Shown: in pieces, positions 1 to 61,141 of the stretch | Layout of the letters: each line of letters opens with the position of its first letter | How positions within the stretch are numbered: the first letter of the stretch is position 1 | Assembly (NCBI GenBank): GCA_025355995.1 | Contig: JANXYQ010000110.1 | Location: forward strand, 1 to 61,141 | Source of the DNA: Spirochaetaceae bacterium | GTDB taxonomy: Bacteria; Spirochaetota; Spirochaetia; Treponematales; Rectinemataceae | Reading direction: 5' to 3' | Length of the DNA: 61,141 nt | The notes under the pieces: model-generated | Told to the model about the DNA's origin: nothing | Databases searched by the model: none | What the model saw: only the letters and a program-made list of their open reading frames with translations | Position numbers and translations under genes: made by a program

Positions 1-184
1 AGCGGTTCTCGCCCAGCCTCAGGAAGCCCTTTTTCTCGAGGGCCTTCACGTGGTCGTAGGCGCCTTTGACCGACATCGAGAATCGCTCGGCGATCTCGCG
101 GATCGTGGGGGGGTAGGCGTGGCCGTCGAGGTACGAGGAGATGAAGTCGAGCACTTCCTGTTGGCGGGCCGTAAGCGTCTTCAT
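1..184 (-). CDS. lexA: LexA SOS repressor, N-terminal part (gene runs off the window)
   Basis: Only the first 61 codons are present; the rest lies beyond base 1. The translation starts [15 protein letters not shown] and continues through YPPTIREIAERF and VKALEKKGFLRLGENR. This is the winged-helix DNA-binding domain of LexA, the autocleaving repressor of DNA-damage genes. The catalytic Ser/Lys domain is not visible. The ATG overlaps the stop codon of the upstream NtrC-family gene in an ATGA, so the two are translationally coupled. lexA is therefore the last visible gene of a long leftward operon that begins at rpoN. Such a setting for lexA is unusual, because SOS repressors normally have their own autoregulated promoter. 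An extra promoter inside the upstream coding sequence cannot be excluded. Confidence 0.88.
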   Translation of the reverse strand, partial: MKTLTARQQEVLDFISSYLDGHAYPPTIREIAERFSMSVKGAYDHVKALEKKGFLRLGENR

Positions 185-1554
185 TTTCCCTGCTCTATCC
201 CGAATTTCTTGATCTTGGCGTGAAGGCCGCTCGGGTGGATGCCCGACGCGTCCGCCGCCCTAGCGACATTATATTCGCACTCAACGAGCTTTTGCACAAG
301 ATAGTCCCGTTCGAAGAGCTCCCTGGCTTCCGAGAGCGCCAGGGAGCCGTATCGCTTCGCGACGAGGGGCTCGGGCTTTTCCCTCGATCCCTCGTTCATC
401 ACCCGTGAAACCGTTTCGGCGGAAACCAGGCGCTCGTCGCTCATCACCGCGAGGCGCTCGATGAAGTTAGCGAGCTCGCGGACGTTGCCCGGCCAGTTCC
501 TCGCGCTGAGGGCGGCTAGGCCCTCGCTCGAGATCTCCCGCTCGGGCTTTCCAGCCGCCGCCGCCTTCGCGAGGAAATAGCGGCAGAGCTCCGGCACGTC
601 CCCGCGGCGCTCGCGCAGGGAGGGCATGTGGACCGGCACGACGGCGAGGCGGAAGTAGAGGTCCTCGCGGAACCGGCCCGCCGCGATCTCGGCTCGGATA
701 TCCTTGTTGGTGGCCGCGATGACGCGGACGTCGACGGAGACCGTCTTCTCCCCGCCGAGGCGCTCGAAGCGCATCTCCTGGAGGACTCGCAGCACCTTGG
801 CTTGGGCGGATAGCGAGAGGTCCGCCACCTCGTCGAGGAAGAGCGTGCCGCCGTCGGCCGCCTCGAAGCGGCCCTCCCTGCGGGAGACGGCGTCGGTAAA
901 GGCGCCCTTCTCGTGGCCGAAGAGCTCGCTTTCGAGTAGGGTATCGGGTATCGCGGCGCAATTGACCTCGATGAAGGGCTTTCCCGCGCGCCTGCCCTTG
1001 GCGTGGATCGCCCTCGCGACGAGTTCCTTGCCGGTGCCGTTCTCGCCGGTGATAAGGATTCGCGCGTCGCTCGGGGCCGCCTGGTCTATGAGCGCCTTGA
1101 CTTCCGCCAGGGCCGGCGACGATCCGATGAGGGGCTCGAAGTCCGTCGACGCGGAGGCGGCGCGCTTCAGGTCGCGATTCTCGCGCCTGAGCTCGCCGAT
1201 CTCGAGGGCGTTCCGCGCGGCGGTGAGGAGGCGATCCATCGAAAGGGGCTTCTCTATGAAATCGAAGGCGCCCAGCTTGAGGGCGCGCACCGCCATGTCT
1301 ATCGTGCCGTGGCCGGAGACGACGAGCACTTCCATCTCGGGCCGTCGCTTCTTCATCTCGGCCAGGGCGTCGAGCCCGCCCATGCGAGGCAGCCAGATGT
1401 CGAGCACCGCGAGGTCGGGACCGTGGGCGTCCATCGCCTCGAGGCCGACGACCGCGTCCTCGGCTACGATGACCGAATGGCCTTCGTCCTCGAGGATGTC
1501 CCGGACCGTCGACCGGATGCCGGGCTCGTCGTCGATCACGAGAATGGTCGCCAT
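181..1554 (-). CDS. Sigma-54-dependent NtrC/NtrX-family response regulator
   Basis: 457 residues in three parts. The receiver domain (about 1-118) has the acidic pair DD at 8-9 and the phospho-acceptor D52 in LAVLDIW. The central AAA+ domain (about 135-370) has a Walker A GENGTGKE near residue 170 and a Walker B-type FLDEV. The Fis-type helix-turn-helix lies in the last 50 residues. The sigma-54-contacting loop reads GAFTDA (217-222) instead of the usual GAFTGA. It follows its histidine kinase by 19 bases and overlaps lexA by 4. With rpoN at the head of the same operon, it should activate sigma-54 promoters in response to the NtrY-like kinase. The target genes are not identifiable here. Confidence 0.92.
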
Positions 1555-1573
1555 CGCGCGCTGCCCCCTGTAA

Positions 1574-3361
1574 TCATCGATCCAGGGGAAGGTCGACGTA
1601 GAACGTGGTTCCCTCGCCTTCTTCGGATTCGAAGCGGATCGCGCCGCCGTGCTCGGAGACGATGCGCTCTACGATCGACAGCCCGAGTCCCGTGCCCTCG
1701 CTCTTGGTCGTGAAGTACGGCATGAAGACCTTCTCGCCCAGCGAGGGAGGAATGCCGCGCCCCGTGTCCCGGATCTTGAGCCTACAATAACGTGAATCGG
1801 CGGCCTTAACAAGGTCGGCGGCGATTTCGATCTCCCCGCGGCCCTCCATCGCGTCGATCGCGTTGCCTAGGAGATTGCCCAAGGCGCGCTTCATGGTGGC
1901 TCGATCGACGCGAAGGGTCAGCCCCTCCGGCAGCCCGCCCAGGAGGAACCGCACCTCCGGGTAGGAGGCCGCGTAGAGCGCGACGGAATCGGCCACCAGT
2001 CCCGCTAGCTCGGTCCAGTCCCTCTGCGGCTCCGGGAGGGAGGCGAAGGCCCGGAAATCGGAGAGCAGGGCGTCCATCCCCTCGACTTCCTTGACGATCG
2101 CGAGCATCGAACCCTCGACGATGGGGGCCGCCTGGGCCGGATCGGCCTTCCACCGCTTCAGGACGCGCTCGGCAGCGAGGCGGATCGGGGTGAGCGGGTT
2201 CTTGAGCTCGTGGGCGAGGCGTTGGGCGATATCCTTCCATGCGTCGATCTTCTCCTTGCGCAGCTCGTCCGAGCGCGAGCGCTCGATCTCCCCGAGCATC
2301 CTGTTGAAGGAGGCGACCAGCCGTCCCGTCTCGTCGCCGGGCTTGACGATTAGGCGCACACCGAAATCGCCGCCCGCGACGCGTCGCGTCGCCTCCTCGA
2401 GGCTCACGAGGGGCTCGGCGACCAGGTCCGCCGCGGATGCGCCGAGCAGGGCCGCGACGAGGAGGAGGGGAAGCGCGAGGAAGCAGTACAGTATCGCCAG
2501 GAGGGTCGCCCACTTGGCCGAGAAGGGGGCGAGGAAGCTCGCGTTGCGTTCGGCCTTCCCCAGCGAGGCGGCAGCCTTGTCCAAGCCCTCCGGCATGCGA
2601 AGGCTCAGGACCGCGAAGACGGAGCTTTCGCCCGCCCTCGAGCCCCCGAGGGGGACTGCGTATCGCACGAGGCTGGCTCCTCCCGAGGAATAGGCCGCGA
2701 GCAGGTGGCCCGCCGAGTCCGGCGCCGGGGCCGAGGGCGGGGACGCGAGCCTCGCCGAGGAGGGCCCCGCGAAATCGGCGCCGCGCGGGCCTCCGAAGAC
2801 CTCGACGGCCTCCATCCTCGGATCCTGCGACTGAAGCTCGGCGAGCAGCGTCGCCGAGCCTGGGACCTCGGCCCCGTGCGGCGACGCGTACTCCCGGGCG
2901 AGGTTCGTAGCCGCGCGCTCTATCCGCTTGAGCTCCTCGTCGTACCAGGCGAGGGCGAGGGACTTACCCTCGGAAAGCGCCTCGCGCACCTCGATCGACG
3001 AGGAGGACGATTGCGCCGTCGACGCGAGGCGGATGAGGAAGAGGCCCTGGGGTATGGACGCCGCCGCCACGGCGAGCAGGAAGAGGCCGGAAAGCCTGAG
3101 CCTGAGCCGCGATCCGTAGCGCCTGGAGCGGAGGTCGATTGCGAGGCCGCGTACCCTGAGTCCGACGATGACGAGGAGGGAGGCGGGAAGCACGGCTAGG
3201 AGGGCCGCCGGAAGGCGCTCGTAAAGGCCGGGGAAATCGGGGGATCCCGAGAGTACGGATTGAGCGAAGGCGTAGGCGCCGATGGCGATGAGGCCGTATA
3301 CGATGAGCACGGAAATGAGCTCTGAGAGGACGCGCCTGCGGGGAGCTAGCGGACCGGCCAT
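1574..3361 (-). CDS. NtrY-like membrane sensor histidine kinase
   Basis: 595 residues. The N-terminus has several hydrophobic segments (about 15-35, 47-66 and 85-110). An extracytoplasmic stretch follows (about 112-285), then another membrane segment near 290-310 and a HAMP linker (LVSLEEATRRVAGGDFGVRL). The phospho-acceptor H-box is RLAHELKNPLTPIRLAAERV, and the ATPase domain carries NAIDAM, DTGRGIP and GTGLGLSI boxes. The H-box with NPLTP is typical of the NtrY/AtoS class that pairs with NtrC-family regulators, and the regulator gene follows directly. The signal is unknown. It sits between ptsH and the regulator in the rpoN operon, which suggests a role in nutrient or energy status, but that is inference. 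Confidence 0.9.
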   Translation of the reverse strand: MAGPLAPRRRVLSELISVLIVYGLIAIGAYAFAQSVLSGSPDFPGLYERLPAALLAVLPASLLVIVGLRVRGLAIDLRSRRYGSRLRLRLSGLFLLAVAAASIPQGLFLIRLASTAQSSSSSIEVREALSEGKSLALAWYDEELKRIERAATNLAREYASPHGAEVPGSATLLAELQSQDPRMEAVEVFGGPRGADFAGPSSARLASPPSAPAPDSAGHLLAAYSSGGASLVRYAVPLGGSRAGESSVFAVLSLRMPEGLDKAAASLGKAERNASFLAPFSAKWATLLAILYCFLALPLLLVAALLGASAADLVAEPLVSLEEATRRVAGGDFGVRLIVKPGDETGRLVASFNRMLGEIERSRSDELRKEKIDAWKDIAQRLAHELKNPLTPIRLAAERVLKRWKADPAQAAPIVEGSMLAIVKEVEGMDALLSDFRAFASLPEPQRDWTELAGLVADSVALYAASYPEVRFLLGGLPEGLTLRVDRATMKRALGNLLGNAIDAMEGRGEIEIAADLVKAADSRYCRLKIRDTGRGIPPSLGEKVFMPYFTTKSEGTGLGLSIVERIVSEHGGAIRFESEEGEGTTFYVDLPLDR

Positions 3362-3382
3362 GGCGCCTAAAGCCGACCCCGG

Positions 3383-3649
3383 CTAATCCTCTTCGAAGCG
3401 GGCCTCGAAGAGGGCCTGGATCGCGGCGGCGGCGGCCTCTTCGTCCTTGCCCTCGGCCAGGATCCGCACCGGCGTTCCGTAGCTGGCGCCGAGCGTGATT
3501 ATTCCCATTATCGACTTGGCGTTGATGCGGTCGGTGCCCTTCTCGAGCCAGAGATTCGAGGCGAATTTGCTCGCGGTCTGCACGATCAGGGCAGCGGGAC
3601 GCGCGTGGATGCCCGCCCTGTTCTTGATGGTAACCGTCACCTCGGTCAT
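3383..3649 (-). CDS. ptsH: HPr phosphocarrier protein
   Basis: 88 residues, the normal HPr length. The His-15 region reads GIHARPA and the regulatory serine region reads AKSIMGI, so both the PEP-dependent His site and the HPr-kinase Ser site are present. The gene lies 15 bases after hprK and 21 bases before the histidine kinase. No PTS enzyme I, EIIA or permease is found in this window. In several spirochaetes HPr and its kinase are known without sugar-transporting EIIC proteins. A regulatory rather than transport role is therefore plausible. Neighbouring rpoN and hpf recall the proteobacterial rpoN operon, where nitrogen-PTS genes occupy this place. Confidence 0.95.
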   Translation of the reverse strand: MTEVTVTIKNRAGIHARPAALIVQTASKFASNLWLEKGTDRINAKSIMGIITLGASYGTPVRILAEGKDEEAAAAAIQALFEARFEED

Positions 3650-3664
3650 TGACGCTCCCTCGAG

Positions 3665-4660
3665 TTATAGATAGTCGTCCCTGTTGAAGTACAGGGCGCG
3701 CGCGTTCTCGCTCTCCAGCCAGCGCAGCACGTTCTGGTTGAATTCCTTGGCCGAGTGATAGCCCATCTTCTTGAGGCGCTCGTTCATCGCGGCGGTCTCG
3801 ACGATGATGGGAATGTTGCGGCCCGGCTTCACGGGGATCTCGAGCTTGGCGACCCTGACGCCGAGGATCTCGGTCGTGAGCTCCTCGGTGCCGATGCGGT
3901 CGTAGACCTTGTTCGAGTCCCATTCCTCAAGGCCGCACACGAGCTGGATCTGCTTCTTGTCGCGTATCGCGCCGACTCCGAAGAGGTGCGTGACGTTGAT
4001 GATGCCGAGGCCGCGGATCTCCATATGGTGCCCGATGACCTTGTTGGCGCCTTGGCCCATGAGGATCGAGCCGTTGACGCAGCGGATGTCCACGACGTCG
4101 TCGGCGACGAGTCGGTGCCCACGCTCGATGAGCTCCAGCGCGGTCTCGCTCTTGCCGACGCCCGAGTCCCCTATGAGGAGGATGCCGATGCCGTAGACCT
4201 CTACGAGGACGCCGTGGATCGTCGTCTGCGGCGCGAAGATGTCCGAGAGCACGCGGATCACGCGGCTCGAGAACTCGCTGGACGGGAGGTCGGTCTGGAG
4301 GACGGGGCAATCGGCGGCCTCGGCCGCGGCGAAGAAGGACTTGCCCGGAGAGAGGTTGTGCGTGAATATGCAGCAGGGCATGGGGTAGGCGAACAGCTTC
4401 TGGAGGTTGTCGGTCCTGCCCTCCTCGTCCAGCATCTTCAGGTAGGCGTTCTCGCCGCGGCCGAATATTTGCAGCCGGTTCCAGGCGAAGGACTCGTAAT
4501 ATCCGGATAGGGCAAGCCCCGGCCTATTGAGGTCGGGCGTGGTGATCTCGCGCGAGAGGCCCTTGCGGCCTCCTATGCACCGGAGGTCGAGGGCGTTCTG
4601 CTCCTTAAGGTCGAGGTCCAGGAGATCTAGGACCGTGAATTTCTTTTCGTCTGAGGACAC
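3665..4660 (-). CDS. hprK: HPr kinase/phosphorylase
   Basis: 331 residues, slightly longer than typical HprK. The Walker A P-loop is GDSGVGKS near residue 167. The family signature region with EIRGLGIINV follows near 223-232, and the K/VKPGRNIP segment lies near the C-terminus. The enzyme phosphorylates HPr at the regulatory serine using ATP or pyrophosphate and reverses the reaction with phosphate, reading out the energy and carbon state. Its substrate HPr is encoded immediately downstream. A C-terminal extension of about 20-30 residues after the usual end of the fold (NQNVLRWLESENARALYF) is visible and has no obvious motif. Confidence 0.95.
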   Translation of the reverse strand: MSSDEKKFTVLDLLDLDLKEQNALDLRCIGGRKGLSREITTPDLNRPGLALSGYYESFAWNRLQIFGRGENAYLKMLDEEGRTDNLQKLFAYPMPCCIFTHNLSPGKSFFAAAEAADCPVLQTDLPSSEFSSRVIRVLSDIFAPQTTIHGVLVEVYGIGILLIGDSGVGKSETALELIERGHRLVADDVVDIRCVNGSILMGQGANKVIGHHMEIRGLGIINVTHLFGVGAIRDKKQIQLVCGLEEWDSNKVYDRIGTEELTTEILGVRVAKLEIPVKPGRNIPIIVETAAMNERLKKMGYHSAKEFNQNVLRWLESENARALYFNRDDYL

Positions 4661-4700
4661 GGGCCGAGTCTACTACGGAAGAGCCCGAGGCGCAATGACG

Positions 4701-4991
4701 CTATTTCCGCTCCTGGACCTTCTCCTTCTCCTTCGAGATCTTCTGCTCCAGCCTATCGATGAGCTTGTCTATCGCGGTATTTACTTCGAAGTCGCGTTCC
4801 TCGAGGTGGGCCTGGACTCCCCAACGAAAATTCACGGTCGCCTCGAACTTGAAATCCTTCTCCTTGGTCATGACGAAAATGAGGTCGACGATCATGTCCT
4901 TCGCATACCCGATCCGCTCGAGTTTTGAATCTAGGTACTTCCTGCTTGCCTCGCCCAGGTCGAAATGCACGGAACGGACATCGACGGTCAT
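4701..4991 (-). CDS. hpf: Ribosome hibernation promoting factor / RaiA family
   Basis: 96 residues, the short form of the family with only the ribosome-binding domain and no long C-terminal dimerisation domain. It begins MTVDVRSVHFDLGEASRKYL and contains the typical alternating strands followed by VNTAIDKLIDRLEQKI. The product binds the 30S decoding and mRNA channel and silences ribosomes in stationary phase. A strong AGGAGG lies 8 bases before the ATG. It follows rpoN by 98 bases, a gap that carries two hairpins. The rpoN-hpf pairing is a widely conserved gene order. Confidence 0.9.
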   Translation of the reverse strand: MTVDVRSVHFDLGEASRKYLDSKLERIGYAKDMIVDLIFVMTKEKDFKFEATVNFRWGVQAHLEERDFEVNTAIDKLIDRLEQKISKEKEKVQERK

Positions 4992-5027
4992 TAGAACCTC
5001 CTTATTTATCGCGAAACGCTATACGCA

Positions 5028-5091
5028 GGTCGCCCGAGGCGACCCCTACAATCAATTTTCTCTCAGCCAGCCGAGGCCGGAGGCCTCGGCT
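5028..5091 (-). promoter_or_regulatory. Two stem-loops in the rpoN-hpf gap
   Basis: Read on the minus strand, a perfect 10-bp stem (5082-5091 with 5069-5078, 3-base loop) starts at the rpoN stop codon. A second perfect 7-bp stem (5038-5044 with 5028-5034, 3-base loop) follows. Neither has a T-run, so a classical intrinsic terminator is unlikely. They may stabilise or process the transcript, or partially attenuate it so that hpf and the downstream genes are expressed separately from rpoN. Confidence 0.5.
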
Positions 5092-6478
5092 ATATTCTCT
5101 TCCTTCCGAAGGAGGACCCCAGGTCGAGCTCCCCCCGGTACTTCGCGACCGTCCTCCGTGCGAGCTTGATGCCCTTGCGGCCGAGCACTTCGACGATGTC
5201 CCGGTCGGAGAGTATCGAGTCCTCGGCCTCGATGATCTCCTTGATGACCTGCTTCACCCCTTCTTTCGAGAAGCTCGAGCCCCGCGACCCGGCTCCGGAG
5301 ATCGAGTTGGTGAAGAAATATCTCAGCTCGAAGATGCCCCAGTCGGTTTGCATGTATTTCCGGTTCGCGATTCGCGATACCGTGGTCTCGTGGACGCCGA
5401 TCTCGTCGGCGACGTCCTTGAGCGTCAGCGGGGCCAGGCGCTTGGGGCCCTCCGCGAAGAAGGCGCGCTGGAATTCGACGACGGCGCGCGCGACCTTGAG
5501 CAGGGTCTGGTTGCGCTGGTGTATGGACCGTATGAAGAATTTCGCTTGCTTGATGTTGTCGCGGACGTAGGCGCTGGTGGCGCGGTCCGCGGGATGCGGG
5601 ACGTCGCCCCGCGCGGCGAGGCTATCGAAGAACGGGTCTATGCCGAGGACCGGGATCTCCTCGTCGTTGAGCACGATGACGAAATCGCCGTCCTTGAGCT
5701 TGACCATCAGGTCGGGGAGCACGTAGCGGGGCTCCTCGGTCGAGTAGGCCCTGCCGGGGAAGGGCGCCAGCCCCTTTATGAAGGCGAGAGCTCTCTGGAG
5801 CTCGAGATCGGAAAGCTTCAGGCGCTTCTGGATCTCCGAGTGCTTGCCCTTCTCGAGCAGCTCGATCTGGTCGCGCAGGATCGCGACGGCCGCCGCGGGG
5901 GCGTCGCCCGCGAGCAAGGCCTGCGCGAGGAGGCTCTCGCGATAATCGGCGCAGGCGGTTCCTATCGGCTCGAAGCCGCGGACGAGGGAAATGACCTCGT
6001 CTATCACGGTCTTGGCGGTCCTGGGGACGAGGATATACGGATCCTCCTTATGAAAGCCGTCGTCGTCGAGGTTCTGGATCAGGGTCTCGCCTATGTCCCG
6101 CCTGGCATCGTCGATGCGCTGCAGCCTGAGCTGCCAGAGCAGGTGCTCCTGGAGGGTCTCGGGCCGGGCGATGGCGCCCTCGATGAACATCCGCTTGGAG
6201 TCGTCGTCGGAGCCGGAGTGAGAGGAAAAGCCGGGATCCGAGCTGTTCTCGTAGGGCGAGGCGTCCTCCGCCTCCCTGGGCTCGGTCTCCGGAAGGGTCT
6301 CGAGGGAGACGGTGGACGCATCCGAGACGATCTCGAGCGCGGGATTCGCCTCGATCTCCTCCTGGATCTGCTCCTTTAGCTCCTGAAGCGGCATTGCCAT
6401 CAGCTTGATCGATTGGATCATCTGAGGGCTGAGTTTTTGGCGTTGTTCCGCGATGAGCGCGGGCTTCTGAAGCTGCAC
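5090..6478 (-). CDS. rpoN: RNA polymerase sigma-54 factor
   Basis: 462 residues. Region I (1-50) is Gln/Leu-rich and starts with the typical alternation around QRQKLSPQMIQSIKLMAMPL. An acidic linker follows (about 60-100), then the core-binding region. Next is the helix-turn-helix VADEIGVHETTVSRIANRKY, and near the end the RpoN box ARRTVAKYRGEL, one residue different from the consensus ARRTVAKYRE. The start is a GTG at 6476-6478 with GGAGG 4-8 bases upstream. No better start exists because the region upstream looks like a promoter. It heads an operon of hpf, hprK, ptsH, a two-component pair and lexA. An NtrC-family activator encoded in the same operon is its obvious partner. Confidence 0.94.
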   Translation of the reverse strand: MQLQKPALIAEQRQKLSPQMIQSIKLMAMPLQELKEQIQEEIEANPALEIVSDASTVSLETLPETEPREAEDASPYENSSDPGFSSHSGSDDDSKRMFIEGAIARPETLQEHLLWQLRLQRIDDARRDIGETLIQNLDDDGFHKEDPYILVPRTAKTVIDEVISLVRGFEPIGTACADYRESLLAQALLAGDAPAAAVAILRDQIELLEKGKHSEIQKRLKLSDLELQRALAFIKGLAPFPGRAYSTEEPRYVLPDLMVKLKDGDFVIVLNDEEIPVLGIDPFFDSLAARGDVPHPADRATSAYVRDNIKQAKFFIRSIHQRNQTLLKVARAVVEFQRAFFAEGPKRLAPLTLKDVADEIGVHETTVSRIANRKYMQTDWGIFELRYFFTNSISGAGSRGSSFSKEGVKQVIKEIIEAEDSILSDRDIVEVLGRKGIKLARRTVAKYRGELDLGSSFGRKRI

Positions 6479-6496
6479 CCTTACCTCCGTACCTGA

Positions 6497-6524
6497 AATT
6501 TAAGCTCTCGGGACCGAATGTCAA
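6497..6524 (-). promoter_or_regulatory. Candidate sigma-70 promoter of the rpoN operon
   Basis: On the minus strand TTGACA (6524-6519) is followed after 16 bases by TAAATT (6502-6497). The predicted start of transcription falls close to the ribosome-binding site (GGAGG near 6483-6487), so the leader would be very short. The -35 element is a perfect match and the -10 is partial. No sigma-54 type GG-N10-GC element was seen here. Confidence 0.5.
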
Positions 6525-6631
6525 GCTGAAGTAGGGCGAATATCGGGGAAAATTGCTAGCAATAATCATGCCGAAATCATAAAAAACATCCATTTATTCA
6601 ATCGACCCCCTATCGGAAGGCGGCTATCATA

Positions 6632-6686
6632 TTGACGTCAGTAGATAATAGTTATTACTTTATTGATACTTCGAAAGGGTCTTTCG
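6632..6686 (+). promoter_or_regulatory. grpE upstream region with weak promoter and leader hairpin
   Basis: TTGACG at 6632-6637 is followed by AT-rich bases with only a weak -10 (TATTAC at 6653-6658, spacing 15). A perfect 6-bp stem with a GGT loop (CGAAAG 6672-6677, CTTTCG 6681-6686) lies just ahead of the grpE ribosome-binding site. No CIRCE element (TTAGCACTC-N9-GAGTGCTAA) is present, so HrcA control is not supported by this sequence. Confidence 0.3.
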
Positions 6687-6704
6687 GGCCCATAATTAGG
6701 TGGA

Positions 6705-7376
6705 ATGATGTCGATCAAGCAGCAGGAGACTCGCCCCGAGCCGCAGGAAAAGGTTCCCGAGTCGCCCCCTATCGTTTCGGACGCGGCCGATAGCCCCGAA
6801 GAAGGCGATAGCCGATCCGAGCCCTTCCCCGACGACGCACCGATAAGTCGCATGGCCATCCTGGAGGCCGAGCTCTCGGCCGCCAGGGAGGAGCTATCGG
6901 CGGTGAACGATAAATACCTGCGCAAGCTCGCCGAGGACGCCAACTTTCGCAAAAGGATGATCCGCGAGAAGGAGGACGGGCAACGCTTCGCCGTGACCTC
7001 GCTCCTCGGCGACCTCATTCCCGTACTCGACGACTTCGACCGAGCCATCGCCAGCGCCGAGACCCAGAAGGATTACGCCGTCCTTCACGACGGCGTTCAG
7101 CTCATCAGGCGGCAGCTCGGCTCCGTCCTGGAGGCGAAGTACGGCCTCGCGCGCTTCGAGTCCCTCGGCAAGTCCTTCGACCCCAACCACCACGAGGCGG
7201 TCGCGATGGTCCAGGGCGGACCGGAGGACGGCGACGAGGCGGTAGTAGCCGAAGAATTCCTGCCCGGCTACGGCTTGCACGACAGGGTAATCAGGACCGC
7301 CAAGGTTCGGGTCATGATGCCCGCGCCCAAGACAGCCGATTCCGACGCTCTAGCGAGCGGGCCGGAAGCCGAATAA
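6705..7376 (+). CDS. grpE: GrpE nucleotide exchange factor
   Basis: 223 residues. An acidic, Pro-rich N-terminus (1-50) is followed by the long coiled coil (about 50-100) that dimerises GrpE. The conserved C-terminal beta domain follows, with FESLGKSFDPNHHEAVAMV and AEEFLPGYGLHDRVIRTAKVRV, which inserts into the DnaK ATPase cleft and releases ADP. Two in-frame ATGs adjoin (6705 and 6708). AGG 4-7 bases upstream fits the second slightly better. dnaK follows 27 bases later, so they form one operon, and dnaJ probably belongs to it. The gene is divergent from rpoN. Confidence 0.94.
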   Translation: MMSIKQQETRPEPQEKVPESPPIVSDAADSPEEGDSRSEPFPDDAPISRMAILEAELSAAREELSAVNDKYLRKLAEDANFRKRMIREKEDGQRFAVTSLLGDLIPVLDDFDRAIASAETQKDYAVLHDGVQLIRRQLGSVLEAKYGLARFESLGKSFDPNHHEAVAMVQGGPEDGDEAVVAEEFLPGYGLHDRVIRTAKVRVMMPAPKTADSDALASGPEAE

Positions 7377-7403
7377 ATCGAGATTAAGGAAGGAGCGGAT
7401 AGT

Positions 7404-9353
<1,950 letters not shown>

Positions 9354-9455
9354 ATCGAGAATGGGGAAGCGATAATGGGAGAGCGGGGCCGGGCGGCCGA
9401 GACGCCGGCCCGCCCACGCCCTTCCACCGTCTCCGTTCTCGATCATCCATCGCTT
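9354..9455 (+). repeat. Complex inverted repeat between dnaK and dnaJ
   Basis: Directly after the dnaK stop, ATCGAGAA (9354-9361) pairs with TTCTCGAT (9436-9443). AAGCGAT (9367-9373) can pair with ATCGCTT (9449-9455). In between, a very strong GC stem is formed by 9386-9395 and 9403-9411 with one bulged base and a 7-base loop. The first two pairings cross, so they are alternative or pseudoknotted. There is no T-run. It may reduce transcription into dnaJ or protect the dnaK mRNA end. Confidence 0.6.
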
Positions 9456-9468
9456 ATCGGGGTTTAAC

Positions 9469-10611
9469 TTGGCCAAGCGCGATTACTACGAAGTCCTCGG
9501 CGTTGCGAAAGATTCCACCAAGGACGACATCAAAAAGGCATATCGCCGCTTAGCGATTCTCAATCACCCGGACAAGAACCCGGGCGATAAACCGGCCGAG
9601 GAGCGCTTCAAGGAGGCGACCGAAGCCTACGAGGTGCTCGGCGACGACCAGAAGCGCAAGGCCTACGACCAGTTCGGCTTCGCGGGCGTAGAGGGGATGG
9701 GCGGAGCAGGCTCGCCTCAGGATTTCTCCTCCGTATTCAAGGATTTCGAGGATATCTTCGGCGGCTTCAGCAGCGGGGGATTCTCGAACATCTTCGACAC
9801 GCTCTTCGGGGGCGGGGGCGGGGACGGCAGGAGCCGAGGCGAGCGCGCCTCGCGCGGAGCCAACCTGCGCTACGACCTGGAGCTCACCTTCGAGCAGGCA
9901 GTATTCGGGGCCTCGGTCGAGATCGCCTACACGAAGAACGATTCCTGCAAGACCTGCAAGGGATCGGGGAGCGCGGACGGCGCCGGCAAACGGGTATGCC
10001 CAACGTGCCAGGGCTCCGGCCAGGTGCGCAGGAGCTCGGGCTTCTTCTCGATCGCGCAAACCTGCCCGAGTTGCCGGGGCGAAGGCTCGGTCATCGAGAA
10101 GCCCTGCCGCGACTGCGCCGGCTCGGGGCTCGCGAAGAAGAAGCAGAAGATCAAGGTTACTATCCCGGCTGGAGTGGAGGACGGCAAGCGCGTCTCCATA
10201 CCCGGGCAGGGCGATACGGGACCTAACGGGGGAAGCCCCGGAGATCTGTACGTCTTCATGCACGTGCGAGGCCACGAGTATTTCGAGCGCGACGGCGCCG
10301 ACCTGTACTGCGCCATCCCCATCAGCCTTACGATGGCCGCGCTCGGGGGAGAGGTCGGCTTCGCCACCATCGAGGGGAAGACGATCAAGGTGAGCGTGCC
10401 CGCTGGCACGCAGAACGGCAAGATGCTCCGCGTCCGCGAGGAGGGCGTGCCCGTCGCCGGCGGCAGGCGGGGCGATCTCTACCTGAAGATCCTCGTGCAG
10501 GTGCCGCAGAAGCTCACCAAGCGCGGCCGCGAGCTCCTCGAGCAGCTTCGCGAGTCGGAGGGCGAGGATCCCCAACCCCAGCCGGTCAAGCTGAGCGAGC
10601 TGAAGAACTAG
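9469..10611 (+). CDS. dnaJ: Chaperone DnaJ (Hsp40)
   Basis: 380 residues with a TTG start followed by AKRDYYEVLGV. The J-domain (1-70) has the HPD motif (NHPDKNPGD). A Gly/Phe-rich region follows (about 75-125). The zinc-binding domain has four repeats: CKTCKGSG, CPTCQGSG, CPSCRGEG and CRDCAGSG. The C-terminal substrate-binding domains follow. It delivers clients to DnaK and stimulates its ATPase. The gene ends tail-to-tail with the polyprenyl synthase gene, whose stop codon overlaps by 3 bases. The weak TTG start, together with the structured gap upstream, should keep DnaJ levels below DnaK. Confidence 0.96.
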   Translation: MAKRDYYEVLGVAKDSTKDDIKKAYRRLAILNHPDKNPGDKPAEERFKEATEAYEVLGDDQKRKAYDQFGFAGVEGMGGAGSPQDFSSVFKDFEDIFGGFSSGGFSNIFDTLFGGGGGDGRSRGERASRGANLRYDLELTFEQAVFGASVEIAYTKNDSCKTCKGSGSADGAGKRVCPTCQGSGQVRRSSGFFSIAQTCPSCRGEGSVIEKPCRDCAGSGLAKKKQKIKVTIPAGVEDGKRVSIPGQGDTGPNGGSPGDLYVFMHVRGHEYFERDGADLYCAIPISLTMAALGGEVGFATIEGKTIKVSVPAGTQNGKMLRVREEGVPVAGGRRGDLYLKILVQVPQKLTKRGRELLEQLRESEGEDPQPQPVKLSELKN

Positions 10612-11591
10612 TAAGCGCGCCGCAAGAGCCGCTCCGCGAGCCGGGCGAGGTCCTCGCGCGCCGTCGAGGCCGGAAGGCGGCTGATTTCCCGCTGCGCGCG
10701 CGTCGTGAAGCGCCGGGCGTCCGCCCGCGCCCGATCGAGCCCTCCCAGCTCGGCCGCGCGCGCCGCCGCGGCCGCGGCAGCCTCGAGAGAGACCGGCTCG
10801 CCCCCGCTCCCCCCGGGCGCGAGGATAGCCGCCATGCCCGGTCCGTCCGCCTCGATCGCGTAGATCAAGGGCAGTGTGCAGAGGCCTTCGGCTATATCCT
10901 TGCCGACGGGCTTGCGCAGGACGTCCTCCTCCGACTCGAAATCCAGGATATCGTCGATCACCTGGAACGCCATTCCGATATCGTAGCCCGCGCGGCGAAG
11001 GGTCTGCGCGACCTGCGCGCCCGCCTTAGCCTCGGTGGCGCCGGCGTGGAGGGCGAGCGAGAAGAGGGCGGCAGTCTTTCCCGCGATGGTGCGGAGGTAG
11101 GATCGCACGCTCGCGGAGTAGGAGAACTTGGATAGGTCCTGGGATATCTCCGCCGAGCAAACCGCCGCGATGAGCCGCGCCAGACCCTTCGCGTTCTCCG
11201 GCATGGCGCTCTCGGAGGAGAGGAGGAAGCAGCGGGAGAAGAGCCAGTCTCCCGACAGGACCGCCTTCTTGACCCCGACGCTCGCGTAGAGGCTCGGAAG
11301 GCCCCGCCTGACCGGCGCCTCGTCGATGATATCGTCGTGGAACAGGGTCGCTACGTGGAGGAGCTCGATGGCGGCCGCCAATTTCTCTATGCGTATCGGA
11401 TCCGCCCCCCGCCCGAAGCTCGATCCGATGAGGAGGAGGGCGGGCCTGAGCAGCTTGCCGTTGGACTCCGCCGCGGCGGCCACGGCTTCCCTCAGCGGGA
11501 AGCCGCGGTCGTCGACGGTTTCGCCGATCACGGCCAAGACCCGCTCGAGCCTCGCCGCGAGGGCGGGGCTGTCCTTCCAGAAATCGGTCAT
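10608..11591 (-). CDS. Polyprenyl diphosphate synthase (trans-prenyltransferase)
   Basis: 327 residues. The first aspartate-rich motif lies in LFHDDIIDEAPVRRG, preceded by the family's LRPALLLIGS, and the second in AFQVIDDILDFE. These bind the Mg-diphosphates for chain elongation with isopentenyl diphosphate. Chain length cannot be set safely from sequence alone; the size and motifs suit geranylgeranyl to octaprenyl type enzymes. It starts 18 bases after the NADH dehydrogenase gene in the same direction, so a quinone side chain is an attractive product. Undecaprenyl phosphate is unlikely, because that comes from cis-prenyltransferases. Confidence 0.85.
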   Translation of the reverse strand: MTDFWKDSPALAARLERVLAVIGETVDDRGFPLREAVAAAAESNGKLLRPALLLIGSSFGRGADPIRIEKLAAAIELLHVATLFHDDIIDEAPVRRGLPSLYASVGVKKAVLSGDWLFSRCFLLSSESAMPENAKGLARLIAAVCSAEISQDLSKFSYSASVRSYLRTIAGKTAALFSLALHAGATEAKAGAQVAQTLRRAGYDIGMAFQVIDDILDFESEEDVLRKPVGKDIAEGLCTLPLIYAIEADGPGMAAILAPGGSGGEPVSLEAAAAAAARAAELGGLDRARADARRFTTRAQREISRLPASTAREDLARLAERLLRRAY

Positions 11592-11609
11592 GGCTCCCCT
11601 ATTCGGCGA

Positions 11610-13625
11610 TCACTTGGTCGGGTCGTCGCCGTAGAGGTGCGACCGGCGGGCGAGGCGGGTTCCGTTCCACCAGCGCTTGATGAGGGGCACCGTCCAATAA
11701 TCGAGGCCGAAGGCCCTGCCCGCGCCGCCCATCATCGCGATAGCCGCGAAGATGAACCAGGCTTGATCCCACCTGAACATGCCCGAAAGAGTGAATACCA
11801 GGGTGAGGCCAATGCTGGCGACCGCCCCGAACCAGGTGAATAATCCCCCGAGGAAGACGAGCCCGATGCCGATCTCCGTGACCACGACCATTGATTGGAA
11901 GGCCTGGTAGGGGAGGTAGGAGAAGAGTCCGTCCATGAAGGTCTTCTTGAACCAATGCACGAGTCCGGCGTTCGGGTCGAGTATGGGCTTGGTCAAGTCC
12001 CATACGGCGTGGAAGGCCTCCGGGGCTGCCGCGGCGGGGGCGGCGCCCGCAGCGGAGGCAGCGCTGGTGGCCGCTACGGCTCCGGCGGCCGCGGTGGCCG
12101 CGCTCGTCGCAGCGACGGCTCCCGCCGCCCCCGTGGCAGCGCTGGTGGCCGCTACCGCCCCGGCCGCCGCGCCGGCGGCCTCCGTGGCCGCGCTCGTCGC
12201 GTCGGTCGCGGCCTTCACCCCGGCCTGCACGACGCCGGACGAGAACATCCATCCCGACTTGGAACCGGAGGAAAAGGCGAACCAGCCCTCTCCGATCTTG
12301 TTGATCCCTTCGAAGAGCCAGGAGACGCCGAGCCATAGCCGGAGCAGGAGCGGCCAGTACCCGCGGGTCTTGTGCGCGAAGAAGCCGCCGATGATGGATC
12401 GGCCGCTCTCCATATCGAGGAATTCGTGCTTGAAGTATTCCCAGACCTGGTTCAAGCCCGCGATCCTGAAGAGGTAGTACATGTTGATGAGGTGCTTCAT
12501 CGCCATGGCGACAAAGCCGCTCGTCCGCATCCCTCCTGCGTTGGCCACGCCGTACTTGCCGCCTATGGAGACCATGAAGCCGTGGTAGTTGGGCTTGAAC
12601 TCGTGGTGCTCGCCACCGTCGATGTCGGCGATGATGTTCTTAGCGGCGGCCTCCGCGCTGAAGTGCGCCGATTCCACGATCATGGCCATGGGCTTGCCGT
12701 CGACCATGAGGCCCGCGTTGTCCCCGACCGCGAAAGCGAAGGGATGCTTCTGCGACCGGAGGGCGGAGGTGGTCTCGATGCGATTGCGCTTCGCCATGGG
12801 CAAGCCGAGTCCGGCCCCGAATTCCGTCCCCTTGACGCCGCAGGTCCAGATGAAGGTCCGGGTCTCGACGGGATCCTTGTCCTTGAGGAGGACCTTGCCC
12901 GGCTCGGCCCCGATGATCGGCGTGCCGATCATGAGCTCGCAGCCATTCTTCCTCAGGTATTTCTCCGCCTTCGCGCGGAGGGGCTCCTCGAGCATCGGGA
13001 GGATGCTCGGCAGGGCCTCGATGACGACGACCCTCGCCTCGGAGGGATCGAGGTAATGCTTGCGGCACATGGCATCCCGGTACTCCAGGAGCTCGCCGGC
13101 CAGCTCTATGCCGGTAAAGCCCGCGCCGGCGACGACGAAGGTGAGGAGCCGCCGGCGCGCGGCGGGATCGGTCTCCTCGGCCGCCTTCTCGAAGATCACC
13201 TCGAGATGCTGCCTGATGCGGATGGCGTCGTCGAACGACCAGAGCGTGAAGCTGTTGTCCTGGACCCCCGGCGTCCCGAAGAATTCGGGCTGTGCCCCGG
13301 TGCCTATCACGATGTAATCGAAATGGTATTCTCGCGAACGGGAGCGCGCGACCTTCGCCTCGAAATCGACTTTGTCGATCGAGTCCACCACGCACTCGAT
13401 CCTCTTGGCCCCGAATATCTTGCGGAAGGAGACCTGGACGGACTCGGGATCGGCGCGCCATCCGGCTACTTCGTGAAGTTCGGTCATGAGCGTATGGAAG
13501 GGTTTCTTGTCGACGAGGGTGATTTCTATGTCGTCTCGCTTCCGGAAGCGCTTTTCGAGGATTTTACCCGCCCAGACGCCGCCATAGCCGCCTCCGAGGA
13601 TGAGGATGCGCTTTTTTTCTCCCAT
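11610..13625 (-). CDS. Type II NADH dehydrogenase fused to a DoxX-like membrane domain
   Basis: 671 residues. Residues 1-430 are an NDH-2 type FAD/NAD oxidoreductase. The FAD motif is ILGGGYGGVWAG near 9-20, the NADH-binding Rossmann motif is VVAGAGFTGIELAGEL near 165-180, and VGDNAGLM lies near 310. It transfers electrons from NADH to quinone without proton pumping. From about 430 the chain becomes a multi-span membrane domain (YWPLLLRLWLGVSWLFEG, then several more segments) resembling DoxX. An Ala-rich linker (about 468-538) with 13-residue repeats splits this domain after its first segment. AGGAG precedes the ATG. The fusion would anchor the normally peripheral enzyme in the membrane. The downstream prenyl synthase fits quinone use. 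Confidence 0.85.
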   Translation of the reverse strand: MGEKKRILILGGGYGGVWAGKILEKRFRKRDDIEITLVDKKPFHTLMTELHEVAGWRADPESVQVSFRKIFGAKRIECVVDSIDKVDFEAKVARSRSREYHFDYIVIGTGAQPEFFGTPGVQDNSFTLWSFDDAIRIRQHLEVIFEKAAEETDPAARRRLLTFVVAGAGFTGIELAGELLEYRDAMCRKHYLDPSEARVVVIEALPSILPMLEEPLRAKAEKYLRKNGCELMIGTPIIGAEPGKVLLKDKDPVETRTFIWTCGVKGTEFGAGLGLPMAKRNRIETTSALRSQKHPFAFAVGDNAGLMVDGKPMAMIVESAHFSAEAAAKNIIADIDGGEHHEFKPNYHGFMVSIGGKYGVANAGGMRTSGFVAMAMKHLINMYYLFRIAGLNQVWEYFKHEFLDMESGRSIIGGFFAHKTRGYWPLLLRLWLGVSWLFEGINKIGEGWFAFSSGSKSGWMFSSGVVQAGVKAATDATSAATEAAGAAAGAVAATSAATGAAGAVAATSAATAAAGAVAATSAASAAGAAPAAAAPEAFHAVWDLTKPILDPNAGLVHWFKKTFMDGLFSYLPYQAFQSMVVVTEIGIGLVFLGGLFTWFGAVASIGLTLVFTLSGMFRWDQAWFIFAAIAMMGGAGRAFGLDYWTVPLIKRWWNGTRLARRSHLYGDDPTK
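12054..12164 (-). repeat. 39-bp tandem repeat coding for Ala-rich linker
   Basis: Inside the NADH dehydrogenase fusion gene, three near-identical units encode AGAVAATSAA(T/S) at a 13-residue (39-base) period, with similar weaker units on both sides. The DNA repeats are diverged at third positions. Copy number is therefore probably not freely slipping, although assembly from short reads could miscount it. Confidence 0.7.
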
Positions 13626-13891
13626 GATCGACGACTCCTTATAGGGTTATTTGCAGGGATTGAGATTTTTGAGATCGAATGATGTGTGAATTCTACATTG
13701 AAAGTCAATAAATGGCTATATATTTCTTTCTAGAATACTCCAGATCCCAGCCGCGCTGGCCTGCCTTTCCTTTTTAGCGTATTTCATGTAGGATCAAAGC
13801 GTACAGGGCTGTTGCCGCATCCTGTCCCCGCGAGGACATCCGGATTTCGAACGCCCTAAATCGCAATCCCACTTCATTAAGCGAGTTAGCC

Positions 13892-15889
13892 ATGGATTTT
13901 CAACGATTCGGCATCGACCCTCGGTTGGCCCAGGCCGCCGAGGGCCTTCCGACCAATTTTTTCTTCTATGAGAAGATGCTCGCCCACGTCGTCGAAGCGC
14001 AGGAGAATGTCTGCGTGAAGATAGCCCTCGACGAGGGCCGGGAGGAAGTCCTGCTGTTGCCCGCCCTCCAGTGGCTGCTGTCCGGGGAGGCTCGAAAGGC
14101 CCTCGTCGTCGTCCCCGATGTCGAGGGGGTCGACCGCTGCGCCTCGGCCATCGGGAACCTGGGCTCGGCCGCGGGGATAAGCGTCTGCCGCGTCACGCGG
14201 GACGAAGCCGCCGATCCCGCGATCCGCCTCGACGGCGACCCCTCCTCCTCCTCCGTCCTCCTCGGCATGCTCGAGGACCTGCTGGCCATCCCGGAGCTCG
14301 ACTTGCGCGGCTACGGCTTCCTCGTCGTGGACGGCGTCGATCGCCTTAGCGACATCCCCACGGACGCGATCCGGAAATTCAGCGCATCGCTGCTCCCCTC
14401 CTGGGAGAGGCGCAGCGTGCTCGCCTGCGCGAGGTTCTCGGTGAAGGCCAAGAACCTCGCCTGGGACCTAGCCGACAACCCCACCGAGATAAGCATCGAG
14501 GGCGAGGTGGCCAAGGCCCAGAGCGTCCTCAAGGAAACCTGGAGCGTCCCTGTCGATTCCAAGCTCAAGTTCCTCCTTGGCCTCCTCGAACGCGAGAAGC
14601 CCTCTCGGCTCTGCGTCTTCTGCAATCTCAAGGATACGGCGAGCGATGTGTGCCGCCGCTTGGCCGCGAATGGCGTCCGCACCGATTCCATCCTCGGCGG
14701 CCTCCTGCCCGAGCGCAAATTCGCCCTCGTCGAGAAATTCAGGGCGGGCGACTCAACCTGCCTCCTCCTAACCGACGAGGGCGCCGACGGCCTGACCCCG
14801 GGCGTCTTCCCCCTGATCGTAAACTACGATATACCTCTCGAGCCCGAGCTCTTCGTGAAGCGGCTCGAGATGCTCGATCGCTCGGACCCCGGAGCCAAGG
14901 TCGTCAGTATCGCCTGCGACCGCTACATATACGGGCTGCCCGCGGTCGAGCAGTACATCGACGCCAAGCTCGACGCCGTGCCCGCGGAGCCTTCGATGCT
15001 CGCGGCGGTCGACAGGAGCGAGGGCATGGCGTCCGACCGGAGGCCGAAGGGCGACTCCTATCCCCGGGACGCCCGGAGAGGCCAACCGCAGCGTCGAGAA
15101 TCGAGCGCGCGAGACGGGCGCCAACGCGAGGCCTATCCGCGCGACTCGTATCCGCGCGAGGGCAGGAGCCCGGATATCCGCAAGAGCATCTCCGAGGCGA
15201 CCGGCGGCGCCCTCGACATGAGCGGGGCCCTTCCCCCGGACCAGGGCAATTCCCGGCCGGCCTCGGCGCGCCCGGCGCAGGGCAAGAATACCTCACGCGG
15301 AGAGCCGCGGCGAGGCGGCCAGGAGAGCCGAGGCCAAGGAAGCTCGGGAGGCCGTCCCTCGGGCAATAAGGAAGGGCGGCGAGACGACGCGCGCCGCGTA
15401 GGCGGGAAGCCTGCCCAGCAGCGGGCGGCGGATCCCCGGCAGCAGGGCTCGAGGCCTCAGGCAGGCAGGCCCCCCGCGGGGAAGCCCGTCCAGGCCAAGC
15501 CGGGGAATCCCTACGAGCTTCCAATGGAAGAGCGTATGAAGATCTACCGTGAGAAGTACGGCCGCAATCTCGGCGAGGAAAAAGCCGGCGGCGGCCGAGG
15601 CGGCCCCCGGAATGAGCAGAAGGGCGGCCAGCGAGGGCCGAAGGCGCAGCGCGGCGGTCAGCCAGGCACCGCCCAACAGGGCGCCCAGCAGGGCGGCCCC
15701 AAGCGGCAGCCCAGCCAACGCGGACCCGGGCAGGGCCAACAGAATCAGAGGAAGCAGCAGCCGCAAGAGCAGCGCCCTCCCCGTCCCCAGGCGCCTCGAG
15801 CCCCGCAGAAACCGCAGGCTGAACCCGCTCGGAAGCCGGAGGGAGTCATGGGACGGCTGCTCGGCGCCTTCAGGAAGAAGAAAAGCTAG
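13892..15889 (+). CDS. Degenerate DEAD-box helicase-like protein with R/G/Q-rich tail
   Basis: 665 residues. Residues 1-370 follow the two-RecA layout of DEAD-box RNA helicases. There is a Q-motif-like start (FQRFGIDPRLAQAAE), strand ALVVVPDVEGVDR at motif Ia, and GFLVVDGVDRL where DEAD is expected. LCVFCNLKDTASDVCRRL lies at motif IV and CLLLTDEGADGLT at motif V. The Walker A GKT and the motif VI HRxGRxGR are absent, so ATP hydrolysis is unlikely. From about 375 to 640 the tail is disordered and rich in Arg, Gly, Gln and Pro, as in RNA-binding tails, and it ends in a basic GRLLGAFRKKKS. The best guess is a non-catalytic RNA-binding scaffold. It stands alone between divergent ndh and glgP. 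Confidence 0.7.
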   Translation: MDFQRFGIDPRLAQAAEGLPTNFFFYEKMLAHVVEAQENVCVKIALDEGREEVLLLPALQWLLSGEARKALVVVPDVEGVDRCASAIGNLGSAAGISVCRVTRDEAADPAIRLDGDPSSSSVLLGMLEDLLAIPELDLRGYGFLVVDGVDRLSDIPTDAIRKFSASLLPSWERRSVLACARFSVKAKNLAWDLADNPTEISIEGEVAKAQSVLKETWSVPVDSKLKFLLGLLEREKPSRLCVFCNLKDTASDVCRRLAANGVRTDSILGGLLPERKFALVEKFRAGDSTCLLLTDEGADGLTPGVFPLIVNYDIPLEPELFVKRLEMLDRSDPGAKVVSIACDRYIYGLPAVEQYIDAKLDAVPAEPSMLAAVDRSEGMASDRRPKGDSYPRDARRGQPQRRESSARDGRQREAYPRDSYPREGRSPDIRKSISEATGGALDMSGALPPDQGNSRPASARPAQGKNTSRGEPRRGGQESRGQGSSGGRPSGNKEGRRDDARRVGGKPAQQRAADPRQQGSRPQAGRPPAGKPVQAKPGNPYELPMEERMKIYREKYGRNLGEEKAGGGRGGPRNEQKGGQRGPKAQRGGQPGTAQQGAQQGGPKRQPSQRGPGQGQQNQRKQQPQEQRPPRPQAPRAPQKPQAEPARKPEGVMGRLLGAFRKKKS

Positions 15890-15933
15890 TTTTTGATCTA
15901 CGGCTGTAAAAACCGGCGTAAACCGGTTAACTA

Positions 15934-15962
15934 TTGACGCCCCTCCTCAGGTCGACTAGGAT
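15934..15962 (+). promoter_or_regulatory. Promoter of the glycogen phosphorylase gene
   Basis: TTGACG (15934-15939) and TAGGAT (15957-15962) are separated by exactly 17 bases and lie about 60 bases upstream of the ATG. An inverted pair of ACCGG-type half-sites (AACCGGCG and AACCGGTT, 15911-15928) precedes it and could be an operator. Confidence 0.55.
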
Positions 15963-16025
15963 TGTCCGAGTAAAGCCGGGAGCATCTCCCACCGGCCATC
16001 CTGCCACGACCAAGGCGGCGAACCA

Positions 16026-18563
16026 ATGAAAATCATCTCCCATACCGTCAAGCCGAAGATCCCCGCGGCGCTCTCCTCCCTCGAGGAAATGGCCCACAAT
16101 CTCTGGCTCTCGTGGAACTTCGAAGCGATAACGCTTTTCATCCGGCTCGACTACGATGTTTGGCTTCAATCGAACCAGAATCCAGCGATGATGCTCGGGA
16201 TGGTCTCCCAGGATCGCTATGACGAGCTCGCCCAGGATGATTCCTATATCGCCGCCCTCAAGATGGTAGAGGAGAAATTCGAGCGCTACAAGAACGGCGA
16301 AACGTGGTACAAGGGCCAGCATGACGGGATCGTCGCCTACTTCTCGATGGAATACGGGCTGGACGTCTCGCTCCCGACCTACTCGGGGGGGCTCGGCATT
16401 CTCTCCGGCGACCACATGAAGGCCTCGAGCGACATGGGTCTTCCCTTGGTGGGCGTAGGCCTGCTTTACAGGCAGGGCTACTTCAAACAGTACCTCAACC
16501 CAGACGGATTCCAGCAGGAATCCTACCCGGAGAACGACTGGTACAACATGCCCGTGCATCGCTGCCTCGACGCCAAGGGCCAGCCCATCCTGATAGCCGT
16601 GGAGATGGCGGATAGGACGGTGGCCGCGCAGATATGGGAGGTCACGGTCGGCCGAGCCTCCCTCTTCCTGCTGGATACGAATATCGAGGAGAACGCTCCC
16701 GAGGAGCGGGCTGTGACCGCGGCCCTCTACGGCGGCGACGCCGAGACCCGCATCCGCCAGGAGATACTCTTAGGCGTGGGCGGCATCCGCGCGTTGCGCG
16801 CCCTCGGGGTGGACGTGGCCGTCACGCACATGAACGAGGGGCACTCGGCTTTCCTAGCGCTCGAGCGCATCCGCGAGGCGATGATCGAGCGCTCGTTCTC
16901 CTTCTCCGAGGCCGTTCAGATGATCTGGCCGACGAATATATTCACGACCCATACGCCGGTGCCAGCCGGCAACGAGCGCTTCGGGATCGAGCTCATGGAG
17001 AAGTACTTCCGGCCCTGGGCGCAGCAGCTCGGCCTCGAGTGGCAGGATTTCCTGGCCCTTGGCCGCGAGAAACCTGAGGATCAGAGCGAGCGCTTCTGCA
17101 TGACCGTATTCGCCCTCAAGCTCTCCGCTTACGCCAACGGCGTCGCCGAGCTCCATGGGCTCGTGTCCCGCAACATGTGGGCCGGCCTCTGGCCCTCCCT
17201 CCCGCTCGACGAGGTTCCCATAACCTCGATCACCAACGGGGTCCACCCGCGCACCTGGGTCTCGCACAACATGCTCGAGCTCCTCGACCGCTATTTCGGC
17301 CCGCGCTTCTACGAGGAGCCGGCCAACCTCGACATGTGGGACCGCCTCGACCGCATCTCCGACGAGGAGCTGTGGCGCACCCACGAGCGCCGCCGCGAAA
17401 GGCTCGTCGTCTTCGCGCGCGACCGGCTCAAGCGCGCGATGAAGCGCGCCGGCGCCTCGGAGGGGCTGCTGCACCGGGCAGAGGACGTCCTCTCCCCCTA
17501 CGCCATCACTATATCCTTCGCGAGGCGCTTCGCGACCTACAAGCGGGGGAATCTCCTCCTGCGCGACCCCGAACGCCTCCTCCGCCTGATAAACGACAAG
17601 GAGAGGCCCGTGCAGATCATCTTCGCGGGCAAGGCCCATCCCCACGACCTTCCCGGCAAGGAGATCATCAAGGAGCTCGTACACTTCTCGAGGCGGGAGG
17701 AAGTGCAGAGTCGCATCATCTTCCTCGAGGACTACGACATGACGATGGCCCGCTACCTGACCTCGGGCTCCGACGTGTGGCTCAATACCCCTCGCCGGCC
17801 CCTCGAGGCCTCGGGCACCAGCGGCATGAAGGCGGGCGTGAACGGCGTCCTCAATTGCTCCATCCTCGACGGATGGTGGGCCGAGGGCTACGGGCCCGAG
17901 GTGGGCTGGGCGATCGGCTCGGGCGAGGAATACCAGGACGAGGAGCTCCAGGACCGGGTCGAGAGCGAGGCCCTGTACGACCTCCTCGAGCACGAGATAG
18001 TCCCCATGTTCTACCAGCGAGGGCGAGACGGCCTGCCCCGCGAGTGGATCAAGCGCATGAAGGCCTCGATGAAGTCGGTGGGCCAGCGCTTCTCCACGCA
18101 CCGCATGCTCAAGGAATATTCCGAGAACTTCTATTTCCCCGCCCTGGACAACGGGAGGCGCCTCGCGGCCGAGAACTACGCCCCCGCGAAGGAGCTGGCC
18201 GCCTACCTCGCGAAGGCGCGCAAGGCCTGGCCGGCCATCTCGATCTCGGAGCTGCGCGCCGACGCCAAGCCGATCATGGAGCGGGGCGACATGGTCACGG
18301 TGACCGCCATAGTCGATCTAGGCGGGCTCGAGCCATCCGAAGCGGCCGTCGAGCTCTACCACGGCTCGGTGACGATACAGGACGGCATCACCTGCGCCAC
18401 GCGCAACGAGATGACCGCCGCGGAGCGCAGGGGCAAGGCTTGGGAATACAGGGTGAAAGTGACCTGCGATAGGACGGGCCAGCACGGCTATTCCGTGCGC
18501 GTGATGCCGAAGCACCCCGCGCTGGTCAGCCCTTACGTCCCGGGACTGATACGCTGGGCCTGA
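16026..18563 (+). CDS. glgP: Alpha-glucan (glycogen) phosphorylase, short divergent type
   Basis: 845 residues. The N-terminus has the short-type signature LEEMAHNLWLSWNFEA, followed by VAYFSMEYGLDVSLPTYSGG and the conserved GDHMKASSDMGLPLVGVGLL. The pyridoxal-phosphate lysine lies in EASGTSGMKAGVNGVLN near residue 600. The enzyme releases glucose 1-phosphate from storage glucan, or from imported maltodextrin, using phosphate. It belongs to the 'more divergent' GT35 group, which lacks the long N-terminal allosteric region of the classical E. coli/muscle enzymes. It is monocistronic, with its own promoter and a strong terminator. No other glycogen genes are adjacent. Confidence 0.94.
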   Translation: MKIISHTVKPKIPAALSSLEEMAHNLWLSWNFEAITLFIRLDYDVWLQSNQNPAMMLGMVSQDRYDELAQDDSYIAALKMVEEKFERYKNGETWYKGQHDGIVAYFSMEYGLDVSLPTYSGGLGILSGDHMKASSDMGLPLVGVGLLYRQGYFKQYLNPDGFQQESYPENDWYNMPVHRCLDAKGQPILIAVEMADRTVAAQIWEVTVGRASLFLLDTNIEENAPEERAVTAALYGGDAETRIRQEILLGVGGIRALRALGVDVAVTHMNEGHSAFLALERIREAMIERSFSFSEAVQMIWPTNIFTTHTPVPAGNERFGIELMEKYFRPWAQQLGLEWQDFLALGREKPEDQSERFCMTVFALKLSAYANGVAELHGLVSRNMWAGLWPSLPLDEVPITSITNGVHPRTWVSHNMLELLDRYFGPRFYEEPANLDMWDRLDRISDEELWRTHERRRERLVVFARDRLKRAMKRAGASEGLLHRAEDVLSPYAITISFARRFATYKRGNLLLRDPERLLRLINDKERPVQIIFAGKAHPHDLPGKEIIKELVHFSRREEVQSRIIFLEDYDMTMARYLTSGSDVWLNTPRRPLEASGTSGMKAGVNGVLNCSILDGWWAEGYGPEVGWAIGSGEEYQDEELQDRVESEALYDLLEHEIVPMFYQRGRDGLPREWIKRMKASMKSVGQRFSTHRMLKEYSENFYFPALDNGRRLAAENYAPAKELAAYLAKARKAWPAISISELRADAKPIMERGDMVTVTAIVDLGGLEPSEAAVELYHGSVTIQDGITCATRNEMTAAERRGKAWEYRVKVTCDRTGQHGYSVRVMPKHPALVSPYVPGLIRWA

Positions 18564-18576
18564 GGCGGATGGCTCC

Positions 18577-18608
18577 CGCCCGCCGCGAGGCCGCGGCGGG
18601 CGCTGTTT
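18577..18608 (+). terminator. Intrinsic terminator after glgP
   Basis: A perfect 11-bp GC stem (18577-18587 with 18592-18602, loop AGGC) is followed by CTGTTTTC. It lies 14 bases after the glgP stop. Confidence 0.75.
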
Positions 18609-18753
18609 TCGCCTCGGGATTGATGCCTTGCCTCGATGTGCCGAGCGGTGTATCGTGATTTGCCCGGGATTCGCGCTATTATTAACATATTAGTAATGTA
18701 AAAAAGCCCGATTGCCTTAGATCCTCTCGCCTAAGCATCGATCGTCGCGCTGG

Positions 18754-18798
18754 CCGGTACGGGCACCGGTAAAACACTCCCCCTCGTCGAGGGGGAGT
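18754..18798 (+). promoter_or_regulatory. Two leader hairpins upstream of the REC-PP2C gene
   Basis: CCGGT/ACCGG (18754-18758, 18765-18769) is followed by a perfect 10-bp stem (18776-18785 with 18789-18798, loop GTC). On the plus strand no T-run follows. On the minus strand the second stem is followed by TGTTTTA, so it could stop antisense transcription. The 18610-18750 stretch is AT-rich in part (TATTATTAACATATTAG near 18677-18693) and probably holds the promoter, but no confident -35 was found. The pair does not match a riboswitch I know. Confidence 0.4.
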
Positions 18799-18855
18799 CG
18801 TTCGTGCTCACACATGGTCTCCGGACGCGAGATCGGCGATGGCTAGGAGGAAAAA

Positions 18856-20316
18856 ATGGCGAAAGAGACAATACTCGTAGTCGAGGACGAGACGCTCGTC
18901 GGGCTTGAATTGAAGGAAGACCTCGAGCGGCTCGGCTATTTCGTGCCCGAGGTCATAGAGAGGGGAGAGGCGGTCGTCCAGGCCGTCGCGCGGCATCGGC
19001 CCGACCTCGTGCTCATGGACATCCGCCTGCGTGGGAGCCTCGACGGCATCGAGGCCGCCTACCAAGCCAAGGCCGAGTTCGACCTGCCCATCATCTACCT
19101 CACCGCCTACTCCGACCCCGACACGCTGCGGCGCGCCGCGCTGACGGGGCCCGACGCCTTCCTGCTCAAGCCCTTCGACGAGCGCGAGCTCGCGGCCAAC
19201 GTGGAGCTCGCGCTCTCGCGGGCCAAGAGCGGCGAGCCGCTCAGGCGGGAGCTTCGAGGGGCGATCTCGCTCGTGGACGCATTGGAGGAGCCCGCTCTCA
19301 TCGTCGATCTGGAAGGCCGGATAGCGCACGCGAACAAGGCAGCCGTCGCCTTCCTCAAGGTCTCCGACTCGAGCCTGCTCGCCCGCGTCGAGCTTTCGGC
19401 CATACTCGAGGACTCCTGGAAGGAGCGGGGCCGCAAGCTCGTCAAGCTCAAGGGCGCGGAGAGCGAGGCGAAAGGCGCGATGGCGTCGATCGAGAGGCTG
19501 CTCCGCTCCGACGGCCGCGAGTACGGCAGCCTGGTGATACTCGGAAGCATGGAAAGGCGTGAGCGGCTCCTCCTCGAGGCCTCGGCCGCGGAGGCGAACG
19601 CCAGTCTGATCAGCTACCTTCCGGGGCCCGCCGCAGCGGGGAAGGGCTACCGCGTCGCCGGCTTCCTCGATCCCTGTCTCTCGGGATCCGGAGACTTCTT
19701 CGACGTCTTCCCCGCCGGGGAGGGCCGGACCGCCTTCTACGGCCTCGACGTCATGGGCCATGGCGTCATCGCCTCGCTCATGGCTTTTTCCCTCCGCGAT
19801 ATCCTTCCCGCGCTGGGCGGGGAGACGCTCGGGGAGACGCTCGGGCCTGCCGAGGTCGTCCGATCCCTCTACGAGCGCTACGGGCGTAGGAACGATAGCG
19901 CGGTGGGGGCGACGTTCTTCACGATCGCCTACGGCGAGATCGAGATCGCTTCCGGCGCCTACCGGATCGCCCGCGCGGGTTATACGCCCGTGCTTCACCT
20001 GGAGGCCGGCGGCAGGATGCGGGTGCATTACACGAAGGGCTCCGCGGTAGGGGTGACGCGGGAGGCGGAAATCGAGGAGGCGACCGGCACGCTCGCGTCG
20101 GGGGACCGGCTCCTCGTCGCGTCGGACGGCCTGCTCGCGTCTTTCGGCGACGGCCTCCTCGATACCTCGCTCGAGACCCTGAGCGCCTTCGCGGACGGCT
20201 ACCGTGGGGCCGGGCTCGAGGCCTTCGTCGACGCCTTCAGGCGGCGCTCGCGCGAGTCCCCGGCTGTGGAAGGCTTGGAGGACGACGTCAGCCTCCTCGT
20301 GATCGAGCGCCTATAG
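18856..20316 (+). CDS. Response regulator with PAS-like and PP2C (RsbU/SpoIIE) phosphatase domains
   Basis: 486 residues. The receiver domain (1-120) has VVEDE at its acidic pocket, phospho-acceptor Asp in LVLMDIRLRG and Lys in FLLKPFDE. A PAS-like middle (about 135-235) starts LVDALEEPALIVDLEGRIAHAN. The PP2C/SpoIIE serine phosphatase domain (about 250-486) has DFFDVF, FYGLDVMGHGVIAS and the closing LEDDVSLLVIERL. Such proteins dephosphorylate an anti-sigma-factor antagonist when the receiver is phosphorylated, releasing a partner-switch sigma factor or another target. No antagonist (STAS) or anti-sigma kinase is adjacent. The HATPase protein at 40.5 kb is a distant possibility only. AGGAGG precedes the ATG. 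Confidence 0.88.
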   Translation: MAKETILVVEDETLVGLELKEDLERLGYFVPEVIERGEAVVQAVARHRPDLVLMDIRLRGSLDGIEAAYQAKAEFDLPIIYLTAYSDPDTLRRAALTGPDAFLLKPFDERELAANVELALSRAKSGEPLRRELRGAISLVDALEEPALIVDLEGRIAHANKAAVAFLKVSDSSLLARVELSAILEDSWKERGRKLVKLKGAESEAKGAMASIERLLRSDGREYGSLVILGSMERRERLLLEASAAEANASLISYLPGPAAAGKGYRVAGFLDPCLSGSGDFFDVFPAGEGRTAFYGLDVMGHGVIASLMAFSLRDILPALGGETLGETLGPAEVVRSLYERYGRRNDSAVGATFFTIAYGEIEIASGAYRIARAGYTPVLHLEAGGRMRVHYTKGSAVGVTREAEIEEATGTLASGDRLLVASDGLLASFGDGLLDTSLETLSAFADGYRGAGLEAFVDAFRRRSRESPAVEGLEDDVSLLVIERL

Positions 20317-20382
20317 CATCGCGAGGCCGTTTCCTTCCTATTCCGCCTGCGCTACAATGATCGAGCTCGGGAGGGAGGGCTG

Positions 20383-21813
20383 ATGGAGGGTACCTACGAC
20401 GTCGCCATTATCGGAGCGGGGGTCTGCGGCGCGAATATAGCCCGCAGGCTCTCGGCCTACGAGCTGGACGTGGCCTTGCTGGACAAGGAGGCCGACGTTT
20501 CCTTCGGGGTGTCCAAGGCCAACTCGGGGATCGTCCACGGCGGCTTCCATCACAACAAGAAGTACCTGAAGGCGCGCCTCGAGATACAGGGTGCCATGAT
20601 GTTCGACCGCCTGAAGGCGGAGCTCGATTTTCCCTTCGTCCGCTGCGGCATCGTAGTCGTCGCCCTCCACGAGGACGAGATCCGCGCGGTCGAGCAGCTC
20701 TACGCCCAAGGCGTGGAGAACGGCGCGATCGGCATCGAGATGTGCTCGCGCGAGAGGATGCTGGAGCTCGAGCCTAGCTTGAGCCGCGACGCCCTGGGCG
20801 GGCTCTACGCCCCCGGCGGAGGCATCGTCGAGCCCTACCGCTTCGTGTTCTCCCTGGTCGAGTCGGCGGCCAAGAACGGCGTCCGGCTGCTCACCGGATG
20901 GGAGGCGTCCGGCGCGATTCGCGAGGGCGAGGCCTGGTCCCTGCGCGCGTCGGACGGCAGGAGCCTCCGCGCGCGCTACGTCGTCAATTGCGCGGGACTC
21001 TACGCGGACGAGGTCTCCCGCATCTTCGGGGCCGAGGATTACGCGATCAAGGGCCGCAAGGGCGAGTACTACCTCCTCGACAAGCTGACGCGCGCCAAGC
21101 CCGGCCGCGTGGTATTCCCCGTGCCCACCTCGGTCTCCAAGGGCATGCTGATCGTGCCGACCGTGGAGGGCACGGTGCTCCTCGGGCCGACGGCCAGCGC
21201 GATCGACGACAAGGGCGACGCAGCGACGACGAAGGAGCAGCTCGAGACGATCCTGCGCAGCGCGCGCAACATGATCCCGGATATCTCCGAGACCGACGTC
21301 ATCACGAGCTTCGCGGGCATCAGGTCCATACTCGGGGAGGACTACTACATCGACGCCTCGGCCAAGGTCCCCGGCTTCATACAGGTCGCGGGCATCCAGT
21401 CTCCAGGGCTCACCGCGAGCCCCGCCATTGGCGAGTACGTGAAGGACCTGCTCAAGAAAGCGGGCCTCGTGCTCGTCGAGAAGGCCGATTGGGATCCCTG
21501 CGTGGCCAAGCTGCCCCGCGCCAAGGACCTGTCGCCCTTCGAGCTCGACGCCCTCGTGGCCGAGGATCCCGCCTACGGCGAGATCGTCTGCCGCTGCGAG
21601 CGCGTGACCGAGGCTGAGATCGTCGCCGCGATACGCCGCGGCCACACTACCCTCGATGGGATCAAGTACTTCACGCGGGCGCAGATGGGCCGCTGCCAGG
21701 GCGGCTTCTGCACATACAAGATCCTCAAGATACTGATGAGGGAGACTGGCATGAGCTGGGACCGGATAACCAAGCACGGCCGCGAATCGACGGTCCTCCG
21801 GGGCGAGCTATGA
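20383..21813 (+). CDS. GlpA-like FAD-dependent dehydrogenase with C-terminal [2Fe-2S] domain
   Basis: 476 residues. The FAD-binding GxGxxG is VAIIGAGVCGANIARRLS at the start. The DAO-type oxidoreductase domain (to about 385) carries SKANSGIVHGGFHH, as in the glycerol-3-phosphate dehydrogenase / L-2-hydroxyglutarate oxidase family. A BFD-like iron-sulfur domain (about 398-450) has CRCERVTEAEI and QMGRCQGGFC. In this arrangement it oxidises a 2-hydroxy or glycerol-phosphate substrate and passes electrons on to partner subunits. It overlaps the next FAD gene by 4 bases, and DUF1667 follows. This trio is a known anaerobic alternative to GlpABC in Thermotoga and Firmicutes. sn-Glycerol 3-phosphate is the likeliest substrate, but glpK and glpF are not here. 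Confidence 0.85.
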   Translation: MEGTYDVAIIGAGVCGANIARRLSAYELDVALLDKEADVSFGVSKANSGIVHGGFHHNKKYLKARLEIQGAMMFDRLKAELDFPFVRCGIVVVALHEDEIRAVEQLYAQGVENGAIGIEMCSRERMLELEPSLSRDALGGLYAPGGGIVEPYRFVFSLVESAAKNGVRLLTGWEASGAIREGEAWSLRASDGRSLRARYVVNCAGLYADEVSRIFGAEDYAIKGRKGEYYLLDKLTRAKPGRVVFPVPTSVSKGMLIVPTVEGTVLLGPTASAIDDKGDAATTKEQLETILRSARNMIPDISETDVITSFAGIRSILGEDYYIDASAKVPGFIQVAGIQSPGLTASPAIGEYVKDLLKKAGLVLVEKADWDPCVAKLPRAKDLSPFELDALVAEDPAYGEIVCRCERVTEAEIVAAIRRGHTTLDGIKYFTRAQMGRCQGGFCTYKILKILMRETGMSWDRITKHGRESTVLRGEL

Positions 21814-23066
21814 GGGAACTGAGCTTCGACGCCGTCGTGATAGGCGGGGGAGCGGCCGGCATGGCCGCCGCCCTCGAGCTCGAGGCGAGGGGACATGCCG
21901 TCGCGATCGTGGAGCGCGAGGAGCGCCTGGGCGGCATACTCGCCCAGTGCGTGCACAACGGCTTCGGCCTCATCGAATTCGACGAAGAGCTAACGGGGCC
22001 GGAGTTCGCCGAGCGCTTCGAGGAGAAGGTCGGCGCGAGGCCGATCAAGGTTCTCTGCGGCTGCACGGTCCTGTCGCTGGAGGCCGAGGGCCAGGACAAG
22101 GTCGTGTCCTGCGTATCGTCGGCCGAGGGCGTGATCGCCCTGAGGTCGAGGGCCGTCGTCCTCGCCATGGGCTGCAGGGAGCGCAACAGGGGCAACATCC
22201 GCATACCCGGCTCGAGGCCGGCGGGCGTCTACACCGCGGGCTTGGCCCAGCGGCTCGTCAACGTCGAGGGCTATGTGCCGGGCAAGGACGTCGTCATCAT
22301 CGGCTCGGGGGACATAGGCCTCATCATGGCAAGGCGCATGAGCTGGATCGGCTGCAAGGTCCACGCCGTCGTCGAGATCCTGCCGTATCCTTCGGGCCTC
22401 ACCCGCAACATCGTCCAATGCCTGCGCGATTTCGGGATCCCGCTCTACCTCTCGCACCTCACGACGGAGATATACGGAAGGGACCGCGTGGAGGGCGTCG
22501 AGGTCGCGCCGATCGAGAACGGCGCGCTCATGACGGCCAAGGCCTTCAGGATTCCCTGCGATACCGTACTCCTCTCCGTCGGCCTCGTGCCCGAGAACGA
22601 GCTATCGCGGACGGCGGGCGTGACGATAAACCCCATGACAAGCGGGCCCTGGGCCGATTCCTCCCTGATGACTAGCGTCTCGGGCGTCTTCGCCTGCGGC
22701 AACGTCCTCCACGTCCACGACCTCGTCGACTTCGTCGTGGAGGAGTCCAGGCGGGCGGGAGCCTTCGCCGCCGCCTGGCTGGCCGGCGCGCGGCCGGGGC
22801 GCGAGGTCCGCGTCAAGGCCGGCTCCAACGTCCGCTACGTCGCGCCCGCGCGGGTCGAGGCGGGTCGCGACAACAAGCTCTACCTCCGCACCATGATCGT
22901 GAAGAACGACGCCCTGCTCGAGGTCAAGCTGGACGGGAAGGTCCTCCTCTCCTCCAAGAAAAACCACGTCCAGCCCTCGGAGATGATCACGCTCAAGCTC
23001 GGCAAGGCCGAGCTCGCGGGGGCTGCCGAGCTCCCCGACGCGTCGATCGAGATTTCGATACTATGA
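21810..23066 (+). CDS. FAD/NAD-dependent oxidoreductase, partner of the GlpA-like enzyme
   Basis: 418 residues. The FAD motif VVIGGGAAGMAAALELEARG opens the protein and is followed by GGILAQCVHNGFGL. The NAD(P)-binding motif VVIIGSGDIGLIMARRMSWI lies near 160-180. FACGNVLHVHDLVDFVVEE (near 290-310) is the second FAD contact. It belongs to the pyridine-nucleotide disulfide oxidoreductase fold but has no CxxC redox pair in the usual place. It probably moves electrons between the GlpA-like subunit and NAD(H) or another carrier. Its ATG overlaps the stop of the upstream gene and the DUF1667 gene starts 10 bases later, so the three are one transcript. Confidence 0.85.
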   Translation: MRELSFDAVVIGGGAAGMAAALELEARGHAVAIVEREERLGGILAQCVHNGFGLIEFDEELTGPEFAERFEEKVGARPIKVLCGCTVLSLEAEGQDKVVSCVSSAEGVIALRSRAVVLAMGCRERNRGNIRIPGSRPAGVYTAGLAQRLVNVEGYVPGKDVVIIGSGDIGLIMARRMSWIGCKVHAVVEILPYPSGLTRNIVQCLRDFGIPLYLSHLTTEIYGRDRVEGVEVAPIENGALMTAKAFRIPCDTVLLSVGLVPENELSRTAGVTINPMTSGPWADSSLMTSVSGVFACGNVLHVHDLVDFVVEESRRAGAFAAAWLAGARPGREVRVKAGSNVRYVAPARVEAGRDNKLYLRTMIVKNDALLEVKLDGKVLLSSKKNHVQPSEMITLKLGKAELAGAAELPDASIEISIL

Positions 23067-23076
23067 GGAGAGGCGC

Positions 23077-23487
23077 ATGAGCCAGGAACTGACCTGCATC
23101 ACCTGCCCCATCGGCTGCCGGCTCGTAGTGGAGCGCACCGCCTCGGCCGGCGGCGGGAGGGACCCCGAAGGGGAGCTTTCGGTGAGCGGAAACCGTTGCC
23201 CCCGGGGCGCTGCCTACGCCCGCGAGGAGCTCCTCGCGCCTAAGCGGACGGTCACCGCCACGTGTAGGGCGCTCGCGAGCCAAGGTTCGCGAGCGAGCCA
23301 AGGTCAGGGTTCGGCCAGGCGCATCCCGGTGCGGACCACCGCGCCCTTCCCCAAGGAGAGGGTCGGCGAGCTGCTCGCGGCCATCTACGCCCTCGAGGAG
23401 CCGCTGCCGGTGGCGCGTGGCCGAGTCCTGATCAGAGACGCCCTCGGGCTCGGCATAGACGTAATCGCGACGAGGTCGCTAGGCTAA
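23077..23487 (+). CDS. DUF1667 small cysteine protein of the Glp-like complex
   Basis: 136 residues. The N-terminal ELTCITCPIGCRLVVE and GNRCPRGAAYAREEL supply four cysteines that could hold a metal or iron-sulfur centre. The C-terminal part (RIPVRTTAPFPKERVGELLAA onward) is the conserved core of DUF1667. The family is almost always the third gene after GlpA-like and FAD-oxidoreductase genes, as here. It is thought to be the third subunit, analogous to GlpC, but this is not proven. A 12-base direct repeat inside the gene adds ASQGSR-ASQGQG in a loop between the two parts. GGAGAGG precedes the ATG. Confidence 0.8.
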   Translation: MSQELTCITCPIGCRLVVERTASAGGGRDPEGELSVSGNRCPRGAAYAREELLAPKRTVTATCRALASQGSRASQGQGSARRIPVRTTAPFPKERVGELLAAIYALEEPLPVARGRVLIRDALGLGIDVIATRSLG

Positions 23488-23508
23488 GCGAGAATCGCGT
23501 CGTGCGCC

Positions 23509-23536
23509 GCAACCCGGAAGGGCTCGGGGGCGTCTA
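23509..23536 (+). promoter_or_regulatory. ECF-type promoter upstream of the sigma factor operon
   Basis: GCAACC (23509-23514) and CGTCTA (23531-23536) are separated by 16 bases. The AAC core at -35 and the CGTC core at -10 are the classical combination recognised by many ECF sigma factors. It lies 35 bases before the first gene of an operon that encodes an ECF sigma factor, so autoregulation is likely. Confidence 0.6.
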
Positions 23537-23571
23537 ATATCCGTCGAATAGGCGGAAAGAGAGGATTTTCG

Positions 23572-23907
23572 ATGGGTTTACCTGCGGCTGCCCAGATCAT
23601 CGTGTCGATAATTCCGATCGTCGGAATCGTCATGTGCACCGTCGTCGCCTTTTTCTATCTGCTGTGGAGCCACCGAGAGAAGGTGAGGCTTATCGAGAGG
23701 GGTCTGTACGAGTCGAGGAGGATCGACCTCGATACCTTCTGCCTCCTCGCGGGCCTGCTCCTGTCCAGCGTCGGGGCGGTCCTCTCGGTGCTCTTCATCG
23801 TGGTGGAGGGCGCCACCTACGCCCTGCTCGGGGGCTTGATCCCCTTGGCGGCGGGAGTCAGCTTCCTCGTCTTCTTCACGCTGCGGAGGAACCGGGCCGG
23901 GGTATGA
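23572..23907 (+). CDS. Small two- to three-span membrane protein, first gene of the ECF sigma operon
   Basis: 111 residues, mostly hydrophobic. The first membrane segment is at about 6-30 (IIVSIIPIVGIVMCTVVAFF), followed by a short cytoplasmic loop (WSHREKVRLIERGLYESRR). Two more segments lie at about 55-75 and 80-100. The loop between them resembles the DUF6249-type family often found with ECF sigma and anti-sigma genes. The function is unknown. Its stop overlaps the sigma factor ATG (ATGA), so production is coupled. It may help sense membrane state with the anti-sigma factor; this is inference from position. Confidence 0.65.
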   Translation: MGLPAAAQIIVSIIPIVGIVMCTVVAFFYLLWSHREKVRLIERGLYESRRIDLDTFCLLAGLLLSSVGAVLSVLFIVVEGATYALLGGLIPLAAGVSFLVFFTLRRNRAGV

Positions 23908-24476
23908 GCGCCGCCGATCAGGCGCGGGGCTCGAGCGACGAAGAGGCCATCGGGCGGGTCTTGGACGGGGACACCGAGGCCTTCTCGATCCTGGTGAGGC
24001 GGCACGGGGCGCGGGTGACGCGCCTGGGCATGAGCTTCTTCCGCGACGAGGAAGAGGCGGCCGACTTCACTCAGGACGTCTTCGTCAAGGCCTATACGGC
24101 CCTGGCGTCGTTCAAGGGACGGAGCCTATTCTCTACCTGGCTTCTCCGGATCGCGTACAACACCGCGATCAACACGAAGAAGCGGAAGAGGGAGCAGTAC
24201 TCCCTCGATCCGGAGATCGAGATCGTTGGGGAGCCGGGGACTGACGAGGCGCACCTTAGGGAAGAGACGGCCCGCGCCGTCCGCGGGGCGATGGCCGAGC
24301 TTCCGCCCCGGCAGGCGCTCTGCATAGAGCTATATTTTTATTATGACCTGAAGTATTCGGAGATCAGCGAGATCACCGGATACCCGGTGAATACGATCAA
24401 ATCGCATGTGTTCCGAGCGAAGCGGATACTGCGCGAACGGCTGGGATCGATCGGGGAGGACCGGAATGAGGCATGA
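23904..24476 (+). CDS. ECF-family RNA polymerase sigma factor
   Basis: 190 residues starting MSAADQARGSSDEEAIGRVL. Region 2 (about 25-95) contains EEEAADFTQDVFVKAYTAL and FSTWLLRIAYNTAINTKKR. Region 4 (about 130-180) has LPPRQALCIELYFYYDLKYS and the recognition helix VNTIKSHVFRAKRILRERL. It directs transcription from ECF promoters in response to an envelope or oxidative signal. A longer frame extends upstream, but the ATG at 23904 has the normal domain length and the coupled overlap with the previous gene. The anti-sigma gene overlaps its end by 11 bases. The candidate target promoter lies upstream of its own operon. Confidence 0.93.
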   Translation: MSAADQARGSSDEEAIGRVLDGDTEAFSILVRRHGARVTRLGMSFFRDEEEAADFTQDVFVKAYTALASFKGRSLFSTWLLRIAYNTAINTKKRKREQYSLDPEIEIVGEPGTDEAHLREETARAVRGAMAELPPRQALCIELYFYYDLKYSEISEITGYPVNTIKSHVFRAKRILRERLGSIGEDRNEA

Positions 24477-24954
24477 AGCGGCGCTAAGGTACCTCGACGA
24501 GCTCGACGCGAGGCAGGGCTACGGGCTCGCGCTCAGGCTTCACCTCGCCCGCTGCCCTTCCTGCGCCGCCTCCGCCCGTCGCGTCGAGGCGGCCCTGGTC
24601 GCCTTTCGCGAGGATACGCGTCGCGCGGATATCCGCGGCGCCGAGGCCATCCTCGCGGACTCTCGCGTCGAGGAGCGCGTCATGGCGGCGGTCAGGCTCA
24701 TGCCGCCGCCCCGGCAGGATTTCGCCCTGCGCGATTGGCTCTTTCCCGCCGCCGTCATAGCGCTCTCGATGTTCTTCCTGCCGCTGTTCGGCCAGGATAT
24801 CGGCTTCCTGGAGGCGCTTTTCGGCTCGGGCTACGCGCTCTCGTTGTCCCTGGTGCTCGGCGTGGGGTTCACCGCCTACAGCGCGCTCTTCGTCGCGACC
24901 CACCTGCTGGAAGTCCGATCCTACCTCGAGAAGCGGGGCCTGATGCCCCGCTAG
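24466..24954 (+). CDS. Zinc-binding anti-sigma factor-like membrane protein
   Basis: 162 residues. The N-terminus (MRHEAALRYLDELD...) carries LHLARCPSCAA, the HxxxCxxC zinc motif of ZAS anti-sigma factors. Two membrane segments follow, DWLFPAAVIALSMFFLPLF (about 85-103) and about 120-145. It should hold the upstream ECF sigma factor inactive until its signal arrives. The chosen ATG at 24466 has GGAGGA 5 bases upstream and lies within the end of the sigma gene. The gene ends 2 bases before the convergent stop of the first Hsp20 gene. Confidence 0.8.
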   Translation: MRHEAALRYLDELDARQGYGLALRLHLARCPSCAASARRVEAALVAFREDTRRADIRGAEAILADSRVEERVMAAVRLMPPPRQDFALRDWLFPAAVIALSMFFLPLFGQDIGFLEALFGSGYALSLSLVLGVGFTAYSALFVATHLLEVRSYLEKRGLMPR

Positions 24955-24956
24955 GG

Positions 24957-25529
24957 CTATTCGCCTTCTTTTAGGATCTCTATCTTTATGCCCTCGGGAG
25001 CCTGGGACTCCTCCTTGGGCGGGACGGTGACCTTGAGGATGCCGTTGCGGAAGATTGCCTTCACCCTGTCCTGGGCGAACTTATCGGCCGGCACGTAGTA
25101 TTTCTGCTTCTCGACGTCCTTCAGCTTTAGCCGGCGCTTGAAGTAGCGCACGTCGTCCTCGGGGAGATCCTCGAGGCCCATCTTGGCGGAAAACACCATG
25201 TAATCGCCCTGGAAGGTGAGGGCGATCTCCTTCTCGTCGAAGCCGGCGAGGGCGAATTCGAATACCATGACCTGTTCGCTGGTCAGGAAGATGTTCATGG
25301 GCGGGAAGGAATAGCCGGGATAGTAATCGGCGTTCTCGTCCTGGCCAAGGTCGAACCAGGGCTTGGCCCCTGGGCCGGCGTTCGTGTTTACGTGGACGTT
25401 GAAGTTGGGTCCCATTTTCTGGCCCATCTTCTCGCCCATGTCCTGGAAGTTGGCGCCGAAATTCTTCGCCGCGTCGAAGACCTCGTCGAGTATGGTTCCG
25501 ATATCGACGTACATCCTGTTGCCTTTCAT
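24957..25529 (-). CDS. Hsp20-family small heat-shock protein (second of a pair)
   Basis: 190 residues. The alpha-crystallin domain (about 75-185) shows FEFALAGFDEKEIALTFQGD, the typical first strands, and FRNGILKVTVPPKE, the conserved end motif. A long N-terminal arm (1-70) is acidic and Gly/Met-rich. The C-terminal tail PEGIKIEILKEG carries an IxI-like IEI motif used for oligomerisation. It is about 70 bases downstream of a paralogue in the same direction. Both share the motif KYxVPA(D/E)xxAQD. The protein holds unfolded clients for the DnaK system. Confidence 0.9.
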   Translation of the reverse strand: MKGNRMYVDIGTILDEVFDAAKNFGANFQDMGEKMGQKMGPNFNVHVNTNAGPGAKPWFDLGQDENADYYPGYSFPPMNIFLTSEQVMVFEFALAGFDEKEIALTFQGDYMVFSAKMGLEDLPEDDVRYFKRRLKLKDVEKQKYYVPADKFAQDRVKAIFRNGILKVTVPPKEESQAPEGIKIEILKEGE

Positions 25530-25553
25530 GACTGCCTCCCCGAGTCTCGCGCA

Positions 25554-25579
25554 AAGGCCGCCCCCGAAAGGGCGGCCTT
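25554..25579 (-). terminator. Hairpin between the two Hsp20 genes
   Basis: On the minus strand, AAGGCCGCCC (25579-25570) and GGGCGGCCTT (25563-25554) form a perfect 10-bp stem with a 6-base loop, followed by TTTGCG. It is likely a partial terminator, so the second Hsp20 gene may be made in lower amount. Confidence 0.55.
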
Positions 25580-25601
25580 GATCATACAGTACCGAATAAC
25601 C

Positions 25602-26132
25602 TTAGTTGCCCTCTTTGATGATCTCGATCTTGATTCCCTGTCCCTCGGGGTACTTTGGGGGAATGGTGACCGTGAGGACACCGTTCTTGAATGCCGCCTT
25701 GGCCTGGTCCTGGGCGTAGTCCTCGGCGGGAACCGAGTATTTCTGCCTATCGATGTCCCTGGGCCTGAAGCCGTGCCTGTAGAATCGGTCCTCGACGCCT
25801 TCGTCGTCGTCCCTGGGAGCGGCCTTGGCGGTGAGCACGAGGTAGTCGCCTTGGAAGGTGACCGACACCGCGCTCTCGTCCATGCCGGCGAGGGCGAACT
25901 CGAACACGAGGCTGCCGTCGCGGGCGGTATAGGAATTGGTAGGCGGGTAGAAGAAGGAGCCGGGGCGATCGCGGTGATTGTGGCGCGACCCGTGGCCGGA
26001 GCCGCAGCAGGACTCGAAGATCGGCCCCATATCCGGAGCCATGTCCTTCATCTTCTCGCCGAAATCGCGAGCCATGCGCACGAAATCGTCGAGCGAGCCG
26101 CCGAAATCGAAACCCTTGTCGAAGTTACCCAT
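25602..26132 (-). CDS. Hsp20-family small heat-shock protein (first of a pair)
   Basis: 176 residues from the ATG at 26132, which has GGAGG 6 bases upstream. A longer frame to 26252 lacks such a site, and its extra 40 residues look non-native. The N-terminal arm has MGNFDKGFDFGGSLDDFVRM and an unusual CC pair followed by a His-rich GSGHGSRHNHRD. The crystallin domain has FEFALAGMDESAVSVTFQGD and FKNGVLTVTIPPK. The tail is GIKIEIIKEGN. The CC/His stretch could bind metal. A hairpin lies in the leader (26159-26188). It faces the ECF sigma operon tail-to-tail via its paralogue. Confidence 0.88.
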   Translation of the reverse strand: MGNFDKGFDFGGSLDDFVRMARDFGEKMKDMAPDMGPIFESCCGSGHGSRHNHRDRPGSFFYPPTNSYTARDGSLVFEFALAGMDESAVSVTFQGDYLVLTAKAAPRDDDEGVEDRFYRHGFRPRDIDRQKYSVPAEDYAQDQAKAAFKNGVLTVTIPPKYPEGQGIKIEIIKEGN

Positions 26133-26158
26133 GATGTCCTCCAAAAAGCGAGGAAGCG

Positions 26159-26188
26159 CCGCGGCGAGGAAATGCCTCGCGACCGCGG
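26159..26188 (-). promoter_or_regulatory. Leader hairpin of the first Hsp20 gene
   Basis: Stem CCGCG/CGCGG (26159-26163, 26184-26188) continues after a 3-base bulge into GCGAGG/CCTCGC (26164-26169, 26175-26180) with a 5-base loop. It ends 17 bases before the ribosome-binding site. It is too GC-rich and too far from the start to be a classical RNA thermometer. Confidence 0.35.
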
Positions 26189-26300
26189 AACCCGATTCGC
26201 CCTCCGTACGGAGCGGCGAGCCTCGGGCCCCCTGACGGGCGACCTTCGGCATGCCTATAAGGTACTACCCCGGCGAGAGTAGGGCAAGGCGCTAAAACGA

Positions 26301-26338
26301 AAGGGGCAGCCGCGCTCGTCCGCGCGGCCGCCCCCCTT
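26301..26338 (-). terminator. Terminator of the 5'-nucleotidase gene
   Basis: On the minus strand a long GC stem (26338-26322 with 26315-26301, loop of about 6) is followed by TCGTTTTAGC. It lies 18 bases after the stop codon. Confidence 0.65.
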
Positions 26339-26356
26339 CATATACGGCGATCCGCG

Positions 26357-28207
26357 CTACTTCTTGTCCGGGTACAGCACGGGGAAGTCGACGGCCTTGC
26401 CCTTGGCCGCGAGGTCCTCCGGAATGACCTTCCAGTTGCCGTAGGCTTGGACCGTGACCGCGCCCTTCTGCTTCTCGAACCACTTAAGCAGGTAGAAGCG
26501 CAGGTCCTTCGTGGTCGCGCCGTTCACGAACTTGAGCTTCTGGACTGCCGTCTTATCGAGCCCCGCGCCGGTGGTGAGATGTCCGCCGCCGCCCTGGCCG
26601 CGATAGGAGTTGATCGCCACCGTGTAGGTGGCCGAGAGGTCGAAAGCCGCGCCGTTCGAGAAGCCGGTGATGGTTATGCGCGAGCCCGCGGGCTTGGACA
26701 CGTCCACCGCGTAGTCGATTCCCGCCGCCGAGTCGTAGTTGTACGAGGGACTCGCGGTGACCAGGTTGCCGTCCTTGTCCTTGGTCAGGGCGATGAGATG
26801 GTTCCCGTCGTTGGGCATGGTCGCGAACCAGCTCTTGTAGGAGTACTCGAGGAAGTCCTTGATCTGCTGCCCGGTCATGTCCATCGTATAGAGGAAATTC
26901 TCGTATTGATAAAGGTTGAACATGTCGCGCACGTACATCGTGCCGTCGGCGCTGGAGGGGATGGTCGCGTCGAAGGTGAGGGGCGCCGCGAAGGACACGT
27001 CCGCCTTCTTGAGGCCCATGGCCGGATCGGCCGAGAGCTCGAGCTGGATGCGGTGGATGAGGTCGACGAAGGCGGAATCGCCGAACATCGAGTCGCGGGT
27101 GGTGATCTTGCCCGCGAGCTTGCCTACGGGCCTGTCGACCCAGGCCTTGACCTCGTCGTAGGCCCCCTGGAACTTGCCCAGGAAGGCCTTGTCCGCGTCC
27201 ACGCCGTCGGTCGGGACGAGCACGCCCGTGACTACCTTGTCGTACGTGTTCGTCTTCTTGTTCAATCTGAGGTCGACGCGCGCGTCCACGACGTTCGCGG
27301 CCGCGTTCTTCGCGCCGTAGATGTAGACCGTCCGCCCGTCCGGGCCCTTTACGTCGATCTTTTTCTTCGCGGCGGGATCCCAGCCCTGGCCGTCCCAGCC
27401 GGCGTGGTCGTGTCCCGCGAAGATGAGGTCGAAGCCCGGGACCTGCTCGGCCACGAGCTGGGCCGCGTCCTCGTTGGAGGGCGTATCGCGATTCGTTCCG
27501 CCGTAGCTGTAGTCCACGCCCGCGTGGAAGAGGCCGACGAGGAGGTCTGGCTTCTCCTTCGCCTGGATGATGGGGACCCACTTCTTGGCCGTCTCGACCA
27601 TGTCGACGAAGGTCATTCCCGACCAGAACTGGGGCGGGAGCCAATCCGGTATCTTCGGGGTGATCATGCCGAGGATGGCGATCTTGACGCCCTTGCGCTC
27701 GATGACCTGATAGGGCGTGAAATAGGGAGTGCCGTCGGCCTTGACCGCGTTGGCGCAGAGGACCGGCGCCTTCACCTCTTTATAGAGCTTGTCGTAGACC
27801 GCATGCCCGGCCTCGATGTCGTGGTTGCCGACGCCTACCGCGTCGTAGGCGAGGTAGTTGAGGGCCTGGCCCCACACGTGGGGGACGTCGGTCTTCTGGA
27901 AATTGTAGTAGTAGACCGTCGGCTGGCCCTGCAGGGAGTCGCCGTTGTCGAGCAGGACGACCTCGCGCTTCGAGTTGGCGCGCTCCGTCGCGATGATCGT
28001 CGCGATCTGCGCGAGTGAGTTCTTCATCGGCGCGGCCTTGATGAAGTTGTAGGGGAAGATCGCGCCGTGGATGTCGGTGGTCTCCAGGAACGTGAGCGAT
28101 AGGGTGTCGGGGCGGACCTGGGCGCTTACCGCGGCGCCGGTCGCGAAGACCAGGGCTAGGGCGAAAACCGCCGCTAGGAACCGCGTGGCTAGGGGATTCT
28201 TTCTCAT
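26357..28207 (-). CDS. Periplasmic 5'-nucleotidase / 2',3'-cyclic phosphodiesterase (UshA/CpdB-like)
   Basis: 616 residues. A signal peptide (about 1-29, ending VSAQ) is followed by the metallophosphatase domain with LETTDIHG, DNGDSLQG, VGNHDIEAGH and FAGHDHAG, which bind the two metals. The C-terminal 5'-nucleotidase domain (about 370-590) includes AINSYRGQGGGGH, part of the nucleoside pocket. The enzyme splits extracellular nucleotides or cyclic nucleotides to give phosphate and nucleosides. AGGAGG precedes the ATG. It appears monocistronic with its own terminator. The exact substrate (UDP-sugar, AMP, cyclic NMP) cannot be set from sequence. Confidence 0.9.
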   Translation of the reverse strand: MRKNPLATRFLAAVFALALVFATGAAVSAQVRPDTLSLTFLETTDIHGAIFPYNFIKAAPMKNSLAQIATIIATERANSKREVVLLDNGDSLQGQPTVYYYNFQKTDVPHVWGQALNYLAYDAVGVGNHDIEAGHAVYDKLYKEVKAPVLCANAVKADGTPYFTPYQVIERKGVKIAILGMITPKIPDWLPPQFWSGMTFVDMVETAKKWVPIIQAKEKPDLLVGLFHAGVDYSYGGTNRDTPSNEDAAQLVAEQVPGFDLIFAGHDHAGWDGQGWDPAAKKKIDVKGPDGRTVYIYGAKNAAANVVDARVDLRLNKKTNTYDKVVTGVLVPTDGVDADKAFLGKFQGAYDEVKAWVDRPVGKLAGKITTRDSMFGDSAFVDLIHRIQLELSADPAMGLKKADVSFAAPLTFDATIPSSADGTMYVRDMFNLYQYENFLYTMDMTGQQIKDFLEYSYKSWFATMPNDGNHLIALTKDKDGNLVTASPSYNYDSAAGIDYAVDVSKPAGSRITITGFSNGAAFDLSATYTVAINSYRGQGGGGHLTTGAGLDKTAVQKLKFVNGATTKDLRFYLLKWFEKQKGAVTVQAYGNWKVIPEDLAAKGKAVDFPVLYPDKK

Positions 28208-28495
28208 CGAAGCCTCCTTGGGATTTACATGGGACGTGATGATTCTAAACCCCGGGGCGGGCGGTGGGAAGGGAGATCGTTAGGAGAGGGTTATGGCGCG
28301 GTTAGCATTGGGTTTGTATTTTTATGCAAGGGGCGGATTGAAATCGAGCACGGAATTTCCGAAACCGCCACTAGAAAAAGGAGCAGGTCGAGGGAAAGGG
28401 ATTACCGCATCGCTCGGGGGGAATGCGGCCAAGAGGATTCCACTGTTTCGGGGAAATCTTGGCCGCTTATGTCCGTTCAGTTCACCGTCATCAGA
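28208..28495. other. Intergenic stretch with a 10-bp inverted repeat
   Basis: No convincing gene was found. GCGGCCAAGA (28425-28434) and TCTTGGCCGC (28457-28466) form a perfect inverted repeat around a 22-base spacer, just after the end of the lipoprotein gene (minus strand). No T-run follows on either strand. A 79-codon plus-strand frame at 28293 has a good ribosome-binding site but no recognisable content. Confidence 0.4.
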
Positions 28496-30340
28496 TCAGA
28501 ATCGCCGTGCGGGCCTCGTGACGACCGTGTAACCGGTATAGGAATTCTGCATATCGAACCAGCCGAACGGCGAGAGGCAATGAAACCCCCGGCAACCGTT
28601 ACCGGATCCGTTGTTAACCTGCGATGAAGAAACGAAAAGATAAAGCGTTGCGGCATAATCGATGGAACTCACCGCGAAGAGCATTTGGTTCGCCTCGTTC
28701 TCGCTGGGCATGAACCAATCTGAATAACCATTTTGGGTATAGGTTCGGCAATCGTTCGCCATGTAGGTACCGGCGCCCATGGCGGCGATAATGGCGCTGG
28801 TGTTGGTCTGCCCGGTGCCGAAATCCGTCCCTTGCGCGCCGGGAATGATTATGTTATGTCCGTTTCTCCACTGGTGATTCGCACCGACATTGGAAGACGC
28901 TGCTTCCAAATAACGCCAACCTTTGGTGTCGTAACTTCCGCTGTCATAAAACAGGTACCCGCCGGCCGGTCCGGCAGTGTTAGCCACGAACGAAGTATTC
29001 GCTGCTGTGAAGGTTCCCGCTACCCCCCCCTTCCCGTCGGCCGGGGAGGCAGTGATGGTAGCCGTCCCAATCGCACTTGCCGGGGAGGCCAGCTCCCCTC
29101 CGACACCGGTGACAGTGCCGTTCAATACCGTCACGTAGCTCGTATTACTGGTCCCCCAGGTGACGCTGGGCAGGGTCGCGTTAGCGGGAGTGCAGGTGGC
29201 GATCACCGTCTCAGAATAGCCTGGCCAGAGCTTGACGCTCGTCTTGCTTACGGTAATCGACGCGACTTTTATGCCAACCATTGTCGGAATAGAAGCCGGG
29301 GAAGGTTTAGATCCCGAGGCGTTTTTCGCGACTACCCACACATAATAGTTTGCATAATTCGTAAGGCCGCTCAGGGTAGAGGCAGTTGAGGTTAGGTTGG
29401 AAGGTCCGTTGGCGGAAGGAGGCTGGGTGCTGGTTGTGCTGTAATAGAGATCGTAATATACCGCCGGTCCATTTGTTGTAGTCCAGGATACCGATAATTG
29501 CCCGCTTCCCGCAGGGTAGCCGACAGGGGCAAGGGTTGGCGCAGTCTGGGCGGCGGGCCCGGTCGGGAACGAAACCTCTGGCCCATAGGCCGTGCCATCG
29601 TTGTTGGTCGCGAAGGCCCTGACATAATAAACCGTTCCGGCCGTTAACCCTGTCATGAAGGAGGTGAAACCTCCCAATCCCGTTCCAACGTCCGCTATTT
29701 TGCTGTTTGCCGTTGTCGGGTTTTGAGAAGTGCTCCAGCAAATGCCTCTAGTGATTATCGCCGAGCCTCCGTCAGCCGTTACGGATCCTCCTCCGGTCGC
29801 GGAGGCATCTTGGATACTGGAGATTAGGCTTGTCGTAAGGACTATAGATATGCCAGTTCCATTAATAGTAAAGGAAACACGAGGATGGTTCACATCATTC
29901 GTCGGGATTGCAATCGTCGCCGTCTTAAGCCCATTCGATTTAGGCGTAAAGCTCAGGGTTATTGTCCCTGTTTGGCCAGTCGGTATAGCCGCGGGTGCTT
30001 GGCCCTTTATTAGGAAATCAGCCGTCGTAATTGCGATCGAGGCAAAGTCGATAACGAGATCGGTTTTTCCCGAGTTGCTAAGCGTAAGGCTAATGTCAGT
30101 TGCGCTTCCGACGGCGATAGTCCCGAACTCGATGGTCGCTCCTGAATTAATAAGGGACTGATCTGAGAGGCTAAACGTCGCGATCGGGGAGACCACTGCC
30201 ACCTGCATCGCCTTGACTTCGGTAGCGAGCGGATTCTTGCATGCCGCGAGCGCGATTGCTAAAAAGCCTATGAGAGCGGAAATCTGAACTTTAGTAAACG
30301 ACCTGTTCCCGTGGTTCATCACTGGTTTTCTTGTTCGCAT
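28496..30340 (-). CDS. Large multi-domain surface lipoprotein
   Basis: 614 residues from the ATG at 30340, which has GGAG 8 bases upstream. The signal peptide ends in a lipobox (IALAAC, Cys near residue 34). Domain order by eye is: a choice-of-anchor D immunoglobulin-like domain (about 60-165), another beta-sandwich (170-265), a fibronectin III-like domain (275-355), a BIG2-like domain (360-450), and an Lcl/DUF1566-type C-terminal domain (470-600). The last has GPAGGYLFYDSG, WRYLEAA and GYSDWFMPSENE. The layout suggests a surface-exposed binding or adhesion protein. Base composition and codon use are clearly less GC-rich than in the neighbours, so recent gain is likely. Confidence 0.75.
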   Translation of the reverse strand: MRTRKPVMNHGNRSFTKVQISALIGFLAIALAACKNPLATEVKAMQVAVVSPIATFSLSDQSLINSGATIEFGTIAVGSATDISLTLSNSGKTDLVIDFASIAITTADFLIKGQAPAAIPTGQTGTITLSFTPKSNGLKTATIAIPTNDVNHPRVSFTINGTGISIVLTTSLISSIQDASATGGGSVTADGGSAIITRGICWSTSQNPTTANSKIADVGTGLGGFTSFMTGLTAGTVYYVRAFATNNDGTAYGPEVSFPTGPAAQTAPTLAPVGYPAGSGQLSVSWTTTNGPAVYYDLYYSTTSTQPPSANGPSNLTSTASTLSGLTNYANYYVWVVAKNASGSKPSPASIPTMVGIKVASITVSKTSVKLWPGYSETVIATCTPANATLPSVTWGTSNTSYVTVLNGTVTGVGGELASPASAIGTATITASPADGKGGVAGTFTAANTSFVANTAGPAGGYLFYDSGSYDTKGWRYLEAASSNVGANHQWRNGHNIIIPGAQGTDFGTGQTNTSAIIAAMGAGTYMANDCRTYTQNGYSDWFMPSENEANQMLFAVSSIDYAATLYLFVSSSQVNNGSGNGCRGFHCLSPFGWFDMQNSYTGYTVVTRPARRF

Positions 30341-30381
30341 AGTGTACTCTCCGTGTGGCGATTGGGCGACGAAAGTCAAGT

Positions 30382-32469
30382 TCAGAACCATACAATGCCA
30401 CCGTCGTCGACTTCAGCAGCCCGCGTCCCCGAAGCCCCCAGCTGCGCCAGCGACGCGTACTTGTCGGCGGCCTGGGGATCGATCTTGCGCACGTTGGCCA
30501 GGGCCGAGGCCGCGGCGTCGCCCTTGCCGAGTGCGGCCGCCGCCTTCGCCATACTCAGGTAGAGCGAGGCGCTTCCAGTGAGCTGCTTGACCGCCTGCTG
30601 GTAGTAGTCGTAGGCACTCGACGGGTCGGACCTCATCATCGAGACGTTGCCGAGGTTGACGAGGGCCGGGACAGAGCCCGCCTTGGCGGCGGCCTTGAAG
30701 TCACGAAGGGCGTCGTCGTAGCGGCCGAAGCGGCCGAAGAGGACGCCCCGATTGTTCAGTGCCGTCGTGGCCGCGGGGCCGGAGGCAGGCATGGCGCCTA
30801 GGGAGGCTATTCTCGCGCTTAGCTCTGCGTTGACCGCTTTTGCGAGCTCTATATCGAAGGCCGTTTTCACCTTGTCGGCTGCGGGCTGCGAGACGCTTGT
30901 GCCGTCGGCGGGCAGGCCCATAGGAGCGTAGGTCTTCCAGGAATCGTGCATCGGATAGAAGGCGGCGACTTTCTTTTCCGAGGCGATGCGCCACTCGTCG
31001 GCGCCCGTCTTCCATACTTCCAGGAAGCCCGAGTCCCTCATCGTAGTCTCGATGGGGATCCAGACTCTGCCGTCCCGGACGATGAGGTCGTTCTGATCCA
31101 TCGCCCGCGCCTTGGCTTCGTCCTGGGTGATGCCTAGATCGATGGCCATGAAGATGTGTCCGGGTATCGTGACGAAGGCGGTCTCCACGCCCGCGGCCTC
31201 GAGGCAGGATGCGTAGAGGACCGAGAGGTCGGCGCAGTCGCCGGCGCGGAAGGTCAGGGTCTGGCGCGGGAACTTGAGGGTATCGACCGCCTCGGGATTG
31301 AGGACCGCCTGCTCGAAGGGCCGCGTCGTGCTCAGCATGTAGCCGATGCCGTAGGTCCTTAGTCCTTCGTGCACCGCGAGCGCGGTCTGCAGGTTCTTCG
31401 CGAGCTCGGGGTTGCGCTCGCTCTTTACCGTCGCGATGAAATTGCCCGTCAGGTCGAGGACCCAAGGGTCTCGGCTCGAGACGAAGGCGGCTGCCTTGCG
31501 GTCGTCGCTCCAGGTGAGGGCGTTGCGGTCGTAGACGAGGACGGTAGCGGAGCGGGTCTGTGAGCCGTCGACGCCGTACTCGACGAAGACCTCCGCCGAT
31601 ACCTTCGTAGCCTCGGTGACGTCGAGTATCCTGTCGTTGAAGAGTCCGTAGAGGGGCACTTCGATGGTGTTGCCAGGCTCGAGCTTGGCTATGTTCGCGC
31701 ACTCTTTGGGCGCGTCCATGTACTGCTTGATGTTGAAGCTCACGCGGACGTTGGTCGCCGTCTCTTTCCCCGTGTTGGATATCTTGGCAGTTCCGACGGG
31801 ATTCTGGTCGTAATATGAACGGAAGATCGGGAAGATGTTCTTTATATCGAGGGACAACAGCTCGAGAAGGCGGGGCTTGGCGGGGAGGCCTGCCTGGGCG
31901 CGCTCGGGCAAGGCGTAGCCCAGGCCGAGGGTGGCGCCCACGCCTAAGTAGAGGCCGGCCTTGTAGAGGGCGGCCGTCTCGAGGCGGGCCGTGAGATCCT
32001 TCGCGGCCTTGAGGTCGAGGCCGACTCCCGCCTGAATTGCGCCGTAGGGAGCGCTTCCGCCCGAGGAGATGCTGCCGTAGGCGAGGCCGCCCTCGAGGAA
32101 TCCGCGCAGGCTGAGCTTGGGATTTAGGACCTTGGCCGCGCTGATTCCAGCCATGAGTAGGGCCTCGTTCAGTCTACCGGGTACCGGGATTTCCCCGACG
32201 GGCAAGAAGCCGGCGGAGGAAAAGCCGGCGCCAAGGCGCAGGGAGAGAGGAAGGGGAAGGTCCGTATGCAGCGCGTACTCGGCGGCGAGATCGCCGCCAA
32301 AGGCCGGCGCGTACAGCGTATTCGCAGAGAAGTCGCCAGCGAGGAGGGGTATGGAGACCGAGGGCGCCGCCACGATGGACCAGGCCGAAGGAGCCCTGTC
32401 AGTACCTTGAGCCGATGCGGCCCAGATGGCGGCAAGCAGGGCGAGAAGCAGCAGGAATGAGCGTTTCAT
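30382..32469 (-). CDS. Exported protein with beta-barrel-like N-part, transglutaminase-like domain and TPRs
   Basis: 695 residues with a signal peptide (1-20, AASAQ). Residues 25-200 alternate Gly and aromatic residues in barrel-like strands (RLGAGFSSAGFLPVG, YGAIQAGVGLDL). Residues 210-330 resemble an Ig-like sheet. A transglutaminase/cysteine-protease-like domain (about 350-500) has RAGDCADLSVLYASCLEAAG with the candidate catalytic Cys and IPGHIFMAID with the His. TPR-type helices follow (580-690). The mix suggests an envelope protein that binds or crosslinks partners. No characterised family with this full order comes to mind. It lies 41 bases upstream of the large lipoprotein gene in the same direction, so the two may be cotranscribed. 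Confidence 0.65.
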   Translation of the reverse strand: MKRSFLLLLALLAAIWAASAQGTDRAPSAWSIVAAPSVSIPLLAGDFSANTLYAPAFGGDLAAEYALHTDLPLPLSLRLGAGFSSAGFLPVGEIPVPGRLNEALLMAGISAAKVLNPKLSLRGFLEGGLAYGSISSGGSAPYGAIQAGVGLDLKAAKDLTARLETAALYKAGLYLGVGATLGLGYALPERAQAGLPAKPRLLELLSLDIKNIFPIFRSYYDQNPVGTAKISNTGKETATNVRVSFNIKQYMDAPKECANIAKLEPGNTIEVPLYGLFNDRILDVTEATKVSAEVFVEYGVDGSQTRSATVLVYDRNALTWSDDRKAAAFVSSRDPWVLDLTGNFIATVKSERNPELAKNLQTALAVHEGLRTYGIGYMLSTTRPFEQAVLNPEAVDTLKFPRQTLTFRAGDCADLSVLYASCLEAAGVETAFVTIPGHIFMAIDLGITQDEAKARAMDQNDLIVRDGRVWIPIETTMRDSGFLEVWKTGADEWRIASEKKVAAFYPMHDSWKTYAPMGLPADGTSVSQPAADKVKTAFDIELAKAVNAELSARIASLGAMPASGPAATTALNNRGVLFGRFGRYDDALRDFKAAAKAGSVPALVNLGNVSMMRSDPSSAYDYYQQAVKQLTGSASLYLSMAKAAAALGKGDAAASALANVRKIDPQAADKYASLAQLGASGTRAAEVDDGGIVWF

Positions 32470-32590
32470 CGTTCCCTCCGGGGCGGGTCCCAGTTTTCTG
32501 GATAGAATCCTGGAATCATAAAGGCGGGACTATATCAGGGGATTGGTCAGAAAAGGTATTGATTTGTAAATCAGTACCTCTATTCGGAAT

Positions 32591-33833
32591 TCAAGATGTT
32601 CGCCGGCGGCTGGAGCGCCAATGATCGATCATTTCGGCGACGGCGCGGAGTTCGCGCTCGGAGAGGCCCTTCCCGAGCCGCAGCCGCGTCGCGCCCGCTT
32701 CTAGCACCAGCTCCTTCTCGGCGGCGCCTTTCATCTGGACGGCCGCTCCCTCGATCGAGCAATTCCCGATGTCTGAGGGAGGCCAGGCCCTGGTCCTGCC
32801 CCTGCCGATCATGCGCTCGGTGAGGGCGATGCCCGATTCGTCGTCGAGCACGAGTATGGTCCGCTTGAGCCCGGAGGCGACGGTGGTTCTGAGCATGAAG
32901 ATCCCGACCGCCCAGAAGGGGAGGCTGAATAGCACGAAGAATATCGGCGCGCCCTATTGATGCGGTGTTGGTCAATTTGGACGGAGGGATCCTCACCTCG
33001 AGCCTACCGGGAACCTCGACTATCGCAATTCGGCTGTCGGAGGGCAGCGTAGTCGAGCCCTTGTTCTCGTCGACGTCGAGGCGTATGTCCCCCTCGGCCT
33101 GGCCTCGGAGTATCCTCGCCGCCTCGGCGGGCTCGATGGTTCTGCGAGCCTCGTCGGGTTCGAGCCATGAGTTTAGGACCGAGGCTAGGCCCGCTCCGAG
33201 AGAGGGCAGCGAGCCGAGGTCCGGCTTCAGGTCCTTGACCGGAAGGTCCGCCGAGTTGCGGCGGGTGAGCAGGAAGAGGGCGACAGCGGCAGCTCCGTAG
33301 AGATCGGAGCGAGCGGTCGCGTCTCCCTGCGCCTCTTGCGCGAGCGAGAAATCGACGAGGAACACTCGGCCGTCTGAGTCGAGGAGAACGTTGCGCGGAA
33401 TAATGTCGCGATGCACGAGGGGCGGCCTGAGCGACGAGAGGTAGGCGAGGATGTCGGCGAGGCCGGCGAGTGTCGCCGCGATCTCGGCCTCCGTGAACCT
33501 GCGACCTTTCGCGACGATCGACTCGAGGTCCTCTCCAGACGCCTCCTCCATCGCCAGGACCAAGCGGGAGTCGCCCCCGGAATCGTCCTCGAAGCTCTCG
33601 ATGAAACGCGGTATGCCCGGATGCGAGACCGTCCTAAGTACTTCGATCTCCCTTCTGAATCGTTCGACGCCAGTCCAATCCTCGGCCTCGCCTATGTCGA
33701 GGACTTTGAGGACGACCTCGCTCGGCGGCGAGGCTGAAGGATCGGCCCGTACGGCGAGCCAGGCGGTTCCGTCTTCCCCGCGCCCGAGCTGGCGCTCGAG
33801 CGCGTAGGCTCCGATCCGGTCGCCGGCCTTCAC
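32591..33833 (-). CDS. Membrane-anchored Ser/Thr protein kinase, apparently frameshifted
   Basis: GTG start at 33833. Residues 1-240 form a eukaryote-like kinase with Gly-loop GRGEDGTAW, VVLKVLD (ATP lysine), VHRDIIPRNVLLD (catalytic loop, with Ile where Lys is usual) and VFLVDFSLAQ (DFS instead of DFG). Near base 32953 the frame breaks. One base fewer in the GGG run (32952-32954) would join it to a second frame. That frame encodes a membrane segment (IFFVLFSLPFWAVGIFML) and a 90-residue tail ending at 32591. Without repair, the kinase frame runs on to 32580 through low-complexity Arg-rich residues. The result could be a sequencing error, a real mutation or phase variation. It follows the TPR gene by one base. 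Confidence 0.7.
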
Positions 33834-33834
33834 G

Positions 33835-34386
33835 TTATTCCTCGTCCTCGTTTCTCGCTCCGAGGGCCTTGCCCTTCGCCAAGGCCTCCCGATACTCGCG
33901 TTCCATCTTGAGCTCCGAATAGGTGTCGGCGAGGTTGAGCCAGGCTTCGGCGTAGCCGGGCGACAGCCCTACCGCCTTCTCGAAATGCTTTCGCGCGCGC
34001 TGGTACTCGCCGCGGCGGAACTCCACTACGCCCAAGTCGTTCCAGGCCTCGGGGTAATCCGACTTGAGGACGAGGGCGCGCTCGTAGCGCGAGGCGGCCA
34101 TGTCGAACTCGTCGGCCTCGTAGGCGACCAATCCTAAGGCGAGGAGGAGATCGGCCGATTCCCCTTCGGCCGCGAGGACGGCCTCGAGGTCCGCCTGAGC
34201 CTGCGCGGATCGGCCGGCCCTGCGGTAGGCTTCGCCGCGGTTGTAGCGGATCCCCGCATTGTCCGGCTCCAGGTCGAGCGCGCGGTCGAAGGCCGCGATG
34301 GCCTCGTCGTAGCGCTCGGCCGCCGTATAGTCCATACCGCGCGCGTTAAGCGCCGCGGCGGTCTCGGGCTTCTTGTGCTCGCTCAT
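33835..34386 (-). CDS. TPR-repeat protein
   Basis: 183 residues with four to five tetratricopeptide repeats from about residue 9 to 160. Examples are YDEAIAAFDRALDLEPDNAG, FDMAASRYERALVLKSDYPE and YQRARKHFEKAVGLSPGYAE. There is no signal peptide, so it is probably cytoplasmic and binds a protein partner. It precedes the kinase gene by one base, and the kinase is a natural partner. Its ATG overlaps the stop codon of a broken upstream frame (see 34383-34511), which suggests it was once the second gene of a longer operon. Confidence 0.85.
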   Translation of the reverse strand: MSEHKKPETAAALNARGMDYTAAERYDEAIAAFDRALDLEPDNAGIRYNRGEAYRRAGRSAQAQADLEAVLAAEGESADLLLALGLVAYEADEFDMAASRYERALVLKSDYPEAWNDLGVVEFRRGEYQRARKHFEKAVGLSPGYAEAWLNLADTYSELKMEREYREALAKGKALGARNEDEE

Positions 34387-34511
34387 TTTCTGACCTCCCA
34401 GCCGAATGGCTCGATCTTCACGATCCCGGCGAAGAGCTCGTTCAAGCCTATGGCTACTTTCCAGTTTCGCATATCGCGTGTGCCGGCGCGGTACCCGAGT
34501 GCGAGTTGCAC
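34383..34511 (-). pseudogene. C-terminal relic of a gene upstream of the TPR gene
   Basis: A 42-codon frame reads VQLALGYRAGTRD...IKNWK-like strands and ends FGWEVRK, with its TGA overlapping the TPR ATG (ATGA). It has no start codon of its own kind: a TAA lies 3 bases before GTG. In another frame just upstream (34513-34557) WSRIVEYGI continues the same barrel-like strand pattern. The actual core residues are MRNWKVAIGLNELFAGIV. The translational coupling and sheet-like alternation suggest the end of an exported barrel protein (PorV/UPF0164-like is one option), broken by frameshift and by the insert that begins close by. Confidence 0.4.
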
Positions 34512-34514
34512 GGG

Positions 34515-34754
34515 TTATGCCGTATTCAACTATTCTACTCCATCGGGCTCGATATCGCTATATCGAGGATAACTGCGATTCCTTCGATTTTCCGCCCCTC
34601 ATTCAATCGGGAGGCGCCTGGACGCGCGTATTCACTCTGGGCGGGACCTCGCCGCACGGCATGGCGATAGCCGCATACCCCATAGGCAAATGAGCGAAGG
34701 ACGAATCCCGGGAATTCATCCTTCGTACAAAATATTTACTTAGGAGGTAAAACC
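34515..34754. other. Junction region with hairpin, no confident gene
   Basis: This stretch separates the relic from the plus-strand accessory genes. A hairpin (CGAAGGA 34695-34701 with TCCTTCG 34719-34725, partly paired inside) is followed by TACAAAATATTTACTT and then AGGAGG for the next gene. A plus-strand frame ending at 34693 finishes with IQSGGAWTRVFTLGGTSPHG and looks like the tail of a lost gene, but no start or family is evident. Confidence 0.4.
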
Positions 34755-35327
34755 ATGAGAAAACTTCTGATTTTCGTAGCCCTGGCGTCGGCCGGCCTAT
34801 CTTCGGCATTCGCGGACGATTTCGCGGGCCTATCCTATCAAGCCGAGCTGAGCGCCGCGGACATGGCTGCCATAGACGGGCAGATGCTCACGATCGTCGT
34901 CCCGTTCAACAGTTCCGGGACCGCTACGGTCACCAACAGCGAGCGCTATGGCTCTAAGACCTTCACGGTGCCGGTGACGACCGTCGCAAAGGCCGTGAAT
35001 CCAAACAACCGGCCAATGAATGCAGGGAAAGAATACTCTGTCGTGCCATTACCTAAAGGGCAGTACTCCCTCGGGAACACGCAAAAAATGAGTGCTACTC
35101 AATTCGGAACCGGAATCGCAATAAAGGCGTCAGTAACAACTTCGTATAAGGATTCGAATAAAACATTCCAGGCGAATGATTTTTACATCCATCAGACACC
35201 TTACAGTAATACCTGGGGATGTGTTGGAGTAGCAGGCAAAGACAGTGCCGCTACTTCAGCGAATATGGCGAAGGTTTTGAACGCTTACAATAATTCTTCC
35301 GGAAGCAAGGTGATTATCGTTAAGTGA
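34755..35327 (+). CDS. Exported L,D-transpeptidase-like (DUF2778/YkuD-type) protein
   Basis: 190 residues with a signal peptide (1-20, ending SSAFA). The C-terminal half has SYKDSNKTFQANDFYIHQT followed by NTWGCVGV. The His146-x9-Gly-Cys156 pattern, with a hydrophobic strand before His, is that of the catalytic His/Cys of L,D-transpeptidases and the related DUF2778 enzymes. The canonical S-x-G-C-I-R is not exact (NTWGCVGV). Such enzymes act on peptidoglycan stem peptides in the periplasm. The DUF2778 group also includes secreted antibacterial effectors. AGGAGG precedes the ATG. It is the first gene of the plus-strand insert. Either a cell-wall enzyme or a toxin is possible. Confidence 0.55.
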   Translation: MRKLLIFVALASAGLSSAFADDFAGLSYQAELSAADMAAIDGQMLTIVVPFNSSGTATVTNSERYGSKTFTVPVTTVAKAVNPNNRPMNAGKEYSVVPLPKGQYSLGNTQKMSATQFGTGIAIKASVTTSYKDSNKTFQANDFYIHQTPYSNTWGCVGVAGKDSAATSANMAKVLNAYNNSSGSKVIIVK

Positions 35328-35372
35328 TGTTTTTTGCCTGGGGGGGGCACCCCCCAGGCACCAGGAGGAAAC

Positions 35373-36122
35373 ATGAATAGATCAATATTGGTGTTGATCT
35401 TGATACAGGTGTTTGCTGGATATCTATATTCTCAGGATAAACCAACGTTGGTTTATCTTGGGGTTAATGGATATCCGAGTTCCGACACTAATACCTATAA
35501 AATAGAAATATATGTGTCAGCTAATGGATATATTTCTGGAATAAAATCCTATGTAGGAAATACGAATATCCTCGAGGAACAGACCAGTATTACTTTTAAG
35601 CAACAGAGCTTGATCGGTGAAACCGAATCAAAAGATAGTCGTACATCATTTACCTTTATCCTAAACAACAATGAAATCGTAAGGAGTATCACAATTTGGG
35701 ACATTAACCCTAGCGAGGTATTCAGTAAAAAAAACTCTACGGTCCGAATTGCTCCAATAAAGGATATTATTTTCGAGACTGACGATAGGCGATTCATTAA
35801 ATCAAATAAGATCGAGTTTCAAATTAAAGATAGCAAAACTGGTGATAATCTCTATTTATTTGAAAAAAATAATATTACTAACGACGGATGGTATCGTTCG
35901 GCTTGGAAAAATACTGGGAATTCAACTTCCGTTAATGAGTTTATAACGATGGAACGGTTTTCTGACTGGATTGATGCTGGTCATGGCGTCTTTACTGGGA
36001 AGGCCTTCAATAATCCAAATCAATTAATAAACATTGTCAATTGTTGTATTCTCGATGTGGTATATCCTAACAATCCGATTTTCATTCCCTTCATTTTTGG
36101 CCTAAAAACCGGGTCCTACTGA
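35373..36122 (+). CDS. AT-rich exported protein of unknown function
   Basis: 249 residues from the ATG at 35373, with AGGAGG 5 bases upstream. An upstream extension has no such site. The signal peptide is MNRSILVLILIQVFAGYLYS. The mature part is rich in Asn, Ile, Ser and Thr and shows alternating strands (YKIEIYVSANGYISGIKSYV, NNNEIVRSITIWDI). It ends in a hydrophobic CCILDVVYPNNPIFIPFIFG. The base composition is strikingly AT-rich compared with every neighbour, which marks it as acquired. No family was recognised. It is followed after one base by the C39-like gene, so it may be a substrate or a partner of the export module. Confidence 0.6.
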   Translation: MNRSILVLILIQVFAGYLYSQDKPTLVYLGVNGYPSSDTNTYKIEIYVSANGYISGIKSYVGNTNILEEQTSITFKQQSLIGETESKDSRTSFTFILNNNEIVRSITIWDINPSEVFSKKNSTVRIAPIKDIIFETDDRRFIKSNKIEFQIKDSKTGDNLYLFEKNNITNDGWYRSAWKNTGNSTSVNEFITMERFSDWIDAGHGVFTGKAFNNPNQLINIVNCCILDVVYPNNPIFIPFIFGLKTGSY

Positions 36123-36123
36123 G

Positions 36124-36678
36124 GTGGACCTTTATACGCCTGACGAAATAAAACCTAAGGAGGCTCTGCGATTTTCCTTCATCGGCGAGCAAGGCTTCGA
36201 TCGCTCATGCGGATACTCGACGGCAGCGAGCGTCCTGTCGCTGTATTGGGGGCAAAAGGTCGATGAGCGGGCGATCGTCGAACGCTATGCCAAGGATAAA
36301 CTGGAGTCCGGAAGGTTCGACGTAGCTTTCTCGGATTTAGCTCGGATATTCGCCGATTTCGGGTTGACGGTCAAAGGCTTCAAAATGACCTGGGAGCAAT
36401 TGAAGTCCGCCCTAGTCGGATACGCGCCGATACTCCTGCATTATGCCCATCCCGATCTCCACTTCGCGCTGGCCCTGTATGCAAATGACGATTGGATCAT
36501 CATGCTCGACCCCGCCATGGGCTGCGAGCTCCTGCGCCGCCGGCAATTCGAGGAGCGCTGGTCGGGTGCGGCGCTTATCGTCCTTTCCTCGATAGCTCCC
36601 CGCGATGCAGGATTGCTGTCCGAGGCTATACGGGTCGAATTGGACCGCCTCGATCTGCTCGATAGGCTGGGCGGATGA
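36124..36678 (+). CDS. C39 peptidase-like protein
   Basis: 184 residues with a GTG start one base after the previous stop. The papain-like C39 triad is visible: Cys29 in FDRSCGYSTAASVLSLY, His113 in HPDLHFALALY and Asp129 in IIMLDPAMG. C39 domains cleave after double-glycine leaders, or act as stand-alone thiol proteases in export clusters such as Fap (FapD). Unlike bacteriocin exporters there is no ABC transporter part. No signal peptide is seen at this start, so its location is unclear. Its end overlaps the barrel gene (ATGA). Confidence 0.65.
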   Translation: MDLYTPDEIKPKEALRFSFIGEQGFDRSCGYSTAASVLSLYWGQKVDERAIVERYAKDKLESGRFDVAFSDLARIFADFGLTVKGFKMTWEQLKSALVGYAPILLHYAHPDLHFALALYANDDWIIMLDPAMGCELLRRRQFEERWSGAALIVLSSIAPRDAGLLSEAIRVELDRLDLLDRLGG

Positions 36679-37454
36679 ATCGATCTGCCTTTGGCTTTTT
36701 CTTCGCGCTGAGGGCGTGGTCGGCGATTCTTCCCGCTTTCGGAGAAACGGCCGAGCATCAGCGCGTCAACGTCGAGACCGAAAGTCGGCATGGAATAGAG
36801 CTCGACCTGGACTGTTCCTGGATAGCGTCCACCGCCGGCTTCTCTGCTGACGTCAATGCTTCCGTAGAGTATACCCGGGGGAAATCCTTGGGATTGCGCC
36901 TCTCCATGCCTGTAGAAGGGGAATACTCGGGGGAAAAGAAATCGGATAGGCTCGATTTCCGCATGGGCGATCCGAGCGTTTCGGCATCATACCTTTGGAG
37001 AGGCCCGGGGTTGAGGGTGCATACCGGCTTGGAATACGGGTTCCCGATTATCAGGAAGAGCGATGGCGGCTTCCACCGCTTCTCGCCTTCCCTTAGCCTA
37101 GCCATCGTACGCGATCCCGTGATCTTGAGCTGGGGCGTGAATATCAGCGGCTGCCTGCCTCGCGAGGAGGGCGGATACCTTCTTTGGCCTCCCTTTTCCG
37201 GAAGCCTAAGCTTCGGCTATTGGGAACTGCTAAACGATAGGATAAGCATGCGGGCCTGCGTCTCTCCGGGATGCACGCTTGGAGTCGTGAAAATAGGAAC
37301 CGGAGGACGCGTCGTCCCGCGATGGAGCCTCGGCCTCGCTGTGGCCGTAGCCTGGAACGAGAGGAATTGGGGCCTCGAGGGCAGCTGGAGCTACGGCGCG
37401 CCCGCGGGGATCGGGGCGGTCGATATTAAGGGCAGCGTTCGCAAGGAGTGGTGA
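36675..37454 (+). CDS. Outer-membrane beta-barrel protein
   Basis: 259 residues. A signal peptide of about 23 residues ends near PAFGE. The whole mature chain alternates hydrophobic and polar residues in strands (GIELDLDCSWIAS, FSADVNASVEYTRG, LGLRLSMPVEGEYSG, PVILSWGVNISG, WSLGLAVAVAW). It finishes in an aromatic Trp, as typical outer-membrane proteins do. It resembles 'transporter'-type 12-strand barrels such as FapF or Phenol_MetA_deg, without a clear family motif. It overlaps the C39-like gene and is followed directly by a lipoprotein gene. A secretion pore for the insert's exported product is a fair guess. Confidence 0.65.
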   Translation: MNRSAFGFFFALRAWSAILPAFGETAEHQRVNVETESRHGIELDLDCSWIASTAGFSADVNASVEYTRGKSLGLRLSMPVEGEYSGEKKSDRLDFRMGDPSVSASYLWRGPGLRVHTGLEYGFPIIRKSDGGFHRFSPSLSLAIVRDPVILSWGVNISGCLPREEGGYLLWPPFSGSLSFGYWELLNDRISMRACVSPGCTLGVVKIGTGGRVVPRWSLGLAVAVAWNERNWGLEGSWSYGAPAGIGAVDIKGSVRKEW

Positions 37455-37829
37455 ATGTGCAGACTCGTCTTCCTTTTCCTGGTCGTCATAGCGAGTTGCG
37501 CGGTCATGTCGGGCTGCGAGGACGCCTCATCGTGGGCGCCTCGCGGCGAGGTGAAATTCCTCGACTTGGCCGAAAAGCTGGACGCGCAAAACGCGAAGAC
37601 CGGGATTCTTTCGTATTCGATCACCAACTGCGGGAAGTCGAAGATAAGCGGCAGCGTTTTCGCATTCACTCTCTCGACCGATAAGGCGAAGTACCGATAT
37701 ACGGTGGTAGACGAGAATGGTATATCCGCCGGGACTTTCATCTACGGCCGCTTTTCGGTTCCGTACGTGGCCAACGACGAGGTCGGCAAGCTCGAGGGAG
37801 CCGTTGTCGACTCAGTCCAGTTCCAGTGA
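37455..37829 (+). CDS. Small lipoprotein downstream of the barrel gene
   Basis: 124 residues. The signal peptide MCRLVFLFLVVIASCAVMSGC ends in a lipobox (VMSGC, Cys21). The mature part forms an Ig-like sheet by eye (TGILSYSITNCGKSKISGSV, YRYTVVDENGISAGTFIYG). It begins directly after the barrel gene stop. It probably assists the barrel at the outer membrane. No family was recognised. It ends 2 bases before the convergent stop of the cyclase gene, the right border of the insert. Confidence 0.6.
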   Translation: MCRLVFLFLVVIASCAVMSGCEDASSWAPRGEVKFLDLAEKLDAQNAKTGILSYSITNCGKSKISGSVFAFTLSTDKAKYRYTVVDENGISAGTFIYGRFSVPYVANDEVGKLEGAVVDSVQFQ

Positions 37830-37831
37830 GG

Positions 37832-39862
37832 CTAGAGCGACGCCTTGTTCATGCAATTATCGAGGTAAAACCCGGCCGCGCCGTCCTCGGGGATGATTTC
37901 GAGCGTGCGTTTGAAGTTGTACATCGCGCCGGCGAAATCCTTCTGGTAGTATGAGAGCATGCCCTGCTCGAAGAACATATTGGCCTTCATCTTGCGCTCG
38001 AATAGATCGGGGGCAAGGCCGTCGAAGATCTCGAAGACGGAGACGGGCGCCGCTTTCCCCTTTACCTTCACCTTGCCGATGAAGCGGTACTTATAGGAGC
38101 CGGGATCCTCGAGCTCCTTGAAGGCCTGCTCGGAGATCGCGAGGCCGATATTGAAGGCCTTGGTGATCGCCTGGAGCCGCGCGCCGAGGTTTACCGCGTC
38201 GGAAATAACCGTGTTCTCCATGCGGTCCTCGACGCCGACGACGCCCAGCATCAGGTCGCCCGTGTGAACGCCGACGCCCATCGAGATCGCGCGGTAGCCC
38301 ATCTTGGCGCGATGGCCGTTGTATTCGACCATCTTCGTCTGCATCGCTATCGCCGCCCGGATGGCCTCGTCCGGCCCGCGTTTGCTGGGGAAGAGGGCCA
38401 TGATGCCGTCCCCCACGTACTTGTCCACGAAGCCGCCGTTCTCCTTGATGATGGGCACGACTCGCGCGAGATAGGAGTTGATGAAGGCGAAGTTCTCCTC
38501 GACCGTCAGCCTCTCGGAGAGTGCGGTAAAAGCGCGTATGTCGGAGAAGAAGATGGTCATCTCCTTCTTCGCGTGGTCGCCGAGGCGTAGGTCGATCAGG
38601 TCGGTCTTGTCGAGGTTCTCCAGGAATTCCTTCGGGATGAAGCTGTGAACCGAGCGCGACACGGCCTCGATGTAATCGGTGAGCTCCTCCACCGACTCGA
38701 ATGAGGAGGCCACCTTCTTCACCAGCATCAGGAGGACTATCACGCCGAAGGCGGCAATGGCCGCTGCCTCGACGAGATAGGCGTTCCAGATCGCCTCCGG
38801 CCCGAATCGCCGAAAGGCGAGCGCCGCGGGAACGACGAGGAAGGCCGGTATCAGCCATCGCGCCTTCTTGTCGCCCTTCGCGGCGAGGTAGGCGAAGAAC
38901 GCCAAAGCGGTGGCGCCGAATAGCGCGTAGCAGGCTTGCGCCGCCAGCTGGAAGGCCCCGAGACGGTCGGGCAGGGCCAAGGTTCCCGCGGCGAGCATCA
39001 GAGGCGCGGCGTAGAGCGCCGCCGCCACGGGCGCCTTTATCCGAGTTCGGTAGAGCGTATGGACGAAAAAGGCGAGGGCCAGGTATTGCAGGTCGACCGC
39101 GACCGAGTGGGCCGTCTCGAGGGCGAGCCTTCCCAGGCCTAGGTTGAGGTTCATGAAGAGCAATCCGCCCTCTAGGGATCGGTAGAGCCCCGCGACCAAC
39201 AGGAATAGGGAGAAGGCGAGGAAATCGAGGTTTTTCTTCCAGAAAAGGAAAAGTATAAAGACGAAGAGACCGGCTAGGAGGAAGAATCCGTCCTGGATCG
39301 CCGTCGCGAAGCCGAGGAGCATCCGCTCGCGGTTCACGCTCTCCGCGTCTCCGAACACGACGAAGGACGGGAAGAAGGAAGCCGCCTCGAGGCCGGGCGA
39401 AGCGGAGCCGACGCGCAGGACTAGGGAGACCTCCGCCCCGGTCGCGTCGAAGAGGAGGAGGGGCATCGCGGCGGGATCGCGGCTGCCGTCGAAGAGACGC
39501 TGGCCGTTGGCGAACACGGCATCGATGCCGGAGAAGGCGGGGACGTAGAGGCCCATGCGGACGGCGGGCGCGCTGCCGCGCTCGATGCGGACATTCATCC
39601 GATAGGTGGCGGGACCGGTCAAGGTTGCGGCTGGGCTCATCCCCCGCAGGGGGAACGCCACGGTGCGAGAAGGCGCGCCGACCATGGCGTTCTCCGCGAC
39701 GGAGCCCTCGAAGCGCTCCCATGGCCCGCGCAGTAGGGCCGCTCCCGAGCCCATGCGATATGCGACTTCAGGAGCCTTTCCCGCTTCCGCGCCGATCGAG
39801 GCGACGTGCGCGAGCAGGATCGACGTCGCGATGATCGCACGAAGGGCGCCTTTATGGTCCAT
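37832..39862 (-). CDS. 7TM-DISM class III adenylate/guanylate cyclase
   Basis: 676 residues. A signal-like start (1-25) leads to an extracytoplasmic sheet domain (about 30-185) of the 7TMR-DISM type. About seven membrane segments (190-390) and a short coiled linker follow. The class III cyclase domain (about 430-610) has TIFFSDIRAFT (metal Asp), FVDKYVGDGIMALFP (second Asp) and NTVISDAVNLGARLQ. The last 50 residues look TPR-like (NMFFEQGMLSYYQKDFAGAM). It makes cAMP (or cGMP) in response to an outside ligand. Such 7TM cyclases are common in spirochaetes. Substrate choice cannot be settled by eye. Confidence 0.9.
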   Translation of the reverse strand: MDHKGALRAIIATSILLAHVASIGAEAGKAPEVAYRMGSGAALLRGPWERFEGSVAENAMVGAPSRTVAFPLRGMSPAATLTGPATYRMNVRIERGSAPAVRMGLYVPAFSGIDAVFANGQRLFDGSRDPAAMPLLLFDATGAEVSLVLRVGSASPGLEAASFFPSFVVFGDAESVNRERMLLGFATAIQDGFFLLAGLFVFILFLFWKKNLDFLAFSLFLLVAGLYRSLEGGLLFMNLNLGLGRLALETAHSVAVDLQYLALAFFVHTLYRTRIKAPVAAALYAAPLMLAAGTLALPDRLGAFQLAAQACYALFGATALAFFAYLAAKGDKKARWLIPAFLVVPAALAFRRFGPEAIWNAYLVEAAAIAAFGVIVLLMLVKKVASSFESVEELTDYIEAVSRSVHSFIPKEFLENLDKTDLIDLRLGDHAKKEMTIFFSDIRAFTALSERLTVEENFAFINSYLARVVPIIKENGGFVDKYVGDGIMALFPSKRGPDEAIRAAIAMQTKMVEYNGHRAKMGYRAISMGVGVHTGDLMLGVVGVEDRMENTVISDAVNLGARLQAITKAFNIGLAISEQAFKELEDPGSYKYRFIGKVKVKGKAAPVSVFEIFDGLAPDLFERKMKANMFFEQGMLSYYQKDFAGAMYNFKRTLEIIPEDGAAGFYLDNCMNKASL

Positions 39863-39926
39863 AGGGTAAGTATATACGTGAAGGGCCCAGGACCGGAAGG
39901 AGAGAGAAGATGCCAGAAGGGCTCTC

Positions 39927-39965
39927 TTGCTACTTCTTTTTCGTTTTCATATAATGTCGACGACA
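39927..39965 (+). promoter_or_regulatory. Promoter and palindromic operator of the hydrogenase operon
   Basis: TTGCTA (39927-39932) and TATAAT (39950-39955) are 17 bases apart. The palindrome TGTCG-A-CGACA (39955-39965) overlaps the -10 end and the expected start of transcription, and TATCGATA (39969-39976) follows. A repressor bound there would block transcription. The sequence does not match the Rex site TTGTGAA-N4-TTCACAA. Confidence 0.55.
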
Positions 39966-40001
39966 AAATATCGATAATTTTTTATCCATGGGGGTTTTTT
40001 A

Positions 40002-40478
40002 ATGCAGATGGCTCAGATTGAGTTCTCCAAGGAACTCACCGCCTTCATCGACGAGTGGAAGGAGAAGCCGGGCAGCCTCATCATGATGCTGCACCGCATC
40101 CAAGAGGAATTCACCTACATTCCCCGGGAGGCGGCGGAGAAGCTCTCCCGTTCCGTAGGGCTCCCCCTCGCCAAGATCTACGGCGTCATTACTTTCTACC
40201 ATTATTTCAAGACTTCGAAGCCCGGCAAGCATAGGCTCGCGATCTGCCTCGGGACCGCGTGCTATCTCAAGGGCGCTCAGGATCTCATAGACGAGGCGCG
40301 GGCGATCCTCAGCATCAAGGGCGATGAGGTGACGGACGACGGGCTCTTCAGCATCGATGAGGTTCGCTGCCTCGGCTGCTGCGGCTTGGCGCCCGACCTC
40401 ATGATCGGCAACGAGGTCTTCGGGAAGGTGACCAAGGACCAGATGCCCGAGATCATCGCGAAGTACCGGGACAAGTAG
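40002..40478 (+). CDS. hydC: NuoE-like [2Fe-2S] subunit of the bifurcating hydrogenase
   Basis: 158 residues. It matches the 24-kDa subunit family: MLHRIQEEFTYIPREAAEKL, KIYGVITFYHYF, and the four cysteines in LAICLGTACYLKGA and VRCLGCCGLAPDLMIG, which hold one [2Fe-2S] cluster in a thioredoxin-like fold. In the trimeric [FeFe]-hydrogenase HydABC it sits next to HydB and shuttles electrons. An ATG at 40002 and a second at 40008 are both possible. It is the first gene of the operon. Confidence 0.9.
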   Translation: MQMAQIEFSKELTAFIDEWKEKPGSLIMMLHRIQEEFTYIPREAAEKLSRSVGLPLAKIYGVITFYHYFKTSKPGKHRLAICLGTACYLKGAQDLIDEARAILSIKGDEVTDDGLFSIDEVRCLGCCGLAPDLMIGNEVFGKVTKDQMPEIIAKYRDK

Positions 40479-40500
40479 GAGAGGCGGCCGGGGTATCGCG

Positions 40501-41037
40501 ATGCACTACGGCCTCGGCGATTACGTCCTGGACATAGCGGAGAACGCCGTCGAGGCGGGATCGGGCGAGGTAATCGTCGATATGGACGAGTCGGGCGATT
40601 CGTTTCGCGTCGTCGTTCGAGACGACGGCCGTGGAATGACGGCCGACGAGAGGGCGCGGGCGCTGGATCCCTTCTACACCGACGGGACCAAGCACGCGAA
40701 GCGGAAGGTCGGATTGGGCATTCCCTTCCTGATTCAAGCGGTGGAGCAGGCGGGGGGAAGCTGGGCGATCGAGTCGGAGAAAGGCGCGGGGACGAAGGTC
40801 GATTTCGCCTTCCCCGCGGCGAGCGTGGACAGTCCCCCGGTCGGGGACGTCCCCTCCCTCGTCTTCGGCCTGCTATGCCTTCCCGGGAGCCACGAGATGA
40901 TAGTGCGGCGTAAGGGTCCGCGGGGCTCGTACGAGCTCAGGCGGAGCGAGATATCCGAGGCGCTAGGCGGCCTCGAGCGGGCGTCCTCCTTGGCCCTGCT
41001 CAAGGACTACCTTCACTCGACGGAATACGACGAGTAG
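40501..41037 (+). CDS. Stand-alone HATPase (GHKL) protein in the hydrogenase operon
   Basis: 178 residues. Only the ATP-binding module is present: N-box DIAENAVEAGSGEVIVD, G1 box VRDDGRGMTADE and G2-like KRKVGLGIPFLIQAV. There is no dimerisation/phospho-His domain and no membrane segment. The remainder (about 105-178) is a small unknown domain. Genes of this type often lie between the hydC and hydB genes in anaerobes. They may act as an anti-sigma-like or redox-linked ATPase, but I know no proven function. The position strongly suggests a role in hydrogenase control or assembly. Confidence 0.75.
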   Translation: MHYGLGDYVLDIAENAVEAGSGEVIVDMDESGDSFRVVVRDDGRGMTADERARALDPFYTDGTKHAKRKVGLGIPFLIQAVEQAGGSWAIESEKGAGTKVDFAFPAASVDSPPVGDVPSLVFGLLCLPGSHEMIVRRKGPRGSYELRRSEISEALGGLERASSLALLKDYLHSTEYDE

Positions 41038-41055
41038 ACGAAAGGAGACGGATAC

Positions 41056-41451
41056 ATGGCGAAGATGAACCTCGAGCAGCTCCGTAAGCTCCGAGAGGAC
41101 AAGAAGCAGGACCTGACCCGCCGCGAGGTGGAGGGCAAGGAAATCCAGGTGATCGTGGGAATGGGCACCTGCGGCATCGCCGCGGGCGCGAAGCGGACCT
41201 TCGACGCCATCGTGGACGCGGTCAACGCCGCCGGCCTCGGCGACCAGGCGATCATCAGGCAGACGGGCTGCATGGGCCTGTGCTACGTCGAGCCCACCGT
41301 GGAGGTGGTCGCGCCCGGCATGCCCACCGTGATCTACGGCAAGATGACCGAAGGCATCGTCAAGGACCTCGTGGCGAAGCACCTCGTCGGGAAGAAGCTC
41401 CTCGACGACCATATCTTCGACCGGCCCGCGGCCGACATAATGAAGAAATAA
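41056..41451 (+). CDS. Thioredoxin-like [2Fe-2S] ferredoxin subunit
   Basis: 131 residues. An N-terminal helical part (about 1-30) is followed by a thioredoxin-like [2Fe-2S] fold. The cysteines are in VGMGTCGIAAGAK and QTGCMGLCYVEPTVEV. It ends in a helix that finishes DIMKK. The fold equals the N-terminal domain of HydB, so the cluster carries two related modules. In the HydABCD-type enzymes this corresponds to the small HydD-like subunit. It starts 18 bases after the HATPase gene with AAAGGAG upstream. Confidence 0.82.
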   Translation: MAKMNLEQLRKLREDKKQDLTRREVEGKEIQVIVGMGTCGIAAGAKRTFDAIVDAVNAAGLGDQAIIRQTGCMGLCYVEPTVEVVAPGMPTVIYGKMTEGIVKDLVAKHLVGKKLLDDHIFDRPAADIMKK

Positions 41452-41464
41452 GGCGGAGGAAGAG

Positions 41465-43255
41465 ATGGCTTACAAGAATTTCATCCTCGTCTGCGCCGGC
41501 ACCGGTTGCGAGTCGAGCAAGGCGATCGAAATCTACGATTCCCTCATCCGTGAGGCCGAGGCGCAGGGCGTGAAGAACGACGTCCAGGTGGTGAAGACCG
41601 GATGCTTCGGGTTCTGCGAGAAGGGCCCGATCGTAAAGGTCATGCCCTCCGAGTCCTTCTATGTCGAGGTCAAGCCCGAGGACGCCAAGGAGATCATAGC
41701 CGAGCAGGTCGTCAAGGGCCGCGAGGTCAAGCGCCTCCTATACAAAAAGGACGAGAAGACCGCCGATACGGTGAAGATCGAGGACATCGAGTTCTACCAG
41801 AAGCAGTTCCGCGTCGTGCTCCGCAACTGCGGCGTAATCAACCCCGAGAACATCGACGAGTACATCGCGCGCGACGGCTACTCCGGCCTCGAGCGGGCGC
41901 TCTTCAAGATGAAGCCCGCCGACGTCGTCAGCGAGCTCAAGGCATCGGGGCTGCGCGGCCGCGGCGGCGCGGGCTTCCCGACCTGGCTCAAGTGGGATCT
42001 CACCATCAAGGCGCCGGGCGAGGTCAAGTACGTCGTCTGCAACGCCGACGAGGGCGACCCGGGCGCCTACATGAACCGCTCCACGATCGAGGGCGACCCC
42101 CACTCCCTCATCGAGGCCATGACCATCTGCGGCTACACGATAGGCGCCTCCACCGGCTACATCTACATCCGCGCGGAGTACCCCCTCGCCATCGAGCGGC
42201 TCAAGATCGCCATCAAGCAGGCCAAGGAATACGGCCTCCTCGGGCCGAAGATCCTCGGCTCCGACTTCTCCTTCGACCTGGACATCCGGCTCGGCGCGGG
42301 CGCCTTCGTCTGCGGCGAGGAGACCGCGCTCCTGCAGTCCCTCGAGGGCAAGCGGGGCATGCCGATGCCCAAGCCGCCCTTCCCCGCGGTCCAGGGCCTG
42401 TGGAAGAAGCCCACGGTGATCAACAACGTCGAGACCTTCGTGAACGTCGCGGTCATCATGACCAAGGGCGCAGACTGGTATTCGAAGATCGGCACCGAGA
42501 AGTCCAAGGGCACGAAGACCTTCGCCCTCACCGGCAAGATCGCCAATTCCGGCCTCGTCGAGGTGCCGATGGGCACCAAGCTGCGCGATATCATCTTCGA
42601 CATCGGCGGCGGCATCAAGGGCGGCAGGAAGTTCAAGGGCGTCCAGACCGGCGGCCCGTCGGGCGGCATCATCACGGCCGAGAGCCTGGACGAGCCCATT
42701 ACCTACGAGAGCCTCACCGCCCTCGGGTCCATGATGGGCTCGGGCGGCATGATCATTATGGACGAGGACGATTGCGTCGTCGATATCGCGAAGTTCTACA
42801 TGGCCTTCTGCGTCGACGAATCCTGCGGGAAATGCGCCCCCTGTCGAATCGGGACGAGCCAGATGCACGACCTCCTCGAGAAGATCACCACGGGCAACGG
42901 CACCGAGGACGATCTCCTGAAGCTGGAGAAGATCGGCAAGGCCATGACGAAGGCCTCGCTTTGCATGCTCGGCGGATCGGCGGCGAACCCGACCCTGTCC
43001 ACGATCAAGCATTTCCGCGAGGAGTACCTCGAGCACATCCGCGACCACAAGTGCAGGTCGGGCAAGTGCAAGGATCTCGTGGTCTATTCGATCGACCCGG
43101 TCAAGTGCATCGGCTGCGGCCTCTGCGCCCGCAAGTGCCCGGTACCCTGCATCGCCGGCGAGAAGAAGCAGGCCCACGTGATCGACAGGTCCAGGTGCGT
43201 GAAGTGCGGCGAGTGCTTCAAGGCATGCAAATTCGGCGCCGTCGTCAAGAACTAA
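41465..43255 (+). CDS. hydB: HydB: NuoF-like NADH/flavin subunit of bifurcating hydrogenase
   Basis: 596 residues. Domains in order: thioredoxin-like [2Fe-2S] (1-115; CAGTGCESS, KTGCFGFCEKGP), the NuoF core (about 130-520) and two ferredoxin [4Fe-4S] sites. The core has RGRGGAGFPTWLKW for FMN, DEGDPGAYMNRS for NADH and ESCGKCAPCRIG for a [4Fe-4S] cluster. The ferredoxin sites are CIGCGLCARKCPVPC and CVKCGECFKACKF. It oxidises NADH and routes electrons toward the H-cluster subunit, coupled with reduced ferredoxin in bifurcating enzymes. Its start lies 13 bases after the previous stop, with GGCGGAGGAAGAG as binding site. Confidence 0.93.
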   Translation: MAYKNFILVCAGTGCESSKAIEIYDSLIREAEAQGVKNDVQVVKTGCFGFCEKGPIVKVMPSESFYVEVKPEDAKEIIAEQVVKGREVKRLLYKKDEKTADTVKIEDIEFYQKQFRVVLRNCGVINPENIDEYIARDGYSGLERALFKMKPADVVSELKASGLRGRGGAGFPTWLKWDLTIKAPGEVKYVVCNADEGDPGAYMNRSTIEGDPHSLIEAMTICGYTIGASTGYIYIRAEYPLAIERLKIAIKQAKEYGLLGPKILGSDFSFDLDIRLGAGAFVCGEETALLQSLEGKRGMPMPKPPFPAVQGLWKKPTVINNVETFVNVAVIMTKGADWYSKIGTEKSKGTKTFALTGKIANSGLVEVPMGTKLRDIIFDIGGGIKGGRKFKGVQTGGPSGGIITAESLDEPITYESLTALGSMMGSGGMIIMDEDDCVVDIAKFYMAFCVDESCGKCAPCRIGTSQMHDLLEKITTGNGTEDDLLKLEKIGKAMTKASLCMLGGSAANPTLSTIKHFREEYLEHIRDHKCRSGKCKDLVVYSIDPVKCIGCGLCARKCPVPCIAGEKKQAHVIDRSRCVKCGECFKACKFGAVVKN

Positions 43256-43268
43256 GGAGACGAGCGAA

Positions 43269-45035
43269 ATGGTCAACGCGAAGATAAACGGCATTCCCGT
43301 ACAGGTGGCAGAGGGCACCACGATCCTCGAGGCCGCGCGTAAGGTCGAGGTCAAGATCCCCACCCTCTGCGCCAACGACGACCTCGAGCCCTGGGCCGCA
43401 TGCGGCATCTGCGTAGTGAAGAACGGCAAGAGCCCCAAGCTCATCAGGGCCTGCTGCACCCCCATCGACGAGGGCATGGACATAGTCACGAACGACGCCG
43501 AGCTCGTCTCGACCAGGAAGACGGTCATCGAGCTCATCCTGTCCACGCATCCGGACGACTGCCTGGCCTGCCCCCGCAACCAGGAGTGCGAGCTCCAGCG
43601 CCTCGCCGCCGAGTTCGGGATACGCGAGCAGCCCTTCCCCAAGAAGATCAGGGGCACGCCGATCGACACCTCGACCGGCTCCCTCATCCTCAACCCCGAC
43701 AAGTGCATCCGCTGCGGGCGCTGCGTCAAGGTCTGCCAGGACATGCAGAACGTCTGGGCGATCGAGTTCCTGGGCCGCGGCGAGAAGACGAGGATCGCGC
43801 CCGCCGCTGACGTCAAGCTCGGCGAGGGTCCCTGCATCAAGTGCGGCCAATGCTCCGCCCACTGCCCCGTGGGCGCCATCTACGAGAACGATCAGACCGC
43901 CGAGGTCTGGGAGGCCCTGCTGAAGACGGGGGATGACGCCAAGACCTGCGTGGTGCAGATAGCGCCCGCGGTTCGCGTCGCCCTCGGCGAGGCCTTCGGC
44001 TGCGCTCCCGGCACGAACCTCACCAAGAAGATCTACACCGCCCTTCGGCGCCTCGGCTTCGACGCGATCTTCGACACGAATTTCGCCGCCGACCTCACCA
44101 TCATGGAGGAGGGCACCGAGTTCGTGAAGCGGTTCACGAACGCCGCGACGGGCAAGGAAGGCCCCTTGCCGCTCATCACCAGCTGTTGCCCGGCCTGGGT
44201 CGACTACCTCGAGAAGTACTACGGCGACATGATCCCCAACTTCTCGACGGCCAAAAGCCCCCAGCAGATGATGGGCGCGATGATCAAGACCTACTACGCG
44301 GGAAAGACGAGCCTCGATCCCGCGAAGATCTACTCGGTCTCGATCATGCCCTGCACGGCCAAGAAGTACGAGAATGGCCGAGACAAGACCATGTATTCCT
44401 CGGGCCAGAAGGACGTCGACGTGACGCTCACGACGCGCGAGCTCGCGCGCATGATCAAGCAGGCGGGCATCGACCTCCTCAACCTGCCGGAATCCGATCC
44501 CGACAGCCCCATGGGGCCGAACACGGGCGCGGGCGTCATCTTCGGCGCCACCGGAGGGGTCATGGAGGCGGCGTTGCGCACGGCCTACACCCTGATAACC
44601 GGCGAGGACCTTAAGGACGTCAACTTCACCGGCGTCCGCGGCCTCTCCGGCATCAAGGAAGCGAGCATCCACATCAAGGGCACCGAAGTCCGCGTGGCCG
44701 TCGCCCACCAGATGGGCAACATCGCTCAGGTCCTTCAGATGGTCAAGAAGGCGAAGGCCGAGGGCAAGGACGTGCCCTGGCACTTCATCGAGGTGATGGC
44801 CTGCCGGGGCGGCTGCATCGGCGGCGGCGGGCAGCCCTACGGCTGCACCGACGAGGTCCGCAAGATGCGCATACGCGGCATCTACGACGCGGACGAGGCG
44901 TCCGAGTATCGCTGCTCGCACCATAATCCCTTGATCAAGCAAATCTACGCCGAGTTCCTCGAGAAGCCGGGCAGCCACAAGGCGCATGAGCTCCTGCACA
45001 CGCACTACGAGTCCAAGCCGCTCTATCTGAAGTAG
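43269..45035 (+). CDS. hydA: HydA: [FeFe]-hydrogenase catalytic subunit
   Basis: 588 residues. N-terminal [2Fe-2S] ferredoxin (CANDDLEPWAACGICVV), His-ligated [4Fe-4S] (HPDDCLACPRNQECEL) and two [4Fe-4S] clusters (CIRCGRCVKVC, CIKCGQCSAHCP) lead to the H-cluster domain. L1 is TSCCPAW (near 304), L2 is MPCTAKKYE (near 360) and L3 is ACRGGCIGGGGQPYG (near 512). All H-cluster cysteines are present. A C-terminal tail of about 50 residues after L3 ends in SHKAHELLHTHYESKPLYLK, as in group A3 enzymes. It reduces protons or oxidises H2. The HydE, HydF and HydG maturases are not in this window. It ends the operon with a strong terminator. Confidence 0.96.
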   Translation: MVNAKINGIPVQVAEGTTILEAARKVEVKIPTLCANDDLEPWAACGICVVKNGKSPKLIRACCTPIDEGMDIVTNDAELVSTRKTVIELILSTHPDDCLACPRNQECELQRLAAEFGIREQPFPKKIRGTPIDTSTGSLILNPDKCIRCGRCVKVCQDMQNVWAIEFLGRGEKTRIAPAADVKLGEGPCIKCGQCSAHCPVGAIYENDQTAEVWEALLKTGDDAKTCVVQIAPAVRVALGEAFGCAPGTNLTKKIYTALRRLGFDAIFDTNFAADLTIMEEGTEFVKRFTNAATGKEGPLPLITSCCPAWVDYLEKYYGDMIPNFSTAKSPQQMMGAMIKTYYAGKTSLDPAKIYSVSIMPCTAKKYENGRDKTMYSSGQKDVDVTLTTRELARMIKQAGIDLLNLPESDPDSPMGPNTGAGVIFGATGGVMEAALRTAYTLITGEDLKDVNFTGVRGLSGIKEASIHIKGTEVRVAVAHQMGNIAQVLQMVKKAKAEGKDVPWHFIEVMACRGGCIGGGGQPYGCTDEVRKMRIRGIYDADEASEYRCSHHNPLIKQIYAEFLEKPGSHKAHELLHTHYESKPLYLK

Positions 45036-45067
45036 GATCCATAGACTACCCACGATGGAAACGATGA

Positions 45068-45103
45068 CCAGGGGCCGTCCAACGGGACGGCCCCTGGTTT
45101 TTT
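45068..45103 (+). terminator. Intrinsic terminator of the hydrogenase operon
   Basis: A perfect 13-bp stem (45068-45080 with 45085-45097, loop AACG) is followed by six T. It is the clearest terminator in the window. Confidence 0.92.
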
Positions 45104-45172
45104 GTCGTGCTCGTTTCATTTATGTAACAAGTACTATGTAAAAATAAACAAGATGATCAATCTTCATACTAA

Positions 45173-45208
45173 TAATATTTGGAAATATTAAAGATTGACG
45201 AATATAAT
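45173..45208 (+). promoter_or_regulatory. Promoter of the Lrp-type gene with overlapping palindrome
   Basis: TAATATTT-GG-AAATATTA (45173-45190) is a perfect palindrome around GG. It overlaps a -35-like TTGGAA (45179-45184), which is followed after 18 bases by a perfect TATAAT (45203-45208). This suggests autorepression by the encoded Lrp-family protein. The whole 45120-45243 stretch is very AT-rich for this genome. Confidence 0.6.
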
Positions 45209-45243
45209 TTGTTAAATAGGATAAATAGTAATATATTATATGT

Positions 45244-45732
45244 ATGATCGATGAAATCGATAGGAAACTAGTGGAGCTCCTGCAGAGGAACGCGCGACTC
45301 TCGAACGCGGACTTGGCCCAGGAAGTCGGATTGACGGCTTCCTCCGTATTCGAGCGGGTGAAGAAGCTCGAGCAGAAGGGAGTCATCACGGGTTATTCGG
45401 CGACAGTCGATGCCGCAAGACTCGGGAAGCCCCTCCTCGCCTTCATGAGGCTTAGTTTCGGCACGACCGAGAACGATGGGCTCAACAAGGCCCTTACCCG
45501 GGTGGGAGAGCTCTCTATGCGCGAGCCGGGCATCCTCGAGTGCCACGATGTCGCGGGAGAGGATTGCCTGGTCCTAAAGCTCCGGGCCGCCGGTCCGAAG
45601 GAACTTCAGGCCCTGATCGCCGATATTCGCGAGAGCGCCCAGAGCGCGCGAACGGTGACCAGCATAGTGTTGGCTACGATCAAGGAGACTGCCGCCATAG
45701 CTCCGGCCGCCGCCGAAACCGCGGAAGGCTGA
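45244..45732 (+). CDS. Lrp/AsnC-family transcriptional regulator
   Basis: 162 residues. The N-terminal AsnC-type helix-turn-helix reads IDRKLVELLQRNARLSNADL and LTASSVFERVKKLEQKGVIT. The C-terminal RAM ligand-binding domain (about 70-150) includes MREPGILECHDVAGEDCLVL. Such regulators bind an amino acid and control amino-acid uptake or metabolism, and often their own gene. No strong Shine-Dalgarno is visible before the ATG, and the leader is AT-rich. An overlapping palindrome in its promoter is the likely operator. The downstream DUF2917 gene starts 16 bases later. Confidence 0.9.
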   Translation: MIDEIDRKLVELLQRNARLSNADLAQEVGLTASSVFERVKKLEQKGVITGYSATVDAARLGKPLLAFMRLSFGTTENDGLNKALTRVGELSMREPGILECHDVAGEDCLVLKLRAAGPKELQALIADIRESAQSARTVTSIVLATIKETAAIAPAAAETAEG

Positions 45733-45748
45733 GAAAAAGGGGGAGGGA

Positions 45749-46033
45749 ATGGGATTCGAGAATGCCAGCATGATAGCCGCTGACGTCTATCGTTGCGTCG
45801 AAACGGAAACCTGCGGGAGGAGCCTGCGCCTCGCTCTCCTCCGGGGGGAGACCATCAAGGCCCCCAGGGCCGCGAGCTGCCTTTCGGCGCTCTCCGGGAC
45901 GGCTTGGGTATCCTTCGGCGGGGAAGACTTCCTTATTTGCCGCGGCGAGAACCTGAGGATCGAAGGCCGTCGCCGCGATCCAGTGATCGTCTCGGCGGTC
46001 GGGGACGAGGGCCTCTTCCTCGAGATCCACTAG
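45749..46033 (+). CDS. DUF2917-like small cupin-type protein
   Basis: 94 residues. The core LALLRGETIKAPRAASCLSA followed by GTAWVSFGGEDFLICRGENL fits the DUF2917 pattern, a compact beta-rich domain of unknown function. The GTAWVS...GEDF...G...I run is its hallmark. There is no signal peptide or membrane segment. GGGAGGGA precedes the ATG. It is encoded directly after the Lrp-type regulator and is probably cotranscribed with it. Confidence 0.6.
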   Translation: MGFENASMIAADVYRCVETETCGRSLRLALLRGETIKAPRAASCLSALSGTAWVSFGGEDFLICRGENLRIEGRRRDPVIVSAVGDEGLFLEIH

Positions 46034-46051
46034 GGACTTATACTGCCCCTC

Positions 46052-46648
46052 ATGAAGAAGCGTAGCGTCGCGGTCGCGGCCCTCGCGGCCCTCGTCCTAG
46101 CCTCCTGCCCGCGCGAGCGATTGGGCCCGCCGCCCGCGGGCGTCCACCTGCGCTCGCCCGGCGCCATCGCGTATTACCTCGACAAGGGCGCGAGAGATGC
46201 GCTCGAGCTCGGAGTCCGAGAGGCCTTCCAGCTCTGGGCCGACTCGACGTCCATCAAGTTTTCCTACGGGGGGAAGGCGTCGGCAAGGATCGCGCGCGAC
46301 GGGCGAAACGAGGTGGTCCTTTTGTCGCGTTGGCCCGCTGAGCTTCCGATCACAGCACCCGCTTGGTGCCAGGCTTACCTGGACGGGAATGGCGCGATCG
46401 TCGAGGCCGACATCCTGCTCAATGCGCAGGCCTTCGCTTTCACGACGAGGCGAGAGGCGAAACCGGGTAGCCTGTATATCGAGGAAGTGCTCGCCAAGGA
46501 GATAGGCCGGAGCCTCGGCATCGGCCTCGGCGAGGACGCCTCCGATAGGTTCCATGCCGCAGCCGCGGGCGACGGCTTCGAGCCGAGCGTCGATCCGGCC
46601 GAGATGGCCGCCTACCTCTCGCTGTACGAAACGGGCCCGAAGCCCTGA
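46052..46648 (+). CDS. Matrixin-like lipoprotein lacking zinc ligands
   Basis: 198 residues. The signal peptide ends in a lipobox (LVLASC, Cys19). The fold by eye is that of M10 matrixins: a helix ALELGVREAFQLWADSTSIKF, strands ARIARDGRNEVVLLS and IVEADILLNAQAFAF, then the expected active-site helix EEVLAKEIGRSLGIGLGED. In true enzymes this reads HExxHxxGxxH; here no His remains and only the EIGxxLGxGxxE frame survives. It is therefore probably a non-catalytic binding protein on a membrane, although loss of function of a former protease is also possible. It lies 18 bases after the DUF2917 gene. Confidence 0.6.
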   Translation: MKKRSVAVAALAALVLASCPRERLGPPPAGVHLRSPGAIAYYLDKGARDALELGVREAFQLWADSTSIKFSYGGKASARIARDGRNEVVLLSRWPAELPITAPAWCQAYLDGNGAIVEADILLNAQAFAFTTRREAKPGSLYIEEVLAKEIGRSLGIGLGEDASDRFHAAAAGDGFEPSVDPAEMAAYLSLYETGPKP

Positions 46649-46662
46649 GCGTACCCACGGAT

Positions 46663-48006
46663 TCACACTCGTTTCGCGAAGCCGGAGCCCTCGAGGCCGA
46701 AGAGGATCGAGCAGGCGAAACCGGCCGAGAAGTCAAAGGTCAGCTTGCCCTTGATTTGGCGGTTTATGAGCGCGGAGACCGTCTCCAGGCCCAGGTTGGC
46801 GTCGCGCGAGGGATCGAAGCCGGGAGGCGGGCCTATGCCGTCGTCGCTGAGCATCGCAAGCGCGGAGCCGTCGGCGAGTCGCTTCAAGGTAAGGCTGATT
46901 ACCCCTGATCGGCCGTTCGGGAAGGCGTGGTCGAGGGAATTCTCGACGAGCTCCGTGATCGCGAGGCCCAGGGGCAGGGCGACGTCGAGCAGGATCGGGA
47001 TTTCCTCGGCGTCGATATCGGTCGCGATCCGCCCATGGGCGCTCGCGCGCTCGCCCACCATGCGCTCCGCGAGTGTGCGCAGGTAGGAACCGAGGCCGAT
47101 GTAGGAAAGGTCGTCGCGCTTGAGCAATTCTTCCTGGGCCAGGGAAAGGCTGTAGACCCGGTCCAGTATGCCTCGAAGCTCCGCGCGCGCCGTCTCGTCC
47201 TTTATGGTATTCTCGCGCAGCCCGATCATGCTCGTGAGGACTTGAAGGCTGTTCCTGGTCCGGTGGAAGAGCTCCTTCACCAAGGCGCCCTTCTGCTCGA
47301 GGGCCGCTCGCGTCTTGATTTCCGCGGCGGCGACGGCCTCGTAACGGTCTCCCAGGAGGCCGACCATCCGCTCGATCGAGGAGCGCAGGCTGGCGATCTC
47401 GCCTCGAGGGAGCTCGGTGGGGGGCAGCGGCGCGAAATCGCCGAGGCTCGCTTCCGCCGCCCAGCGCTCGATGCCGCGGAGGGGGAGGAAAATCGACTTG
47501 CGCATGATGAGGGCGAGGCCGAACGCGAGGCTCAAGGCCTCAGCGACGACGAGGGCGCCGAATACGAATGTCTCCCTAATCACGCTCTGGGATACGAATT
47601 TAGTGCTGTACAACAGCTCGAGCGAGGCGATTGGCCTTTCCTTCTCGCGGATAGTCCTCTGCAGGTAGACCATTCCGGGATCGGCCGCAGGCGTTCCTCG
47701 GCGAGCGGCCCAGGACTCGTCGCGGGACCAGGAAAAGACGGGAGGAACGATGTCGCGCATCGTGAGCACCGCGCCGTAGATGGCGGGGTCGAGCATGGTC
47801 GATTCGAGCTGGGCGTCGATCTCGCGAAGGACCGCGTTCCACACCGGGAAGGCGAGGGTCTGCTCGAGATGGTCGGCGGTGGCGGTCGCCCTCTCGATGA
47901 GAATTGCGGAAAGGCGCCGTTGGTCCAGGAGGACGAGTCCCGACGTGAGGACGAGGGAGACGACGGTTATCAGGCCGATGAGCGAGGCGATCAGCCGGGG
48001 CAGCAT
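46663..48006 (-). CDS. Sensor histidine kinase of the HisKA_2 type
   Basis: 447 residues from the ATG at 48006. A longer frame would overlap the upstream gene by 28 bases. A membrane segment at 6-30 and another near 160-185 flank an extracytoplasmic domain. A HAMP-like linker follows (RGIERWAAEASLGDFAPL). The phospho-His region is VKELFHRTRNSLQVLTSMIG (HisKA_2/HWE-like), then the ATPase domain with ITELVENSLDHAFPNG and SDDGIGPPP. This kinase type often acts on stand-alone receivers rather than DNA-binding regulators. No receiver gene adjoins. It starts 11 bases after the periplasmic binding protein gene, which probably supplies the signal. Confidence 0.87.
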   Translation of the reverse strand: MLPRLIASLIGLITVVSLVLTSGLVLLDQRRLSAILIERATATADHLEQTLAFPVWNAVLREIDAQLESTMLDPAIYGAVLTMRDIVPPVFSWSRDESWAARRGTPAADPGMVYLQRTIREKERPIASLELLYSTKFVSQSVIRETFVFGALVVAEALSLAFGLALIMRKSIFLPLRGIERWAAEASLGDFAPLPPTELPRGEIASLRSSIERMVGLLGDRYEAVAAAEIKTRAALEQKGALVKELFHRTRNSLQVLTSMIGLRENTIKDETARAELRGILDRVYSLSLAQEELLKRDDLSYIGLGSYLRTLAERMVGERASAHGRIATDIDAEEIPILLDVALPLGLAITELVENSLDHAFPNGRSGVISLTLKRLADGSALAMLSDDGIGPPPGFDPSRDANLGLETVSALINRQIKGKLTFDFSAGFACSILFGLEGSGFAKRV

Positions 48007-48017
48007 CGAGTCGCCCT

Positions 48018-48761
48018 TCAGAAAACGATCCTCACTCGCTTCCAATTCTCCATTCCGAAGAAGTCCTTGAGCATCCGGTCGAGGGTCCCGTCCGCCCTGA
48101 TGGCCGCGAAGCCCTTCCTGGCCGCCGCGAGAAGGGCTGGATCGGCTTTGGCGTATAGCCCGGCGCGGATGGTCGAGTACGAAAGCTCGGTGAAGGCGAA
48201 CTCCGACTCCCTGCCCGGGAACAGCTGCTTGAGGCCCAGTATGCCTCCGACATCAGCCGTGGCTGTGAAGTCGACCCTGCCGATATCCAGCTTGGTGAAA
48301 AGGGAATCGTAGGGGCCTTCGTCCACGATCATACCGGCCTTCTGGAAAATGGGAGTATTTGGCGAGTTGAGGACGGTGGCGACGCGCTTGCCCGCGAGAT
48401 CCTCGAGCCTATCCGCCTTTAGGTTCGGGAATCGGGCCTTCTTGTAGAAGAAGACCCCTCGGGCCTCGAGGAAGTCAAGGTGCGCGTTTTGCTGCCCGGG
48501 AGCGTTCGAGGCCGAAATATAGCGATCGAGGCTGTCCTGTTGCAAAAGTACGAGCATTCGCCCGATGGGCAGCCATTCGAAAGCGGCTTTGTATCCCCCG
48601 GCCTCCAAGGACTTGACGACGACCATGTCGACGATGCCCCCCGAAGTGCTGAAGAGGGGAGGCTGCTCTCCTATGGCCAGGGTCGCTTCCCTCTGCGCGA
48701 CGCCCTGTGCGGTCGAGGAAAGGGCGGCGGCGAGGATTAGGACTATCGCCAGGTACCTCAT
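48018..48761 (-). CDS. Periplasmic solute-binding protein (SBP_bac_3-like)
   Basis: 247 residues from the ATG at 48761. The signal peptide MRYLAIVLILAAALSSTAQG is followed by a type II periplasmic binding fold: LAIGEQPPLFSTSGGIVDMV, LEDLAGKRVATVLNSPNTPI and the C-terminal AAARKGFAAIRADGTLDRML. No ABC permease or ATPase genes are nearby. It is followed by a membrane histidine kinase, so it likely serves as the ligand-binding input of a signalling pair rather than as an uptake protein. The ligand is probably a small polar molecule. Confidence 0.82.
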   Translation of the reverse strand: MRYLAIVLILAAALSSTAQGVAQREATLAIGEQPPLFSTSGGIVDMVVVKSLEAGGYKAAFEWLPIGRMLVLLQQDSLDRYISASNAPGQQNAHLDFLEARGVFFYKKARFPNLKADRLEDLAGKRVATVLNSPNTPIFQKAGMIVDEGPYDSLFTKLDIGRVDFTATADVGGILGLKQLFPGRESEFAFTELSYSTIRAGLYAKADPALLAAARKGFAAIRADGTLDRMLKDFFGMENWKRVRIVF

Positions 48762-48816
48762 GGTATAAGGGATAATGTAGGGTGGCATCGCTGTCAAAGG
48801 CCAGGCGGTGAAATCG

Positions 48817-49740
48817 CTATGCGCGCCGACTCTCGATCGCGGCCAAATCCATGCGCTTGAGTTTCTTCCGGAAGTTGCTGGAATCGTCCGCTAGGATCGC
48901 GTCCAAGTAGGCCATCTGCCGTTCGATCGCCTCGCGATAGAGGTCTCTGTCCACGCCGCAGCGCGCCGCGAAATGGGCCTTGGCCTTGCCGGACACGCGG
49001 CCCAGCAATCCGTCGAGGCGCGCCTTCGTGGCCTCGTAGAACCCCGAGGTTTTTCTTAGGATATCGAAGGCGCTGTCGTAGCCGTCGATCCCGGCCTCGC
49101 GGAATTCGTAATACAGGAACAGCAGCTTCTCCAGGTAAGCCCGATCGGCCATCTGGCCGAGGAGGTCGGCGGCGGCGAGGATCTCGGCGCCTATCGTCTC
49201 CTCATTGCCGGCGAAGGCGAGCTCCTCCCAGGGCTTGGCGACATCGGTGGCGAGGATCATTCGCGAGACTTTCGCGGCCGCCTCGGCGGAAAGGCCCAAT
49301 GCCACGGCCTCTCGCTGGACGAAGGCGGCGGAGCGATCCACGTGGACCTTCGTATACTTGGCGCCGGTTCCGCTTTTTTCGTCTCCTTCCTCGCGGATGT
49401 AACCGGAGTCGTGGAGTAGGGCAGCGATCAGCAGCTCGGACCCGAGTCCGCTCTCCAGCCGGAGTCCCGAGAGCAGGCAACCGTCGAGGAGGCGCGAAGC
49501 GGCGGCGAATACCGCAACGCAATGGTAGTAATCGTGGTATTCCACGGCGCAGGCGAGGTAGCCTGGCATGCGGCCGTCATAGAGGCGCTTGGTTTTAAGG
49601 AAAACCTTCTCGACGGGCCTGAAATCGGCGTCGGGATAGCAGGACTTAAAAAAACGCTTCGCATCCGCGAGTACGGAGCGAGGTTTGCCGGTATCGATGA
49701 GCGAGGATAGCTGGAGTTCCTGATCGGCTTGATTTCTCAT
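48817..49740 (-). CDS. HD-domain protein
   Basis: 307 residues from the ATG at 49740, with GCAGGA 7 bases upstream. A 12-codon longer form lacks a site. HD-type metal ligands are visible: the first His in CAVEYHDYYHCVAVFAAASR, the HD pair in IAALLHDSGYIREEGDEK and a later Asp in RMILATDVAKP. This suits a metal-dependent phosphohydrolase of the HD superfamily, with unknown substrate. The rest is helical. The upstream 98 bases up to the ArfB gene end contain no clear promoter or terminator. Confidence 0.78.
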   Translation of the reverse strand: MRNQADQELQLSSLIDTGKPRSVLADAKRFFKSCYPDADFRPVEKVFLKTKRLYDGRMPGYLACAVEYHDYYHCVAVFAAASRLLDGCLLSGLRLESGLGSELLIAALLHDSGYIREEGDEKSGTGAKYTKVHVDRSAAFVQREAVALGLSAEAAAKVSRMILATDVAKPWEELAFAGNEETIGAEILAAADLLGQMADRAYLEKLLFLYYEFREAGIDGYDSAFDILRKTSGFYEATKARLDGLLGRVSGKAKAHFAARCGVDRDLYREAIERQMAYLDAILADDSSNFRKKLKRMDLAAIESRRA

Positions 49741-49838
49741 TTTTTTTCCTGCAGCCGTCGAATGGAAACGGATCAACTGCGGCGCTTTTGTTCAATATAC
49801 ACCGCTTGTCGAGCCTCGACAGGCGGTTCTAGGTAAAA

Positions 49839-50252
49839 TCATTCCGATGGCTTTCGCCTCAGGTCCTTGGAGGAGGCGCGGGACCGCTTGGAGGCGAGCC
49901 TGCGCTCCCGCGACCCCCGGGTAGGCTTGGTCGCCTTCCTTTGCTTGGGAATCCGGGCGGCGCCCGCGATGAGCGAGAACAATCGGGCGAGGGCGGCTTC
50001 CCTGTTGCGGCCTTGGTCCCTTTCCTCGTCGGACTGCACGATAAGCTCTCCGGCGGTCGTGAGCCTGCTGGCCAGGCGCAGGGTCGCGAGGGCCGCTTCC
50101 GCGGCGGATAGGCCGAGCACCTCGTCCAGGCGTATGCGCGCGATCGCCTTGGAATTCACTTTATTGACGTTTTGGCCGCCCGGCCCGCCGGAGCGCGAGT
50201 AATCGAACTCGGTCTTCGCCTCGATGGACGAGCGCAGGAGATCGAGATTCAT
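49839..50252 (-). CDS. arfB: ArfB-type peptidyl-tRNA hydrolase (ribosome rescue)
   Basis: 137 residues starting MNLDLLRSSIEAKTEFDYSR. The catalytic GGQ is in SGGPGGQNVNKVNSK. A basic C-terminal tail (KQRKATKPTRGSRERR and after) inserts into the empty mRNA channel of stalled ribosomes. It lacks the codon-recognition domains of RF1/RF2, as expected for ArfB/YaeJ. Its ATG overlaps the stop of the Rsm22 gene (ATGA), so the two are coupled. Confidence 0.9.
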   Translation of the reverse strand: MNLDLLRSSIEAKTEFDYSRSGGPGGQNVNKVNSKAIARIRLDEVLGLSAAEAALATLRLASRLTTAGELIVQSDEERDQGRNREAALARLFSLIAGAARIPKQRKATKPTRGSRERRLASKRSRASSKDLRRKPSE

Positions 50253-51514
50253 GTGTCCTCCTTCGGCGCCGAGGCCTCGGGAGCGCGAGACAGGATTTCC
50301 AGCTCGGAGCCGGGCAGGAGGCCGAAGCCTCCGCCCTGCCGAAGCTCTAGGGAGCTCGCGCGTACGACGTCCCCGCGCCCGAGCCCCATGAAACCCCTCG
50401 CGCGCGCGCCTTCGTCGTCGGCTCGGGCCGAGAGAGTCTCGAGCATGCCCCCGCCGCAGAGTATGAAGCGGATGCGGCCGGCCTTGTTGAGCATGGGATC
50501 CGAGACGACGCGCCGATTTTCCGGCGGTCGCTCCTCGGGAGGCGTCCCGGCTCTCGTCGGAGGGGAGAGGAAGAAAAAAGAGAACTTGACCGCCGTCCTG
50601 TCGAGGCCCGCCTCCTTCGCGAGGGAGGCGACCGGTTCCGGGGCCGCCCAGGGGGACTCGGCGTGGCAGCTTCGCTCGGGACCGGCCGCGAGGGCCGGGC
50701 AGGGATAGGATCCGGGGCAGGGACCGAGGACGCGCCAGGAGCGGGCCGCGAGCATATCTCGGAGGCCGATGAGGCCGCGGCTGGTCGCGAGGAGGGCCGG
50801 CTCGACGAGGAGGAGGCGGCCTCCGGGCGAGAGTCGCCCGGAAGCCCGCTCCAAGAATTCCGCCCTGCGTCGAAGGGCGTCCGCCTCGCCCTTCCAGAGC
50901 TCGTTGAGGCAATGGCCCATGATTATGAGGTCGAAGGGACCCGCGGGCAGGTCCACCGCCGTTTCGAGGTCGAGCCGGGCCGTCGCGAGGGCGGCCGGTA
51001 CGCGCGCGCCCCGGCCGATTATCGCGGCCGCCAGGTCGAGGGACTTCCTCGAGCGGTCGACGAGGACGAGACTCTCGACGGTCGAGCCGGAAGGCGCCGC
51101 GTCGATGACCGCCGCCGAGGCGGGACCGGGACCCGAGCCCAGATCGAGGATCCGGCGCGGCGAGAATGGGAACTCGGCGAGGGCGATCGAGACCTGCATG
51201 TAGGAGACGGGCCAATAATAGAGGAGATAAGCGCCGAGGAGGGCCCTGTCGTCCATGTATGCGGCGCCGGCGAGCTCCCGGCCGCCGGTCAGTCCGCGTT
51301 GAAGCGAGAGGAGGGCGGCCCCCGCGGTATCGATCTCCCTCGCGCCCAAGGCCGATCCGCCTTGGGTCGCGGGTCCTCGCCCCCCCCTCCACGCCTCGAC
51401 GAGGGTGGGGAGTCGGTCTCGGAGAGAGGCTCCGGCGATCGGGCCGGCGCCGAAGGGCCTATCGGGCGGCGACGCTCCCGGCGAGATCGGCGCGGGCCTC
51501 TTCTTCGTGCTCAT
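50249..51514 (-). CDS. Rsm22-type small-subunit rRNA methyltransferase-like protein
   Basis: 421 residues. It has the SAM-binding FSPRRILDLGSGPGPASAAV near 118-137 and FDLIIMGHCLNELW. A cluster of cysteines follows (LGPCPGSYPCPALAAGPERSC), as seen in the Rsm22 family, where they probably bind an iron-sulfur cluster. Rsm22 relatives act in assembly of the small ribosomal subunit, known best from mitochondria. It overlaps the YkgJ gene by 56 bases and ArfB by 4. This suggests one translation-quality cluster. Confidence 0.82.
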   Translation of the reverse strand: MSTKKRPAPISPGASPPDRPFGAGPIAGASLRDRLPTLVEAWRGGRGPATQGGSALGAREIDTAGAALLSLQRGLTGGRELAGAAYMDDRALLGAYLLYYWPVSYMQVSIALAEFPFSPRRILDLGSGPGPASAAVIDAAPSGSTVESLVLVDRSRKSLDLAAAIIGRGARVPAALATARLDLETAVDLPAGPFDLIIMGHCLNELWKGEADALRRRAEFLERASGRLSPGGRLLLVEPALLATSRGLIGLRDMLAARSWRVLGPCPGSYPCPALAAGPERSCHAESPWAAPEPVASLAKEAGLDRTAVKFSFFFLSPPTRAGTPPEERPPENRRVVSDPMLNKAGRIRFILCGGGMLETLSARADDEGARARGFMGLGRGDVVRASSLELRQGGGFGLLPGSELEILSRAPEASAPKEDT

Positions 51515-52211
51515 TTCGGCCTGAGTATGAACGATCGGTCGAGTCTTCGGCTAGCGCGATGGATAGGCCGACCCTGGCTAAGGCTCCAGGCAAGGCGTCG
51601 ACCAACAGGGATCTCTCGGCAGCCTCGGAGGGGCAGAGGGCCGCGAGCTCGGCGGAGAAGTCGGCCATGACGGGAGGCGCCGCGCCGAAACGGAGCTCGA
51701 GGCTTGGGCCGGCGATGGCTGGCCGGGCCCCGCCGATGGCCGGGTAATCCGAGAGAGGCATATGGGCGCAGGGCCTGAAGGACGCGAGGCCGTCCCTATC
51801 CCTGACTCCCGCCGCGCCGAAGAGCCTGCAGACGAGGGGCCGGGCAGGATAAATCGCGCAACGCGCCCCGCCCGGGGACCCGCTCGCGGGATGGCGCAGG
51901 AAGGGGCAGGGCGGTGTCGCAGGGCGTTTCTCCCCGGTCCAGAGCGCGGCCTCCAGGGCTAAATCGGGAGAGCTCTCCATCAGCCACGCGGCGATGTAGG
52001 CGGCCTCGGGCGGCAGCACGTCGGGGACGAAGGGAGCGCAGCAGGATCCGCAGCCGGAGGGGCATTCGAGGGCCGAGCCCGAGGCCGCGGCAGACGCGAG
52101 GAAGGTCGCCTGCTCGGACTCGACGCGAGCGTAGACGCGGGCGACGGCGGCTATGAGGCTTTCCACTGAAGAGCCCTTGGGGGCCGAGGGGAGGGCGGCG
52201 GCGGTTGTCAT
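51459..52211 (-). CDS. YkgJ-family cysteine cluster protein
   Basis: 250 residues. The family signature CPSGCGSCCAPFVPDVLPPE is near residues 50-70, and PPCPFL, CAIYPARPLVCRLFG and the rest of the pattern follow. These give about eight cysteines for a zinc or iron-sulfur cluster. Function in the family is unknown. It precedes the Rsm22-like gene with a 56-base overlap. The N-terminus (1-20, Ala/Ser-rich) has no strong binding site at the ATG, so a start at the GTG near 52168 is also possible. Confidence 0.8.
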   Translation of the reverse strand: MTTAAALPSAPKGSSVESLIAAVARVYARVESEQATFLASAAASGSALECPSGCGSCCAPFVPDVLPPEAAYIAAWLMESSPDLALEAALWTGEKRPATPPCPFLRHPASGSPGGARCAIYPARPLVCRLFGAAGVRDRDGLASFRPCAHMPLSDYPAIGGARPAIAGPSLELRFGAAPPVMADFSAELAALCPSEAAERSLLVDALPGALARVGLSIALAEDSTDRSYSGRNEHEEEARADLAGSVAAR

Positions 52212-52368
52212 GTCGGTGTGGCGCGACGATAGCCAGGAGCGGCCGCCTTTGTCAAGGGACGGGAAAACCGCCCTCCGGCCCGGCGTCGCCGCCTTGACTG
52301 CCCCGGTCGCCGCGGATACCGTTGTGACTTGTAAATTCCCCTTCGTCGCCCATACTTAAGGAGCAATC

Positions 52369-53736
52369 ATGAAACCATTAGCGGTCTTCGCCTCGGCGGC
52401 GGCGACCCTTATGCTCGCGCTTTCCTGCGCATCCGCGCCGCCGAAAAGCGCGCCTCCAGCCGCCGTCACGGCCTCGGCGCCGATCCTCGCCGCAGGCGAC
52501 CCCATCGCCCGATTCCTGAAGCCCTATGCCGCCGCGAGCAAGGCCTGCCGGGACGCCCTCGAGGAAGCGGCGACCCTGTCCTCGAAAGGCAAGTGGATGT
52601 CGGCTTTTCGGGCGATCGACGATTTCGACAAGGCAAACGCAGATCCATTCGCCCTGGCGATGAAGACGAGCCTAGTCCTCCGCGGAGCCGTCCGCAACGA
52701 TATGGATCGCGCGTTCGGCCTCGCCGACCTCGAGGAAGGCCAGGAACTCGAGTCCCTCAGGAACGGCGAGGGCGATTACGAGCCTCTCGCCCTCGATCCG
52801 CCGGCCTTGGCGGACGCTCAGTCCGCCAAGGGAATCGTTGCGCCCGGAATCCTCTCCAAGGAGCTGGGAGATTACTATTTCGACGTGATCGGGCGCTTCT
52901 CGGGCTCGTGGGCGTTAAGCGACCAGGAGATCCTCGCGATGGCGGTCGAGCACTACTCGAAGGCGTACGCCGCGGGCGTCTTCGACGGCGCGAGCCTCGT
53001 CCGCCACGCCGAGACTCTCGTGAGGCTGGACCGGGGGGAGGAGTCCGACCTGATCTACGCGAAGGCGCTCGAGCTCGATCCCAAGGACGCGGACGCCCTC
53101 TATAGCTATGCGCTGAGCCTATCCTACGAAGGCAGGAGGGGCGAGGCGCTGTCCCTCGCCGACAGGGCCATCGACGCCTACGGGGACGCCCCGGCGCGGC
53201 TGAACGCCGTGGCCCTCGGCGCCCGAACGGCCGCCGAGCTCGGCGACGATGCCAGAACGCAGGCTTATTACGCGATCGCCGACAAGGACTACCCGGGGAC
53301 GCCGACTCCCGGCATCCTCCGCCACATGGTCTCGGTGAAGACGGGGAACGAGGCTGCCGCTGAGGCCGCCGCGGACGCTCTCGTCTCCTCCTTCGGCTCC
53401 GATCCGAGCGTAGTGCGGACCATGATCTCCTCGTGGTATTCGGCGGGCAAGTCGGCCGACGCGCGCGATTTCCTGCAGCGGAGCATCGCGAAGGGCGGCG
53501 AGGACAAGACGATAGGGACGCTGGATTTCTATTTCGCCGTGCTCCTAGCCCAGGGCTCGCCCTCCGACGCGGAAAAGGCCCTCGGCCTCAAGGCCCTGGA
53601 CGAGGCCGAGTCGCGTTTCAAGGCCGCGCTCGGGCCGGAGAACGACGTGTATAATGTGATCGCCGAGATTCGCTCGGCTTTCCAGGCGCAGGCCCCTTCG
53701 CCGGGCGCCGGCCCCGGCGAAGGGGCCCTTCGGTAA
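52369..53736 (+). CDS. TPR-type lipoprotein
   Basis: 455 residues. The signal peptide ends in a lipobox (LALSC, near residue 20). A Pro/Ala-rich linker (22-45) is followed by helical repeats of the TPR/Sel1 kind, for example ESDLIYAKALELDPKDADAL followed by YALSLSYEGRRGEALSLADR. It is probably a periplasmic scaffold bound to a membrane. AAGGAG lies 6 bases before the ATG. The HD-GYP gene starts 14 bases after its stop, so the two are cotranscribed. Confidence 0.83.
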   Translation: MKPLAVFASAAATLMLALSCASAPPKSAPPAAVTASAPILAAGDPIARFLKPYAAASKACRDALEEAATLSSKGKWMSAFRAIDDFDKANADPFALAMKTSLVLRGAVRNDMDRAFGLADLEEGQELESLRNGEGDYEPLALDPPALADAQSAKGIVAPGILSKELGDYYFDVIGRFSGSWALSDQEILAMAVEHYSKAYAAGVFDGASLVRHAETLVRLDRGEESDLIYAKALELDPKDADALYSYALSLSYEGRRGEALSLADRAIDAYGDAPARLNAVALGARTAAELGDDARTQAYYAIADKDYPGTPTPGILRHMVSVKTGNEAAAEAAADALVSSFGSDPSVVRTMISSWYSAGKSADARDFLQRSIAKGGEDKTIGTLDFYFAVLLAQGSPSDAEKALGLKALDEAESRFKAALGPENDVYNVIAEIRSAFQAQAPSPGAGPGEGALR

Positions 53737-53750
53737 AACGAGGAGGGATC

Positions 53751-54974
53751 GTGAGAGAGGCGCAAAAGAATTGCTCTGACGCCCAGGAGTTGAGCGACAT
53801 ACTCGTCAAGCTCGAGAAGCTCCACCACATCCGCGATCTATCGACGCTCCTGGACAGCATCCTGTTCGAGACCCGCGCGCTGGCGTCCGCCGACGCGGGC
53901 TCCATTTTCCTGGTCGAGGCGGGCAGGCTCAAGTTCAGCTACGTGCAGAACGATACGCTCTTCCGGAGCGATTTCCTCGCGAGCAAGTACATCTACGCGA
54001 ACAGCGAGGTCGCGATCGACGAGACCTCGCTCGCCGGCTACGTAGCGACCACCGGCGAGAGCATCCTCGTGGCGGACGCCTATCGGCTCGACCCGTCGGC
54101 GCCCTACTCGTTCAATCCTTATTTCGACGAGATCTCCTCGTACAAGACCAAGTCGATGCTGATCGTTCCCCTGCGAACGAGCAAGAGCGACCTCGTCGGA
54201 GTGCTCGAGCTCATTAACCGCCTCGGTCCCGACGGATCGACGCTCGAATTCACGGAAAGGCATCGGTCCATCGTCACGCAATTCGCGTTTTACGCGGGCG
54301 TCGCGATCGAGCGGGCGATCCTCCTCAGAGAGGTCGTTTACAAGATGGTGCGCATGATGGCGATGCGAGACCCCGAGGAGACGCAGCCTCACGTGAATCG
54401 CGTCGGCTCCTACTCCGTCGAGATCTACAAGCGCTGGGCCATCGCTCACGACGTGCCCAAGTCCGAGGTGGACGAGTTCAAGGATATCCTCAAGATGTCC
54501 GCGATGCTCCACGACATCGGCAAGGTCGGCATCTCGGACTCCATCCTCCAGAAGCCGGGGCCCCTCGACGAAGCGGAGCGGGAGCGGATGAAGATGCACG
54601 TACTGTTCGGGGCCTGCTATTTCGAGGACCCGCGCTCGGAGTGGGATACGCTGGCCCGCGAGATCTCGCTCAACCACCACGAGAAATGGGACGGTTCGGG
54701 CTACCCGGGAGCGGTCACCGACATGGGGATCGACAAGCTCCCGGGCTTCTCGGGCAAGAAAGGCCGCGAGATACCTCTCTCCGCACGCATCGTCGCCGTG
54801 GCCGACGTCTACGACGCGCTGAGCAGCAAGCGGGTGTATAAGGAGGCCTGGGACGAGGATAGGGTGCTGCAGCACATGCGCGAGCAGGCCGGCAAGCATT
54901 TCGATCCCGAGATAGTCGGGATATTCTTCGAGATATACGACGTGATCAAGGCCATAAAGCAGAAATGGGAGTAG
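53751..54974 (+). CDS. GAF-HD-GYP domain protein (putative cyclic-di-GMP phosphodiesterase)
   Basis: 407 residues with a GTG start (GAGGAGGGATC upstream). The GAF domain lies at about 30-195 (LASADAGSIFLVEAGRLKF). The HD-GYP domain (about 200-395) has MSAMLHDIGKVGISDSIL and the HHEKWDGSGYPG motif in full, plus ARIVAVADVYDALSS. All HD-GYP metal ligands are present, so it should degrade cyclic di-GMP. The GAF domain may sense a small ligand or cyclic nucleotide. The cotranscribed TPR lipoprotein may link it to the envelope. Confidence 0.92.
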   Translation: MREAQKNCSDAQELSDILVKLEKLHHIRDLSTLLDSILFETRALASADAGSIFLVEAGRLKFSYVQNDTLFRSDFLASKYIYANSEVAIDETSLAGYVATTGESILVADAYRLDPSAPYSFNPYFDEISSYKTKSMLIVPLRTSKSDLVGVLELINRLGPDGSTLEFTERHRSIVTQFAFYAGVAIERAILLREVVYKMVRMMAMRDPEETQPHVNRVGSYSVEIYKRWAIAHDVPKSEVDEFKDILKMSAMLHDIGKVGISDSILQKPGPLDEAERERMKMHVLFGACYFEDPRSEWDTLAREISLNHHEKWDGSGYPGAVTDMGIDKLPGFSGKKGREIPLSARIVAVADVYDALSSKRVYKEAWDEDRVLQHMREQAGKHFDPEIVGIFFEIYDVIKAIKQKWE

Positions 54975-55014
54975 GGACGATAGGGTATAGTAGCATAAAG
55001 GACGGAGCAGCCCA

Positions 55015-56184
55015 ATGCCGCAGATAGTATTGCATAACGGAAACATCCTCGCGGGCTACGCCAGCATGGAGAAATGCGCCGTCCTGGTCGAGGACGGGCG
55101 CATAGGGGACGTATTCTCCGAGCGGCGCTTCGAGCAGAAGCGCTTCGACGCCGACGCGGTCGTCCTGGACGTCGGCGGGGCGAATATCGCCCCCGGCCTC
55201 ATCGATACGCACATCCACGGCTTCTCGGGCTACGGCACCGAGGACCTCTCGGCGGACGCCATCGCGGCGATGTCGGAACGGCTCGGCACTTTCGGAGTCA
55301 CCGCCTTCTGCCCGACGATATACCCGATGGACGAGGGGGACATGGTCGCCTCGATCCGCGCCTGCGTGGCCGTAATCGGCAAGGAGCCGGGAGCGAAGGT
55401 CATGGGCGTCCATCTCGAGGGGCCCTTCATCTCGCCCGCCAGGCTCGGCGTCCAGAGGCCCGAGTTCGTGAAGCCGGTGGACCTGGACCTCATGGAGCGG
55501 CTCTACCAGGCCGGCGCGGGGCATATCTCGAACATGACCGTCGCGCCGGAGATTAAGGGCATGCACGAGCTCGCCCTCTACTGCATCAAGCGCGGGATCG
55601 TGCTGCAGGCGGGCCACACGGACGCCACCTACGAGAACATGCTCGAGGGAATGCAGGCGGGCATACTGCACTCGACCCATTTCTTCAACGCCATGTCGAG
55701 GCTCCATCATCGCGATCCGGGGGCGGTGGGCGCCATCATGATCCACTCGGAGCTTTCCTGCGAGATAATCGCGGACGGCCGGCACGTCCACCCGGACCTC
55801 ATCAAGCTGCTCCTGCGCGACAAGCCGGTAAGCAAGGTAGTGCTGGTCACCGATTCCCTCAAGCCAACGGAGCAGGCCAATTGCCCCCTCTTCGCGAACC
55901 GGGAGGAGGTCTACCTGAAGGACGAGCTGTTCTTGAGGAAGGGCGACGACGTCATAGCCGGCTCGTCCCTGACCATGATAAAGGGCATCCAGAACCTCGT
56001 GAAATTCGGCATCCCGCTCGAGAGCGCCGTCGAGATGGCCAGCACCAATCCCTCGCGCATCATCGGCCTGGGCAAGCGCGGGCTCCTCGTCCCGGGCTAC
56101 GAGGCGGACCTCGTCGTGTTCGACGACACCTTCCGCGTGATCGCCTCGATCGCCGGCGGGCGTTTCCTGAAGAACGATTTTTAA
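55015..56184 (+). CDS. nagA: N-acetylglucosamine-6-phosphate deacetylase
   Basis: 389 residues. Metal and active-site residues are visible in [49 protein letters not shown] and [11 protein letters not shown]. The enzyme removes acetate from GlcNAc-6-phosphate to give glucosamine-6-phosphate for NagB, whose gene follows by 10 bases. The pair lets the cell use GlcNAc or recycle peptidoglycan and chitin fragments. No GlcNAc transporter or regulator was found adjacent. Confidence 0.94.
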
Positions 56185-56194
56185 GGAGAACAAT

Positions 56195-56992
56195 ATGCGC
56201 CTCGTCATCAGGCCCGACTACGAAGCCGTCTCCATGTGGGCGGCCAACCACATCGCGCGCAGGATCAACGCCGCGCCGAAGGGCAAATCCTTCGTCCTAG
56301 GCCTTCCCACGGGCTCGTCCCCCCTAGGGACCTACAAGCATCTCATCGCCCTGGTCGCCGCCGGGAAGGTCTCCTTCAAGGATGTCGTGACGTTCAACAT
56401 GGACGAGTACGTCGGCATACCCGAGGACCATCCGCAGAGCTATCACAGCTTCATGCGCGACAACCTCTTCTCGCGGATCGACATCCCGCCCGCAAACGTG
56501 AACATCCTCGACGGGAACGCGAGCGACCTCGAGGCCGAGTGCGTGCGCTACGAGGAGAAGATGCTTTCCTTGGGCGGCATCGACCTATTCGTCGGCGGGG
56601 TCGGCTCCGACGGCCATATCGCCTTCAACGAGCCGGGCTCGTCCCTATCGTCGCGCACGCGCGTGAAGACCCTGACGATGGACACGAAGCAGATGAATTC
56701 GCGGTTCTTCGGAGGCGATCCGGACAAGGTTCCCGCCACGGCGCTCACCGTCGGGGTCGGGACGATCACGGATTCGCGCGAGGTGCTCATCCTGGTGTCC
56801 GGCCACAACAAGGCGCGGGCGCTCGGCCACGCGATAGAGGAGGGCGTGAACCACCTGTGGACCGTGAGCTGCCTCCAGCTCCACCCGAAGGGAGTCGTCG
56901 TGGCCGACGAGGACTCTACTATGGAGCTCAAGGTGGGCACCGTGCGCTACTTCAAGGAGATCGAGGCCAAGAACTTCGACAACAGCCTATGA
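56195..56992 (+). CDS. nagB: Glucosamine-6-phosphate deaminase
   Basis: 265 residues. It has [17 protein letters not shown] for substrate phosphate, the [17 protein letters not shown] motif and [16 protein letters not shown] with the catalytic residues. It converts glucosamine-6-phosphate to fructose-6-phosphate and ammonia. TAAGGAGAACAAT precedes the ATG. It follows nagA directly and its stop overlaps the next HD hydrolase gene (ATGA). Confidence 0.95.
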
Positions 56993-57606
56993 TCACCAAG
57001 GCCGCTGGCCCCGACGAGCTCCTCTCCCTCGGAGAGGGAGCGGATCCCGCCCTCGCCTCCTATTTCCGACTCATGCGCCTGAAGCGCCTGTACCGCCAGG
57101 GCTGGCTCAAGCGCGGCCTCCCGGCGGTCCTCTGCGAGTCGGTCGCCGAGCATTCCTTCGGTACGGCCCTGCTCGCCCTCCTCCTCGCGGGACGGGCGGG
57201 GGACGGCGGGACCATCGGCAAGGTCGACCCGGCGCGAGCGGCCCTCCTCGCCTTGGTCCACGAGATGGGCGAGTCCTATGCCGGGGACATCACGCCGGTC
57301 GACGGCGTAAGCCCCGCGGACAAGGAGAGGCTGGAGCGCGAGGCCATCCTGCGCGCCCTCGACGGTCATCCCGACTGCGATTGGTTCCTCCTCCTCTGGG
57401 AGGAGTTCGAGGAGGGCGCCACGCCCGAGGCGGCCTTCGTCCGGCAGCTCGACAGGCTCGAGATGGGCCTGCAGGCCGCCCTCCAAGATGCCGAGGGGTA
57501 TCCGGGCATGGTCGAATTCTACGACAGCGCCCGGAAGACGGTGGTCGAGCCCCGGCTCCGAGCGGTCCTGGAGGACGCGATCGCGGCCGCGGGGCGGAGT
57601 GGCTAA
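56989..57606 (+). CDS. HDDC2/YfbR-like HD hydrolase with HE in place of HD
   Basis: 205 residues starting [19 protein letters not shown]_3-type ligands: [20 protein letters not shown] gives the first His, and [20 protein letters not shown] the second motif, HE where HD is usual. It then has [17 protein letters not shown] with the last Asp. The [10 protein letters not shown] run is close to the HDDC2/YGL101W group, whose members act as 5'-deoxynucleotidases. The ATG overlaps the nagB stop, and the gene ends overlapped by 8 bases with the next gene. Confidence 0.78.
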
Positions 57607-58246
57607 CCGCTTCGTCCGCAGGATAAAGAGCGGGGACATCGATTCGGTCGAGGAGCTCAAGTCGGAATTCAAGGAGATCGCCAAGCTCACTCATCCCGAT
57701 CTGCGCGGCGACGCGGGCGGGCCCGGCGCGGAATCGGAATTCGTCGCGGCCAGGGCCGAGTACGAGGCCGCGTTGCGCGATTTCGAGAAGCACCGATTCG
57801 GGGCGCGCCGAGGGACCGGCGGCCCCGCCCCGCGATCGCGCGGCGATGCCGTGGACGGGCCGCTGCCCGACTCCGCGTGGCTCTGCCTTGAGCTCATGCT
57901 CAAGAGGGGCTTTCCCAAGGTCCCCCGGCACGAGAAGGAGATCCTCCGCTACGAATACGCCCGCTGGCGTTTCGCCCAGGCTATCGGGGAGGGCCGCGGC
58001 GAGCTCTTCCGCGGCTTCGAGTCGGAGCTGCTCGACATGAAGGCCTTCCGGTCCTCCTCGCTCGCGCCTACGCTCGCCCTCCTGCGGGACCTGGTCGAGT
58101 ACCGCTACGCGCAGCTGCCGGCGATGCGCACGCACGTCGTGCTTTCCCTCGGGCGCCTTAAGTCCGACCCGATGTCCGGCCCTGCCCTGTTCGGCTTCGT
58201 CTCGCTCCTCGCGAGGGACCTCGGGATCGGCGGGGAGCTCGCCTAG
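57599..58246 (+). CDS. J-domain-like protein
   Basis: 215 residues from a GTG at 57599 overlapping the upstream stop. The N-terminus (FVRRIKSGDIDSVEELKSEF then EIAKLTHPDLRGD) resembles helices II-III of a J-domain with the HPD motif. The remaining 150 residues are helical and unknown. With HPD kept it could stimulate a DnaK-type partner, but the domain is divergent and helix I is not evident. It closes the nag operon and ends convergently with the AraC gene, overlapping by 4 bases. Confidence 0.55.
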   Translation: MANRFVRRIKSGDIDSVEELKSEFKEIAKLTHPDLRGDAGGPGAESEFVAARAEYEAALRDFEKHRFGARRGTGGPAPRSRGDAVDGPLPDSAWLCLELMLKRGFPKVPRHEKEILRYEYARWRFAQAIGEGRGELFRGFESELLDMKAFRSSSLAPTLALLRDLVEYRYAQLPAMRTHVVLSLGRLKSDPMSGPALFGFVSLLARDLGIGGELA

Positions 58247-59130
58247 AGGATTATCACCTCGCTCACGGGGACCCTGTCCTTGTTGATCTCCCGGTATTCC
58301 GCGGGCGGAACGCCTCGGTACTTCTTGAATACCTTCGAGAAATAATTCTCCTCCGCGAAGCCGGACTCCGATGCGACCGCAGAGATCTTCTTGCGCGTGT
58401 TCACGAGGAGCGAGGAGGCGTAGCGTATCCTCTGCTCTACGATGAAGCGATTCGGGGTCGTGCCGGCGCGGCGCTTGAAGTATTCGTTGAAGTATTTCTC
58501 CGCGTAGCCAAAGCGGCCGGCCAGGGAGGCGACGCAGGCATTGCGAAGGTCTCGCGTCACGAAATCGCGCGCCTCCATGAGGAAGCGATCCTCGGGCCGG
58601 CCTTCGGTCCTGGTCTTCTCCTTGAGCATCTGGAGGAGGAATTCGTAGCCGAGGCCTGTGAGCTCGTAATGGTCGATGCGGTACGACCCGGCGAGCCGTT
58701 CCTGGAGGCTCTTCAGGAACGAGACGGGGGAGGAATCCGTCGGCAGGCCGACTATCGGGAGGGGGCGCCTCAAGGCCTGGACTACCTGATCGGCGAAGTT
58801 CCCGGTAAGGGCGATCCACATGAAATCCCAGGGCGCGCCCCCGTCGTAGTAGTACTCGAAGGCCTGGTCCCAGGAGGCGATGAACATCTTGCCTGGCCCG
58901 ACACGCTCGCGGATCCTTCGACCTTCGCTGGCATATTCGAAATAGCCCAATCCCGAGAGCGTGAATTGAAAGGTATGATTTCGCGCGAACAGGTGCCGCG
59001 CGTTGTCCCATCGGTAGGATCTGCTAGTCCGGACCTCGTGGCCGGTCCCGATTATATCGACTGGCAGGTTCCTCTCTATTTCGTAGGCCGGTTCAGCGGA
59101 TCGGTAAAAGCTGTAGCTGATGTCGGGCAT
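58243..59130 (-). CDS. AraC-family transcriptional regulator
   Basis: 295 residues. An N-terminal cupin-type sensing domain (about 30-175; FQFTLSGLGYFEYASEG, VGPGKMFIASWDQAFEYYYD) is joined to two helix-turn-helix motifs. The first is CVASLAGRFGYAEKYFNEYF and the second is KISAVASESGFAEENYFSKVF with the typical RGVPPAEYREI ending. It is divergent from the GH4 glycosidase gene with 88 bases between, so a sugar-responsive regulation of that gene is the obvious guess. The 59131-59218 gap contains no clear direct repeat that I can call an operator. Confidence 0.88.
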   Translation of the reverse strand: MPDISYSFYRSAEPAYEIERNLPVDIIGTGHEVRTSRSYRWDNARHLFARNHTFQFTLSGLGYFEYASEGRRIRERVGPGKMFIASWDQAFEYYYDGGAPWDFMWIALTGNFADQVVQALRRPLPIVGLPTDSSPVSFLKSLQERLAGSYRIDHYELTGLGYEFLLQMLKEKTRTEGRPEDRFLMEARDFVTRDLRNACVASLAGRFGYAEKYFNEYFKRRAGTTPNRFIVEQRIRYASSLLVNTRKKISAVASESGFAEENYFSKVFKKYRGVPPAEYREINKDRVPVSEVIIL

Positions 59131-59218
59131 ATGACTAAATTACCCTAAAAACGGAGTATTTGCCATTATTTCGCCTGGAAAGGTGTGTTTATGATAGGGG
59201 CCACGAGGAGGGACAGTC

Positions 59219-60544
59219 ATGAGGAAGATTGCGTTCATAGGCGCGGGCAGCTTCGGGTTTACGAGGACCCTCGTCCGCGACATCCTGACCTTCCCGGCCT
59301 TCCGGGACTGCCACATCGCGCTCATGGACATCGACGGCAAGCGCCTCGAGTACATCGAGCGGGCGGTCAAGAAAATCGTCGCCGCCGGCGGCTACCCCGC
59401 CAAGGTGACGGCGACGAAGAGCCGGGCGGAAGCCCTCGAGGGCGCGGACGGCGTCCTCGTGACCATCCTCGCCGGCGGCGTCGGGGTATGGCGCTACGAT
59501 GTCGAGATACCCAAGAAGTACGGCGTCGACATCAACGTCGGCGATACTCGCGGCCCCGCGGGCATATTCCGCGCCCTGAGGACCATCCCCGTGATGATGG
59601 ATATCCTGCGCGACGTCGAGCGCTACTGCCCGAGCGCCGTCCTGCTCAACTACACTAACCCAATGGCCATGCTGTGCCGCGCGATGCAAGGCGCTTCCAA
59701 GGCAAGCGTCACGGGCCTCTGCCACTCGGTCCAGGGTACGGCGGAGATGCTCGCGAAGTGGATCGGCGCGCCGCTGGCGGAGATCACGTACCTCTGCGCG
59801 GGCATCAACCACCAGGCCTTCTACCTCGAATACAAATGGAAGGGCGTCGACGCCTATCCCCTGATCCGCAAGGCCATCGAATCGAGGCCCGAGGTCTACA
59901 ACGAGGAGCAAGTTCGCAACGAGATGTACCTCAACCTCGACTATTACGTCACCGAATCCTCGGGCCACGCCTCCGAGTACAATGCCTGGTTCCGCAAGCG
60001 GCCCGACCTCATCGAGAAGTACTGCGCCTCGGGCACGGGCTGGAATCCGGGCGCCTACGGCTACATCCTGGACGAGTACCTGAGGCGCGAGGACAGCTGG
60101 ATGAAGGACATCGAGGACTGGCTGGCCGAGCCCAAGGTGGATCTCGAGCGCAGCCACGAGTACGCGACCTTTATCTTCAACGCGGTCTTCGGCGACAACG
60201 AGATGTTCGAGTTCAACGGCAACGTGCGCAATTTCGGCCTCGTCGATAACCTGCCCGAGGGAGCTTGCGTCGAGGTGCCCGTCCTCGCCTCCAAGCGGGG
60301 CCTCAGCCCCGAGCACGTCGGGCCCCTGCCGGAGCATCTGGCCATACTCGTCAACACCAGCTCCCGCTGCGAGGAACTGGCGGTGCAGGCAGCCCTCGAG
60401 GGCGATCCCCGGAAGGTCTTCCACGCGATCTGCATGGACCCGCTGACCTCAGCCGTGCTCAGCCTCGCCGAGATCAAGTCCATGACCGACGAGATGATGA
60501 GGAAGAACGAGGCGTACCTGCCGCAGTTCAAGTCGCTCGGTTGA
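59219..60544 (+). CDS. GH4-family alpha-glycosidase (alpha-galactosidase type)
   Basis: 441 residues. The NAD-binding start is [20 protein letters not shown]. The metal- and NAD-dependent GH4 signature is seen in [44 protein letters not shown] (metal Cys/His region) and [14 protein letters not shown]4 enzymes cleave by an NAD-assisted elimination with a metal ion. The residues around GDT and NYTNPM and the length match the MelA-type alpha-galactosidases/alpha-glucuronidases better than the 6-phospho-glycosidases. GAGGAGGGAC precedes the ATG. It is divergent from its probable AraC regulator. Confidence 0.9.
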
Positions 60545-61141
60545 TCGAGAATTCCCCGGCGACGCGATAAAACCTGCGCCTGCCCAGTCTCAGCTTCATT
60601 TCGGCGGATGCCGATACCTCGAGCCCCGCCTCGATCGCGCCGAGCCTGATGCCGTCGACCTCTATCGCCCCCTCCGCGACGAGCCTGCGCAGGGCCGATC
60701 GCGAGATATCGGGCGCTATGAGCGAAATCAGCTCGATCGCCCGATACTCGCCGATCGGAAGCAGCGCGAGGGGGGCATCCGCTGGGAACTCGCCCCGCGA
60801 GAATGTGCGGGCGAACCATTCGGCCTCGGCGCCGGCCGCCTCCTCCCCGTACCAGCGCTCGACCAGGGCCCGCGCGAGCCCGACCTTGGCGCCGCGAGGA
60901 TCGCGCGAGCGGCGAAGCTCGTCGATCCGCTCGCGCGGCATGGTCGTGTACACTTCGAGCCAATCCCCGACCAGGGCGTCGGGGAGGCTCATGGCCTTCC
61001 CGAACATGGCTCGAGGGTCGTCGTCGATGGCGATGAAATTACCGAGGGTCTTGGATTGCTTGCGGACTCCGTCGAGTCCTGGCGTTATCCTCGTCGTTAT
61101 CACTACTTGGGGGCGCTGCCCCGATCGCTCCTGGAAGGTCC
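60528..61141 (-). CDS. tyrS: Tyrosyl-tRNA synthetase, C-terminal part (gene runs off the window)
   Basis: The frame continues past base 61141. The visible 203 codons hold the end of the catalytic domain ([20 protein letters not shown] with TLGNFIAI), the helical anticodon region, and a C-terminal S4-like domain. The S4-like part reads [20 protein letters not shown] and closes with [20 protein letters not shown]. The KMSKS signature is KQSKT here. Its last codons overlap the GH4 gene end by 17 bases. It charges tRNA(Tyr). Confidence 0.88.

Follow-up and report, generated by a model that had tools for sequence, protein, structure and literature searches.

The window, which is the whole 61,141 bp stretch of DNA analysed here, encodes a 665-amino-acid protein (13892–15889, forward strand) that resembles DEAD-box RNA helicases in predicted fold but has lost their catalytic motifs. 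This raises the question of whether the gene is a helicase copy in decay or a pseudohelicase that is maintained for a non-catalytic role. The original prediction favoured a conserved inactive helicase that serves as an RNA scaffold. The features of the locus are listed in Table 1.

Table 1. Features of the pseudohelicase gene and its conserved neighbours (positions in the window)
Feature	Position	Strand	Basis or remark
ndh-type NADH dehydrogenase, divergent conserved neighbour	11610..13625	-	Name from sequence character
Pseudohelicase gene, 665 aa	13892..15889	+	ORF; uninterrupted orthologue frames in many genomes
Degenerate RecA1 domain, residues 1-205	13892..14506	+	AF2 model, alignment
Former Walker A region, ENVCVKIALDEGREEV, GTGKT to DEGRE	14003..14050	+	Motif alignment
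Former DEAD motif, FLVVDGVDRL, DEAD to DGVD	14318..14347	+	Motif alignment
Former motif III (SAT), VLACARFS, SAT to CAR	14417..14440	+	Motif alignment
RecA2 domain, residues 213-365	14528..14986	+	Pfam Helicase_C (residues 224-324), AF2, alignment
Retained motif IV, LCVFCNLKD	14609..14635	+	Cys-Asn-Leu in 28/28
Partly retained motif V, LLLTDEGADGLT	14762..14797	+	T and D in 21/28
Former motif VI, FVKRLEMLDRSD, HRIGRTARAG to KRLEMLDRSD	14852..14887	+	Motif alignment
Post-core D-x-S-x-G motif, SMLAAVDRSEGM	14993..15028	+	Common to intact paralogue (EDKSxGM)
R/G/Q/P-rich tail, net +35	15017..15886	+	Predicted disordered except three islands
Tail motif SPDIRKSISEATGG	15167..15208	+	Conserved in part of clade; residues 429-437 helical, pLDDT about 67
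Tail motif NPYELPMEERMKIYREKYG	15506..15562	+	Common to pseudo and intact paralogues; AF2 block pLDDT 86
C-terminal amphipathic helix GVMGRLLGAFRKKK	15842..15883	+	Common to intact paralogues; possible membrane-targeting helix
Glycogen-phosphorylase-like gene (glgP), conserved downstream neighbour	16026..18563	+	Name from sequence character

Fold and catalytic motifs

At the amino acid sequence level, the protein matches DEAD-box proteins of known structure in the PDB with E values down to 1.4e-14, far above chance. The NCBIfam RhlB model is matched at E 1.6e-30 with 106.2 bits, which does not reach its curated cut-off of 588. Pfam detects Helicase_C (E 1.1e-9) but gives no DEAD match in the RecA1 domain, and the alignment likewise has RecA2 as the more conserved of the two domains. 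At the structural level, an AlphaFold2 model of residues 1–395, built with 17 sequences, displays a complete two-RecA fold with a core pLDDT of 89. The nearest solved structures in a Foldseek search are CshA (E 4.6e-21), Hera, DbpA and DDX6, and VIA-align superposes the core on DDX3X, DDX6 and eIF4A at Z scores of 27–28 over 340–360 residues. The rmsd across both domains is high in these matches, which is probably due to the arrangement of the domains. Thus, the model and the PDB matches predict the DEAD-box two-RecA arrangement, and the layout proposed originally is kept.

Sequence motifs were compared between 28 pseudohelicases and 30 intact paralogues. The Q motif Gln, the Lys and the Thr of Walker A and the second Arg of motif VI are present in all 30 intact proteins and in none of the 28 pseudohelicases. 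The catalytic Glu of DEAD and the Thr of SAT are each found in 1/28, versus 30/30 in the intact group. The losses of Walker A, DEAD and motif VI that had been read from the window are therefore real. They extend further in the window protein, which is also without the Q motif and motifs Ia, GG, Ib and III; it still has parts of motif IV (FCN) and motif V (TD) and the first Arg of motif VI. Accordingly, neither the window protein nor any part of its clade carries the DEAD-box signature of Q motif, Walker A GKT, DEAD, SAT and HRxGRxGR, and the clade combines a helicase fold with a conserved loss of catalytic residues, as a pseudohelicase does. The pseudohelicase core is also more acidic than that of the intact paralogue (mean −10.6 versus −6.3), a point against RNA binding by the core itself.

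Since the nucleotide site is destroyed, the ATP-driven opening and closing of the core that unwinds RNA would be impossible, as far as the sequence tells, and the protein may be a static platform. It is conceivable, if improbable, that a non-canonical nucleotide- or RNA-dependent activity is kept, in which a conserved Arg that replaces the Walker Lys would form a new binding site. With this Arg in 24/28 pseudohelicases, the position remains under constraint; all 28 also have the first Arg of motif VI, and 10/28 the third. Against such an activity, the Gln of the Q motif, the Walker Thr, the DEAD Glu and the second Arg of motif VI are gone in essentially the whole clade. RNA-contacting residues of RecA1 are mostly lost as well (Ia Arg in 3/28, Ib Arg in 0/28, the second Gly of GG in 2/28), and any RNA binding would therefore take place mainly via the tail.

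Origin, distribution and maintenance

Relatives were sought in 59 related genomes and then in 294 genomes of the order, and in both searches they fall into two groups, intact helicases and degenerate ones. All 28 pseudohelicases form one clade, with support of 100/100 in two trees (18 and 28 pseudohelicase sequences), and none of the 200 bootstrap trees splits it. A long stem (1.4–1.6) leads to this clade, which neighbours the intact proteins of families f1 and f4 and splits internally along the same family lines; because the branches are long, its monophyly is more secure than its precise sister position. The simplest reading of the trees is that one duplication and one loss of the ATPase motifs preceded the f1/f4 split. 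Several independent losses were considered and are not needed, given the single clade in every bootstrap tree and the common locus. When the whole phylum was searched with a strict threshold, the clade turned up only in f1 and f4, which belong to the same spirochaete order; members as divergent as that of genome G032 score below this threshold, however, and the clade may have gone unnoticed elsewhere.

Many genomes, that of the window included, carry both paralogues. Nine genomes that are more than 90% complete have only the dead one (G012, G013, G014, G019, G020, G021, G022, G023 and G025). No intact orthologue was found in these nine: their best matches are ∼33–41% identical, which is the level of other DEAD-box groups, whereas true orthologues reach 55% or more. 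The nine genomes still have other DEAD-box proteins. The intact paralogue occurs alone in G010, G018, other families and part of f4. Draft genomes weaken each single absence, but not the overall pattern. Orthologues of genus g12 (L077, L083, L084, L085, L088, L089 and L090) are only ∼27% identical, and the stem that leads to them measures 1.9 changes per column; they keep the tail motif despite their fast evolution, and the intact paralogue was not found in that branch.

That the window gene is a decaying pseudogene is hardly tenable. The catalytic motifs are gone and the gene evolves faster than its intact paralogue, but its frames are full-length and free of stops in dozens of genomes, 26 core positions are invariant across 17 sequences, and a tail motif, described below, is present in every member whose tail is complete. 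dN/dS was computed on the core for three pseudohelicase genome pairs and two intact pairs. Values for the pseudohelicase are 0.27 (G000/G001), 0.26 (G048/G040) and 0.14 (G022/G020); those for the intact paralogue are 0.14 (G000/G001) and 0.065 (G048/G040). The pseudohelicase is under purifying selection, which is relaxed relative to the active enzyme but clearly present, and together with the conserved locus these values indicate that the gene is maintained. A decayed copy is further ruled out by the orthologues with the same losses: homologues with intact motifs do exist, but they make up a separate paralogous clade, and all 28 orthologues share the loss. The designation as a conserved inactive helicase thus stands at the sequence level, on the basis of one clade, a common catalytic loss, purifying selection and a conserved locus.

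The pseudohelicase gene lies near ndh and/or glgP in all 15 genomes whose flanks were compared, and near both in nine. This common locus extends to orthologues that are only 27–30% identical. A scan of the pseudohelicase region for promoters and terminators gave nothing informative. The ndh-type gene has an Ala/Thr-rich low-complexity insert with GAVAATSAAT repeats between its enzyme part and its C-terminal membrane part. Perhaps the role of the pseudohelicase is tied to a neighbour, e.g. post-transcriptional control of glycogen phosphorylase, as glgP is nearby and co-oriented in 13/15 genomes. This is very improbable, however: glgP is not nearby in G009 and G060, the two genes are present but unlinked in G035 and G043, many genomes have glgP and no pseudohelicase gene, and the whole ispA–ndh–glgP block simply keeps a stable gene order.

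The C-terminal tail and possible partners

The tail had been described as R/G/Q-rich and 260 residues long. The composition is borne out (15.5% R, 16.2% G, 11.7% Q and 12.4% P), but the length is about 290 residues. In the full-length model the tail is mostly below pLDDT 50, apart from the block that contains the motif MEERMKxYREKYG and two weaker islands, the IRKSISEATGG motif and the C-terminal helix. MEERMKxYREKYG is found in every pseudohelicase examined that has a complete tail. In a search of 11 genomes, its profile matches only the two paralogues; a general docking motif was considered and rejected, as no other protein carries it there. In the window's genome the profile matches the pseudohelicase only. 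The intact paralogue of that genome (L035, G000:C7:53852-) has lost the motif, which nearly all other intact copies have kept. An intact helicase of family f2 (L023, G030:C88) has a tail segment, IAQATGG, that resembles the pseudohelicase IRKSIAEATGG, and this suggests that the latter motif may be older than the duplication.

The amphipathic pattern of the C-terminal helix is conserved, and its hydrophobic moment exceeds that of shuffled sequences in many members, but not in all, when tested sequence by sequence. A Pfam FtsA_C match in the window protein is weak (E=1 only). Helices of this kind anchor MinD and FtsA to the membrane (PMC6158289), and by analogy the helix possibly binds the membrane; it could bind a protein instead.

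RNase E/G was not detected with TIGR00757 in five genomes, including that of the window, where controls were positive, and RNase Y was found in the genomes searched. The analogy with RhlB and RNase E therefore does not apply, and the RhlB-type comparison has to be amended also in that the closest intact relative is the spirochaete paralogue and not proteobacterial RhlB. Machinery around the membrane-bound RNase Y is the likelier RNA-decay setting for a partner. In the genome of the window, the gene for RNase Y (L135, G000:C41:9000-12500, reverse strand; match G000:C41:10018-11514) has one in-frame TAG within an otherwise intact frame (..ILITTI*RIVTEVTT..), possibly a draft assembly error or a real lesion.

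Taken at the sequence level, these properties suggest that the protein is probably a non-catalytic platform for RNA or protein, and possibly membrane-associated. In such a platform, RNA would be held by the basic R/G-rich tail, and the amphipathic helix would recruit the protein to the membrane. Docking onto the partner of the active paralogue would involve the RecA2 surface together with MEERMKxYREKYG, the most plausible partner being the membrane-bound machinery for RNA decay around RNase Y or some other ribonucleoprotein. In its general form, an ancient ATPase-dead duplicate of a CshA/RhlB-like helicase that acts as a platform with the partner site of the active enzyme, this reading appears somewhat favoured on balance. 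The more specific proposal is tentative and rather doubtful: the platform would be tethered to the membrane, work without ATP and belong to an RNA-decay machine of the RNase Y type, having arisen by duplication, retained the docking motifs of the active enzyme and, in some lineages, outlived it. The RNA scaffold of a degradation complex or condensate envisaged originally stays plausible by analogy, but the conserved neighbours are metabolic genes and not RNA-decay genes, which argues against a role in RNA decay.

The pseudohelicase might also regulate its active sister, by competing for, or co-assembling at, a docking site that both reach through MEERMKxYREKYG and the C-terminal helix. The two paralogues have in common a tail motif that is otherwise unique, and they coexist in the window's genome and many others. 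We consider this unlikely. The persistence of the dead paralogue in nine near-complete genomes with no intact orthologue detected argues against a purely regulatory role, and the intact copy in the window's genome is without the common motif.

Relation to known helicases and pseudohelicases

The intact spirochaete CshA/RhlB-like helicase (L035) belongs to the sister clade and is similar to the pseudohelicase in core fold, EDKSxGM and the C-terminal amphipathic helix; most members of that clade also have the tail motif, as MEERMKxYKEKYG. The intact paralogue differs in that it has all ATPase and RNA motifs, a dN/dS that is 2–4 times lower, and a different locus. RhlB and CshA, the degradosome helicases, are the best named matches in sequence and structure and have a basic C-terminal tail in common with the spirochaete protein. 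They are active enzymes, however, and the scaffold of RhlB is RNase E.

Utp25/Def, of the SSU processome, is an essential eukaryotic DEAD-box pseudohelicase (PMC9539457). As with the spirochaete protein, a two-RecA DEAD-box fold with vestigial motifs and a long disordered extension has been maintained. Utp25/Def differs in being eukaryotic, in functioning in ribosome assembly and in having its extension at the N-terminus, whereas that of the spirochaete protein is C-terminal; also, the function of Utp25/Def has been tested by mutation. The Utp25 authors count it as the second proposed pseudohelicase, after PriA, which is of the DNA type (PMC9539457). PriA of Deinococcus radiodurans, as cited there, is also a conserved bacterial helicase fold without ATPase or helicase function (PMC4504706, via PMC9539457); it is described as a DNA replication-restart protein, and is neither a DEAD-box protein nor one that works on RNA. 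No bacterial DEAD-box pseudohelicase was found in the literature searched, which is not all of the literature.

Pseudohelicases are rare in the literature, and the present clade adds dozens of sequences with a known active sister and a placed duplication. There are natural genomes that have both paralogues, one of them or neither. The clade may thus allow a scaffold role of the DEAD-box fold to be tested without ATP turnover, and the partner of the new tail motif to be found.
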